A stretch of 40,506 bases of DNA. Origin: Oscillospiraceae bacterium. GTDB lineage: Bacteria; Bacillota; Clostridia; Oscillospirales; Acutalibacteraceae. Within the stretch, counting starts at the first letter, position 1, and every line of letters starts with the position of its first letter. The position numbers and the translations under genes were made by a program. The notes under the pieces were generated by a model. The model searched no databases. It saw only the letters and a program-made list of their open reading frames with translations, and was not told the origin of the DNA. The stretch lies in contig SVOV01000021.1 in assembly GCA_015066205.1 (NCBI GenBank), positions 1 through 40,506 of the forward strand, in the 5' to 3' direction. Positions 1 through 40,506 of this stretch are shown one piece after another.

Positions 1-50
1 AATTCATATGCAAAACCAGCAAAAATATCTTTTTTGTAGCCCATAGACAT

Positions 51-95
51 ATTGAGTATTCATAAGGGATTCTCTTGTGAATACTCAATTTTTTT
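51..95 (+). terminator. Rho-independent terminator
   Basis: A perfect 12-bp inverted repeat (ATTGAGTATTCA at 51-62 and TGAATACTCAAT at 78-89) with a 15-nt loop runs into a T tract ending at 95. It would end transcription entering from the left of the window; the gene it serves lies outside. Confidence 0.8.
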
Positions 96-141
96 GCTTT
101 AATAGAGTTTTGAATATAGTTTGATAAAATTTTTATGTATT

Positions 142-170
142 GTCGCATTCCTTTCGGAGTGCGACTTTTT
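142..170 (+). terminator. Rho-independent terminator
   Basis: GTCGCATTC (142-150) pairs with GAGTGCGAC (157-165) with one G-T wobble, followed by TTTTT. It lies about 50 bp after the first terminator, so this stretch is a double stop before the accessory genes. No gene is seen between the two. Confidence 0.7.
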
Positions 171-335
171 GTTTTGGCGGTTTTTATACGGGTTTTAGGG
201 CTGTCCCTAACAAGTGGAATTTGTATGCACAAATTCAATGCTTGCTAAGACTTATAACACATTTTTTACTGCTTTTTCGGTTGGTTTGCTGAAGCATTTT
301 TTCACTTCCTTTACTTAAAAATTTTGCATTTAAAA

Positions 336-366
336 ATCCTCGCACTTAAACTTAAAGTACGAGGAT
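336..366. repeat. Inverted repeat before the first promoter
   Basis: ATCCTCGCACTT (336-347) and AAGTACGAGGAT (355-366) form a 12-bp stem with one mismatch and a 7-nt loop, ending 11 bp before the -35 box. On the minus strand it is followed by ATTTTTA, so it could be a weak minus-strand terminator or an insulating hairpin. The stretch 171-335 holds no gene that I can support. Confidence 0.45.
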
Positions 367-377
367 ATGTATTCGGG

Positions 378-407
378 TTGATTTGTTTGGTGGGTATGTG
401 GTATATT
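378..407 (+). promoter_or_regulatory. Sigma-A promoter, first copy of a repeated promoter
   Basis: TTGATT (378-383), an 18-bp spacer and TATATT (402-407). The surrounding sequence (GTATTC, one variable base, then GGTTGATTTGTTT) recurs at 11956-11973 in front of the DUF5131 gene with the same 18-bp spacer. It drives the gene starting at 444. Confidence 0.6.
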
Positions 408-443
408 TATCTTATATTGTTAAATTTATTGAGGTGCAAGTCA

Positions 444-983
444 ATGGATAATACAAAAGTGAAAAATATTCTAATACTCGTAATTGGTAGTACAGGAAAT
501 GAACCTGAAGCTTTGAGACAATCGCTCGAATATTTTGGTTATTTCGTCGCTGTTAAATATATAGGCAGGCCCAACGATTTGATTTCTGTTTTAAAAGGTG
601 ATTTGACATTCGATGCTGATTGTATCATTCTCTCTTGTCACGGGGAGAATGGAGAAATAATAATGCCTACTCTTGGTGATGATGTGTATGAAACTGATGA
701 ACCAAGAGGTAATATTTCTGCTTCGGATACTGATAAGTATCTTAATCTGAAAAATAAATTAATTCTGAATCTGGGTTGTACAACAGGAGAAAAGGCTTTA
801 GCCAAAGCTTTTTCAAAGCAGAACACTTATATTGCATCCGATGACTATACAGAAGGAAATGCAGCATTATATTTTGCTATATCATTATTTTACGAAATAT
901 CTAAAGGTACAGAATTGGATAAATCATATAAGATAGCAAAAGCAACTGACAGTGAAACAAAATTATTTAAAATCTTTCGGTAA
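444..983 (+). CDS. Small caspase/CHAT-like protein (clan CD-type His-Cys pair), function unknown
   Basis: 179 residues from the ATG at 444, chosen because GAGGTG (431-436) lies just upstream and because longer in-frame starts would run back through the promoter at 378-407. A beta strand ending in SCHGENG (His66) is followed about 45 residues later by a second hydrophobic strand ending in NLGCTTG (Cys112). This His-Gly then Cys order, each at the end of a strand, is the layout of caspase-fold (CHAT, peptidase C14) catalytic dyads. There is no signal peptide, membrane segment or partner domain, so it would be a free-standing cytosolic domain of near-minimal size. The AraC gene begins 94 bp downstream. 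Base use looks AT-richer than in the enzyme loci further right, fitting an accessory gene. The fold is inferred from motif and strand pattern only; a non-peptidase flavodoxin-like alternative remains open. Confidence 0.5.
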   Translation: MDNTKVKNILILVIGSTGNEPEALRQSLEYFGYFVAVKYIGRPNDLISVLKGDLTFDADCIILSCHGENGEIIMPTLGDDVYETDEPRGNISASDTDKYLNLKNKLILNLGCTTGEKALAKAFSKQNTYIASDDYTEGNAALYFAISLFYEISKGTELDKSYKIAKATDSETKLFKIFR

Positions 984-1077
984 ATATTTCATTTAAGAAC
1001 CGATATTACTTAACACAGAATGTCGGGAAATCTTTTCAGCCTTCTGTTAGAATTAAGACAGACAAGGAGGGATAACA

Positions 1078-1989
1078 ATGGATTGGATTATCGGAATACA
1101 ACACGCTATTGATTACATTGAAGATAATCTGACTGAAACAATTGACTATGAAGAAGTTGCAAAGAAGTGCTATTCTTCAAGCTATCATTTTCAGCGTGTG
1201 TTCAGTATTCTTTGTGGCTTCACGTTAGGCGAATATATCCGTAACCGCAGATTGACTCTTGCCGGCAGAGAGCTTGCAACTACCAATGCTAAAGTCATTG
1301 ATGTTGCAATGAAATACGGTTATGAAAGTCCTGATAGTTTTGCCAAGGCATTTCAAAAGTTTCACGGTATATTACCTTCGCAGGCTCGTAGTAATGGTAG
1401 CAATCTCAAATCATTTTCTCGTCTTGTTCTCAAATTTTCTTTGGAAGGCGGCACAACCATGAATTACAAAATTGAAACAAAACCAGCGATTACACTCATA
1501 GGTTATAAAAAACGATTCAAAGGAACACCGTATGATTCTTTAAGACAGCATCAAGAAGGTGATTTCTTTGCATCAACAAGAGCATCACAATGGATGCTTA
1601 AAGGAATGAGCAATGATAAGATGGCAGATTATTGTGTTCTTACTAATTTTGATGATGAGGGATACGATTTTTATATTTCAGTTACAATAGATGATTATGA
1701 AAGAAATAATTTGTACAACAAAGAAGTAACAGGTATTGATTTTATGGATAAATTCAATTTCGATGAAATTATAATACCTGAAAGAACCTATTTTGTTTTT
1801 GAAACCGAAAAAGGAAAAATGCCCATTCCTGAATATTTTGATTTGCGTAAGCAAATTGCAACAGAGTGGTTGTCTAATAATGAATATCAGATAACCGATT
1901 CACCTGAACTTGCTGTTTATCATTGGGGTGTTGTAGGTGGATATCCCGAAAGAACAATTGAAATTTGGATTCCAATTGAAAAGAAATAA
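1078..1989 (+). CDS. AraC-family regulator with GyrI-like effector-binding domain
   Basis: 303 residues; start set by AAGGAGG at 1064-1070. Residues about 8-106 carry the two AraC helix-turn-helix units; the second contains VIDVAMKYGYESPDSFAKAF, a canonical AraC signature. Residues about 126-301 (from MNYKIETKPAITLIG onward) match the GyrI-like/SOUL-type ligand-binding fold found in Rob, BmrR-type and similar multidrug regulators. The domain order, DNA binding first and effector second, is that of Rob-like AraC proteins that sense amphipathic or cationic small molecules. No transporter is adjacent, so its target is not visible. It could be transcribed with the caspase-like gene or from its own promoter in the 94-bp gap. 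Transcription ends at the terminator 1996-2024. Confidence 0.88.
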   Translation: MDWIIGIQHAIDYIEDNLTETIDYEEVAKKCYSSSYHFQRVFSILCGFTLGEYIRNRRLTLAGRELATTNAKVIDVAMKYGYESPDSFAKAFQKFHGILPSQARSNGSNLKSFSRLVLKFSLEGGTTMNYKIETKPAITLIGYKKRFKGTPYDSLRQHQEGDFFASTRASQWMLKGMSNDKMADYCVLTNFDDEGYDFYISVTIDDYERNNLYNKEVTGIDFMDKFNFDEIIIPERTYFVFETEKGKMPIPEYFDLRKQIATEWLSNNEYQITDSPELAVYHWGVVGGYPERTIEIWIPIEKK

Positions 1990-1995
1990 CGCTTT

Positions 1996-2024
1996 CTGCT
2001 CTCACTTTTGTGGGGGCAGTTTTT
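1996..2024 (+). terminator. Terminator, first copy of a 29-bp exact repeat
   Basis: CTGCTCTCAC (1996-2005), TTTT loop and GTGGGGGCAG (2010-2019) pair with G-T wobbles and are followed by TTTTT. The whole 29 bp recurs exactly at 11891-11919, after the Nudix gene. Confidence 0.75.
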
Positions 2025-2186
2025 ATATATCCACACCGCCCCTAATAGTTATGGTAATCAGCATTACAAAAATGTTCCTGATTCATATAAATATTTTTCC
2101 AGCTCACGCTGTAGTCTTTTTGCAAGTGGTATCGGAACTTGGTTACGCCGTACTGCAGAACGCAGTCTAACTACTCTATAAAGAAT
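2025..2186. other. Intergenic stretch without a supported gene
   Basis: Two reading frames stay open through 2100-2170 with no start or ribosome binding site, so a remnant of a lost mobile-element gene is possible, but I cannot name it. Nothing else is seen here. Confidence 0.4.
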
Positions 2187-2221
2187 AACGGCCGCTTCAA
2201 ACGAAGCAGCCGTTGTTTTTT
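2187..2221. terminator. Convergent terminator between the AraC gene and the esterase operon
   Basis: AACGGC-C-GCTTC (2187-2198) pairs with GAAGC-A-GCCGTT (2203-2214), one internal mismatch, and is followed on the plus strand by GTTTTTT. On the minus strand it lies directly after the stop of the sialate O-acetylesterase gene and is followed by a T-rich but interrupted run, so it may work in both directions. Confidence 0.65.
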
Positions 2222-4433
2222 ATCTGAAAATTGATATTATCATACCGATAAACTTTATAAATATGGCAGATATTTTTTCAATGAAAGTATCTGCAGTGCT
2301 TATGTCGGGATCAAACTGCTTTCTTCCATCGGATGTATCGGGAGCAAAACGGATATTATCAATGCTGATATCAGTGTCGGTTTCGCTTGCAAAAGAAAAA
2401 CGGATTTCCTCAACCTTATCGAGTTTGCCGCAAGGGTTTCCTGCGCCGCCCTCATTGCCGAAAAGATAAAGTCTGTTAAGGTCAACTGTTACAAGGTGCC
2501 ACTGACCGTCGGCAGGGATTATTGCTTCAACACCCTTTGTGCCGTTAACCGCAGGTGAATACCATTCAAGTGAATTCTTTAAAATTCTGATTTCGCTCAA
2601 TTCGACATCTGCACCGCCGTTGTTACGCACTAAAAAGCTCATCTTACCGTAATCGGAATAATCATTATCGGTATCTTCAAATTTTTTGCCGAATTTATAA
2701 TTGAGTGAGGGACATAAGGTAAATTCCGTATTGCCTGTTACATTCATAACACCGTTTGCAAAGGTTATTTGCGCGCCGTCAGCCGACCAGGAAGAAAAAT
2801 TCTTGTTTGCCTCCATTTCGCGCATAACGTGCCAGGTAAGCTCATCGTTGCAGTCCGTCCACGGTCTGTCAAACCAATAATGAGTGCCCACGGATTTATC
2901 TGTAACAAACTGACATACGGGCAAGGCAAGTTTGCCGTTTGCCGTTGAGTAAAGATTGGAGCGCATATTGCTCACGCAGTATGCATAGCTTGCGGATACG
3001 GGTGAGGTCACGTCATCGCTCCACACCTTTACCGTATCAGCCGAAACGATTTCGGCATTCGCCTGAACATAAACGCCGTCTGCACCGCAAACCGCAAAGC
3101 CGTAAAGTTCATCGCCGCCGCAGGCAAGTTCGTCACCTTCATTTATGAATGTAACATAAACTGCACCGTCACGGATTTCGGTTTTTTCAACGGTTGCGGC
3201 TGTGTAATCATTATCACCGCCGTAAACAAGACCCTTTGCGGCAAACGCCATTCTCTCACCTATTTCCTGTTTGCATTCGGGGTGGATTGACCCTGCATCG
3301 GGCAGAAACGTGAGAGGTACGTCATAAATCGTTACGGTTGCTCTCGACTCGGGCTGTGCCGCCTGAATATCACAGTAATTGATATTCCAATCCAGCATGA
3401 TCAATCCGTCGTCGGAGTAAAGATAGGATGCAATCTGAGTGCAGATAAAGGGCATTCGCTCATTTTTATAGCCGAAAAGCTCCGAATAGGAACGCTGCAT
3501 CAGATCATAGAAATCAGCATAGGCTTCCTCGCTGTATTCGAGCATCAAATCGGTTTCGCCCTGATACCAGATCATACCCGAGGGCCTGAAATTTCTGAGC
3601 GGATGAATCTTGTGATTATAGTTGGCGGTCATGTCCCGGTAAATGCTGGGATTTACCTTTTCCCAATCCGATTTTTCTATGTATTTATCGATGGAATCAA
3701 GATAATTTTTGACCTTGCTGTCGCTGTCAATGGCATCTCTTGAAAGCCAGCTTGCAATTGCAGAGCCGCCAAGCGAAGCGTTGAGAATGCCTACGGGCAT
3801 ATCAAGCTCTTCCATCATCTGCGCCGCAAAATAATAGGCAACGGCACTCATATTGTAAATGTGCCCGTTTTCACCCGTAGTCCATACTGCGCCGACTGCA
3901 TCCTGCTGAGGATCAACAAAAGTATCGTTTTCGTTGTTGTTGCAATAAACAGGCATATGCAGAACACGAAGCCACTTGCTCAGCTTCTGCGAATTTTTAA
4001 ACATATCTGCGCCGCCCTTTGCCTGAGAAAGGGGATACTGCATATTGCTCTGACCGCTTGCCAGCCACAGTTCACCGAAAACAACATTATCAAGCTGTGC
4101 AAATTCGGCTGAATTTTCTTTGAGAATTACTTTGTATTCTTCATAGCTTCCTGCAGGAGCCCGGAACGATACGGTAAAAGTGCCGTCAGGCAGGACTGAT
4201 GAACTTCCGCTTGCAACAAGCTCATCTGCCGCATTATACATTTGGGCGGTTACTTTTGCACCTGCAGATGCCGTACCTGCAAAAACAGCTTCCTTGTTCT
4301 GTTGGAAAAGCATACCGTCTCCGTAGGTTGCGTAGAGCTTCGCAGCTGTTTCCTTAGCATAAGCCATACTCATCCCACAAATTGCAAATAAAAACGAAAG
4401 AATAACGGAAAGAATTTTTTTCAATGCAATCAC
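2220..4433 (-). CDS. Secreted sialate O-acetylesterase-like enzyme
   Basis: 737 residues, GTG start at 4433-4431 overlapping by four bases (GTGA) the stop of the upstream gene; a later ATG start would lose the signal peptide (residues 1-26). The first SGNH block is LWLASGQSNMQYPL with probable nucleophile Ser129. IWYQGETD (288-295) and DAGSIHP with Asp379 and His384 complete the set typical of the 9-O-acetylesterase (SASA) family. Residues about 560-710 look like a beta-sandwich carbohydrate-binding module, and the last 20 residues form an amphipathic aromatic helix (IEKISAIFIKFIGMIISIFR). Family members remove acetyl groups from sialic acid or, in many gut Firmicutes, from xylan or other plant glycans; the substrate here is not fixed by sequence. 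It is the second gene of an operon under the AraC-type box at 5719-5732. Confidence 0.85.
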   Translation of the reverse strand: MIALKKILSVILSFLFAICGMSMAYAKETAAKLYATYGDGMLFQQNKEAVFAGTASAGAKVTAQMYNAADELVASGSSSVLPDGTFTVSFRAPAGSYEEYKVILKENSAEFAQLDNVVFGELWLASGQSNMQYPLSQAKGGADMFKNSQKLSKWLRVLHMPVYCNNNENDTFVDPQQDAVGAVWTTGENGHIYNMSAVAYYFAAQMMEELDMPVGILNASLGGSAIASWLSRDAIDSDSKVKNYLDSIDKYIEKSDWEKVNPSIYRDMTANYNHKIHPLRNFRPSGMIWYQGETDLMLEYSEEAYADFYDLMQRSYSELFGYKNERMPFICTQIASYLYSDDGLIMLDWNINYCDIQAAQPESRATVTIYDVPLTFLPDAGSIHPECKQEIGERMAFAAKGLVYGGDNDYTAATVEKTEIRDGAVYVTFINEGDELACGGDELYGFAVCGADGVYVQANAEIVSADTVKVWSDDVTSPVSASYAYCVSNMRSNLYSTANGKLALPVCQFVTDKSVGTHYWFDRPWTDCNDELTWHVMREMEANKNFSSWSADGAQITFANGVMNVTGNTEFTLCPSLNYKFGKKFEDTDNDYSDYGKMSFLVRNNGGADVELSEIRILKNSLEWYSPAVNGTKGVEAIIPADGQWHLVTVDLNRLYLFGNEGGAGNPCGKLDKVEEIRFSFASETDTDISIDNIRFAPDTSDGRKQFDPDISTADTFIEKISAIFIKFIGMIISIFR

Positions 4434-5503
4434 CCTTTTTCAATAGTTTTATCCGTATATATAACCTGCGAGCCCTGCCAGGAAAGATAGTTTTTCTCTA
4501 CACCGATTTCTTCAATCCATGCACGGACTTCAGGTGTCAGAAGAACAAGAGATTCGTGGGAGTTATTCCATACCCATGAAGGCGTAGGCCACAGACAGAT
4601 TTCGGGAACGGCAGCTTCGTAAAATTCTTTCGATACACCTGCCTGACCGTGGTGTGACATTTTGCATATATCACAATCCAGAAGCTCCTTGTATTCGGGG
4701 TTTGCAAGCACCTTGTTGCCTGCGCTTACAGCGGCATCCCCTGTAAACAATATGCTTTTTTCGCCAAGTTCCATACGGAATATAAGAGAGGAGTCATTGA
4801 CTATCGGATAAGCAGGGTCAAAGGTGTAAAGCACGGTTATTTTTGCCGCACCGATATCGAAAACATCGCCATCGTTAATAATCTGAACCTTTTCGGGGAA
4901 AGCCTTGCTTATTCTGTTAAACTCGGCTATCATTTCTGCGCCTTCCGCCGCGTCGGACGAATCGATGGCGGCATAGTATTCATAAGGCGCATAGTGGTGA
5001 ATGACCTTGTCAAATTTTACCTGACTTGTGCGATTTTCAGCCACTTCATTAAAAACCTGAACATGGTCGGTGTGAGGATGTGTCAGAAACCAAACATCAA
5101 TTTTCGGTACCGCCTGCCCCGTGACAGCCTTGAGGTACTGAATGAAGTAATCGGTTTCAAAATTATAACCGCCGTCAATAGCAATGACCTTGCCGTCCTC
5201 GGTTGTGATGATAAAGCTGTCGCCTATAGCATCTTCAACCGATTTAAGCATATGAATAGCATTTTTGTTCATAGTGTTGGGGACGCCCTCTTTTTTTATT
5301 ACAAAATAATATTTGATACTGTTAAAAAACGCCCTGATTTTTGCAAACAGTTTATCGAAGAAGGCAATGAATGCACAGTCGCCGTCTTCTTCATTTGCAA
5401 CAGATTCAGCTGTCTGCTCAGGCTCTGCCTGAACGGCAAAAGCCGGTGCTGAACATGCAAACATCATAACCGTTACAAGAATAATTGAAATAAATCTTTT
5501 CAT
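4430..5503 (-). CDS. Secreted metallo-beta-lactamase-fold hydrolase (ComEC C-domain-like)
   Basis: 357 residues with signal peptide (1-about 23). An amphipathic aromatic segment follows at 43-69 (CAFIAFFDKLFAKIRAFFNSI and onward), then the MBL fold from about 75. Metal ligands are seen in THPHTDH (His142, His144, Asp146, His147), in FTGDA (Asp256) and in MSHHG (His284). The order GDSFII ... IDGG ... HPHTDH ... FTGD ... SHHG is that of the MBL domain of ComEC/Rec2 and of related free-standing secreted hydrolases. The substrate is unknown; phosphodiester cleavage is usual for this branch. The ribosome binding site before the ATG at 5503 is poor. It is the first gene of a two-gene operon with the esterase, overlapping it by four bases, which suggests coupled translation. 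The link between an MBL enzyme and an esterase is unusual and unexplained. Confidence 0.85.
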   Translation of the reverse strand: MKRFISIILVTVMMFACSAPAFAVQAEPEQTAESVANEEDGDCAFIAFFDKLFAKIRAFFNSIKYYFVIKKEGVPNTMNKNAIHMLKSVEDAIGDSFIITTEDGKVIAIDGGYNFETDYFIQYLKAVTGQAVPKIDVWFLTHPHTDHVQVFNEVAENRTSQVKFDKVIHHYAPYEYYAAIDSSDAAEGAEMIAEFNRISKAFPEKVQIINDGDVFDIGAAKITVLYTFDPAYPIVNDSSLIFRMELGEKSILFTGDAAVSAGNKVLANPEYKELLDCDICKMSHHGQAGVSKEFYEAAVPEICLWPTPSWVWNNSHESLVLLTPEVRAWIEEIGVEKNYLSWQGSQVIYTDKTIEKG

Positions 5504-5535
5504 ATCGGCATCCGTTACATATTTGTTGGATTAAC

Positions 5536-5564
5536 TATATGGTAAAAATATCGCCGCATATCAA
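5536..5564 (-). promoter_or_regulatory. Possible proximal promoter of the MBL-esterase operon
   Basis: On the minus strand TTGATA (5564-5559), 17 bp and CATATA (5541-5536). The -10 match is weak. An alternative start of transcription is the AraC-box promoter further upstream (5669-5732). The rest of 5504-5881 is AT-rich with no gene. Confidence 0.3.
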
Positions 5565-5668
5565 CAAAATTTTATTTCAAAAAACATAAAAGATTATTTG
5601 AAAAATTCTGCCATATCATTTTCTGCTTTTCAGCATATTTCAGCGTATTTTCACCAATAGCCATCTTG

Positions 5669-5732
5669 ATTTTATCATTATGGTGCAGAGAAGTAAATGA
5701 CACATTTTAGTTAAAATAGTGTCCTTATTTGC
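5669..5732 (-). promoter_or_regulatory. Inferred AraC-activated promoter of the MBL-esterase operon (box A)
   Basis: On the minus strand GCAAATAAGGACAC (5732-5719) is followed after 40 bp by ATGATAAAAT (5678-5669). The same 14-bp box and the same 10-bp element, 38 bp apart, occur at 6887-6948 in front of the SGNH esterase operon. The region between also shares shorter blocks (CTAA and AATG). This fits an AraC protein bound just upstream of RNA polymerase at both operons; the regulator gene lies between them. Confidence 0.6.
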
Positions 5733-5881
5733 TGAATTGAAATATACCGCAAGCACAATAAAATTCTACAGTCAGATCATTATAATCAAAGTATAAAGCT
5801 GTGAATGCTCAACGATTCACGGTTTTATCTGTTATAATATTTACTTTACACAATAATCTTCTTAATTACAACCGCATTTTC

Positions 5882-6823
5882 TTATTTTGTAACCGTTTTG
5901 TCTCTGTATTTTTTTGGCGACATACAATGGAATTTACGAAAAACACGGTGGAAATAGCTGATGTTTTCATAACCTACAAGCTGCGAAATCTCCGAAATTC
6001 CGAGATTAGTGCTTTCAAGAAGAAAACAAGCGTGAGATATTCTTTTTTCCTGAACAAGATCTGTATAGGTTTTACCTGTCAATTTTTTTATCTGCTTTGA
6101 CAGTGCATTAAAATCGTAAAAAAGCATCTGCGAAAGCTCTGTCAGACTTCCGCCCGCAAAATGTGCCTCAATATATTTCAGCACATGAAATATAAGACTG
6201 CTGTCGTCACCGTTATAATCAAGGTCATCAATATGACTGAGCAGCTGAAGCAAAATAAGCCCCATTGTTGTTTCGTTTATATTTCTTTGCTCCTGACTGT
6301 CATCAAGCAAGTTCCAGATGAGATTTTCAATAAGATTTTGTACAGGCAGCACATCTAAAACTTTAAAATGGAGATAGCTTGATTTGCCGTTGTCGCCCCG
6401 CAAGCATTGAATTATAAAACTGTGCAGCAATGATTCCTCACTGTTCAACATTTCAAGAGCTTTTTCAAAAAAATGAGGCAAAACAACGAAATTGACCGCG
6501 ATATCCTGATCGGTTGAGGGCAGATTTTCCTGCCTGCAATTCTGGGTCATAAAAAGGATGTCTCCCTCATTAAGAACAACGGTTTCATCGTTTATAATAT
6601 TGGTTTTTGTTCCTTTATACATATAAATAATCTCAACATAATCGTGGCTGTGTTCCGGAAAATGATTAGTATTTGTATCGGCTCTTACCGCAATAAGCTT
6701 TTCTTTTTTCATTAACTTGGAGCCCTCAATGATGATTTTCTCATCATCAGTTTTATTATTAAGCAAAAAAGAAGGATTCTTATATGTGTGCATGATAAGT
6801 CTTTCTATCAGCTCATCTCTCAT
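5882..6823 (-). CDS. AraC-family sugar-locus regulator
   Basis: 313 residues. The ATG at 6823-6821 is preferred because AGGCGGTGA lies just before it; a GTG three codons upstream is the alternative. An N-terminal cupin-like sensor domain spans about residues 30-130 (HFPEHSHDYVEIIYMYKG, with the histidines typical of AraC arm/cupin domains). Two C-terminal helix-turn-helix units span about 215-310; the second reads ISEISQLVGYENISYFHRVF. It is divergent from the SGNH-GPH-SGNH operon and sits beside the MBL-esterase operon, and both have the same box. It is thus the obvious activator of the locus, probably responding to an oligosaccharide (inference). Its own promoter would lie in 6824-6900, overlapping box B, so autoregulation is likely. 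Confidence 0.88.
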   Translation of the reverse strand: MRDELIERLIMHTYKNPSFLLNNKTDDEKIIIEGSKLMKKEKLIAVRADTNTNHFPEHSHDYVEIIYMYKGTKTNIINDETVVLNEGDILFMTQNCRQENLPSTDQDIAVNFVVLPHFFEKALEMLNSEESLLHSFIIQCLRGDNGKSSYLHFKVLDVLPVQNLIENLIWNLLDDSQEQRNINETTMGLILLQLLSHIDDLDYNGDDSSLIFHVLKYIEAHFAGGSLTELSQMLFYDFNALSKQIKKLTGKTYTDLVQEKRISHACFLLESTNLGISEISQLVGYENISYFHRVFRKFHCMSPKKYRDKTVTK

Positions 6824-6886
6824 AACAATCACCGCCTGTTACACACAGTATAACTTATTACAGATGGGATTTCAACTCTTTTTGTT

Positions 6887-6948
6887 GCAAATAAGGACAC
6901 TTTTTCATCTAATAATGACCTTTATTTTTTTATACAAAATGATAAAAT
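6887..6948 (+). promoter_or_regulatory. Inferred AraC-activated promoter of the SGNH-GPH operon (box B)
   Basis: GCAAATAAGGACAC (6887-6900), 38 bp, then ATGATAAAAT (6939-6948), about 73 bp before the first ATG. It is the partner of box A at 5669-5732. No good -35 hexamer is seen at the right distance from the -10-like element, as expected for an activator-dependent promoter. Confidence 0.6.
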
Positions 6949-7021
6949 TTAAAATGCAAAGAGTGTATTCAGAATCATTAATATACTTCTGACAGATAAG
7001 AAAGAAGGAGAGACTCCATTT

Positions 7022-7756
7022 ATGAAGCTTAACAAAAATGATGTAGTTCTGTTTTCAGGCGACTCCATAACCGACGGAAACCGAGGCAGGAATATGGACT
7101 GCAACCACATCATGGGGCACGGCTATCAGTACATCGTTGCATCTCAGCTTGCACTTGAAAATGCAGAAAATATGCCCAAATTCATAAACAAGGGCTATTC
7201 GGGCGAGAGATCAGAGGATCTTCTCAGAAAATGGCAGACGGATGTTATCGATAACAAGCCAACCGTTTTAAGCATTCTTGTGGGAGCAAATGACGGCGGA
7301 CACGGTTATTGCACAGAACTCACTCTCGACGAAACTGCACAGCGTTATGAAACGAACCTCCGTGCAATTCTTGAAAAAACAAGAAATGAGCTCGGCGATA
7401 TAATAATCTTGGTATGCGAGCCGTTTTATTTCCCGCTTGATACCTCGGACTGTTCCTATAAATTAACACCGCATCCCGACGGAGTGGAAGGACCCTTCAA
7501 AAGACCTGACAGTAAGGATACCGGAGAATCCTTTATATACCGTGAGGCGGCAAACGCAAGAATCAGAGCGGCGGCAAAAATAGCTGCAGAGGAATTCGGT
7601 TGCATTTTCGTTCCTCTTTATGATAAATTCAAAGAAAATGCCAAAAGATCAAGAATGGAATATTTTATCTGGGACGGCACTCATCCTACCATAGCTGGGC
7701 ATATGATTATTGCCCGCGAATGGCTGAAAGCCTGTGAGGATATAACGCAGTCATAA
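7022..7756 (+). CDS. SGNH/GDSL-type carbohydrate esterase, cytosolic
   Basis: 244 residues, with GAAGGAGAG upstream of the ATG and no signal peptide. All four SGNH blocks are visible: SGDSITDGNRG (Ser15), GYSGER (Gly61), LVGAND (Asn90) and WDGTHP (Asp218, His221). The sequence style FSGDSITDGNR and DGTHPTIAGH is that of the intracellular acetyl-xylan/oligosaccharide esterases of the Axe2 type. It is first gene of a presumed operon with a GPH transporter and a second SGNH esterase, behind box B. A coherent reading is that acetylated oligosaccharides are imported and then deacetylated inside the cell; the actual sugar is not known. Confidence 0.87.
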   Translation: MKLNKNDVVLFSGDSITDGNRGRNMDCNHIMGHGYQYIVASQLALENAENMPKFINKGYSGERSEDLLRKWQTDVIDNKPTVLSILVGANDGGHGYCTELTLDETAQRYETNLRAILEKTRNELGDIIILVCEPFYFPLDTSDCSYKLTPHPDGVEGPFKRPDSKDTGESFIYREAANARIRAAAKIAAEEFGCIFVPLYDKFKENAKRSRMEYFIWDGTHPTIAGHMIIAREWLKACEDITQS

Positions 7757-7829
7757 AGATTCTTTTTAATCAGCGTAATTTCTATAATCATTTTTGAAAT
7801 TACTTATTTTAAGAAAGTCGGGTGAAATT

Positions 7830-9344
7830 ATGTCAACAGAAAGAGAAATTATTGAAATAGCTGACAACTCTGCATCTCTCAAAAACAGACGATTTGTCGG
7901 CACAAAAGAAACTGTTGCTTATGTTCTTGAGGATACTGCTCAAAGCCTGAATATCGACAGCTTCAAAGAGCGATACATATATGATGTTGTAAAAATCGAT
8001 TTCAACTATCTTGCTATTCAGAACATTGTTGCAACCGTATGGGATACCATTAACGACACTTTTATCGGTGTTGTTGTTGAAAGGACCAGAACCCGCTGGG
8101 GTAAATTCAGACCATACCTTCTTCTCGGTCAGTTTCCGCTTACTATTCTTGGGTTATGGTATTGGCTGATTCCGTTTATCTTTCCCGACACTCCGGGAGA
8201 TTACCTTCCGAAATGGATCTTCTATTTTGCAATGTCACTTATTACCGAAACCGCCGGTACTTTTACCGGTATTGCCCGTACGGGCTTCGGTTCAACGATA
8301 ACTCCCGAGCCGTTGGAGCGTTCAAGACTTATTGCGACTGCAAACCTTATGTCGCATTTCCTTGAAGATATCCCATATCTGTTATTCGGTTTCCTCTATG
8401 ACCTTGTAATCAGTAACAAGATTAAAATCAGGCTTCCGAAGCTTTTCGCAAGTTTCGGCGTTTCATTTGCACTTATCAGTGCTTCCTTTTGTCTGTTTTT
8501 CTTCCTTAACACAAAAGAAAGAGTTCCGCAGACCATTAAAAAACCAAGCGTAATTCAGGGGCTGAAGGCTATCGTCACAAACAAACCTATGCTTGTTTGC
8601 GTGCTTTCAAATTTCCTCGGAGGCTTCGCTGTCGGTACAGGCCGAACGAACTTCTATATTGATGTTATCGGCTCTATTACCTGGAAAACCATTGTCGGAA
8701 TTCCCGCGTTCCCGATTAAGTTTATCAGCTACAGCTTTGTTGAACCGCTGAGAAAGAAATTTTCAACAAAAGCTCTGTGGATCTTTGAAGATGCCTGGAC
8801 CGACTTCCTGTGGTTGGCTGTTTTCGGCATAGGTTCAATCAATAACAACTTCCAGAAAAAGCATATTATTTTGCCGCTTATGGCGATTGAAGAAATCTTC
8901 GAGATGTGCGTTTACGGATTAAGACGAGTTATTCCTGCAGAAATCAGCAATGAAACAATGGACTACTGCGAATGGAAAAACGGCTACCGTGCTGAGGCTA
9001 TGATAGGCGTTGCACAGTTAACGATCGCAAAGCTTCAGATGGCTGTCATGGGCAGTATTAACAGCCTCATTCTCAAGGGTATCGGTTATGTTCAGGGCGC
9101 AACTGTTGGAACTCAGGCAGACAGAACAAAATGGTGGATTTTCGCTCTCGGCACAGGCATTCCCCGCATCACGGGCGCTCTCGGTATCATACCCAAGCTT
9201 TTCTATCCCATTTCAGCTGAAAACCGTGATCAGATGTACGCTGAACTCCGTGAAAGAAGAAGTAAGGTTGCAGAAAGAATGAAGTCTGCAACGACTGCCG
9301 AAGAGATTGATGAAATCGCAGACTCACAGTTCATCAAAAAATAA
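7830..9344 (+). CDS. GPH-family (glycoside-pentoside-hexuronide) sugar:cation symporter
   Basis: 504 residues from the ATG at 7830 (GGGTGA just upstream); an in-frame TTG at 7794 would add 12 residues but lacks a binding site. Several hydrophobic segments span the length. Family marks are DTINDTFIGVVVERTRTRWGKFRP (here split: residues near 75-98), PLERSRL, and near the C-terminal third DYCEWKNGYRAEA. These correspond to the DxxxDPxxGxxxDRTRTRxGRxRP and DYxEWKTGxRAEG motifs of MelB/XynP-type symporters. The paralogue at 23576-25090 has exactly the same length, and much of the region around residues 285-400 is identical. Flanked by two esterases, it probably imports acetylated di- or oligosaccharides. 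Confidence 0.82.
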   Translation: MSTEREIIEIADNSASLKNRRFVGTKETVAYVLEDTAQSLNIDSFKERYIYDVVKIDFNYLAIQNIVATVWDTINDTFIGVVVERTRTRWGKFRPYLLLGQFPLTILGLWYWLIPFIFPDTPGDYLPKWIFYFAMSLITETAGTFTGIARTGFGSTITPEPLERSRLIATANLMSHFLEDIPYLLFGFLYDLVISNKIKIRLPKLFASFGVSFALISASFCLFFFLNTKERVPQTIKKPSVIQGLKAIVTNKPMLVCVLSNFLGGFAVGTGRTNFYIDVIGSITWKTIVGIPAFPIKFISYSFVEPLRKKFSTKALWIFEDAWTDFLWLAVFGIGSINNNFQKKHIILPLMAIEEIFEMCVYGLRRVIPAEISNETMDYCEWKNGYRAEAMIGVAQLTIAKLQMAVMGSINSLILKGIGYVQGATVGTQADRTKWWIFALGTGIPRITGALGIIPKLFYPISAENRDQMYAELRERRSKVAERMKSATTAEEIDEIADSQFIKK

Positions 9345-9443
9345 CCGATATATACACTATAAATAAACTCCGCATATCAGATATTTTTTGATTCAGTTGT
9401 TTTTATTCGGTGTATTACAGCTTTTGAAAAAGGAGTTTTTGTT

Positions 9444-10073
9444 ATGAAAACATTTTTGTTTCAAGGTGATTCAATAACAGATGCAAACAGAGATGATGAG
9501 GAGCTTATCAATTCCGGTTTAGGCTGCGGATATGCGTTTTTCATAGCTTCTGAATTTAGTAAGAACAACAAAGAAAATATCAGATTCATTAACCGCGGTA
9601 AAAGCGGAGACAGAATCACAGATGTTTACGCCCGAATCAAGGAAGATATCATAAACTTAAAACCCGACTGTATGTCTATCCTCATTGGTGTCAACGATGT
9701 TTCTCACGAGCTGACTATGAGCTGCGGCGTCAGCCCAAAAAAATTCAGAATGATTTATGAGATGCTTATTGATGAAATCAAGGAAAGCCTGCCGGAAATC
9801 AAAATTATAATATTAGAGCCCTTTATCTTAAAAGGAGCCTGCACAGAAAAATTATGGGATGATTTCACTTCCGAAGTAAGAAAAATGGCTGAAATATCAA
9901 AGCAGGTTGCAGAAAAATTTGATTTTGATTTTGTTCCGCTTCAGAACAGATTTGACAAATTATCTGCTGACGGCAACACGGGTTACTGGACAGCCGACGG
10001 CATTCATCCCACTATTGAAGGACATCATATTATTAAAGAAGAATTACAGAAAGTTATTAAAAAATACATATAA
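9444..10073 (+). CDS. SGNH/GDSL-type esterase, second of the locus
   Basis: 209 residues, with AAAAAGGAG at 9427-9434 before the ATG and no signal peptide. SGNH blocks: FQGDSITDANR (Ser10), GKSGDR (Gly55), IGVND (Asn84) and ADGIHPT (Asp185, His188). It is clearly of the same superfamily as the gene at 7022 but about 35 residues shorter and quite diverged, so the two may take different acetyl positions or sugars. It lies 99 bp after the transporter; that gap has no terminator, so co-transcription is likely. No glycoside hydrolase accompanies the set. Confidence 0.85.
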   Translation: MKTFLFQGDSITDANRDDEELINSGLGCGYAFFIASEFSKNNKENIRFINRGKSGDRITDVYARIKEDIINLKPDCMSILIGVNDVSHELTMSCGVSPKKFRMIYEMLIDEIKESLPEIKIIILEPFILKGACTEKLWDDFTSEVRKMAEISKQVAEKFDFDFVPLQNRFDKLSADGNTGYWTADGIHPTIEGHHIIKEELQKVIKKYI

Positions 10074-10266
10074 ATCTGTACTTGTCGTTAAAAAAACTCA
10101 ATATAAACACTGAAATAGTTTGAAACAGTGCTTTATTATCACCGGTAAGTCTTGCAGTAAGCTGTTCTTTTTTATCAGCGAGGTTACTCTGTTTCTTCTT
10201 GAGTTTAGGTGTTAATTCATAATTGACTTCTTGCGGCTCAATGTTGCCGTAATAGAAATCTTTTAA
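10057..10266 (-). pseudogene. Decayed remnant of a DUF6809-like gene
   Basis: A minus-strand frame open from 10266 to a stop at 10059-10057 encodes LKDFYYGNIEPQE followed by a charged coiled-coil-like stretch ending KALFQTISVF. The YYGNIEPQE start and the length of the helix resemble the DUF6809 small-protein family of Firmicutes. It has no start codon (a stop sits directly before LKDFYYG) and its tail runs into the esterase gene, so it is read as a broken copy. Family assignment rests on memory of the motif only. Confidence 0.45.
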
Positions 10267-10296
10267 TTAGCGGGTTGATATAAGTTTAATATTTTC

Positions 10297-10325
10297 TTTA
10301 CATTTTATTGCTTCTGATATATACT
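10297..10325 (+). promoter_or_regulatory. Sigma-A promoter of the crystallin J1-type gene
   Basis: TTTACA (10297-10302), 17 bp and TATACT (10320-10325), 21 bp before the ATG at 10347. Confidence 0.6.
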
Positions 10326-10346
10326 TTTTTTGTATGAGGTGGTTTT

Positions 10347-10676
10347 ATGAGGTTATTCAGACCTGTCGGGCAGGCGGAATTGGATTTAATTGCAAAAGCT
10401 GATTATAGGGAGTTTCCCCCGAGGCTTCCCGAACAACCTATTTTTTACCCTGTACTGAATGAAAAATACGCCCGTGAAATTGCAGAAAAATGGAATAAGA
10501 AATCTGCGGATTCGGGTTATGCGGGATATGTTACAAGCTTTGAAATTGACGATGCTTATATTTCTCAATTTGATGTTCAGACAGTAGGGGCGGCTTACCA
10601 TAAGGAATTCTGGATTCCTGCGGAAGTTTTAGCGGAATTTAACCGTCATATAATCGGTAAGATAGAGGTAATCTGA
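10347..10676 (+). CDS. Small ADP-ribosylation/crystallin J1-labelled family protein
   Basis: 109 residues, with GAGGTGG at 10336-10342 before the ATG. The proline-rich N-terminal part (FRPVGQAELDLI ... FPPRLPEQPIFYPVLNEKYA) is the hallmark of a widespread small family that databases label ADP-ribosylation/crystallin J1 although it lacks the ADP-ribosylhydrolase domain. In the C-terminal half, YVTSFEIDDAYISQF and EFWIPAEVLAEFNRHI match the family pattern. There is no signal peptide or membrane segment. Function is unknown; homologues often sit in accessory regions near DUF4291- or DUF4433-like genes. It stands alone with its own promoter. Confidence 0.7.
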   Translation: MRLFRPVGQAELDLIAKADYREFPPRLPEQPIFYPVLNEKYAREIAEKWNKKSADSGYAGYVTSFEIDDAYISQFDVQTVGAAYHKEFWIPAEVLAEFNRHIIGKIEVI

Positions 10677-11001
10677 TTATTTTGTATACTTTGAAAATAT
10701 TCAAAACCATTTTTTGTTGAATATCAGTTCTGGGGGCAACCGTAGCAGCATTATCAGGAGGCATCAGCGCATAGAAATCGGCATAATTACATTTTTCATT
10801 ATCACAAGCGGTTTTTCTTTTGTATTCGTCATCATTCTGCTTATTATAAGCATAGTATTTCCATCTGCTCAATTTTATCACCTTACAAAGATGTAATATG
10901 TCTGAAAGTAATTGCTTGCTACAGAGAATAAAGAGCTGAACTATGTTAATGAAAACAATTACAAGCAGAGATATGAGTATAATTTGTTAAGGATTAATAA
11001 C
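10677..11001. other. Stretch without a firmly supported gene
   Basis: A minus-strand frame of 80 codons (10881-10639, GTG start) encodes a charged product (SRWKYYAYNKQNDDEYKRK and onward) but overlaps the end of the preceding gene and has only AAGG directly touching the start. The plus-strand frame over the same bases is hydrophobic only because it complements that charged stretch. This may be a gene fragment; I cannot assign it. Confidence 0.35.
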
Positions 11002-11346
11002 ATGCAATGTAATCATGAATTTTGGAACGCATTAGACGAATTAGTGAATAATTCAGAGATAATAATCGACAGACCAAAAGGAACTTCACATCCCAAGTAT
11101 CCTGATTTCATTTATCGGGTTGATTATGGATATTTGAAGAACACAACCTCTATGGATGGTGCAGGAATAGATGTGTGGGTTGGAAGCGACGAGAAAAAGG
11201 TTGATGCAATAATGTGCATAGTTGATTTGATGAAGAAAGATTCAGAAATTAAAATACTGATTGGATGCACAGAGGAAGAAAAGAAAAAAGTATACGAAAC
11301 ACATAATGAAACACAGTTTATGAAAGGTGTTTTGATACGGCGATAA
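11002..11346 (+). CDS. Small inorganic-pyrophosphatase-like protein
   Basis: 114 residues from the ATG at 11002 with AAGGA at 10989-10993. A TTG 30 codons upstream is possible, but the added residues do not look like family sequence. IIDRPKGTSHPKYPDFIYRVDYGYL followed by MDGAGIDVWVGS (residues 22-62) imitates the RPKG / YPVDYGYIxxT / DGDPLDV core of soluble family I pyrophosphatases. It is shorter and has only part of the acidic metal site: Asp52, Asp57 and the Tyr-Gly pair are present. Such short versions are commonly labelled inorganic pyrophosphatase. They may hydrolyse another phosphoanhydride or be non-enzymatic. The Nudix gene follows 23 bp downstream, so the two are likely co-transcribed. 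Confidence 0.65.
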   Translation: MQCNHEFWNALDELVNNSEIIIDRPKGTSHPKYPDFIYRVDYGYLKNTTSMDGAGIDVWVGSDEKKVDAIMCIVDLMKKDSEIKILIGCTEEEKKKVYETHNETQFMKGVLIRR

Positions 11347-11369
11347 AATCAATTTTGGAGAGGTGCTTT

Positions 11370-11861
11370 ATGGTCGAGATGTGGGATGCATATGATAGGC
11401 AGTTTAATAGAATAGAGACTGCTGCATTAGAAAGGGGAAAAGCCGTTCCGGATGGTATGTATCATTTAGTGTGTGAAATAATTGTTAAGCATAATGACGG
11501 AACCTATCTGCTTATGCAAAGAGATTTTGAAAAACATTTAGGCGGAATGTGGGAATTAACGGCAGGCGGTTCTGCATTGAAGGGTGAAACACCAATAGAG
11601 TGTGCCGTCAGAGAATTGCGAGAAGAAACAGGCATCGTATCTTGCAATTTGCAAGAGCTTAAAAGAATTATACATGATGGACATCATTCTCTTTATGTGG
11701 AATATTTATGTATTACTGATTGGGATAAGAATGCCGTTATTTTACAAGCTGGAGAAACAGTTGACTATAAGTGGGTAGATAAAACTGCACTTTTAGAAAT
11801 GGGAACAGATGCTTTGGCATCATCCAGAACATTAGAGATCGTTAAGGAATTAAGCATATAA
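11370..11861 (+). CDS. Nudix hydrolase
   Basis: 163 residues from the ATG at 11370 with GGAGAGG at 11357-11363; the in-frame TTG at 11355 lies inside that site. The Nudix box is complete at residues 67-89: G, five residues, E, seven residues, then RELREETGI. The N-terminal part WDAYDRQFN is typical of the IDI/MutT-like Nudix group (isopentenyl-diphosphate-isomerase-like and NUDT-type cytosolic enzymes). The likely role is removal of a nucleoside-diphosphate-linked or other pyrophosphate compound. Its pairing with a pyrophosphatase-like gene suggests diphosphate clean-up, but no substrate can be named. The terminator at 11891-11921 follows. Confidence 0.88.
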   Translation: MVEMWDAYDRQFNRIETAALERGKAVPDGMYHLVCEIIVKHNDGTYLLMQRDFEKHLGGMWELTAGGSALKGETPIECAVRELREETGIVSCNLQELKRIIHDGHHSLYVEYLCITDWDKNAVILQAGETVDYKWVDKTALLEMGTDALASSRTLEIVKELSI

Positions 11862-11890
11862 GTTCCAATTTTTTGAGCTGAATATTTCTG

Positions 11891-11921
11891 CTGCTCTCAC
11901 TTTTGTGGGGGCAGTTTTTTT
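11891..11921 (+). terminator. Terminator, second copy of a 29-bp exact repeat
   Basis: CTGCTCTCAC (11891-11900), TTTT loop, GTGGGGGCAG (11905-11914) and seven T. Identical over 29 bp to the one after the AraC gene at 1996-2024. Confidence 0.75.
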
Positions 11922-11963
11922 GTCAGAACTTTATCTGAACAAACTGAAGAGTGTGTATTCAGG

Positions 11964-11993
11964 TTGATTTGTTTATGGGCGGTGTGATATAAT
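11964..11993 (+). promoter_or_regulatory. Sigma-A promoter, second copy of a repeated promoter
   Basis: TTGATT (11964-11969), 18-bp spacer and TATAAT (11988-11993). The context from 11956 matches that of the promoter at 378-407. It serves the DUF5131 gene and probably the two genes after it. Confidence 0.65.
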
Positions 11994-12029
11994 TATTCTT
12001 AATAGTAAAGCTTCGGAGCGGATTTAATT

Positions 12030-12755
12030 ATGTCTATGTGGAACCCCTGGCGGGGGTGTAAAAAATGCAGTGACGGGTGTCTTAATTGCTATATACATAA
12101 AGGCGATGCCAAACGCGGCATTGATACCGGTGAAATCGTTAAAACAAAAGATTTTTATAAACCTACCGAGAAATTGAAAAACGGCAACTACAAAATGAAA
12201 AGCGGAACGGTTTATATGTGCTTTTCGACCGATTTTCTTATTGAGGAAGCAGACGAATGGCGAAATGAATGTTGGTCTATGATAAAAGAGCGACAGGACT
12301 GTACCTTTCTTTTTCTCACAAAACGCATTGAAAGATTTGTTGATTGCATTCCTGATGATTGGGGCGACGGATACGAAAATGTTATTGTTTGCTGCACCGT
12401 CGAAAATCAAAAGAATGCAGATAAAAAGCTGTCGGTATTTAAAGATTTACCGATTAAACATAAATGTATCACCGCACAGCCCTTGCTTGAAAAAACAGAT
12501 ATTGAAAATTATCTTGACGGCATAGAGCTTGTTTTAGTCGGCGGCGAGTCAGACAAATATGCCAGACCTCTTGACTATGCCTGGGTGCTCAATATCCGTG
12601 ATCAATGTATCAGAAAAAATGTCAGCTTCGAATTCAGACAGTGCGGGACACATTTTATCAAAGACGGAAAGAAGTATAAATTACAGACAAAAGACCTTTG
12701 TAATCAGGCAAGAAAAGCACAAATTGATTATAAAATACAAGAAAGGAATTTATGA
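12030..12755 (+). CDS. DUF5131 (phage Gp37/Gp68-like) protein with a radical-SAM-style cysteine motif
   Basis: 241 residues, with CGGAGCGG upstream of the ATG. It begins MWNPWRGCKKCSDGCLNCY: the W-x-P-W-x-GC start and the CX3CX2C triad (Cys13, Cys17, Cys20) are the hallmark of the Gp37/Gp68 family, which is related to radical SAM enzymes. Further family marks are FLFLTKRIERF, VCCTVENQKNAD, ITAQPLLEK and VLVGGESDKYARPLDYAWVLNIRDQC. Homologues occur in phages and defence-like islands and are suspected to act on nucleic acid or a small molecule; the activity here is unknown. It is the first gene of a compact set with the zinc-ribbon protein 12 bp downstream. Confidence 0.82.
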   Translation: MSMWNPWRGCKKCSDGCLNCYIHKGDAKRGIDTGEIVKTKDFYKPTEKLKNGNYKMKSGTVYMCFSTDFLIEEADEWRNECWSMIKERQDCTFLFLTKRIERFVDCIPDDWGDGYENVIVCCTVENQKNADKKLSVFKDLPIKHKCITAQPLLEKTDIENYLDGIELVLVGGESDKYARPLDYAWVLNIRDQCIRKNVSFEFRQCGTHFIKDGKKYKLQTKDLCNQARKAQIDYKIQERNL

Positions 12756-12767
12756 GGAGGCGGTTTA

Positions 12768-12989
12768 ATGTACTGTTTTATAATACTTATTTTTATATCA
12801 GTCGCAGTATCAGTCGTTTTGATCGCCAAAAATATTGCTTCGCATAAATTTAAGTGCAGGCATTGTTCTAATGAGTTTCATATAAATTGGGTCAGGGTAT
12901 TGATAACTGAACATTCTGATAATGAATACAGATTATTGTGTCCGTTTTGCAAGACAAAAGATTGGTGTACGGAACAAAAATACAAGTAA
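12768..12989 (+). CDS. Small membrane protein with a zinc-ribbon
   Basis: 73 residues, with GAGGAGG at 12754-12760. One N-terminal membrane helix (residues about 3-22) is followed by KCRHCSNEF (Cys34, Cys37) and CPFCKTKDWC (Cys59, Cys62, plus Cys68), a two-knuckle zinc-ribbon facing the cytosol if the positive-inside rule holds (KNIASHKFK follows the helix). Function unknown. It is tightly linked to the DUF5131 gene before it. Confidence 0.7.
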   Translation: MYCFIILIFISVAVSVVLIAKNIASHKFKCRHCSNEFHINWVRVLITEHSDNEYRLLCPFCKTKDWCTEQKYK

Positions 12990-12994
12990 TTAAA

Positions 12995-13363
12995 ATGGTA
13001 TGGAATATGCTGAACAGAGAAGAATTAAACAAATTTATTTCGGAAACCTACGGCGCTGCTGCTGAATTCCCGTGGCATCAGTATCCTGACTTTGCTGTTT
13101 ACCGTCACGAAGGCAACAAAAAATGGTTTGCGGTTGTGATGAATCTGCCTATGTCAAAATTCGGCTTACCGGATGATAAAACGGTTAATGTTGTAAATCT
13201 AAAATGTGATCCGCTCATGACAGATTCTCTCCAAAGGGAAAGCGGTATTTTCCCCGCTTATCATATGAATAAGCTCCATTGGATATCTGTGCTTCTTGAC
13301 GGCACTGTTGATGATGAAAAACTGAAATGGCTTCTTGATATAAGCTTTGAATTGACGGAATAA
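12995..13363 (+). CDS. MmcQ/YjbR family protein
   Basis: 122 residues from the ATG at 12995; the ATG at 13007 (118 residues, MLNREELNKFISETYG) fits the usual family start equally well, and neither has a strong ribosome binding site. The sequence WHQYPDFAVYRHEGNKKWFAVVMNLP, then VVNLKCDP, SGIFPAYHMNKLHWISVLLDG and LLDISFELT follow the MmcQ/YjbR (CyaY-like DNA-binding) pattern closely and over the full length. The role of this family is not established. It follows the zinc-ribbon gene by 5 bp, so translation may be coupled. Confidence 0.85.
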   Translation: MVWNMLNREELNKFISETYGAAAEFPWHQYPDFAVYRHEGNKKWFAVVMNLPMSKFGLPDDKTVNVVNLKCDPLMTDSLQRESGIFPAYHMNKLHWISVLLDGTVDDEKLKWLLDISFELTE

Positions 13364-13477
13364 AACCGAGAAATTTGTAATAGATTTCCTGCAAAAGTAA
13401 GATCAAAGCTTACATCACAGCCGCTTTTTTTTATATGGAAATTGTTAGCTTCGGTAAAAAAAGCTTCTTATATCAAG

Positions 13478-13510
13478 CCCCCCTGTTCCTGATAAAAGGG
13501 AACAGGGGGG
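13478..13510 (-). terminator. G/C-rich hairpin at the end of the six-gene minus operon
   Basis: CCCCCCTGTTCC (13478-13489) and GGAACAGGGGGG (13499-13510) form a perfect 12-bp stem with a 9-nt loop. On the minus strand it follows the stop at 13536 by 25 bp; a T run appears only 15 bp beyond the stem, so it is an atypical terminator or a mobile palindrome. No gene lies in 13364-13535. Confidence 0.5.
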
Positions 13511-13535
13511 ATAAACATAAAAGTATTTCTTGGAT

Positions 13536-15644
13536 TCAGCTGATAATTCTTTTATTATCCTTATAGCACAATTCCAATGAATTGCTTTTGCTTTTTACTG
13601 TTATTTTTTCAGCCTTTCGTTCAGCTGTGCAGAAAATATTTTCAAAATGGTCAAATTCTGTCTTCTGAGGAGTTCCACAGACAGAATATCCTTTTTTATA
13701 AACCGCGGTAATTTCACCGAAATAAGAAGAATAAGAGACAGCCGAGCCGTCCGAAAAATCATAGCGGTTCTTTCGTATTCTTGCTTTGAATTCATCATAG
13801 CTTTCTTTTGATATATCGGAAAGCTCAGTGATATAAGCGTGAAAAGCACCGCCCTGTCTTACAAGATCAAATTCATCGGTAATGTTACATTTTTCAAGAA
13901 AATTATAGCCCTTCTGGATTCCGTCAGCGCTGTTTTTATTGAACGGTCTGAAGTAGAGTTCACCGTTTGAAATAATTGCAATATATACATTGTTTTTTCT
14001 TGCAAAAACTATATTTCCGTAAAGCTGTGTTTCATCATACAGTTTTTTCGGCATAAATGCGTGGGTAATATCTGAAACTGCCGTTTCGCCGAATCTTTTT
14101 TTGTGAGGAATTTTATATATTGTTATGTTTACTGACTCATACTGAACACTCATCGGGCGTCTGCCGTTGCCTATCCAGTATCCGGGAGAAGCACCGAAGC
14201 GGCTGTTTCCGTCACCGGCAGGGTGGGTTGTGAAAAGTGACAGCTCCTCGCTGATATTTGCAGACCATTGATGGTCCTGTGCACCGCAAAGGTCGGTGTC
14301 CTTGCAAATATCGGTAGAGAGTGAATAATAAGGCGTTCTGTATGTATAAATATTACCTCTGCCGAGGGCAATCCCGTGAGGGAGCATATCAAATTTTTCC
14401 GTAAGCCATCTGAGATCAATAAGCCTTGCCGCCGATACGGTCAGAAACTTAAAGTTGCTTACAAAGGAATTTCCGAACATCTTATTGCTCTTAAGATATT
14501 TCAGCGTGTTATTGATCACTTGAGGATTTGTAAATGCTTCTGCCCCCATCTGTGCCATTATCTGATAAGGCTTCTGACCGATAAGTTTCTCCTTTTCCAA
14601 ATCCGAGGGAGATAGACCGCAGCCTGTTTTTGACACAAAGCCGTCATTATAAAAAGCAATTTCTTTTATTACGGGCGGCAGTGTATAAAGCCCTTTTTTT
14701 ACAATATCGGTAAAACATACCGTAATATGATTCGGAGCTTTGCTTAAAGAAATCTCCGATAATTCTTTTTCCGAAGGGGAGAGCGATGCATCATTATTAA
14801 ATATTTCCGCCGCTTTATCTCCCCAAAGACAGTTCATTGCCGTCTGAATACTGTTTCCGTAAATATTACTTATCTTGTTATTTCCGTACATTCTTGAGCT
14901 TACTGCAACGAAACGGTTATTCACACTGTTCTGTGCCACATCAAGCCAGAGCAGATCCATAATGATCTTCATTTTATTGACAAGCTCTTCATCTTTACAG
15001 TAAGCGACAAAATTTCCCATGGGAGCTATATCCTCGGCAAGATAATTATTGCTGAGATACTCTGAAAAGCCGTAATAAAATCGCTGTTCCATCCAGGCGA
15101 GAATTCGTTCTTCCGCCTTTTTGCGGTGCATTTCACCTGTCATATTGTTATTTGTAAAGATTTCTTCTTTCCATTCCTGTCCTGCAAGATATTCACTTAC
15201 AGCAAAAAGAATCTGATGATTCTCCGACCAGTAGCACATACTGTCTGTTCCCGGTTCATCCATAAAATATTTGAATCCGAGGAATGTGCTTTTTATCATT
15301 GCCTTTGTTTTTTCCGAAAGTACATCATAGCAGTCCTTATAAATCTTAAAAAGCAGCTGTGCCCTGAAATCTGCGCAGTCAAAACGCCGAAGCATATAAT
15401 TGCATTGCTTTTTTATTAGCTCCTCTGCCTCGTCAGTTGAAAAAACGGGCGCATTCTTATCCCCGCATAAAAAAGAATAAAGTTCTTCGAATTTTTTTCC
15501 GTTAATTGATGTTGAAAAGCTATCCGCTTCCTCGGGGAGCGGTAATTCCTGTGCCGTTTTTTTTCTTATAAGAAGAAAGATTTCTGTGGCTGTTACCGTA
15601 AAAAACAAGAAAAGGACAAGAAGAATTGCATAAAAAATAATCAT
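13536..15644 (-). CDS. Membrane-anchored protein of an uncharacterised (alpha/alpha)-toroid-like family
   Basis: 702 residues, with GGAGGA (minus strand, 15656-15651) before the ATG. One N-terminal membrane helix (2-27) is followed by RKK, so the bulk is probably outside if the positive residues were internal; topology is uncertain. The central region has YWSENHQILF (138-147), SEYLAGQ, MTGEMHRKKAEERILAWMEQR, YGFSEYLSNNYLAEDIAPMGNF and WLDVAQN. This pattern belongs to a conserved large-protein family that I recognise from bacteria and fungi but cannot name. Its helical repeat character and HQWSANIS with a C-terminal beta-rich part recall heparinase/alginate-lyase architecture. Last gene of the rsmE operon, 17 bp after the dehydrogenase gene. 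A polysaccharide lyase or hydrolase role is inference. Confidence 0.55.
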   Translation of the reverse strand: MIIFYAILLVLFLFFTVTATEIFLLIRKKTAQELPLPEEADSFSTSINGKKFEELYSFLCGDKNAPVFSTDEAEELIKKQCNYMLRRFDCADFRAQLLFKIYKDCYDVLSEKTKAMIKSTFLGFKYFMDEPGTDSMCYWSENHQILFAVSEYLAGQEWKEEIFTNNNMTGEMHRKKAEERILAWMEQRFYYGFSEYLSNNYLAEDIAPMGNFVAYCKDEELVNKMKIIMDLLWLDVAQNSVNNRFVAVSSRMYGNNKISNIYGNSIQTAMNCLWGDKAAEIFNNDASLSPSEKELSEISLSKAPNHITVCFTDIVKKGLYTLPPVIKEIAFYNDGFVSKTGCGLSPSDLEKEKLIGQKPYQIMAQMGAEAFTNPQVINNTLKYLKSNKMFGNSFVSNFKFLTVSAARLIDLRWLTEKFDMLPHGIALGRGNIYTYRTPYYSLSTDICKDTDLCGAQDHQWSANISEELSLFTTHPAGDGNSRFGASPGYWIGNGRRPMSVQYESVNITIYKIPHKKRFGETAVSDITHAFMPKKLYDETQLYGNIVFARKNNVYIAIISNGELYFRPFNKNSADGIQKGYNFLEKCNITDEFDLVRQGGAFHAYITELSDISKESYDEFKARIRKNRYDFSDGSAVSYSSYFGEITAVYKKGYSVCGTPQKTEFDHFENIFCTAERKAEKITVKSKSNSLELCYKDNKRIIS

Positions 15645-15661
15645 TTCTCTTCCTCCGAAAA

Positions 15662-16657
15662 TTATGCCATTCTGTCAAGGGCCTCTGCCGTGATCTCATA
15701 TTTTGTAGCTTTTCCAGAAAGATATGCTTTTGCCTCTTCTATCATATAATAAGCCATTCTCTGAGGCTCTTTTCCCGTGCTTCCTGCAATATGGGGAGTG
15801 AGAATTGCATTATGACACCAGAAAAGGGGATTTATGTAAGGGAAATATTCCGCTTTCAGAACATCGCCGATAAAGGTAACGGACGGATGCAAAAGGAGCT
15901 TCAGAGCAAGCTGATATTCACTTACCTGAGCACCTCTTCCCGTATTAATAAAAGTTGAGTGCTTTTTCATTTTCTTAAAAAGAGAATAATTGAAAACATT
16001 CTTAAGCTCGGGCTTATTTGCAAGGTGGTTGCTTATGACATCGCAGGTGCTGAAAATCTCTTCAAGAGAAACAAGTCTTACATTAAGCTCATCTGCTTTT
16101 TCACGGGATACAAAGGGATCGTACGCAAAAATCTCAACATCAAGCTCGCCGAGCTTTTTGGCAACTGCCTGTCCTATGGCTCCGAGACCTATGAGACCTA
16201 CCTTACAGCCGAAATTTCCCACTGCTGTATTAGCAAATGCAAAGGATCTTAAGGGGAGGATACGGTAATTTTTAGCCGATTGAAAATAGCCCTTTGCAGC
16301 AAGAGAAATTAATGCAAATGTAAATTCAGCGACAGGCACTGCATTAGCTGCAAAGGCGCTGTATACTTTTATTCCGTTTTCAAGAAAAGGACGGGCAAAA
16401 TACTGAACGGTTCCCGCTGAATAAAAAACAGCCTTAAGTGACGGCATATATTCTTTTATCTCTTCTTTTGTAAAAACGGGCATTCCCCAGGTTGCAAAAG
16501 CTATCTCACAATCCCTTACAGCATCCTTATAGCTTTCTATATTTTTTTTGCTGATTCTCGGAGTAAGCTCTCCGAGCTTCTTCAGCTGAACTAAAACTTC
16601 TTCTGTGTAAACCTTTGAAAACTGAAGCTGATTGGATCCGAAAAGAGCAATTTTCAT
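15662..16657 (-). CDS. D-isomer-specific 2-hydroxyacid dehydrogenase
   Basis: 331 residues, with AAGGATTGG upstream of the ATG. The NAD-binding motif VGLIGLGAIGQAV gives Gly157-x-Gly159-xx-Gly162, followed by Asp180 at the end of beta-2, which favours NAD over NADP. The catalytic Arg is in INTGRG (Arg241) and the catalytic His in LTPHIAGST (His289); the expected Glu is probably Glu270. These enzymes reduce 2-keto acids or act on related hydroxyacids; the substrate cannot be read here. Placed two bases after the TIM-barrel gene and before the 702-residue protein, it may process a sugar acid released from a polysaccharide. Confidence 0.87.
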   Translation of the reverse strand: MKIALFGSNQLQFSKVYTEEVLVQLKKLGELTPRISKKNIESYKDAVRDCEIAFATWGMPVFTKEEIKEYMPSLKAVFYSAGTVQYFARPFLENGIKVYSAFAANAVPVAEFTFALISLAAKGYFQSAKNYRILPLRSFAFANTAVGNFGCKVGLIGLGAIGQAVAKKLGELDVEIFAYDPFVSREKADELNVRLVSLEEIFSTCDVISNHLANKPELKNVFNYSLFKKMKKHSTFINTGRGAQVSEYQLALKLLLHPSVTFIGDVLKAEYFPYINPLFWCHNAILTPHIAGSTGKEPQRMAYYMIEEAKAYLSGKATKYEITAEALDRMA

Positions 16658-16659
16658 TC

Positions 16660-17415
16660 TTATTTACCAATCCTTGTTTTTAATTTTGCAATGTCCTTTT
16701 TCATTGAAGAGGGAAGTCCGAAGCGTCCGAAAATATATGTATATTCAAGAAGAAGATTTCCGTCAAAGCCAACCTCGAGAAGTTTATCAAGAAGCTTGTC
16801 GATATAATCGGGATCATATTTCGGAAATTGTTCTCTTCTTTGCTCTGAATATGAAATATGAACGCTTTCAATAAACGGAACCGTTCTTTCTATTCTGTCA
16901 AGATCATAGCCGAGCTTTTTATATCTTGACTGAAAATAAGTCCTGAAATTATCCTTTCCCGAGTCTTCTCTTATGCGAAGAAATGCATCGGTATTGTTAT
17001 TGAAGGTATTGTCGTGACATTCGGGAATTACAAGGATACCGTATTTTTCGGCTTCATCGCACATATCCCTGATATCCTGAAGTATGCTTTGGTATTCTTT
17101 TTCATCCGTTTTTTCGCTGTCAGCCTTGCCGAGCCAGATTCTGATGCCTCGGGCGCCCAGCGTATCTGCAATTTCAAGTATCCTTTGCCATTCCTGATTG
17201 TCTTTGCTGCCTGCCCTATAGTAGCTTGCATATGAGCTTATGCTGATTCCTGCCTTATCGCAGAGCTCCTTTGCTTTTTTTGCGTCGTCAATACATCTCA
17301 CATGTAAATCTCCGCCCCATTCAATACAGTCAATTTCAGCTTCCTTTGCAAGTGTGACAATTCTTTCAAGGCTTCTTATCTGCCTGAATGTCGTTGTTGT
17401 AAATCCGATCTTCAT
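16660..17415 (-). CDS. Sugar phosphate isomerase/epimerase (xylose-isomerase-like TIM barrel)
   Basis: 251 residues, with CGGAGAAAAG before the ATG. MKIGFTTTTFRQI, then IDCIEWGGDLH, GISISSYASYY, IRIWLGKAD, YGILVIPECHDNTF, IESVHISYSE and GFDGNLLLEYTYIFG follow the strands of the AP-endonuclease-2/xylose isomerase-like barrel. Metal-site candidates are Glu33, Glu and His in PECHD, and Glu in LLEYT. Members include IolE/IolI, hydroxypyruvate isomerase and tagatose epimerases. In this operon a sugar or keto-acid isomerisation feeding the next gene, a 2-hydroxyacid dehydrogenase, is plausible. The exact reaction is not visible. Confidence 0.82.
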   Translation of the reverse strand: MKIGFTTTTFRQIRSLERIVTLAKEAEIDCIEWGGDLHVRCIDDAKKAKELCDKAGISISSYASYYRAGSKDNQEWQRILEIADTLGARGIRIWLGKADSEKTDEKEYQSILQDIRDMCDEAEKYGILVIPECHDNTFNNNTDAFLRIREDSGKDNFRTYFQSRYKKLGYDLDRIERTVPFIESVHISYSEQRREQFPKYDPDYIDKLLDKLLEVGFDGNLLLEYTYIFGRFGLPSSMKKDIAKLKTRIGK

Positions 17416-17433
17416 ATCTTTTCTCCGTTTGTT

Positions 17434-18732
17434 TCAGTTTACGGGGGAAAATCTCACGGGAGGGGTTGATTCATCAATAACCATAAATTCATAACCGTTT
17501 TTAAGTCCGAATTCAATTATGCTTTTCACTGCCTCAACCGTGGTATTCTTTATATCGTGCATAAGCACAATTGCTGTTTTGCGGTTTTTTAACTGATTAA
17601 TTGTAGTGCTTGCTATCTTTGATGAGCTGTAGCCGAGGGTGTCACAGCAGTCAATATTCCAGTCATAATATCGGTAACCCTTTTCCGTCATGGTTTTTGA
17701 GAGAACAGACATAATTCCTCTTGAATAGCTTCGGCTTACCGTATTATTTGTTCCGCCGGGAAAACGGAAGATTTTTGTATCAATACCCGTTTCATCCTCA
17801 ATGATCTTATGCATTGCATTAAAGTCTTTGAGATAGCTTTCTTTACTTGAATAAATTGACCATTGATGTGTAAGGGTATGAACACCGAGAGTGTGTCCGT
17901 CTTGGGCAATTTTTTTGATAAGGCTTTTATATCTCGGCATCTGATTTGTTACAAAGAAAGTTGCTTTGACATTGTACTCCTTAAGATATCCGAGAAGCTT
18001 TTCCGTATACGGTCCGGGACCGTCATCAAAGGTAAGATATATGCTTTTTGCTTTATCGGAGGTTATTTTGAAAGAGCATTTTTTACAGGTCTTTGATTTT
18101 GAATTATCATTGACCTCCCAATATGAAAAGCTGTGTCCCTGTGCTTTTTCGGTCGCTACGGGCTTTTCCTTATAAGAACAGACCGTGCAGTATATTGTTT
18201 CAGTTCCGTCCGTTGTGCAGGTTGCTTTCTTTATGCTCTTTTTGAGAGTATGTCCTTTTGCCTGCACTATATCGGTTTTCTCACCGCTTTTATAGGAGCA
18301 GTCTTTACAGCGTTTTTCGGTGTAGCCTTCTTTTGTGCAGGTTGCCTTTATTTTAATTGAGATGATCTCGTGTCCGCGGAGAATACATTTTATGCTGTCA
18401 AGACCGACAGAAATGCGAAGAACCGTTCTTGCATCATCAGAAGTAATTTCTTTGTCCGAATTCATATCTCCGTAAAGAAGAATATTTTCCGTTGTTTCTT
18501 CTAAACCGACACAGGCTCTTAGAATAACTCTTGCATCGGTTGCCGTAATTTTGCCGTTTTGGTCGATGTCACCGAAAGAATTTTCATTAAAAACATCAGT
18601 ATTACCGTTTTCGCAGGACGGTTCTTCTGTTGCATCAGATATGTTTTCAGTACCGTAAGCAGAAAAAGAACAGCTGAAAATGAGAATAAGAACAAGCAGA
18701 CTGCTTGAGAATTTTATCAATAAATTTTTCAT
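17434..18732 (-). CDS. Secreted polysaccharide deacetylase with dockerin and Cys-rich repeats
   Basis: 432 residues. Signal peptide 1-27. A type I dockerin spans about 53-111, with two calcium loops: Asp55, Asp57, Asn59 and Asp66, then Asp89, Asn91, Asp93 and Asp100. Residues 120-222 hold three GH...CT/C..C modules (Cys132, 142, 145; 172, 182, 185; 216, 219). From 230 on comes a NodB deacetylase domain: LTFDDGP (Asp236, Asp237), HTLTHQW (His285, His289), RFPGG (323-327) and LMHD (His392). The catalytic set is complete. NodB enzymes deacetylate peptidoglycan, chitin or xylan. The dockerin implies docking on a cohesin scaffold, which is not in this window. It is third in the operon, 15 bp after the rRNA methyltransferase gene. 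Confidence 0.9.
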   Translation of the reverse strand: MKNLLIKFSSSLLVLILIFSCSFSAYGTENISDATEEPSCENGNTDVFNENSFGDIDQNGKITATDARVILRACVGLEETTENILLYGDMNSDKEITSDDARTVLRISVGLDSIKCILRGHEIISIKIKATCTKEGYTEKRCKDCSYKSGEKTDIVQAKGHTLKKSIKKATCTTDGTETIYCTVCSYKEKPVATEKAQGHSFSYWEVNDNSKSKTCKKCSFKITSDKAKSIYLTFDDGPGPYTEKLLGYLKEYNVKATFFVTNQMPRYKSLIKKIAQDGHTLGVHTLTHQWSIYSSKESYLKDFNAMHKIIEDETGIDTKIFRFPGGTNNTVSRSYSRGIMSVLSKTMTEKGYRYYDWNIDCCDTLGYSSSKIASTTINQLKNRKTAIVLMHDIKNTTVEAVKSIIEFGLKNGYEFMVIDESTPPVRFSPVN

Positions 18733-18747
18733 ATTTTTTTCCTTAAA

Positions 18748-20109
18748 TCAGATATTTTTAAGACGAAGTCCCTTAGGATAATGGTTTTTGGCATTTCCGT
18801 TTACGACCTTTGCACCGCCTACGGCACAGCCGTTTACGGTAACAACTGCCCAGCCGTTTTTACAGTCGGCTTTTATTTCTTCCCCGTGAAGATATTTTCT
18901 GATTTCTTCGCTGTCCTCCGAAAGCTCTATTTTTCTGACAAAATCCTTGCCGTATGCCATAAAAAACTGATGGTGAGGCTGGACATAATTCTTTTTTATT
19001 TCTCCGATGGTAACACCGCAGCAAAACGCCGCGCCGTCGGGAATATAAAGGTCAGAGGAAAAGAATACGGGATTTCCGTTATATATCTTAATTGAAGACT
19101 CATCATAGCTTATGAGAGTATCATCCAGAAAATCAGTAAGAACTTTTTCGGTCTTCGTTTTTTTTCTGTCGGAAAAGGCTTTTTCAGAAGAAGAGGGGAG
19201 TGTGTTTTTCAGGACAGCCATAAACTGACCCTCACCCGGAGCTTTATGAGGATAGAAGCGCCTGCAGAGGGAAATGTTTTCTGTTTTACACCCTTCAAAA
19301 TAAATTCCGTCACAGGTCATTTCCTTTACCTTATCATTGACCTCAACAAGAGTAAACTGCGGATGGGCATCAAGAAAGCTGTCGATAAGCTTCTCATTTT
19401 CCTCCAACGAAAAGGTGCAGGTGGCATATATTATATACCCGCCGTCCTTTAACAGCTCAACTGCATTTTCAAGGATCTCTTCCTGTCTTTTTGCACACAT
19501 AAGAACATTTTCTTCGCTCCATTCACTGACGGCAATTTCTTCCTTTCGGAACATTCCTTCACCCGAGCAGGGAGCGTCGCACATAATAAGATCAAATGTT
19601 TTCGGGAAATAACGGATGAGCTTTTTTGTATCCATACAGGTCGTGACGGTGTTTTTAAGCCCCAGCCTTTCAATATTTCCCGTGAGGATCTTGCATCTTG
19701 AAGAAATGATTTCATTGGAAACAAGAACGCCGTCTTCACCAATCTTCGTTTTAAGCTGAGTGCTTTTTCCGCCGGGAGCGGCGCACATATCAAGTATTTT
19801 CCAATCGGGAGAAATATCAATGCATTCAGCAGGAGCCATAGCGGCAGGCTCCTGAATATAAATAAGCCCTGCGTGGTGGAATGGATGATTTCCGGCCTTA
19901 TCGTATTTAAGATAAAAACCGTTTTCAACATAGGGAATTTTTTCTTTTCCGAAAATGGAGAGCTTATCATATTCCGACGGCGAAACCTTTTCTGTATTGA
20001 TACGGAAGCCTTTTACGGGTTCGCGTTCAAGAGATGTCTTATATTCCGAAAACTCCTCACCTAAAATTGATTTCATCCGTTCTTCAAATTTTACTGGCAG
20101 TTTGATCAT
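18748..20109 (-). CDS. RsmB/RsmF-type rRNA m5C methyltransferase
   Basis: 453 residues, with CGGAG before the ATG. SAM-binding motif LDMCAAPGGKSTQL (106-119), motif IV DAPCSGEGMF with Cys181 and motif VI ATCTFSLEENE with catalytic Cys231 define the NOL1/NOP2/Sun m5C family. The C-terminal part (from about 310) matches the PUA-like RNA-binding extension of RsmF/YebU-type enzymes, as in the Firmicutes enzyme acting on 16S rRNA. The target base cannot be told from sequence. It is four bases downstream of rsmE, so two 16S rRNA modifiers are co-expressed. Confidence 0.9.
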   Translation of the reverse strand: MIKLPVKFEERMKSILGEEFSEYKTSLEREPVKGFRINTEKVSPSEYDKLSIFGKEKIPYVENGFYLKYDKAGNHPFHHAGLIYIQEPAAMAPAECIDISPDWKILDMCAAPGGKSTQLKTKIGEDGVLVSNEIISSRCKILTGNIERLGLKNTVTTCMDTKKLIRYFPKTFDLIMCDAPCSGEGMFRKEEIAVSEWSEENVLMCAKRQEEILENAVELLKDGGYIIYATCTFSLEENEKLIDSFLDAHPQFTLVEVNDKVKEMTCDGIYFEGCKTENISLCRRFYPHKAPGEGQFMAVLKNTLPSSSEKAFSDRKKTKTEKVLTDFLDDTLISYDESSIKIYNGNPVFFSSDLYIPDGAAFCCGVTIGEIKKNYVQPHHQFFMAYGKDFVRKIELSEDSEEIRKYLHGEEIKADCKNGWAVVTVNGCAVGGAKVVNGNAKNHYPKGLRLKNI

Positions 20110-20113
20110 AGCT

Positions 20114-20860
20114 TTACTCCGATAAATTCATTTCTGCATGAAGCATTAACAGAGAAACAGCAGATATTGCCGCTGTTTCTGTTCTCAGTATTCTTTTTCC
20201 GAGGGATAATATTTTAGCTCCGAGCTTCTTTGCGGCTTCAATTTCTTTTTCGTCAAAACCGCCCTCAGGACCGATGAAAACCGCAATATCCATTCCTGCT
20301 CTGATTTCCTTTAAAGCGTTTTTTGTGCTTTCCATTCCGTTTTCCGATTCAAAGGGGACTAAGATCATATCATATGATGAGGCTTCACTAAGTGCTTCTC
20401 TGAATGATACTATATTTCTGATTTCGGGAATTATGTTTCTTTTGCTCTGCTTTGCCGCGCTTTCGGAAATAGCTTGCCAGCGTTCAAGCTTACTCTTTTT
20501 CTTTTTGTCTTCAATTTTTACAATACATCTGCTCATTTCTGTGGGGGTTATGCTGAAAACACCAAGCTCGGCGGTCTTCTGGATAATCAATTCAAGTTTG
20601 TCGCTTTTCGGAAGTCCCTGAAACAGATGAATGTTTACGGGAAGCTCCGTAGACTGATAGTTTTCTTCAATAATTCCCGCAATTACGCTGTCGTTTTCAA
20701 AGGACAGAAGCCTGCATAAGCTGCTGATGCCGTTTTCGCTCACAAGAAATGTATCGCCCTCATGCATCCGCAGCACATTTTTTATGTGGTTATAGTCCGT
20801 CCCGCTTATATAATACTTACCGTCCGCTCTGCAGTTTTCCGTAACAAAAAAATTGAACAT
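20114..20860 (-). CDS. rsmE: 16S rRNA (uracil(1498)-N3)-methyltransferase
   Basis: 248 residues from the ATG at 20860-20858, preceded by ACGGTGA; an in-frame GTG three codons earlier lies inside that site. The N-terminal PUA-like part reads FFVTENCRADGKYYISGTDYNHIKNVLRM. The SPOUT domain has QKTAELGVFSITP, a serine-rich KLERWQAISESAAKQSKR motif and the knot GPEGGFDEKEIEAA ... LGKRILRTETAA. These are full-length RsmE hallmarks. The enzyme methylates U1498 of 16S rRNA. It heads a six-gene operon under the promoter 20895-20923 that also carries carbohydrate-active genes, an unusual mix. Confidence 0.95.
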   Translation of the reverse strand: MFNFFVTENCRADGKYYISGTDYNHIKNVLRMHEGDTFLVSENGISSLCRLLSFENDSVIAGIIEENYQSTELPVNIHLFQGLPKSDKLELIIQKTAELGVFSITPTEMSRCIVKIEDKKKKSKLERWQAISESAAKQSKRNIIPEIRNIVSFREALSEASSYDMILVPFESENGMESTKNALKEIRAGMDIAVFIGPEGGFDEKEIEAAKKLGAKILSLGKRILRTETAAISAVSLLMLHAEMNLSE

Positions 20861-20894
20861 TTTATTCACCGTTGTAATATTTATTATTATTTAT

Positions 20895-20923
20895 ATGATA
20901 AACTATTTTACAGCGGTGTGCAA
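20895..20923 (-). promoter_or_regulatory. Sigma-A promoter of the rsmE operon
   Basis: On the minus strand TTGCAC (20923-20918), 17 bp and TATCAT (20900-20895). It is back to back with the radical SAM promoter. Confidence 0.65.
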
Positions 20924-20935
20924 CAATATTTTTTA

Positions 20936-20964
20936 TTGCCAATATGGTTAAGTTAATATATAAT
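20936..20964 (+). promoter_or_regulatory. Sigma-A promoter of the radical SAM locus
   Basis: TTGCCA (20936-20941), 17 bp and a consensus TATAAT (20959-20964), 56 bp before the radical SAM start. Confidence 0.75.
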
Positions 20965-21020
20965 AAAACTATAAAACGGTTAAGTATGAATCGGTAGAAT
21001 TGTGATCAGGAGATTAAATT

Positions 21021-22397
21021 ATGGGACTTTTCAATAAAATCGGACAGCTGAAAGAGTATAAAGAGGGAATTCAGCATTGCACCTTTAATCCCGACGGACC
21101 GGGTGTTGTCAGAATTCATCTTATTCCCCCGAAATTCAGATGGTTTTCTTCCGATTCTTATATAGTGATTCTTAACGGATATTATCTTCTCCCCGTGGGC
21201 TTTTCCTGGGCAATAGTGCTTTCATCCTTTATAAAAGAAGTCAATAAGTTTGATTCAAAGGAAATAACGCCCGAGGACGAAGCACTTATTGAAAGAAATA
21301 CGGTTAAAAGAGTACAGAAGATCTATCCTTTATTGGAGTCCTCTTTTATAAGAAGTGATCTTTATGAGATTCTTGATATCATATTTTCAGTTGCAAGAGG
21401 TGAAGCTCCCGAGTGTGCAATAGAAAAGCTTTCTATCCGTTCATATGCCGACAGTATGACGGCCCCTCACAGAATGGATCTTATGATAAGCGCAATGACG
21501 GATAAAAGGGGAAACTGGAACTGTAATCAGAAATGTAAATTCTGTTATGCGGCAGGACAGAGTAAAAGCTCTCTTCCCGAGCTTTCAACAGAAGACTGGA
21601 AAAAAATTATCGTAAATTTAAGAAAGGCACGGGTGCCGATGCTGACCTTTACAGGCGGTGAGCCTACAATGAGAGAGGATCTTCCGGAGCTTGTATCCTT
21701 TTCAAAATGGTTTGTTACAAGGCTTAATACAAACGGAGTTATGCTTACTAAGGAGCTTTGTGAAAATCTTAAGGCGGCAGGACTTGACAGTGTGCAGATA
21801 ACGCTTTACAGCTGTGTTGAGGAAATACATAATGAACTGGTCGGTTCATCTCATTTCTTGGATACTGTTCAGGGAATAAAAAATGCAGTTGAGGCAGGAC
21901 TTGATATCAGTATAAACACTCCTCTTTGCAAGCTTAATTCCGACTACGGCAGTACATTGCGGTTTATCCGCTCTCTCGGTGTCAGTTTTGTTACCGTAAG
22001 CGGTATTATATGTACGGGCTTTGCAAAAAACTCGTATGAAGAAGCTGATCTTACCGAAGAGGAGCTTTTCGGGATAATAAAAGATGCAAAGGATTTCTGC
22101 AATAAGAACGGAATGGAAATTGATTTCACTTCTCCCGGTCTTATATCAAAAGAAAAGCTTGAAGAAATTGGTATGAATGTTCCGATGTGCGGTGCAGCTC
22201 TCAGTAATATGGCTGTATGTCCCGACGGAACGGTTGTTCCCTGTCAAAGCTGGCTCGGGACAGAAAACGGACTCGGAAACATTCTTACAGACGATTTTTC
22301 GGTAATATGGAACAATGATAAATGTAAAAAACTGCGGAAGCTTTCCGAAACGGAAGCTCTCCTCTGTCCTTTCAGGTGTAAGGAGATGATAAAATAA
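21021..22397 (+). CDS. Radical SAM/SPASM protein, candidate modifier of the adjoining Cys-Ala tail protein
   Basis: 458 residues, with CAGGAGA before the ATG. The cluster motif CNQKCKFC (Cys168, Cys172, Cys175; CX3CX2C) is followed by GGEPTMRED (212-220), a radical SAM barrel and a C-terminal auxiliary-cluster region with Cys390, Cys400, Cys408, Cys435, Cys449 and Cys453, arranged as a SPASM domain (CGAALSNMAVCPDGTVVPCQS ... CPFRC). Before the barrel lie about 160 residues with no domain I can name; the part around 45-110 might be a peptide-recognition (RRE/PqqD-like) fold. SPASM enzymes mostly install thioether or carbon links in ribosomal peptides. Its stop codon overlaps by one base the start of a protein ending in Cys-Ala repeats, so that tail is the natural candidate substrate (inference). 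Confidence 0.85.
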   Translation: MGLFNKIGQLKEYKEGIQHCTFNPDGPGVVRIHLIPPKFRWFSSDSYIVILNGYYLLPVGFSWAIVLSSFIKEVNKFDSKEITPEDEALIERNTVKRVQKIYPLLESSFIRSDLYEILDIIFSVARGEAPECAIEKLSIRSYADSMTAPHRMDLMISAMTDKRGNWNCNQKCKFCYAAGQSKSSLPELSTEDWKKIIVNLRKARVPMLTFTGGEPTMREDLPELVSFSKWFVTRLNTNGVMLTKELCENLKAAGLDSVQITLYSCVEEIHNELVGSSHFLDTVQGIKNAVEAGLDISINTPLCKLNSDYGSTLRFIRSLGVSFVTVSGIICTGFAKNSYEEADLTEEELFGIIKDAKDFCNKNGMEIDFTSPGLISKEKLEEIGMNVPMCGAALSNMAVCPDGTVVPCQSWLGTENGLGNILTDDFSVIWNNDKCKKLRKLSETEALLCPFRCKEMIK

Positions 22398-23509
22398 TGG
22401 GAAAAAGGAAAAGAAACAAAAAGAAGACTGAAGCCGCTGAAAAAATGACTTTTTCGGAAAAAGAGGTTTATCTGAAAAGAAGACTGCCCGTTAAAAACAT
22501 AATCTTTCTTGTTATTCTTGTGCTTATTCAGGCTGTGCTTATAATATTTGCTCTCAATATTCCCGATGCATCTCCCAAGGATATTATAAATGATTACAGA
22601 ATTACTGTTGAACCGAAATCAGACGGTACTCTCGACCTTGATTATTCATTTAACTGGACTGCAGTTGACAGCTCAGAGGAGCTTCAATGGGTCGAGATCG
22701 GAATGCCTAACGAAAACTATACTGTCGATGAGTATTCTTTAAGCGATAATATAAACGGCTTTGAAAAATATTCATACAACGGCAAGGTTACATTAAGGCT
22801 GTTTTTTGAAGAATCATACATAGACGGCGAAACCTTTGATTTCGGTTTTTCCGTAAATCAGAAGAGTATGCTTTGCCGTAATGACGGCGGATATTTCTAC
22901 GAATTTATACCGTCCTGGTTTAATTCCGTTCCCGTAAAAAGCTTCTGTATTTCTTGGAAGAATTCGGAAAATATAAAATATTCAGAATATGATTTTCTGA
23001 AGGACGGATATATAAACTGGAGCGGAGAGCTTCCCTGCGGCGAATATATAAAAATAAATGTGTCCTATAATGATGCCTTCTTCGATGAAACGGCAGCTGT
23101 AACGGCATATACTCCGTTTGATCCGAGCGGAGTTTATAATGATCTTTCAGCAGAAAAGTGGGCTCCGACGGTTATTATGATAATGTTTGTTGTTTTACTG
23201 GGTGTTATAGAGCTTCACAGTATCGACAGTCTTGTGTCATATGTCAGAGGACGCGGCTTTCTCAGAAGCTACGGACAGTATGTGCATCTTTACGGCGGGC
23301 TTAATCCCGTGCAGAAGCACATCAGTATGGTAAATGCAAGAAGGACATTCGGCACAACGGGAAGGGGTGTCGGTCACCGAAGCGGAGTAGGATTTACCTC
23401 GGGCGGCTGTGCGTGTGCCTGTGCATGTGCTTGTGCCGGCGGCGGAAGAGCCGGTTGCAGTCAGAAGGATACCGCTTCTTTTTCCAGAATTTATTCAGAG
23501 AATGAATAA
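22397..23509 (+). CDS. Two-helix membrane protein with a C-terminal (Cys-Ala)5-GGGRAGC tail
   Basis: 370 residues; the ATG shares its first base with the radical SAM stop (TAATG). A basic N-terminus is followed by membrane helix 1 (about 33-53), an extracytoplasmic beta-rich domain (about 60-250, weakly like DUF2207), membrane helix 2 (about 255-272) and a cytosolic tail. The tail has FTSGGCACACACACAGGG with Cys338, 340, 342, 344 and 346, then RAGC (Cys354) and an acidic end. The alanine codons in the repeat are GCG, GCC, GCA, GCT and GCC, so the repeat is kept at protein level and is not a slipped microsatellite. It may be a radical-SAM modified peptide on a membrane stalk, or a metal-binding tail. 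I know of no function for it. Confidence 0.8.
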   Translation: MGKRKRNKKKTEAAEKMTFSEKEVYLKRRLPVKNIIFLVILVLIQAVLIIFALNIPDASPKDIINDYRITVEPKSDGTLDLDYSFNWTAVDSSEELQWVEIGMPNENYTVDEYSLSDNINGFEKYSYNGKVTLRLFFEESYIDGETFDFGFSVNQKSMLCRNDGGYFYEFIPSWFNSVPVKSFCISWKNSENIKYSEYDFLKDGYINWSGELPCGEYIKINVSYNDAFFDETAAVTAYTPFDPSGVYNDLSAEKWAPTVIMIMFVVLLGVIELHSIDSLVSYVRGRGFLRSYGQYVHLYGGLNPVQKHISMVNARRTFGTTGRGVGHRSGVGFTSGGCACACACACAGGGRAGCSQKDTASFSRIYSENE

Positions 23510-23518
23510 AAAAAACAT

Positions 23519-23547
23519 TTTACAAAAGAAATTCATTATGATATAAT
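23519..23547 (+). promoter_or_regulatory. Sigma-A promoter of the second GPH transporter
   Basis: TTTACA (23519-23524), 17 bp and TATAAT (23542-23547), in the 66-bp gap after the Cys-Ala protein. The transporter can therefore be expressed apart from the radical SAM pair. Confidence 0.7.
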
Positions 23548-23575
23548 GTAACAAATAAATAAGGTTGGTGAAAGA

Positions 23576-25090
23576 ATGGCTTCAAAAAATGCTGTTGCTG
23601 ATAAGCCCGCTGCCGGTATTTATGAGTCTTTCAGTGAAAGACGCTTTGTCAGCAGAAAAGAAACCGTAGCGTATGTGCTTAACGATGCTTCTTACAGTCT
23701 TAATATCAACGACTTTAAGGATCGTTATATATACGATGTTGTTAAAATCGATTTTAATTTTCTTGCAGCACAGAATCTCATAGCAACTGTCTGGGATACA
23801 ATAAACGATACCTTTATCGGTGTTATTGTTGAAAAAACAAGAACCAGATGGGGTAAATTCAGACCATATCTTCTTCTCGGTGAATTTCCGCTTACCATTC
23901 TCGGTATGTGGTATTGGCTGATTCCCTTTATTTTCCCCGATACTCCTGATAATTATGTTCCGAAGCTTATTACATATTTTGTTCTTTCTATCGTAACGGA
24001 AACAGCGGGTACATTTACCGCTATTGCAAAATCAGGCTTCCTGTCAACTATCACTCCGTCACCGATGGAACGATCAAGGCTTATTGCACTTGCTAATGTA
24101 GTAACTCATATCTTTGAAGATATTCCCAAACAGGTATTCGGTATTATTTATGACCTTGTTATCAGCAAGAAAATAAATATTAAATTACCTTATCTCTTCT
24201 CTGTTTTCGGAATGGGCTGTGCACTGTTCTCTGCCTGTCTTGCGGTTTATTTCTTCTGGACATCAAAAGAACGAGTTGCTCAGACAATTTCAAGGCCCAA
24301 GGTCAAGCACAGCCTGAAATCTGTTCTTAACAATAAGCCTATGCTTATAAGTCTTATTTCATCATTCCTTTCAGGCTTCTCCATAGGACAGAGCAGAACC
24401 AATTTCTACATTGATGTTATCGGTTCAATTACCTGGAAGACCATCGTCGGTATTCCTGCTTTCCCCGTTAAGTTCATAAGCTACAGCTTCGTTAAGCCCT
24501 TAAGAAAGAGATTTTCCACGAAAGCTCTCTGGATTCTTGAGGATGCATGGACTGATATGCTGTGGCTGACGGTCTTCGGAATCGGCTCTATTAATAACAA
24601 TTTCCAGAAAAAGCATATTATCCTGCCTATGATGGGAATTGAAGAAATTTTTGAAATGTGTGTTTACGGCTTAAGACGAGTTATTCCCGCTGAGATCAGC
24701 AACGAATCCATGGACTACTGCGAATGGAAAAACGGCTACCGTTCAGAGGCTATGACCGGTGTTACGGCATCTATCATTTCAAAGCTTCAGCAGGCTGTTA
24801 TGGGCTCTATTAACAGCATCGTTATGAAGAAGATCGGCTATATTCAGGGTAAAGAGATCGGTACTCAGACTGATCTTACAAAGTGGTGGATATTCGCTCT
24901 CGGTACAGGTATTCCGATCATTTCATCAAGCCTTGGTATTATCCCGAAGTTCTTCTATCCCTTATCGGCAGAAACAAGAAATCAGATGTATTCCGAGCTT
25001 TATGAAAGAAGAAAGCAGAAGGCAGAGCTTATGACAAATGCAGACGAAGATACAATTGCAGAGGTTATAAGCAACGAATTCAAGGATTAA
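23576..25090 (+). CDS. GPH-family sugar:cation symporter, paralogue of the one at 7830
   Basis: 504 residues, with GGTGA before the ATG. The order and motifs are those of the first copy: DTINDTFIGVIVEKTRTRWGK, PMERSRL, KTIVGIPAFPVKFISYSF, HIILPMMGIEEIFEMCVYG and DYCEWKNGYRSEA. The first about 20 residues and several loops differ, so it is an old duplication rather than a recent one. Whereas the other copy is enclosed by two esterases, this one follows the radical SAM/Cys-Ala pair and has its own promoter and a strong terminator. The substrate is unknown. Confidence 0.82.
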   Translation: MASKNAVADKPAAGIYESFSERRFVSRKETVAYVLNDASYSLNINDFKDRYIYDVVKIDFNFLAAQNLIATVWDTINDTFIGVIVEKTRTRWGKFRPYLLLGEFPLTILGMWYWLIPFIFPDTPDNYVPKLITYFVLSIVTETAGTFTAIAKSGFLSTITPSPMERSRLIALANVVTHIFEDIPKQVFGIIYDLVISKKINIKLPYLFSVFGMGCALFSACLAVYFFWTSKERVAQTISRPKVKHSLKSVLNNKPMLISLISSFLSGFSIGQSRTNFYIDVIGSITWKTIVGIPAFPVKFISYSFVKPLRKRFSTKALWILEDAWTDMLWLTVFGIGSINNNFQKKHIILPMMGIEEIFEMCVYGLRRVIPAEISNESMDYCEWKNGYRSEAMTGVTASIISKLQQAVMGSINSIVMKKIGYIQGKEIGTQTDLTKWWIFALGTGIPIISSSLGIIPKFFYPLSAETRNQMYSELYERRKQKAELMTNADEDTIAEVISNEFKD

Positions 25091-25099
25091 AATTTTTAA

Positions 25100-25130
25100 G
25101 GGAGGTACAAAAAGTACCTCCCGTTTTCTT
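25100..25130 (+). terminator. Rho-independent terminator of the transporter gene
   Basis: GGGAGGTAC (25100-25108), AAAAA, GTACCTCCC (25114-25122), then GTTTTCTTT. Confidence 0.85.
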
Positions 25131-25136
25131 TATGTA

Positions 25137-25165
25137 AAAAGGCACTTTCATCTGAAAGTGCCTTT
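25137..25165 (-). terminator. Rho-independent terminator of the alpha/beta hydrolase gene
   Basis: GGCACTTTCA (25141-25150) and TGAAAGTGCC (25153-25162) with a 2-nt centre; flanking A and T extend the stem and give TTTTTA on the minus strand. Confidence 0.8.
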
Positions 25166-25170
25166 AGTTA

Positions 25171-26811
25171 TCAGAAGCTGAATAAAGCCTTGAACCAGTT
25201 TATGAGTGATCGGAAAAAAGCAATTATTCTGTCAATAAAGCCTGTTTTCTGGCCGTCCTTTACATCATCATACCAGTTTTCAGTATGGCAGTTATCCTCT
25301 GTCATCGGGGATACAACACCTGTTTCGTAATCGTGGACAACAAACTGTGTGCAGTCGAAATCATTGACTGTGTACTGCCTGTCCGCTGTGATAACATTGA
25401 ACATCAATGCTGTTTCAAAGCTGTGCCAGTATGAATGTGAGATATTTTTTGTAAACCATGTATAATCCGGGAATCGGCAGGTTGAAGCATCAACGAGCTT
25501 GTCAGGTGAAATATATTTTCCCTTGCCCTCAGCTTCTCTTTGGGCAATATAATCATCGGATAAGGTTTCAAAAATGGAAGGTGCTGTCGTTGCTCCGAGA
25601 GAAGCCTTTGAAAGCGTTGCATACTGGTCAGATATCTGATCTGAGGATTTACATATAGGTGCTATCTGGAAGCCGTATTTTCCTATAACAGCGATTCTGG
25701 CTCCCGAAGCTTCAATTTCGTCATAAATATTATCGAGCTCAAGTCTTACATCCTTGTGATAGCCGTTGATCTTATCAATAAGCCCTGCATATTCCTCTCT
25801 TTTTACGGAGTCTTCTTCTCCGAAAACATATTCGAGAGCATCGTCAAAATCCTCTTCGCTGACACAAGCCCAGTATCCGGGCCAGGTAAAGAAGGTTGAA
25901 AGCGAAAGGGCAGAGGTAACACCTTTTACGACCTTTTGATAAATTGTAGCCTTTACGGTATCAGTGAGAGTTCCCACAACACCGCTCTTAATTGCAAGGT
26001 CAATGCTTGCCGTAACAAATTCACTGAGATTTGCAGAGCCCGTGGAGTTCATATCAAGTATGAGTCGGTTTATCCCTTCTCCGTCTAAAGTGAATTTTCC
26101 GCTGATTGCCTCGCTTATGATTTCAGCACCCTCAATAACACTTCCGTCAAGTGCAACACCGTAAATGGAATCAGTGCCGTATTTTGCAATATAAGAAACG
26201 GCAACTGTTGTTCCGAGACAGTGAGCAAGAAGAGCAACCTTGTCACATCCCGTGGCCTTCTTTATGTTTTCGATATAACTATGAAGCTCTTCTGCACTTT
26301 CTCTGGGGTCCTGCCGCCAGTCATACCAGAACTGATAGTCATATACATAATATGAGCCTCTTTGAGCCTTATAGTCTGTTTTTTCCTGCGTTGCCATGAT
26401 CTCTCTTAAATTCTTTGAGATATCGGAATTATTGCAGTTTTCACCGTTTTTATCAAATCTTATCTCAGTGAAAAGCTCACCGATCTCTTTTTCGAGTGCG
26501 GCATAATAATTGTCCCATTCATCCCTTAAAATACCTTCAAGTAAAAAGGGCTGAAGAATTGAAATTACAGCATCCGCTACGGGATCTTCTCCGTTTTCGC
26601 CTTCTTCGGATGAACCTAAAACATTGAGAATCTCGGAAAACTTGAATATCTTGTTTCCCTCTTCATCATAAATTGCTTCACCGTCACCGAACATTGCTAT
26701 AACGGGAACATCGCTTCCGATTGTTTCAGAAGGAGTTTCCATTGCAAGAGCGGGAACGACGGTAAGACAGATAAGTATAAAACTTAATAAAATTGCTGTG
26801 AATTTTTTCAT
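25171..26811 (-). CDS. Secreted alpha/beta hydrolase with Cys at the nucleophile elbow (LCAT/lipase-like)
   Basis: 546 residues, with AAAGG before the ATG and signal peptide 1-about 23. YDYQFWYDWRQDPRESAEEL followed by VALLAHCLGTTVAVSYIAKYG (192-212) is the layout of LCAT/PGAP1-type esterases, where the elbow normally reads GHSMGG. Here the nucleophile position is Cys198 (codon TGT). Candidates for the rest of the triad are an Asp in the 380-400 region and His459 or His463 in ISHSYWHS. The C-terminus (524-546, GFIDRIIAFFRSLINWFKAL and onward) is an amphipathic aromatic helix like those in the MBL and sialate-esterase proteins. It is a single gene with its own terminator. Substrate unknown. 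Confidence 0.72.
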   Translation of the reverse strand: MKKFTAILLSFILICLTVVPALAMETPSETIGSDVPVIAMFGDGEAIYDEEGNKIFKFSEILNVLGSSEEGENGEDPVADAVISILQPFLLEGILRDEWDNYYAALEKEIGELFTEIRFDKNGENCNNSDISKNLREIMATQEKTDYKAQRGSYYVYDYQFWYDWRQDPRESAEELHSYIENIKKATGCDKVALLAHCLGTTVAVSYIAKYGTDSIYGVALDGSVIEGAEIISEAISGKFTLDGEGINRLILDMNSTGSANLSEFVTASIDLAIKSGVVGTLTDTVKATIYQKVVKGVTSALSLSTFFTWPGYWACVSEEDFDDALEYVFGEEDSVKREEYAGLIDKINGYHKDVRLELDNIYDEIEASGARIAVIGKYGFQIAPICKSSDQISDQYATLSKASLGATTAPSIFETLSDDYIAQREAEGKGKYISPDKLVDASTCRFPDYTWFTKNISHSYWHSFETALMFNVITADRQYTVNDFDCTQFVVHDYETGVVSPMTEDNCHTENWYDDVKDGQKTGFIDRIIAFFRSLINWFKALFSF

Positions 26812-26850
26812 TGATATTTACCTTTCAGTAGTTTATTTATATTTGAATCA

Positions 26851-26866
26851 TACCATAAAAATGGTA
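26851..26866. promoter_or_regulatory. Inverted repeat upstream of the hydrolase gene, possible operator
   Basis: TACCAT-AAAA-ATGGTA (26851-26866), a perfect 6-bp inverted repeat with 4-bp centre, 40 bp before the minus-strand ATG at 26811. No regulator gene is next to it. The rest of the gap up to 26969 is AT-rich and empty. Confidence 0.35.
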
Positions 26867-26969
26867 AAGTAATGACAAATAAATATTAATGAAGAATTAA
26901 CTTTTGCAAGAAAAATGTTGCAGAAATTTCAACATTGATTATAAATAACTGAAAGTGTTCATTTTTTTA

Positions 26970-26998
26970 TTGACCCCCTTATTTAATTTTGGTATAAC
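26970..26998 (+). promoter_or_regulatory. Sigma-A promoter of the GDPD-heparinase pair
   Basis: TTGACC (26970-26975), 17 bp and TATAAC (26993-26998), 21 bp before the start at 27020. Confidence 0.75.
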
Positions 26999-27019
26999 AA
27001 AATAAGGAGAGTGATCACA

Positions 27020-27778
27020 ATGAAACTTAAAAATAAAATAGTCTTGACTGTCGGTGCCGTCGGTGCAGCAGTTGCTTCCTTTTTAGCCTTTGCCGATGAT
27101 GTATATCTCGGCACTGTTGAGCTTCCCGAAAGCTTTACCTTAACCGCCCATACGGGTTGTTCGGGAACAAAGGACAATTCTCTTGATGCAATAACTCTTG
27201 GCTTCGGGTACGGCGCAGATATAGTTGAATTTGATCTTTTTTTTGATAAAAACGGAAAAGCTGTCATGTCCCACGATGAGCCTGCGGGTAATGTATTTAC
27301 CGTTGAACAGGCATTTGAATTGATTTCAGGCTACAAGGGCCTTCGTGTTAATGTCGATGTAAAAAGAACAGACGATCTGAAGCAGGTCGTTCTTCTTGCT
27401 CAAAAGTACGGAATAGCTGACAGGATCTTCTATACGGGGATTACTGAAGATACTGTTGAAGCAGTAAAGGAGCAGACTCCCGAGATATTATATTATCTGA
27501 ACACCGATATTGATTCCTCAAGAAAAGAGGATGATGCATATATCAATGAGCTTATAGAAAAGGTCAGCTCTCTCGGTGCCGCGGGGCTTAATATCCATCA
27601 CAGCGGCTGCAGTGAGAAGATGGTAGAGCTGTTTCACAAGTCCGGACTTCAGGTGTCCGTGTGGACAGTAAACAAGAAAAAGGATATGTATAAGGCTCTT
27701 TCAATGAAATGTGATAATATTACAACAAGACACCCCGAAGTTCTGAAAGAGCTTATAGATAAAACCAAAAACAGATAA
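27020..27778 (+). CDS. Glycerophosphodiester phosphodiesterase-like protein, divergent active site
   Basis: 252 residues from the ATG at 27020 with AAGGAG at 27004-27009; an in-frame GTG at 27011 is too close to that site. The N-terminal hydrophobic segment (8-25) is a signal peptide or anchor. The GDPD barrel start is recognisable: TAHTGCSGTKDNSLDAI (His44), GADIVEFDLFFDKNGKAVMSHDE (Glu70, Asp72, His85). In the family the first block is HRG...PENT. Here Arg is Thr45 and Glu is Asp52, so substrate binding or activity may have changed. The C-terminal VSVWTVNKKKDMYKAL is the usual WTVN motif. It is in an operon 17 bp before a heparinase-type gene, which suggests a surface glycan or glycerophosphate-decorated substrate (inference). 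Confidence 0.8.
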   Translation: MKLKNKIVLTVGAVGAAVASFLAFADDVYLGTVELPESFTLTAHTGCSGTKDNSLDAITLGFGYGADIVEFDLFFDKNGKAVMSHDEPAGNVFTVEQAFELISGYKGLRVNVDVKRTDDLKQVVLLAQKYGIADRIFYTGITEDTVEAVKEQTPEILYYLNTDIDSSRKEDDAYINELIEKVSSLGAAGLNIHHSGCSEKMVELFHKSGLQVSVWTVNKKKDMYKALSMKCDNITTRHPEVLKELIDKTKNR

Positions 27779-27795
27779 TCTCGGAAGGGGATTTT

Positions 27796-29778
27796 ATGAA
27801 ATCAGTTTTTACCGCTGTTATTACCGCAGTATCCTTGTTCTTTTCCGGTGTTTCCGTGGGGGATTTATGCCCCTATCTTGATGTTATTCCCGATATGGTG
27901 CAGCTCGGAATTGATTATATTTCACTTGACCGAGCCAAAGACGCTCCGTCGGAAAAGGAAATTCTTACCTATAAAGACAAAGCTGAAAATGCACTCCATC
28001 CCTTTATTCTTGCGGACAGCACAGCTTTCAATAAAGTATGCGAAGAATATAAAAACGGTGAATCGGCAGAATACACCGATTCACTGATAAGCTTTGTTTT
28101 AAGCAATGCTGACGCTCTTCTCGATGAAAAAATATATCCGCCTATGGAATATATCCTTGATGAAGAGGACAGTATACTGCCGATTTCAAGAGAAACAGTA
28201 AACAGAATAATAATTCTCGGTTTTTCCTGGAGGATAACGGGTGAAGAAAAATATGCCCGAAGAGCTGTAAAGGAGCTCGAAAATGTCTGTTCGTATCCTG
28301 ATTGGTGCAATTCTCATTTTCTTGCAACAGCAGAAATGGCACTTGCTGTTTCGATAGGCTACGACTGGTTTTTTGATTATTTGTCAGACGGACAAAAGAA
28401 TCTTTTATGTGAAACTGCGTGGCAATATGCCATTGAGCCTGCATTATCAAAAAACTATCTTAAAAACTGGTTTACCTGGTCAAAAAATAACTGGAACAGC
28501 ATATGCTACAGCGGGATCGGTATTGCCTGTATGGCGTTTTTCTCACATAATCCCGAAAAAGCTTCCGAGTTTCTTTCAATGTGTTATAAGAATATGCCCA
28601 TAGCCTTCAGCAGCTTCACTCCGGACGGAGTATATGCCGAGGGGCCGGGCTACTGTCAGTCCGGTATGAATTCCATTGTGTATTTTATAGCTTCTTCCGA
28701 TAATTTCTTCGGAACGGATTTCGGAATGTCAGAAACAGACGGCTTCAGTCAGCTCGGCTTTTTTCCGATGTATATAACGGGAAGCGCAGGGGTGTTTAAT
28801 TTCGGAGATAACAAGGACAGAAAATGCTATTCTCCCGTGCTTCATTGGTATGCCGGTGAGTATAACAGCCCCTTATTGGCATCATATCAGAAGTCAGATC
28901 CTGTCGGTGAGTTTACTCCAGATAAGACAGACAATACGGAAAGAAACGGAAAAGGTAAGGAAAATGCATTATCAGCCTTATGGTATGAAGCTTCTTTCAA
29001 TGAAAACAGTGATTTTCCTGATGAAAAGAAATCGCTGTATCTGAAATCTGATTCGGGACAGGAGCTTGTTATAATGCGAAGCTCTTATGAGAAAAATGAT
29101 GCCGTTTATGCCGCAATAAAGGGCGGATATAATTACATAAACCACGGTGATCTTGATATCGGAACTTTTGTTTATGATGCCTTGGGTGAACGCTGGGCAG
29201 AGGAGCTGGGCCCCGGAAGCTATGACGCCGACGGGTATTTTTTCGGTCTGCCTGCAGGCGGAAGATGGAAGAATTACTGCAAAAGAGCAGAGGGACAGAA
29301 TACTCTTGTTATAAATCCCGAGCTGACTGTTGATGATCAGTATGCCCTTGCGAGAGCATCGTTTTCATCATTTGAAGAAAGCATTGACGGAGGTAATGCA
29401 GCTCTTGATATGACAGATGCCTATTCTATGAGTATGGCTAAATCAGTCATCAGAGAATTTGAGCTGTTTGACAACCGAACATCACTTAAGATATCCGATA
29501 AGATTTCCTGTCGGATAAAAAGCGAAATATATTGGTTTATGCACACAAAGGCAGAAATTGAAATCAGTGAAGACGGCAGATCTGCAATCCTTTCAAAAAA
29601 CGGCAAGCAGATAAAAGCCTCGCTGTCCGCCGACGGAGTGTTCTCGGTTATGAAAGCCGAGAAGCTTACGGGAAAATATGAATATGACACCGATTACGAG
29701 GATATTAAAAAGCTGACAGTTCATCTCGAAGATGTAACAAACGCCGAAATAACGGTAATTTTAGAGCCGACAGAATAA
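27796..29778 (+). CDS. Secreted heparinase II/III-type polysaccharide lyase
   Basis: 660 residues, with GGAAGGGG before the ATG and signal peptide 1-about 22. Residues about 60-390 are the (alpha/alpha) toroid: KNNWNSICYSGIGIACMAFF (Asn232 region) and FTPDGVYAEGPGYCQSG (Tyr286) are the substrate-cleft motifs of heparinase II, alginate lyase and related families. Residues about 410-655 form the beta-sandwich part with GGYNYINHGDLDIGTFVYDA (His450, Asp452, Asp454), RWAEELGPGSYD and RAEGQNTLVI, matching the PF07940-type region. Such enzymes cleave uronic-acid polysaccharides by beta-elimination; the glycan (heparinoid, alginate-like or other) is not determined. Second gene after the GDPD-like gene, ended by the terminator at 29785. 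Confidence 0.87.
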   Translation: MKSVFTAVITAVSLFFSGVSVGDLCPYLDVIPDMVQLGIDYISLDRAKDAPSEKEILTYKDKAENALHPFILADSTAFNKVCEEYKNGESAEYTDSLISFVLSNADALLDEKIYPPMEYILDEEDSILPISRETVNRIIILGFSWRITGEEKYARRAVKELENVCSYPDWCNSHFLATAEMALAVSIGYDWFFDYLSDGQKNLLCETAWQYAIEPALSKNYLKNWFTWSKNNWNSICYSGIGIACMAFFSHNPEKASEFLSMCYKNMPIAFSSFTPDGVYAEGPGYCQSGMNSIVYFIASSDNFFGTDFGMSETDGFSQLGFFPMYITGSAGVFNFGDNKDRKCYSPVLHWYAGEYNSPLLASYQKSDPVGEFTPDKTDNTERNGKGKENALSALWYEASFNENSDFPDEKKSLYLKSDSGQELVIMRSSYEKNDAVYAAIKGGYNYINHGDLDIGTFVYDALGERWAEELGPGSYDADGYFFGLPAGGRWKNYCKRAEGQNTLVINPELTVDDQYALARASFSSFEESIDGGNAALDMTDAYSMSMAKSVIREFELFDNRTSLKISDKISCRIKSEIYWFMHTKAEIEISEDGRSAILSKNGKQIKASLSADGVFSVMKAEKLTGKYEYDTDYEDIKKLTVHLEDVTNAEITVILEPTE

Positions 29779-29784
29779 AAGAAT

Positions 29785-29815
29785 ACCGACTGCTTTTTTT
29801 GCAGTCGGTGCTTTT
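29785..29815. terminator. Bidirectional terminator between heparinase and yjjG-type genes
   Basis: ACCGACTGC (29785-29793), seven T, GCAGTCGGT (29801-29809), then GCTTTTAG on the plus strand and TATTCTTTT on the minus strand. It serves two convergent genes. Confidence 0.8.
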
Positions 29816-29817
29816 AG

Positions 29818-30498
29818 TTAAATTATGTTTTTGATATCCTCGAGCTTTGAAACATATTTATCGGTGAAATTGTAGCTGTCATATTCTTTATTATAATAGT
29901 TGAACCATATGCTTTTCAGACCGAAATTTTTAGCTCCTATTATATCGGCATCAACGGAATCACCTATCATAACAATTTCCTCTGCTTTTAAGGGATAAAG
30001 CTCACTGCAGCAGGCATAGAAGAATTCTTTTGAAGGCTTCTGAAAGCCGATATCCTCGGAAATGAACATTCCCGAAAAGTATTTCAGAAGTCCTGCTTTT
30101 TCAAGGCGGATCTCCTGTTGAGGCTTTGAAGCATTGCTTGCCGAGTATACAGGGTATTTTTCCGAGAGATATCTGAGAAGCTCCTCAGCCCCGTCAACGG
30201 GAACTGCAATACTTCTCAGCTCTTTTCTGAAATCCTCCTCAAATGCATCATGGTCTGCTGTGATACCGAGCTCATCAAATATTTCCTTCCAGCGTCTTTT
30301 ATAGATATCGGATTTTGTAATTGCCGCCTCCTCAAGCTCGCTCCATAGCTTATTGTTGATTCTCTGAAAAACCTCAAAGAAGCCGTCAGGGAATATAACA
30401 GAGTATTTGTTTGCAACAATAAGCATTGCTTCAAGAGCACTCTTGTCAAAGTCCAGCAAGGTATTATCTATATCGATTAAAACAGCCTTTATATTCAT
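29818..30498 (-). CDS. YjjG-type HAD nucleotidase
   Basis: 226 residues, with GAGGTAAAAG before the ATG. HAD motif I is LIDIDNTLLDFDKS (Asp9, Asp11), motif II YSASNASK, motif III QKPSKEFF, and motif IV MIGDSVDADIIGAKNFG. The DxDNTLxDF start, the all-helical cap and the length match the YjjG family of noncanonical pyrimidine nucleotidases, which dephosphorylate dUMP, dTMP and damaged nucleotides. The GNAT gene lies 9 bp upstream, so both come from one transcript. Confidence 0.87.
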   Translation of the reverse strand: MNIKAVLIDIDNTLLDFDKSALEAMLIVANKYSVIFPDGFFEVFQRINNKLWSELEEAAITKSDIYKRRWKEIFDELGITADHDAFEEDFRKELRSIAVPVDGAEELLRYLSEKYPVYSASNASKPQQEIRLEKAGLLKYFSGMFISEDIGFQKPSKEFFYACCSELYPLKAEEIVMIGDSVDADIIGAKNFGLKSIWFNYYNKEYDSYNFTDKYVSKLEDIKNII

Positions 30499-30507
30499 TC
30501 TTTTACC

Positions 30508-31074
30508 TCATTTTATATCATAAGTCAGGGTGACTCTGTCACTTGAAATACTGCCTATTTTGCGAAAGCCGTATTTTTTGTAAAACTTATATCCCATTGA
30601 TCTCTTGCTGACTGTCAGAACACTTACATTCTTAATGCCTTTTTCCTTAAGATGCTCAGTCAGTGCATCAATAAGTCTTGTGCCGAGGCCTTGTCTTTGG
30701 GCTTCGGGGAGAATGTCAATGTGAAGATGTGTACGGTAATCCTTTTTTGTGATAAAAACGGCAATTACAGACGCAAAATGCATAAAAAGGGAAGCGGGAT
30801 ATAGCTTCTGCACTCTTTTCCTGTAAACTGTCAGCATTTTTTTTCTGAAAAGAGAAATATCGGTCGAACAGATAACATAGCCGACAGGTATGTTTTTGTC
30901 GTTTACGGCAACAAAAATGTTTTCAGGCTCGTTTTCTGTGAAATAGTCATTGAAAATAACAGCAATGCTGTCAAGAAGAGCATCGCTTTTCTTGTTTTCC
31001 TCGCCCGTTGTTTCCTTACATATGTAACGAAGCTGCTCCTTGTCTGACGGAATATATTTTCTGATACTGTACAT
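30508..31074 (-). CDS. GNAT-family N-acetyltransferase
   Basis: 188 residues, with CGGAG before the ATG. The acetyl-CoA binding motif is RTHLHIDILPEAQRQGLGTRLIDALTEHLKEKG (about residues 123-155), followed by VSVLTVSKRSMGYKFYKKYGFRKIG. These are motifs A and B of the GNAT fold, with the Q/R-x-x-G-x-G/A core QRQGLG. The middle part (FRKKMLTVYRKRVQKLYPASLFMHF) is helical and not general to the superfamily. Substrate unknown. It lies 9 bp before the nucleotidase gene. Confidence 0.88.
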   Translation of the reverse strand: MYSIRKYIPSDKEQLRYICKETTGEENKKSDALLDSIAVIFNDYFTENEPENIFVAVNDKNIPVGYVICSTDISLFRKKMLTVYRKRVQKLYPASLFMHFASVIAVFITKKDYRTHLHIDILPEAQRQGLGTRLIDALTEHLKEKGIKNVSVLTVSKRSMGYKFYKKYGFRKIGSISSDRVTLTYDIK

Positions 31075-31093
31075 AATTTTCTCCGATAAGTTA

Positions 31094-31128
31094 AAGACCG
31101 CTGTGAAAAAACAACGGTCTTGATTTTT
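31094..31128. terminator. Terminator at the end of the VOR operon
   Basis: AAGACCGCTG (31094-31103) and CAACGGTCTT (31112-31121) with one wobble. On the plus strand the stem is followed by GATTTTTTT; on the minus strand, the direction of the operon, the stem is followed by TTTAAC only. It probably works in both directions and is better placed for the VOR operon. Confidence 0.55.
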
Positions 31129-31680
31129 TTATGCTTTGGCGTTTTTGCCGTATTCTATACCCTTTGCAAGGGCAGCTTTATTGAGCTCAAGAACTTCCTT
31201 TTTCTTTGAACCGAATTTTGCTTCAAGAGAAGCGAGCATTGCTTCTTCTGTGATAATTCCGGCATCTGCACCGATAAGTGCACCTATGAGAATAATATTT
31301 GCACATTTGATGCTTCCGAGTTCAACAGCGATATCGTCAGCAGGTACTTTTACTGCAGTAATATCCTCTCTTGTGATTTCAGAAAGCACTCGGCTTGTGT
31401 TTGCAATAAGAATACCGCCTGATTTAAGAGAAGCTCCGAACTTCTTGTAGGACTGCTCATTCATTGTTATGAGGGTATCGCATTTTGCCATAAGAGGGGA
31501 GATGATTTCAGAGTCATTAACAACAACAGTACATTTTGCACTGCCGCCTCTCTGCTCGGGGCCGTATTCGGGAAGGAAGGTTGCATATTTACCTGCAGCT
31601 ACAGCTGTCTGAGCTATCATAATACCTGCACTCATAACACCCTGTCCGCCGGAGCCTGATATAACCAATGATTTTTTCAT
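31129..31680 (-). CDS. 2-oxoacid:ferredoxin oxidoreductase, gamma subunit
   Basis: 183 residues, with GAGGTGA before the ATG. ISGSGGQGVMSAGIMIAQTA at the start and PEYGPEQRGGSAKCTVVVNDSEIISP (about 37-62) are the signatures of the gamma (PF01558) subunit of the PFOR/KOR/VOR superfamily. It is last in a four-gene operon: ferredoxin-like delta, alpha, beta and gamma. With its partners it decarboxylates branched-chain or related 2-oxoacids to acyl-CoA, reducing ferredoxin, or runs in reverse for amino-acid synthesis. Confidence 0.9.
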   Translation of the reverse strand: MKKSLVISGSGGQGVMSAGIMIAQTAVAAGKYATFLPEYGPEQRGGSAKCTVVVNDSEIISPLMAKCDTLITMNEQSYKKFGASLKSGGILIANTSRVLSEITREDITAVKVPADDIAVELGSIKCANIILIGALIGADAGIITEEAMLASLEAKFGSKKKEVLELNKAALAKGIEYGKNAKA

Positions 31681-31681
31681 T

Positions 31682-32431
31682 TTATTTCACCTCGTCCTTA
31701 TATTTATCCTTGTAAACACCGGGTACGAAATAAGGAATGGTGTTGCTTTCCATATATTCGAGTGTCTGTAAGGGAGAAAGCCCCCAGTTTGTGGGACAGT
31801 TACCGAGAAGTTCGATAAATGAGAAGCCTTTTCCTGCCATCTGGATCTCAAAAGCCTTTCTGATAGCTTTTTTTGCATCCTTACAGCCCTTGGGAGTGTT
31901 GAGAGCATAACGGGCAACAAAAGCAGGAGCTTCAAGTGTGGAGATAAGCTCGCACATCTTCATGGGATAACCTGTGGTTTCGGGATCTCTTCCGTATCTT
32001 GTTGTGGTCGTCTTCTGACCGATAAGAGTGGTGGGAGCCATCTGACCGCCTGTCATACCGTAGGTCTGGTTATTGAAGAAAATAACAGTGAAGTTTTCAC
32101 CTCTGTTTGCAGCACCCATAATTTCTGCAAGACCTATGGCAGCAAGGTCGCCGTCGCCCTGATAAGAGAAAACAAGTCTGTCGGGGTTAGTTCTCTTAAA
32201 GCCTGTTGCAACTGCGGGAGCACGGCCGTGGGCAGCACCGAGTACATCACCCTGCCAATATGCAAGATTGAGAGTGGAACAGCCTACGGGAACAATGTGT
32301 ACAGCGTTTTCAACCTGACCCATTTCGCCTACAACCTCGGCGATAAGCTTTGTTGCAAGAGAGTGCATACAGCCGGGACAGAAGCCGCTGGGAGTTTTCT
32401 TTAAGGATTCGGGTCTTTTGTATTCAGCCAT
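31682..32431 (-). CDS. 2-oxoacid:ferredoxin oxidoreductase, beta (thiamine diphosphate) subunit
   Basis: 249 residues, with GGAGGTG before the ATG. GFCPGCMHSLATKLI (Cys18 and Cys21) and the thiamine diphosphate motif YQGDGDLAAIGLAEIMGAANRGENFTVIFFNN (GDGD to NN) are clear. TYGMTGGQMAPTT follows, as in KorB/VorA-type subunits. Its first base overlaps the last base of the alpha gene (TAATG), and its stop is one base from the gamma start. The number of cysteines is lower than in four-cluster PFOR enzymes; the clusters come from the delta subunit. Confidence 0.92.
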   Translation of the reverse strand: MAEYKRPESLKKTPSGFCPGCMHSLATKLIAEVVGEMGQVENAVHIVPVGCSTLNLAYWQGDVLGAAHGRAPAVATGFKRTNPDRLVFSYQGDGDLAAIGLAEIMGAANRGENFTVIFFNNQTYGMTGGQMAPTTLIGQKTTTTRYGRDPETTGYPMKMCELISTLEAPAFVARYALNTPKGCKDAKKAIRKAFEIQMAGKGFSFIELLGNCPTNWGLSPLQTLEYMESNTIPYFVPGVYKDKYKDEVK

Positions 32432-33504
32432 TATTTTGCACCTCCGTCAATAATCTTTTTGACAGCGGCATAAACACCGTCATCATCAAAGAGAAGTCCG
32501 CCTGAACGGCAGTATTCATAAATGGGAGCGCGTCCCTTTACTTCAAGCTCGATATCATCGTGCATCTGAGCGGGAATTGCGAGCTCAACATCAATAAAGC
32601 CTTTGACCTGCTCAAAGTTGAGCTTTCTGAAGCTTTCCTTGGGGAAGGGATATAGAGTAATAGGTCTTATCATACCTATCTTATGACCCTCTTCGCGGAG
32701 TCTTAAAATGGCTTCCTTTGAAACTCTTGCGGAGATACCGTAAGCTACAACGATATATTCGGCATCCTCAACCATAAATTCTTCAACCTGAACATCATTC
32801 TGAGCCCAGCGTTCAAGCATCTTCTTCTGTGATGTGTTTTTGAGCTCAAGAATAGCTTCGGGGAAATAGGGTGTAAGAAGACGGGCATTTCTGCTTTCGC
32901 CTTCCTTTCTGTTAAGGTCCCATGCCTTTGTACCTTTACGGTCGGTGTCCTTCATTTCGGGGAACTCAACAAGCTCCATAATAGCACCGAGACAGCCGTC
33001 CATAAGGATCATTACGGGATTACGGTCTCTTTCTGCATATTCCCATGCGTTATATGTAAGGTCAACTGCTTCCTGTAATGTAGCGGGAGCAAATACCATA
33101 GCTCTGAAACCGCCGTGGCCGAGAGCCTTTGTTGCCTGAAGATAGTCCTGCTGTGCGGGCTGAATTGAACCGAGTCCGGGACCTCCTCGGCTGATATTTA
33201 CGATAACAGCGGGAAGACCTGTACCTGCAAGATATGAGATACCCTCTGCCTTGAGGCTGATGCCGGGGCCGGATGAGCTTGTCATAGCTCTGCAGCCTGA
33301 TGCTGCAGCACCGTAAACCATATTGACGGAAGCAACCTCACTTTCGCCCTGTACAAATACACCTCCGACCTCGGGAAGACGCCAGGAGAGATATTCGGGA
33401 ATTTCATTCTGAGGAGTAATGGGGTAGCCTGCAAAGAAACGGCAGCCTGCTCTTACTGCTGCCTCTGCAATAGCCTCGCAGCCCTTCATAAGCACTTTAG
33501 CCAT
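32431..33504 (-). CDS. vorB: 3-methyl-2-oxobutanoate (2-oxoisovalerate) ferredoxin oxidoreductase, alpha subunit
   Basis: 357 residues, with AAGGAGGAAAC before the ATG. The sequence KVLMKGCEAIAEAAVRAGCRFFAGYPITPQNEIPEYLS, then GESEVASVNMVYGAAASGCRAMTSSSGPGISLKAEGISYLAG is the pyrimidine-binding (Pyr) domain of the alpha subunit. The C-terminal half has AEYIVVAYGISARVSKEAI and GMIRPITLYPFP, the transketolase-C-like domain. Length and the lone short ferredoxin partner fit the four-subunit VOR/KOR type more than fused PFOR. The name VorB follows general usage; 2-oxoglutarate as substrate is not excluded. Its start overlaps the end of the ferredoxin gene by eight bases. Confidence 0.88.
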   Translation of the reverse strand: MAKVLMKGCEAIAEAAVRAGCRFFAGYPITPQNEIPEYLSWRLPEVGGVFVQGESEVASVNMVYGAAASGCRAMTSSSGPGISLKAEGISYLAGTGLPAVIVNISRGGPGLGSIQPAQQDYLQATKALGHGGFRAMVFAPATLQEAVDLTYNAWEYAERDRNPVMILMDGCLGAIMELVEFPEMKDTDRKGTKAWDLNRKEGESRNARLLTPYFPEAILELKNTSQKKMLERWAQNDVQVEEFMVEDAEYIVVAYGISARVSKEAILRLREEGHKIGMIRPITLYPFPKESFRKLNFEQVKGFIDVELAIPAQMHDDIELEVKGRAPIYEYCRSGGLLFDDDGVYAAVKKIIDGGAK

Positions 33505-33712
33505 TGTTTGTTTCCTCCTTCATTATTTCTATAGCACCCTCGGGACAAATAGTTGCACACATTGCACAGGCGATACAGGATGCTTCATCCGTAACAAGCG
33601 GATAAAAATGACCGTGGTTATTGCGTTCGTGTCCTAACTCAAGAATCTTCTTGGGGCAGAACTTAATGCAATAAGAACAACCCTTACAAAGAGAAGTGTT
33701 GATTTTAAGCAT
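33497..33712 (-). CDS. 2Fe/4Fe-type ferredoxin (delta) subunit of the VOR complex
   Basis: 71 residues, with TTGGAGGA before the ATG. Two four-cysteine motifs are complete: CKGCSYCIKFCPKK (Cys9, 12, 15, 19) and CIACAMCATICPEG (from about Cys46), so it holds two [4Fe-4S] clusters of the bacterial ferredoxin type. It is first in the operon, with promoter 33769-33797, and passes electrons from the beta subunit to free ferredoxin. Confidence 0.92.
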   Translation of the reverse strand: MLKINTSLCKGCSYCIKFCPKKILELGHERNNHGHFYPLVTDEASCIACAMCATICPEGAIEIMKEETNNG

Positions 33713-33768
33713 ATTGATTCCTCCAACTTTTTTTTCACGGTAATATTAAAAATAATAATACAAAATAT

Positions 33769-33797
33769 ATAATAACACCCCGAAAATATCTTTGCAA
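33769..33797 (-). promoter_or_regulatory. Sigma-A promoter of the VOR operon
   Basis: On the minus strand TTGCAA (33797-33792), 17 bp and TATTAT (33774-33769), about 57 bp before the ferredoxin start. Confidence 0.65.
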
Positions 33798-33909
33798 GTC
33801 AAAAAGTGTTAAAAATTCTTGTTACGGTCAGTTAATTTTGAATCATTTGTCGGTTTTGAAACAATAATGCAATAAATGTCGGAAATAGTTGTTCTGATAA
33901 TATGAACGC

Positions 33910-33938
33910 TTGTCGAATTTTCTTTTTTGTGATAGAAT
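33910..33938 (+). promoter_or_regulatory. Sigma-A promoter of the DNA polymerase IV gene
   Basis: TTGTCG (33910-33915), 17 bp and TAGAAT (33933-33938). A GAAC at 33904 overlaps the region, but no full LexA box is present. Confidence 0.55.
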
Positions 33939-33967
33939 AATTAAAACCGAAGAAAGGGGGAGCTGTT

Positions 33968-35176
33968 ACGGACAGAATAATTTTTCATTGCGATTGCAAC
34001 TCGTTTTTTGCCTCCTGCGAAGAGCTTCTTGATCCGTCTCTCAAGGAAGTGCCGATGGCTGTAACTGGCGATCCCGAAAGCCGTCACGGAATAATTCTTG
34101 CAAAGAATCAGAAAGCAAAGAAATACGGAATTGTTACGGCAGAGCCTGTCATTCAGGCCTTAAGAAAATGTCCGAAGCTTGTGTGTGTTCTTTCTCATCA
34201 CGATTTTTACAGGGAGATATGCGACAGGATAAATGCAATTTATCTTGAATATACAGACCTTGTGGAGAAGGCAAGTATAGATGAATCTTATCTTGATGTT
34301 ACAAACTCTCTTCATCTTTTCGGCGGAGATGCCAAGATACTTGCAGATTCTTTGAGAGAGAGAATAAAAAATGATATCGGGATCACAATTTCCGTGGGAG
34401 TGAGCTTCTGTAAAACAGTGGCAAAATTCGGAAGCGATTATAAAAAGCCCGATGCCACAACCGTTATTATGCGGGAAAATATGGCTGAAATATTTCATAA
34501 GGCTGATGTTTCGGAGCTGTTTCTCGCGGGAAAGAAAACTACGGAGAGGCTACGCACACTCGGAATAAACACAATAGGTGAGCTTGCCGCCTATGACAGA
34601 GAAAAAATCGGAGAAGTATTCGGAAAGCAGGGCTTCTCTCTCTGGGACAATGCAAACGGCAGGGATGATTCCCCCGTAGCCTCCTTCTATGAAAAACAGG
34701 AGGTCAAATCAATAGGAAACTCTATTACCTTCCGTCGGGATCTTCTGGGGTATGATGAAATAAGATCGGGAATTGCTTTTTTATCGGATTCCGTAGCCTG
34801 CAGGCTCAGAAAGGATAAGAAAAAATGCACAGTTGTGCAGATAGGTATAAAGGATACCGATTTCAGGGTAATGCAAAGACAGATAACTCTGAAAAAGGCT
34901 ACAAATCTTCAGAAAGAAATTTCAGAGGTCAGTATGAGTCTTATTAAAGGAAACTGGAGTATGACTCAGCCGGTGCGGCTTCTTTCCGTAACCGCCTCGG
35001 GACTTATTAATGAGGACGAGGAATGTGCACAGCTTAACCTTTTCGATATTACGGATAATAAAAGTCACGAAAAGCAGGAAAAAATTGAATCAGCCCTTGA
35101 TGATATAAGAAAAAAATTTGGCTCATCTTCAATAAAATTCGGTTATTTCAAAAACGATGAAACAGGTATAAAATAA
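33968..35176 (+). CDS. dinB: DNA polymerase IV (Y family), apparent ACG start
   Basis: 402 residues if read from the ACG at 33968. GAC AGA ATA ATT TTT CAT TGC GAT follow, giving DRIIFHCDCNSFFASCEELL, the family's conserved N-terminus with catalytic Asp9. AAGGGGGAG ends 5 bp before the ACG, and no ATG, GTG or TTG lies between it and the in-frame stop at 33938. The first normal start, GTG at 34049, would cut off the catalytic Asp. Further marks are SIDESYLDVT (palm Asp-Glu), GVSFCKTVAKFGSDYKKPDA, ELFLAGKKTTERLRTLGINTIGELA (thumb HhH) and a little-finger domain. It inserts bases opposite DNA lesions. Either a rare non-AUG start or a base error at the T of ATG explains the case. Confidence 0.85.
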   Translation, partial: TDRIIFHCDCNSFFASCEELLDPSLKEVPMAVTGDPESRHGIILAKNQKAKKYGIVTAEPVIQALRKCPKLVCVLSHHDFYREICDRINAIYLEYTDLVEKASIDESYLDVTNSLHLFGGDAKILADSLRERIKNDIGITISVGVSFCKTVAKFGSDYKKPDATTVIMRENMAEIFHKADVSELFLAGKKTTERLRTLGINTIGELAAYDREKIGEVFGKQGFSLWDNANGRDDSPVASFYEKQEVKSIGNSITFRRDLLGYDEIRSGIAFLSDSVACRLRKDKKKCTVVQIGIKDTDFRVMQRQITLKKATNLQKEISEVSMSLIKGNWSMTQPVRLLSVTASGLINEDEECAQLNLFDITDNKSHEKQEKIESALDDIRKKFGSSSIKFGYFKNDETGIK

Positions 35177-35234
35177 TCGGAAATCTAAGAAATACAGAAA
35201 AACTCATGGGTGATATGTTTTTCTCAGAACAAAA

Positions 35235-35280
35235 AACAGGCATAAAACTGTTGTTATGATAGTTTTATGTCTGTTCTTTT
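35235..35280 (+). terminator. Rho-independent terminator of dinB
   Basis: AACAGGCATAAAACT (35235-35249) pairs with AGTTTTATGTCTGTT (35261-35275) with one G-T wobble, followed by CTTTT. Confidence 0.8.
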
Positions 35281-35320
35281 ATCTTAAATTGCACATTTTT
35301 CGAGAGTTTACAGGATACTG

Positions 35321-35956
35321 TCAGCCGTCGAGCATAAGTCCGGGGGATGAATCAATACCGTTACCGAATTGATTCTCGGTATTGTATTCAACCGAACGGG
35401 GAAATTCGGGTATATCATTTATTTTTAATTCGGTGCACAGCCACTCGTCAACTCCTTCATTCTTCGGGAAAATTATTATTCCGAGCTTATGAAAGTGTTC
35501 GAGAGGAACTAAGCCGTCGTCACCTTTATAATCATTAATAGAAAAGGGGCGGGAGGAGAAGAGATAATACTCTCTTGTTATCTTTGCACCTTTACCATAG
35601 TAAAAATCTACGGATACATGTGAAATATATAAAGGGTCAAATAAATTCAGCTTAATATCTTTTTTGTGCGGGATAGTGTTGGTTATACAGTGCTCTTTAA
35701 TATTAAACTGCATTTCATTAATTGTTTTGTGACGGTAAAAATTGATAGTTAACGCAATATCCATTAAAAAAAACGCAGCAGCAAAATATCGGCGATATTC
35801 ATCAGCCGGGTGTCTGAATGCGTCTATCCAGAAATACACTGATATCGCCAATGAAAACGGAATACAAAAGAAAGGTACAATATACCGTACTAAATCACGG
35901 TGATCCTTCGATAAAACGAAATTGTCAGTTTCGCATTTTTTGTTTTTCTTTTTCAT
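35321..35956 (-). CDS. Membrane protein of unknown function
   Basis: 211 residues, with a basic start (MKKKNKK) and two membrane helices at about 25-47 and 57-73, followed by a soluble domain of about 130 residues (FYYGKGAKITREYYLFSSRPFSINDY ... GIIIFPKNEGVDEWLCTEL). The pattern (two helices then a PH-like beta domain) resembles small YcxB/PH-domain-like membrane proteins of Firmicutes, but I do not recognise the family. It is probably the second gene after the one at 36622, 30 bp apart. No conserved catalytic residues stand out. Confidence 0.6.
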   Translation of the reverse strand: MKKKNKKCETDNFVLSKDHRDLVRYIVPFFCIPFSLAISVYFWIDAFRHPADEYRRYFAAAFFLMDIALTINFYRHKTINEMQFNIKEHCITNTIPHKKDIKLNLFDPLYISHVSVDFYYGKGAKITREYYLFSSRPFSINDYKGDDGLVPLEHFHKLGIIIFPKNEGVDEWLCTELKINDIPEFPRSVEYNTENQFGNGIDSSPGLMLDG

Positions 35957-35986
35957 AAAAAGCTCTCATTACGATAAATATAGTTT

Positions 35987-36622
35987 TTAATTCTGACACT
36001 TTGATAAATTTTTAAGAAAGTACAATCTGATAAAGCTGATATAGCATATACTTAAAATATATGACATAAATAAAAGGCAGGCGCTAATGATATAAAAGCT
36101 GAGCTCTTGGCTTGAAAAGACTGAACTAAATAATCTGCCGGCAGATATTCCCAGAAGACCTCCTGTAAACGGAGCTATGAAAGATTTTCCGCCTGCTCCG
36201 GCTTTTTTCTCGTTATAAATGTCTTTCCTTATATTTTTCAATACAAGCAGAAAGTACAATGCCGCACATAAAAGATATATAAGAATCAGAATAAAAAGTA
36301 AAAGGAAATTATATCCGTTCGGAAAACTCAATGCAATGAAGCCTGCAATAAGGCAAACGGCTGAATAATATGTGTATGCTATTCCTTCACTTAAAAATTT
36401 AGCTTCTTTTGTTGCTGCTTTGGTTATTACTAACCTGATAAAAAGCACGGAGCTGAATACATTTATGACAGAAAAAACAATTCCGGCTGTGACAGAGAAT
36501 TTATCAAAAAAATAAAACGGTATATTAAACAACCAGAACAACAGTATTCTTGTTATATAAGTGCGTTTTTTGAGCGGAACGAATCTGAAATCAATAAAAT
36601 TTTTAATCTTTTCTTTAGTCAT
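35987..36622 (-). CDS. Polytopic membrane protein of unknown function
   Basis: 211 residues from the ATG at 36622-36620, preceded by GAAAGGAGGAG; a start 17 codons further up lacks a binding site. Five or six membrane helices (about 27-42, 46-66, 78-96, 100-125, 150-170 and 182-202). The loop DIYNEKKAGAGGKSFIAPFTGG is the only notable soluble part. No family recognised. It precedes the other unknown membrane gene in the same direction, so they may work together. Confidence 0.6.
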   Translation of the reverse strand: MTKEKIKNFIDFRFVPLKKRTYITRILLFWLFNIPFYFFDKFSVTAGIVFSVINVFSSVLFIRLVITKAATKEAKFLSEGIAYTYYSAVCLIAGFIALSFPNGYNFLLLFILILIYLLCAALYFLLVLKNIRKDIYNEKKAGAGGKSFIAPFTGGLLGISAGRLFSSVFSSQELSFYIISACLLFMSYILSICYISFIRLYFLKNLSKCQN

Positions 36623-36750
36623 TTCAGCTCCTCCTTTCAGAATAATTATATCATCTGATTCAAGGTGTGTCAATTTATGTTGCGTTTCATAAAACAGGGA
36701 GCAAAAAAGCCTTTAATTTTCAGAACTCCGGTTTTCTGTATAATGTAAAA

Positions 36751-36780
36751 TCCCCTTTTCCCGAAAACGGGGAAAGGGGA
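36751..36780 (-). terminator. Terminator downstream of leuS
   Basis: TCCCCTTTTCCCG (36751-36763), AAAA, CGGGGAAAGGGGA (36768-36780): a 13-bp stem with one wobble and a tetraloop, followed on the minus strand by TTTTAC. It lies 21 bp past the leuS stop. Confidence 0.65.
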
Positions 36781-36801
36781 TAGGTAAATTTAAGGCTATT
36801 C

Positions 36802-39207
36802 TTATTTTACAACGATATTTACAAGTCTGCCCTTGACATAAAGCTCTTTTATAACAGTCTTTCCGTCAATAGCTGCTTTTACATCATCGTTTTCCTTTGC
36901 AGCTGCAACAGCCATATCCTGTGAAATTTCTGCAGCCACCATAATTCTTGCCTTGATCTTGCCGTTGACCTGAACAGCAATTTCAATTTCGTCATCAATG
37001 CACTTTGCTTCGTCATATGAGGGCCATTCGCTCACAGCAAGCATTGTGCCGAGCTTCTGCGCTTCATTGATTTCTTCAGTAACATGAGGAGCAAAGGGAT
37101 TAAGAAGAGTAATGAATGTCTTAAGCTCCTTCTTTGTTATTGAGCCTGCTTCGTAAATCTCATTAATAAGAGTCATAAGAGCTGCAATAGCAGTATTGTA
37201 CTTAAGATTTTCAATATCCTCGGAAACCTTTTTTATTGTCTTATGGAAGGAGGACTCAAGCTTTTTGGAATACTCGTCGCCGTCTGTAACGATTTCCTGA
37301 AGATTCCATACTCTGTCAATAAATCTCTTACAGCCCTTGAGAGAATTCTGTGACCAGGGAGCGGCCTTTTCATAGTCACCCATAAAGAGAACATAGCTTC
37401 TCAGAACATCGGCACCGTAAACATCTACAACATCGTTGGGGTCAACTACATTACCCTTTGATTTTGACATCTTGTCACCGTCAGGTCCTAAGATAAGTCC
37501 CTGTGCAGTTCTCTTTGCATAAGGCTCGTCGAAGGGAACCTCACCGAGATCATATAAGAATTTGTGCCAGAAACGGGAGTAGATCATATGGCGGGTTACA
37601 TGCTCCATTCCGCCGTTATACCAGTCAACCTGTCCCCAATAAGCGAGCTTATCCTTATCTGCAAAGCATTTATCATTTTTGGGGTCAATGTATCTTAAGA
37701 AATACCATGATGAGCCTGCCCACTGAGGCATTGTATCGGTCTCTCTCTTTGCCTTGCCGCCGCACTTGGGACAGGTGCAGTTTACGAATTCCTCGATCTT
37801 TGCAAGGGGGCTTTCACCGTCTGTACCGGGTTCAAAGTTTTCAACTGTGGGAAGACGGAGAGGAAGCTCCTCGTAGGGAACTGCTACCATACCGCATTTT
37901 TCACAGTGAACTATCGGAATGGGCTCGCCCCAGTATCTCTGACGGTTGAATGCCCAGTCCTTCATCTTGAACTGTACGCCTGCTTCACCGATGCCCTTTT
38001 CCTTGAGCACCTCGAGCATCTTTGCAATGGAAGACTTCTTATCGGTAAGTCCGTTAAGGAAATCGGAATTTACCATTTCACCGTCGCCGGCATATGCCTC
38101 CTTAGTTATATCTCCGCCCTTGATAACTTCAATAATATCAATACCGAACTTTGTTGCAAATTCAAAGTCACGCTGATCGTGAGCGGGAACAGCCATAATT
38201 GCACCCGTACCGTAGCCCATCATAACATAGTCGGAAATGAAGATGGGAATTTCTTTGCCGTTTACGGGATTTATTGCAGAAAAGCCCGAAAGCTTAACGC
38301 CTGTCTTTTCCTTTACAAGCTGAGTTCTTTCAAATTCGGTCTTTTTTGCACATTCAGTTCTGTAGCTTTCAACCTCGCTGAAATTGGAGATTCTGTCCTG
38401 ATACTTGTCAAGTAAGGGATGCTCGGGAGCCATTACCATAAAGGTAACACCGAAAAGAGTATCGGGACGGGTCGTGTATATTTTAAGTGTTTCTTCCGTA
38501 TCCTTAATAGTGAAGTTGACAAAAGCACCTGTGGATTTGCCGATCCAGTTTTCCTGCTGAAGACGGACATTGGGAAGATAATCAACGCTGTCAAGCCCCT
38601 GAAGGAGCTTGTCGGCATATTCTGTGATACGAAGATACCATACATCCTTTGATTTCTGAACAATGTCGCTGTGGCAGATGTCACACTTACCGCCCTGTGA
38701 GTCTTCATTTGAAAGAACGACCTTGCAAGAGGGGCAGTAGTTAACAAGAGTCTTATCTCTGAAGGCAAGACCCTTTTCAAACATCTTGAGGAATATCCAC
38801 TGTGTCCACTTATAATATCCCTCTTCTGTGGTGTCAATAACTCTGTTCCAGTCAAAGGAGAAGCCGACTCTCTTTAACTGTGATGAGAATTTTTCGATAT
38901 TGATATCGGTTACCTTTCTCGGGTGAATACCGGTCTTGATAGCATAGTTTTCCGTGGGAAGACCGTATGCGTCAAAGCCGATGGGGAAGAGTACATTATA
39001 GCCTTCCATTCTTCTTTTACGGGATAAAACCTCAAGTCCCGAATAAGCCTTGATATGGCCTACATGCATACCCGCACCGCTGGGGTAGGGGAATTCTACA
39101 AGAGCATAGAATTTTTTCTTTTCCGAACCGTCAACAGCGTGGAAAACGCCTGCGTCTTCCCATTTCTGCTGCCATTTCAGCTCGGTATTCTTAAAATCGT
39201 AATTCAT
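36802..39207 (-). CDS. leuS: Leucyl-tRNA synthetase
   Basis: 801 residues from the ATG at 39207-39205 with GGGAGGAT before it; a start 30 codons earlier would read through the REP-like palindrome and is unlikely. The HIGH motif is PYPSGAGMHVGHIKAYS (His48, His51), the KMSKS motif GDKMSKSKGNVVDPND, a zinc-knob CPSCKVVLSNE ... CDICH is present, and the editing domain carries TTRPDTLFG and YGTGAIMAVPAHDQRD, with the discriminating Thr/Asp region intact. The anticodon-binding and C-terminal domains follow. It charges tRNA-Leu. Expression is governed by the T-box leader at 39391-39640. Confidence 0.97.
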   Translation of the reverse strand: MNYDFKNTELKWQQKWEDAGVFHAVDGSEKKKFYALVEFPYPSGAGMHVGHIKAYSGLEVLSRKRRMEGYNVLFPIGFDAYGLPTENYAIKTGIHPRKVTDINIEKFSSQLKRVGFSFDWNRVIDTTEEGYYKWTQWIFLKMFEKGLAFRDKTLVNYCPSCKVVLSNEDSQGGKCDICHSDIVQKSKDVWYLRITEYADKLLQGLDSVDYLPNVRLQQENWIGKSTGAFVNFTIKDTEETLKIYTTRPDTLFGVTFMVMAPEHPLLDKYQDRISNFSEVESYRTECAKKTEFERTQLVKEKTGVKLSGFSAINPVNGKEIPIFISDYVMMGYGTGAIMAVPAHDQRDFEFATKFGIDIIEVIKGGDITKEAYAGDGEMVNSDFLNGLTDKKSSIAKMLEVLKEKGIGEAGVQFKMKDWAFNRQRYWGEPIPIVHCEKCGMVAVPYEELPLRLPTVENFEPGTDGESPLAKIEEFVNCTCPKCGGKAKRETDTMPQWAGSSWYFLRYIDPKNDKCFADKDKLAYWGQVDWYNGGMEHVTRHMIYSRFWHKFLYDLGEVPFDEPYAKRTAQGLILGPDGDKMSKSKGNVVDPNDVVDVYGADVLRSYVLFMGDYEKAAPWSQNSLKGCKRFIDRVWNLQEIVTDGDEYSKKLESSFHKTIKKVSEDIENLKYNTAIAALMTLINEIYEAGSITKKELKTFITLLNPFAPHVTEEINEAQKLGTMLAVSEWPSYDEAKCIDDEIEIAVQVNGKIKARIMVAAEISQDMAVAAAKENDDVKAAIDGKTVIKELYVKGRLVNIVVK

Positions 39208-39250
39208 AATATCCTCCCTGAATATTAAAAATAAAAATACTGTGTTGTAG

Positions 39251-39269
39251 GGGAGGGGTTGCCCCTCCC
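39251..39269. repeat. REP-like palindrome between T-box and leuS
   Basis: GGGAGGGG (39251-39258), TTG, CCCCTCCC (39262-39269). A second G/C-only patch lies at 39306-39334. Such G-rich palindromes recur between genes of related Clostridia (recollection). The 183 bp between the T-box terminator and leuS are otherwise empty. Confidence 0.5.
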
Positions 39270-39390
39270 GAAGGGTTAAAAACGAATAAAAAAGCATTCT
39301 GCTTCACCCCCCCCGGCCCTGGGTCTTGGGGGCGAAAAGGTGTTTTTTGATATAAGTGAAATCTCTCACAATGCGAGCAATTTCCTATAT

Positions 39391-39640
39391 ATTAAAAAAT
39401 TCCCTGAGGAATTTGCCTTCCTCAGGGACGATAAAATTACCGCGGTACCACCCTGCTTGTCAGATAGATCTGACCGCTCAAACTCGATAACGGTGAGTAT
39501 CCGTATTCTCCTATAAATCAAAGGATGTTGAGAGAATAAACTCAGGAGAGAGACCGATTGTTGCCGTACTGACAGTTCACACCACCCACTGCCTCTCTGA
39601 AAGCCGTCACAAAAACCGTAATTCCGTCACAGTTTTTAAC
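39391..39640 (-). promoter_or_regulatory. T-box leader (leucine) in front of leuS
   Basis: On the minus strand the T-box sequence AGGGTGGTACCGCG lies at 39454-39441. It is followed by the terminator CCCTGAGGAA ... TTCCTCAGGG (39427-39402) and the T run 39399-39391. Upstream are stem I signatures (GGTGTGAACTG near 39586) and ATACTCACCG near 39500, where CTC may be the specifier codon for leucine. The uncharged tRNA would stabilise the antiterminator and allow leuS transcription. Confidence 0.88.
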
Positions 39641-39646
39641 TCAAAC

Positions 39647-39675
39647 ATTATACCATTTTCAAAAAAGTATGTCAA
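39647..39675 (-). promoter_or_regulatory. Consensus sigma-A promoter of leuS
   Basis: On the minus strand TTGACA (39675-39670), 17 bp and TATAAT (39652-39647). Both hexamers are perfect. The remaining 39676-39866 hold only a TATAAT at 39826-39831, possibly the -10 of the gene at 39867. Confidence 0.85.
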
Positions 39676-39866
39676 TACACAAAATATTTGATTATCGGTA
39701 TTCAAAGTGAGAATTAACATCAGGGGAGAAAAACTATCAAGTTTGTTAGTTGTAATGTTACTTTTCAACATGCTAAAATTATAGTATAAGAGTTACTGTT
39801 GAAATTATTTATGGTAAAAAAAGTTTATAATAATGTTATGTTACGGTAAACAAAAGGAGGAAAAAT

Positions 39867-40506
39867 ATGCATATTAAGCTTATACGGAATTTACTGATTG
39901 TTTTTACGGTTTTGTTGGTCTTTGTAAGTGCAGATATTGCAGTATCAGCGCAAGAAGTCAATACGGAACCTCTTGTTGCGGATTTAAGTGCATCAAGCAG
40001 CACGCGGTATGTGTTTGACCCCGTGAATAATGGCACAGACAGCTACATTGTAACGGGAAGTAATTCTGATGCGGAAATCATAGTGAAGGGTAGCTGTGAT
40101 ATTACCCTGCGAAACGCTACATTCCGACGGATTCAGGTGAATTATTCTGATAGTTACGATATAAACATAATACTTGAGGGAACAAATACTATTGATCAAT
40201 ATAACTGGGCAAGTCAGGCAGCGTTGGAGATTTACAGTTCAAATGTTGTCATATACGGTGGGGAAACTGACAGTCTTTATGCAAACTCAAAAGCCGTTAC
40301 CGCATACAGCTCAAGCCATGATCTCGGTGTCTTAACAGTAGAGGGCGGAAATATAACATTCCGATCCTTCGGGGGCGGAGCACCGTTTCAGACAAATTAT
40401 ATTCAAAACGGAGGAAATGTTACGGTCATTGAAGAAGATTCTTCAGAATCCTTTTTGTATGATGTCCAGCTTAATGGCGGTAGTCTGGAAGTTATAAACA
40501 ATAGAG
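39867..40506 (+). CDS. Secreted repeat-rich (beta-helix-like) protein, cut off by the window edge
   Basis: The first 213 residues are present; AAAGGAGG at 39853-39860 precedes the ATG. Signal peptide 1-28 (LLIVFTVLLVFVSADIAVSA). The mature part contains short strand-turn repeats: EIIVKGSCDITLRNATF, INIILEGTNTIDQ, ALEIYSSNVVIYGG, LTVEGGNITF and GGNVTVIEED. This style is common in secreted beta-helix or DUF4353-like carbohydrate-binding proteins of gut Clostridia. No catalytic motif is in the visible part. The end, and any anchor or dockerin, lies outside. Confidence 0.7.
   Translation, partial: MHIKLIRNLLIVFTVLLVFVSADIAVSAQEVNTEPLVADLSASSSTRYVFDPVNNGTDSYIVTGSNSDAEIIVKGSCDITLRNATFRRIQVNYSDSYDINIILEGTNTIDQYNWASQAALEIYSSNVVIYGGETDSLYANSKAVTAYSSSHDLGVLTVEGGNITFRSFGGGAPFQTNYIQNGGNVTVIEEDSSESFLYDVQLNGGSLEVINNR

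Follow-up and report, generated by a model that had tools for sequence, protein, structure and literature searches.

The window, as we call the whole stretch of 40,506 nucleotides analysed here (Oscillospiraceae bacterium, contig SVOV01000021.1), contains the gene of a radical SAM enzyme joined to the gene of a membrane protein with a C-terminal Cys-Ala repeat (called carrier for simplicity), and this two-gene unit is present in many gut bacteria and in some of their relatives. The sequences are best read as a RiPP-like modification made in place on the predicted cytosolic tail of a membrane protein. Because enzyme and tail co-occur so regularly, the enzyme probably modifies the Cys-Ala tail on the carrier itself, and no peptide would be released.

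Architecture of the locus and properties of the enzyme

The carrier gene starts with the last base of the enzyme stop codon (TAATG), which bears out the one-base overlap between a SPASM-type radical SAM gene and a membrane-protein gene described in an earlier note made from the DNA alone. The parts of the locus are listed in Table 1.

Table 1. Coordinates of the enzyme and carrier genes and of their parts in the window.
Feature	Position	Strand	Basis
AGGAG, likely ribosome-binding site of the enzyme gene	21008..21012	+	read in the sequence, inferred from position
Radical SAM / reduced-SPASM enzyme, 458 aa (P0001)	21021..22397	+	Pfam; 53-member family A1
N-terminal domain, residues 1-147, candidate PqqD-like recognition domain (RRE)	21021..21461	+	hhalign
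CX3CX2C radical SAM cluster motif, C168/C172/C175	21522..21545	+	invariant in 53/53
SPASM-like auxiliary cluster region, C390/C408/C449	22188..22367	+	invariant in 53/53
AAGGAGA, likely ribosome-binding site of the carrier gene, within the enzyme 3' end	22380..22386	+	sequence reading, inference
Carrier membrane protein, 370 aa (P0002)	22397..23509	+	predicted topology
TM segment 1, residues 26-53	22472..22555	+	best window 26-44, extended by eye
TM segment 2, residues 250-275	23144..23221	+	best window 250-268, extended by eye
(Cys-Ala)5 repeat, residues 338-347	23408..23437	+	sequence
GGGRAGC motif, residues 348-354	23438..23458	+	sequence
C-terminal extension SQKDTASFSRIYSENE	23459..23506	+	sequence

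With its CX3CX2C motif and a match to Pfam Radical_SAM (PF04055, E 2.3e-21), the enzyme belongs to the radical SAM superfamily, and a match to Pfam SPASM (PF13186, E 1.5e-08, 35.2 bits at a cut-off of 21.5) places it with the SPASM-domain peptide maturases. The full SPASM motif consists of seven Cys, including CX2CX5CX3C, and this latter part is absent from the SPASM-like domain of the enzyme. Of the Cys in this domain, only the three listed in Table 1 are invariant in all members of the alignment of 53 enzymes (A1; loci L106-L144 were left out of the alignments), and so is C303; C393 is found in 43/53 and C435 in 46/53 enzymes, and the window enzyme itself lacks C393. The designation as SPASM-type in the earlier note thus holds for the Pfam match and has to be narrowed to a reduced set of Cys. 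Among the best 25 of 70 matching NCBIfam models, none reached its cut-off for the window enzyme (best 104 bits, cut-off 500), and the same was true of the best 25 models listed for the enzymes of L233, L228 and L027. Matches to PDB sequences were confined to the radical SAM/SPASM parts. A defence function was considered and rejected for both proteins: the PADLOC family pVip (prokaryotic viperins) matched the enzyme only at residues 167-316, i.e. in the shared catalytic core, with 63 bits, and a candidate family (PDC-M13A, E 0.0069) gave a weak match to the carrier with no single stretch passing.

The similarity of the enzyme's N-terminal domain to PqqD is suggestive, short of proof. With default hhalign settings, the domain aligned to PqqD (14 of the 17 segments found; L188, which was misread, and L192 and L195 left out) with a probability of 55 and a score of 28.4 over 29 columns; 100 column shuffles gave at most 18.9. 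The corresponding domain of the enzyme branch f93/f98 reached a probability of 69 and a score of 29.6 (maximum of 16.8 in 60 shuffles), and that of f134/f196, with only 4 usable rows of 6, a score of 18.5 (shuffle maximum 18.6), so that the shuffles were exceeded in two of three branches. The SCIFF maturase, included as positive control, scored 22.4 (shuffle maximum 22.2). An extra hhalign option lowered the probabilities to 4.6 for the window domain and 10.8 for SCIFF. No Pfam match to PqqD lay above the cut-off, and a search of PDB sequences with the N-terminal profile returned no convincing relative, the best match being a ribosomal protein (E 0.011). The window domain has a clear homologue in f134 (probability 99.2), and its direct comparison with the f93/f98 domain gave a probability of only 5. 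The alignment of N-termini (A5) comprised 49 of 52 sequences and the window; L057, L072 and L088 failed the motif cut.

A carrier with predicted cytosolic tail

The carrier is predicted to consist of an N-in transmembrane helix, an extracytoplasmic DUF2207-like domain, a second helix and a cytosolic tail. The two best hydrophobic windows of P0002 (Table 1) agree with the two membrane helices proposed earlier, and a cytosolic tail fits because the net charge was higher after than before the last hydrophobic segment in 54/66 carriers (mean -2.6 before, +1.9 after; hydrophobic windows and charges were computed at an earlier stage, from 80 of the 119 loci). No short precursor peptide was found beside the enzyme: 67/68 frames encode a membrane protein of 313-513 aa as its partner (starts are guesses), and the truncated carrier of L052 has 269 aa. 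The carrier alignment (A2) contained 65 of 68 carriers and P0002; L052, L101 and L103 were left out owing to wrong or missing starts. The ectodomain appears to be distantly DUF2207-like, with matches to Pfam DUF2207 (PF09972) at E<=0.1 in 25/66 carriers (best 1.1e-4), whereas P0002 itself matched no Pfam family at E<=1. It is conserved as far as f93/f98 (hhalign probability 96.5). Between membrane and tail, four further aligned Cys are present in 32/66 carriers, and Pfam zinc ribbons match 14/66.

The tail of the window carrier contains Cys at 338, 340, 342, 344, 346 and 354, and its repeat is encoded by TGT GCG TGT GCC TGT GCA TGT GCT TGT GCC. Both the Cys positions and the use of all four Ala codons are as the earlier note had read them. 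Adjacent Cys-Ala units were identical in DNA in 54 of 295 cases, compared to 65.6 ± 5.6 in within-gene codon shuffles, so the repeat does not look like a product of recent slippage. The back-translated pattern CACACAGGG matched 10 of the 391 genomes of the host's class; the reversed pattern matched none, which argues against chance. Repeat length varies from 3 to 7 units, and many members have upstream units that break the two-residue period (CAHSSC, CVSC). GGGRAGC is present in 122/122 frames, a number conditioned by the pattern used to select them. In frames that do not run off the DNA, 7-42 residues separate the Cys motif from the C-terminus, the commonest extension in the class loci being [ST]xKDFY. 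The same tail was found in host loci of 27 to 63% G+C (six measured).

Co-occurrence of enzyme and tail

A homology search with P0002 retrieved few genomes (1 of 25 others in the genus, and 6/398 in the family including the window), and we therefore turned to the tail pattern. A search with the enzyme alone (E<=1e-60) yielded 20 further genomes, 9/390 in the class and 11/328 in the phylum. All 20 contain the Cys-Ala tail, in 17 directly adjoining the enzyme, in one (G731) on a neighbour that an insertion has split and in two (G611, G648) only across contig ends. Conversely, 99 of the 122 frames found by the tail pattern (L106-L144 included) have the enzyme in the same DNA, 93 of them adjacent and on the same strand; 22 lie at a DNA edge and one is a truncated carrier without enzyme. 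Whole genomes were checked for 15 of the 22 edge frames and contained the enzyme in 12; in the remaining three, which lack it, the carriers run off the contig. At L052, where the carrier start is missing, the tail is kept and the genome has no enzyme. The loci came from 119 stretches, which do not equal 119 genomes, some being neighbouring pieces of one contig (L042/L046) or assembly (L106/L111). The earlier note had asked whether tail and enzyme always occur together; they do in every case from the enzyme side (E<=1e-60), and from the tail side when the edge frames and the truncated carrier are set aside.

Like the tail, the enzyme matches 10/391 class genomes, with 9 in common (p 1.9e-16 assuming independent genomes, an assumption that does not hold fully). 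Inspection resolved the two discordant cases, and a carrier profile that includes the tail matches the same 11 genomes. In G009, of the same genus, the carrier protein at the same site is devoid of the Cys tail and the enzyme is missing, which ties the enzyme more closely to the tail than to the remainder of the carrier. The trees of enzyme and ectodomain agree closely (r 0.88; 2000 permutations gave at most 0.21), as calculated for 50 pairs, namely those of the 53 enzymes whose complete carrier lies on the same strand and no more than 300 bases away. The gene order differs, with the enzyme first in the window and the carrier first in f93/f98, and the remotest paired enzymes share 30-36% identity with that of the window. 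L031, L089 and L158 each have a single enzyme next to two carriers with tails. What the sequences themselves show is pairing, deep conservation, the joint absence of enzyme and tail in G009 and a predicted topology. Tail and enzyme were also found in two isolates, Gemmiger formicilis ATCC 27749 and Hungatella hathewayi WAL-18680, at adjoining coordinates if contig numbering agrees between the tools. Neither a viral nor a plasmid origin was indicated: the peptide patterns and the tail pattern gave 0 matches in viral contigs, and plasmids yielded no match at E<=1e-30. One unannotated 7.4 kb faeces contig labelled 'Bacteriophage sp.' does match and is probably a misassigned bacterial piece.

Gene neighbourhood

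No third partner emerged in the class, since no other family recurs widely beside the pair in the 67 loci. The earlier note had found no protease or exporter adjacent to the pair. Its first half agrees with the lack of a protease among the neighbour clusters (read by eye) common to at least 4 of the 67 class loci; the second is qualified by ABC-transporter ATPases near the pair in 7/67, four of which are near-identical relatives. An MFS_2 symporter downstream in the window was not counted as an exporter because it is equally downstream in G009, where enzyme and tail are missing. The other clusters in at least 4/67 loci comprise an FtsX-like permease, a polyprenyl synthase, amylase-like and sensor-like proteins and two further families; several clusters of this size stem from near-identical relatives and some are antisense artefacts, the assignment being by eye and not by Pfam. 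In 5/7 loci from outside the class, TPM and LemA genes come after the pair, and in L225 and L227 the carrier frame runs on into the TPM protein.

Discussion

We consider it likely that enzyme and carrier form an enzyme-substrate unit, in which the carrier is recognised and its attached tail modified by radical steps, the most plausible product being a ladder of Cys thioethers. For recognition, modification, thioether chemistry and the job of the tail, we infer the following scheme. The enzyme would recognise the carrier, possibly via the PqqD-like N-terminal domain, and 5'-deoxyadenosyl radicals would modify the (Cys-Ala)n-Gly-rich-Cys tail while it is attached, with one step per Cys-Ala unit. 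The product would most likely be a series of intramolecular thioether links, with 2 Da lost per link, yielding a rigid tail at the inner membrane surface, and the ectodomain may sense or work outside, in some lineages together with TPM and LemA partners. The idea of the earlier note that a modified tail stays fused to its membrane protein is supported by the pairing among homologues, by G009, by the lack of a protease among the shared neighbour clusters and by the carrier size. The thioether chemistry has two observations against it, namely that the enzyme domain has fewer Cys than known sactisynthases and that alternating Cys-X-Cys also suits metal binding; against non-release, an export route is conceivable at the seven loci with ABC-transporter genes. 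A broader proposal is tentative and falls somewhat short of an even chance: a widespread, hitherto undescribed in-place modification, in which a thioether ladder on a never-released cytosolic tail of a DUF2207-like protein is a working part of a LemA/TPM/DUF2207-type complex.

The tail might instead, in line with the alternative of a metal-binding tail in the earlier note, be a Cys-X-Cys ladder that binds metal or Fe-S clusters and serves the enzyme, e.g. as membrane docking site, electron relay or cluster donor, with another molecule as substrate. The CxCxCxC spacing, the four additional Cys and the zinc ribbons of some carriers would suit this, and joint absence in G009 fits equally well; Ala at every second position and the constant GGGRAGC in the class, however, exceed what metal binding needs, the SPASM-like domain and possible recognition domain are as in peptide maturases, and the search for widely recurrent third genes in the 67 class loci came out negative, which makes such a role unlikely. 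Epimerisation or another alteration of every second residue (e.g. to D-Ala or D-Cys), giving an L,D-alternating helix of the polytheonamide and gramicidin type rather than thioethers, is less probable still: the strict two-residue period over 3-7 units is what such a peptide requires, but it is broken upstream in many members, and Cys at every second position suggests sulfur chemistry. A further reading is a RiPP of the conventional type, in which the membrane leader would be unusually large and an unlinked protease would cut off and release the tail. Proteases are always present in the hosts, a Cys motif that ends 7-42 residues before the C-terminus might be a core peptide with follower, and ABC-transporter genes are near 7/67 pairs. 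We regard this as very improbable given the lack of a protease among the neighbour clusters of at least 4 loci, the predicted cytosolic side of the tail, the conserved ectodomain and the carrier frames continuous with TPM. That operon inertia preserves the pair, with the enzyme acting on something else, is hardly credible, since pairing persists at the lowest enzyme identities with reversed gene order and enzyme and tail are jointly absent in G009.

Knowledge of radical SAM peptide maturases stems largely from short precursors, and short peptides are also what genome mining targets. In the present case, the enzyme probably acts on a membrane-protein tail that is conserved across very different genomes. 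If true, modification of the attached tail would enlarge the space in which radical SAM substrates are sought and offer a chemical handle on the poorly characterised DUF2207/TPM/LemA-type membrane proteins; if the link goes to the Ala beta carbon, a lanthionine ladder would arise by radical chemistry with no dehydration step.

No description of the enzyme-carrier pair or its tail was retrieved in text searches of the literature; supplementary tables of surveys may list the enzyme. A precedent for a retained product is QhpD, which makes thioethers inside a protein subunit, QhpC (PMC8172795). Like QhpD, the window enzyme is of the radical SAM/SPASM type and would act on a ribosomal protein that is kept, but QhpC is a small enzyme subunit, with a protease reported in its biogenesis, whereas the window enzyme has a membrane protein with Cys-Ala units as its partner. 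The sactipeptide maturases RumMC (ruminococcin C), AlbA and SkfB likewise stand beside Cys-rich substrates, and ruminococcin C1 has a documented Cys-Ala thioether; in contrast to the window enzyme with its reduced Cys set, RumMC2 has three clusters and more Cys, and sactipeptide precursors are short and secreted, generally with transport or protease genes, unlike the large membrane carriers (PMC8172795). TvgB, another radical SAM/SPASM enzyme, repeatedly modifies the units of a short repeat in TvgA, although this is a TVGG repeat in a peptide and is converted to cyclopropylglycine (PMC9062424). The 118-cluster survey in the same paper sought peptides and would probably overlook a membrane-protein tail; its SSN cluster 59 holds Cys dipeptide repeats beside a radical SAM enzyme, but as free peptides with Asp-Cys instead of Cys-Ala and with a recombinase gene (PMC9062424). 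Among DUF2207 proteins, to which part of the carriers show weak Pfam similarity in the extracytoplasmic domain, SMU.243 of Streptococcus mutans has been studied for stress tolerance and biofilm (PMC10457818). The one canonical DUF2207 protein encountered (L026) differs from the carriers in ending in a Gly-Ser-rich tail without Cys-Ala. The SCIFF maturase (TIGR03974) shares with the window enzyme a radical SAM/SPASM architecture and, on the proposed reading, a Cys-rich substrate, SCIFF being a short peptide. The catalytic domains align (hhalign probability 98.7), whereas the N-terminal domains do not (probability 0.3), and a kinship with SCIFF maturases was rejected, the likeness being limited to the catalytic domain. 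The genome of the window also encodes a SCIFF maturase.

The gene pair in the window

The window encodes a radical SAM/SPASM protein of 458 aa (the enzyme) and an adjoining membrane protein of 370 aa (the carrier), a pair that is single-copy in this genome (85% complete). The one-base gene overlap described in an earlier note was confirmed, with 22397 as the shared coordinate, and because of it translation of the two genes is probably coupled. In the predicted topology the Lys/Arg-rich N-terminus of the carrier is followed by two membrane segments, which enclose about 200 extracytoplasmic residues, and by a cytosolic tail with (Cys-Ala)5-GGGRAGC-SQKD. A GPH-type sugar symporter (MFS_2) is encoded directly 3' of the pair. 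The window also holds a polysaccharide deacetylase, whose dockerin type I domain hints at cellulosome-like attachment in this genome.

Positions of the gene pair and of further features in the window and in inspected loci (L-numbers)
Feature	Sequence	Position	Strand	Remark
Enzyme gene	window	21021-22397	+	likely ribosome-binding site, purine-rich
Carrier gene	window	22397-23509	+	likely ribosome-binding site, purine-rich
Sugar symporter gene	window	23576-25090	+	
Deacetylase gene	window	17434-18732	-	
Interrupted pair of G731	L155	5660-8592		
Truncated carrier	L052	3628-4437	-	
Carrier-TPM frame	L225	4364-6439	-	
Carrier-TPM frame	L227	4443-6284	-	
Second tandem carrier	L158	6759-7706	+	
DUF2207 protein	L026	113-1966	-	
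Enzyme gene	L236 (MT837216.1)	2560-3846		

Co-occurrence of enzyme and tail

The enzyme-carrier pair is real and old. Using the enzyme profile as bait (matches at E<=1e-60), a selection independent of the tail, we found the enzyme in 10 of 391 class genomes; separately, the tail pattern matched 10 of them and the carrier profile (tail included) 11. Nine genomes were common to enzyme and tail (hypergeometric p 1.9e-16, which treats partly related genomes as independent). Of the two discordant genomes, G771 has an enzyme cut by the contig start, and in G731 the tail reads CACACACACACAVGGRVGC and was missed by the pattern; here a transposase-like insertion interrupts the carrier gene and leaves the enzyme gene open throughout. 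Among 329 phylum genomes the enzyme matched 12 including the window's, and the other 11 were inspected: six (families f134 and f196) have a carrier with the tail C[AY]CVSCACACVSCACACACAGG[GR]GAGC, one (G1040) stops at the contig end inside a similar tail, and four (f93 and f98), in which the carrier gene precedes the enzyme gene, have a carrier ending in SCACACACACA[SG][SG]GGCT. Ten of these 11 enzymes were compared and are 30-36% identical to that of the window. Whether tail and enzyme always occur together had been raised in the earlier note; in the class and phylum searches the tail was present in 20/20 non-focal enzyme-bearing genomes, adjoining the enzyme in 17 and separated from it by the insertion in G731. 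In G611 the carrier next to the enzyme is cut off by the contig end, and a different contig bears a second tailed carrier; in G648 enzyme and tail are on different contigs, the tail at a contig end.

Within the window's family the carrier was present in five genomes of four other genera, each with the enzyme directly upstream (5/5) and a (CA)5-6-GGGRAGCSQKD tail. A tail-pattern search of the genome collection returned at least 119 stretches bearing 122 tail frames; among the matches listed, an enzyme was found with 99 of the 122 (in 93 as a same-strand neighbour, in 2 as an opposite-strand neighbour, in 4 at another place in the locus), the sequence stopped within 150 bases upstream in 22, and one (L052) had upstream sequence and no enzyme. 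Of the 22 edge cases, 15 were followed by whole-genome searches, which recovered the enzyme in 12, at adjoining coordinates in 10 (the same contig being assumed) and on another contig in 2 (L064, L080); they found none for L058, L091 and L094, in each of which the carrier runs off the contig. The L052 carrier, truncated with an intact Cys-Ala tail, is probably a remnant, since it has no signal peptide, the gene directly upstream is large and repeat-bearing (surface-protein-like by reading) and the enzyme was not found in the genome sequence. Tailed carriers in bins named Acholeplasmatales, Anaeroplasma, Victivallales, Coriobacteriaceae and Eggerthellaceae (L051, L081, L142, L117, L115, L056, L076), outside Clostridia, reflect either horizontal transfer or misbinning. 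An enzyme gene was also seen on an unverified 7.4 kb faecal 'Bacteriophage sp.' contig (L236), which is probably a bacterial fragment.

Joint absence and co-inheritance

In the same-genus genome G009 (86% complete), the slot between rsmE and an MFS symporter gene similar to that of the window holds a 326 aa carrier homologue, 89 bases from rsmE, with no Cys in its tail and no enzyme beside it; a genome-wide search for the enzyme gave generic radical SAM matches only (<=61 bits). The homologue shares 35% identity with the window carrier, versus 43-47% for tailed carriers of other genera. The simplest reading is loss of both enzyme and tail, while both may instead have been gained elsewhere; under either history the two travel together, and an ectodomain can occur in the absence of both.

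Enzyme and ectodomain distances were correlated (r 0.88; maximum 0.21 in 2000 permutations, 50 pairs), which shows joint inheritance more than contact, because shared descent by itself can yield such a correlation. The QKD-type extension (9 rows) maps to a single enzyme-tree branch (97/92), and the KDFY type requires 3 changes. Two tailed carriers lie beside a single enzyme in L031, L089 and L158.

Conservation of the tail

The repeat spans 3-7 Cys-Ala units. That selection acts on the tail peptide, as previously proposed, is supported by the use of at least two Ala codons in 64/68 genes and by adjacent units that are no more alike than shuffled ones (54/295 identical in DNA, 65.6 +/- 5.6 in shuffles); host G+C at six loci measured ranges from 27 to 63%. 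Among tail-pattern loci the invariance of CACAGGGRAGC is partly built in by the search pattern. The phylum matches, unselected by any tail pattern, keep the tail, with ectodomains related at profile level only (hhalign prob 99.9, 96.5). The second tandem carrier of L158 bears CACACAYACACA, with Tyr in place of one repeat Cys, and in L026 the carrier's Cys-Ala tail lies in a different frame from its ectodomain.

Features of the enzyme

The enzyme has a CX3CX2C motif (C168, C172, C175) and a SPASM-like end. These cysteines and C303, C390, C408 and C449 are invariant in 53/53 enzymes, which suggests one auxiliary cluster. In NCBIfam the window enzyme fell below the cut-off for the best 25 of 70 matching models, as did three relatives for the best 25 models each.

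No Pfam family exceeded its cut-off in the N-terminal 147 residues. Compared by hhalign with 14 segments of PqqD, the window domain scored 28.4 (prob 55, 29 columns; maximum 18.9 in 100 shuffles) and the f93/f98 N-terminus 29.6 (prob 69, 51 columns; maximum 16.8 in 60 shuffles). The f134/f196 N-terminus (4 usable rows), clearly homologous to the window domain (prob 99.2), scored 18.5, not above its shuffles (18.6), and the positive control, the N-terminus of the SCIFF maturase, was weak (22.4, shuffle maximum 22.2). Direct comparison of the f93/f98 domain gave prob 5 with the window domain and 26.5 with f134/f196. On these scores a PqqD-like recognition domain (RRE) is plausible, though unproven.

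Possible modification of the tail

Radical SAM enzymes of this type are oxygen-sensitive Fe-S enzymes, and SPASM enzymes commonly form thioethers when their substrates are rich in Cys. The predicted cytosol-facing tail would be within the enzyme's reach. As described in PMC8172795, ruminococcin C1 contains a Cys-Ala link and QhpD illustrates that a retained protein can serve as substrate. The tail may alternatively bind metal, or the enzyme may epimerise its residues; on the SPASM outcomes and both precedents, we favour, by analogy, in-place thioether formation. The repeat in the tail suggests that one step is carried out several times along it, by analogy with TvgB, which acts repeatedly on TVGG units (PMC9062424). 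We provisionally class the pair as a RiPP-like radical SAM modification. Its parts are of known kinds; our literature search found no publication on this pair, nor the combination of a radical SAM enzyme, a Cys-Ala repeat and a retained membrane-protein tail.

Carrier domains and neighbouring genes

Pfam gave a weak DUF2207 match in 25/66 carriers and a zinc ribbon in 14/66; near the pair in L026 lies a canonical DUF2207 protein with a Gly-Ser-rich tail. A scan of 67 class loci revealed no widely recurrent third gene. In 5/7 f134/f196 loci the carrier is followed by genes for a TPM-domain protein and LemA, identified by Pfam in L228 (TPM 6.8e-08, LemA 1.1e-13) and by eye in the rest; the other two contigs end within the TPM gene (L230) or the tail (L231). 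A single open frame spans both the carrier and the TPM protein in L225 and L227, with the Cys-Ala tail mid-frame. ABC-transporter ATPases occur near the pair in 7/67 class loci, four of them near-identical Lachnospiraceae relatives (L031, L038, L042, L063) in which genes for an ABC ATPase and an FtsX-like permease lie at a distance of 1-2 kb from the carrier.
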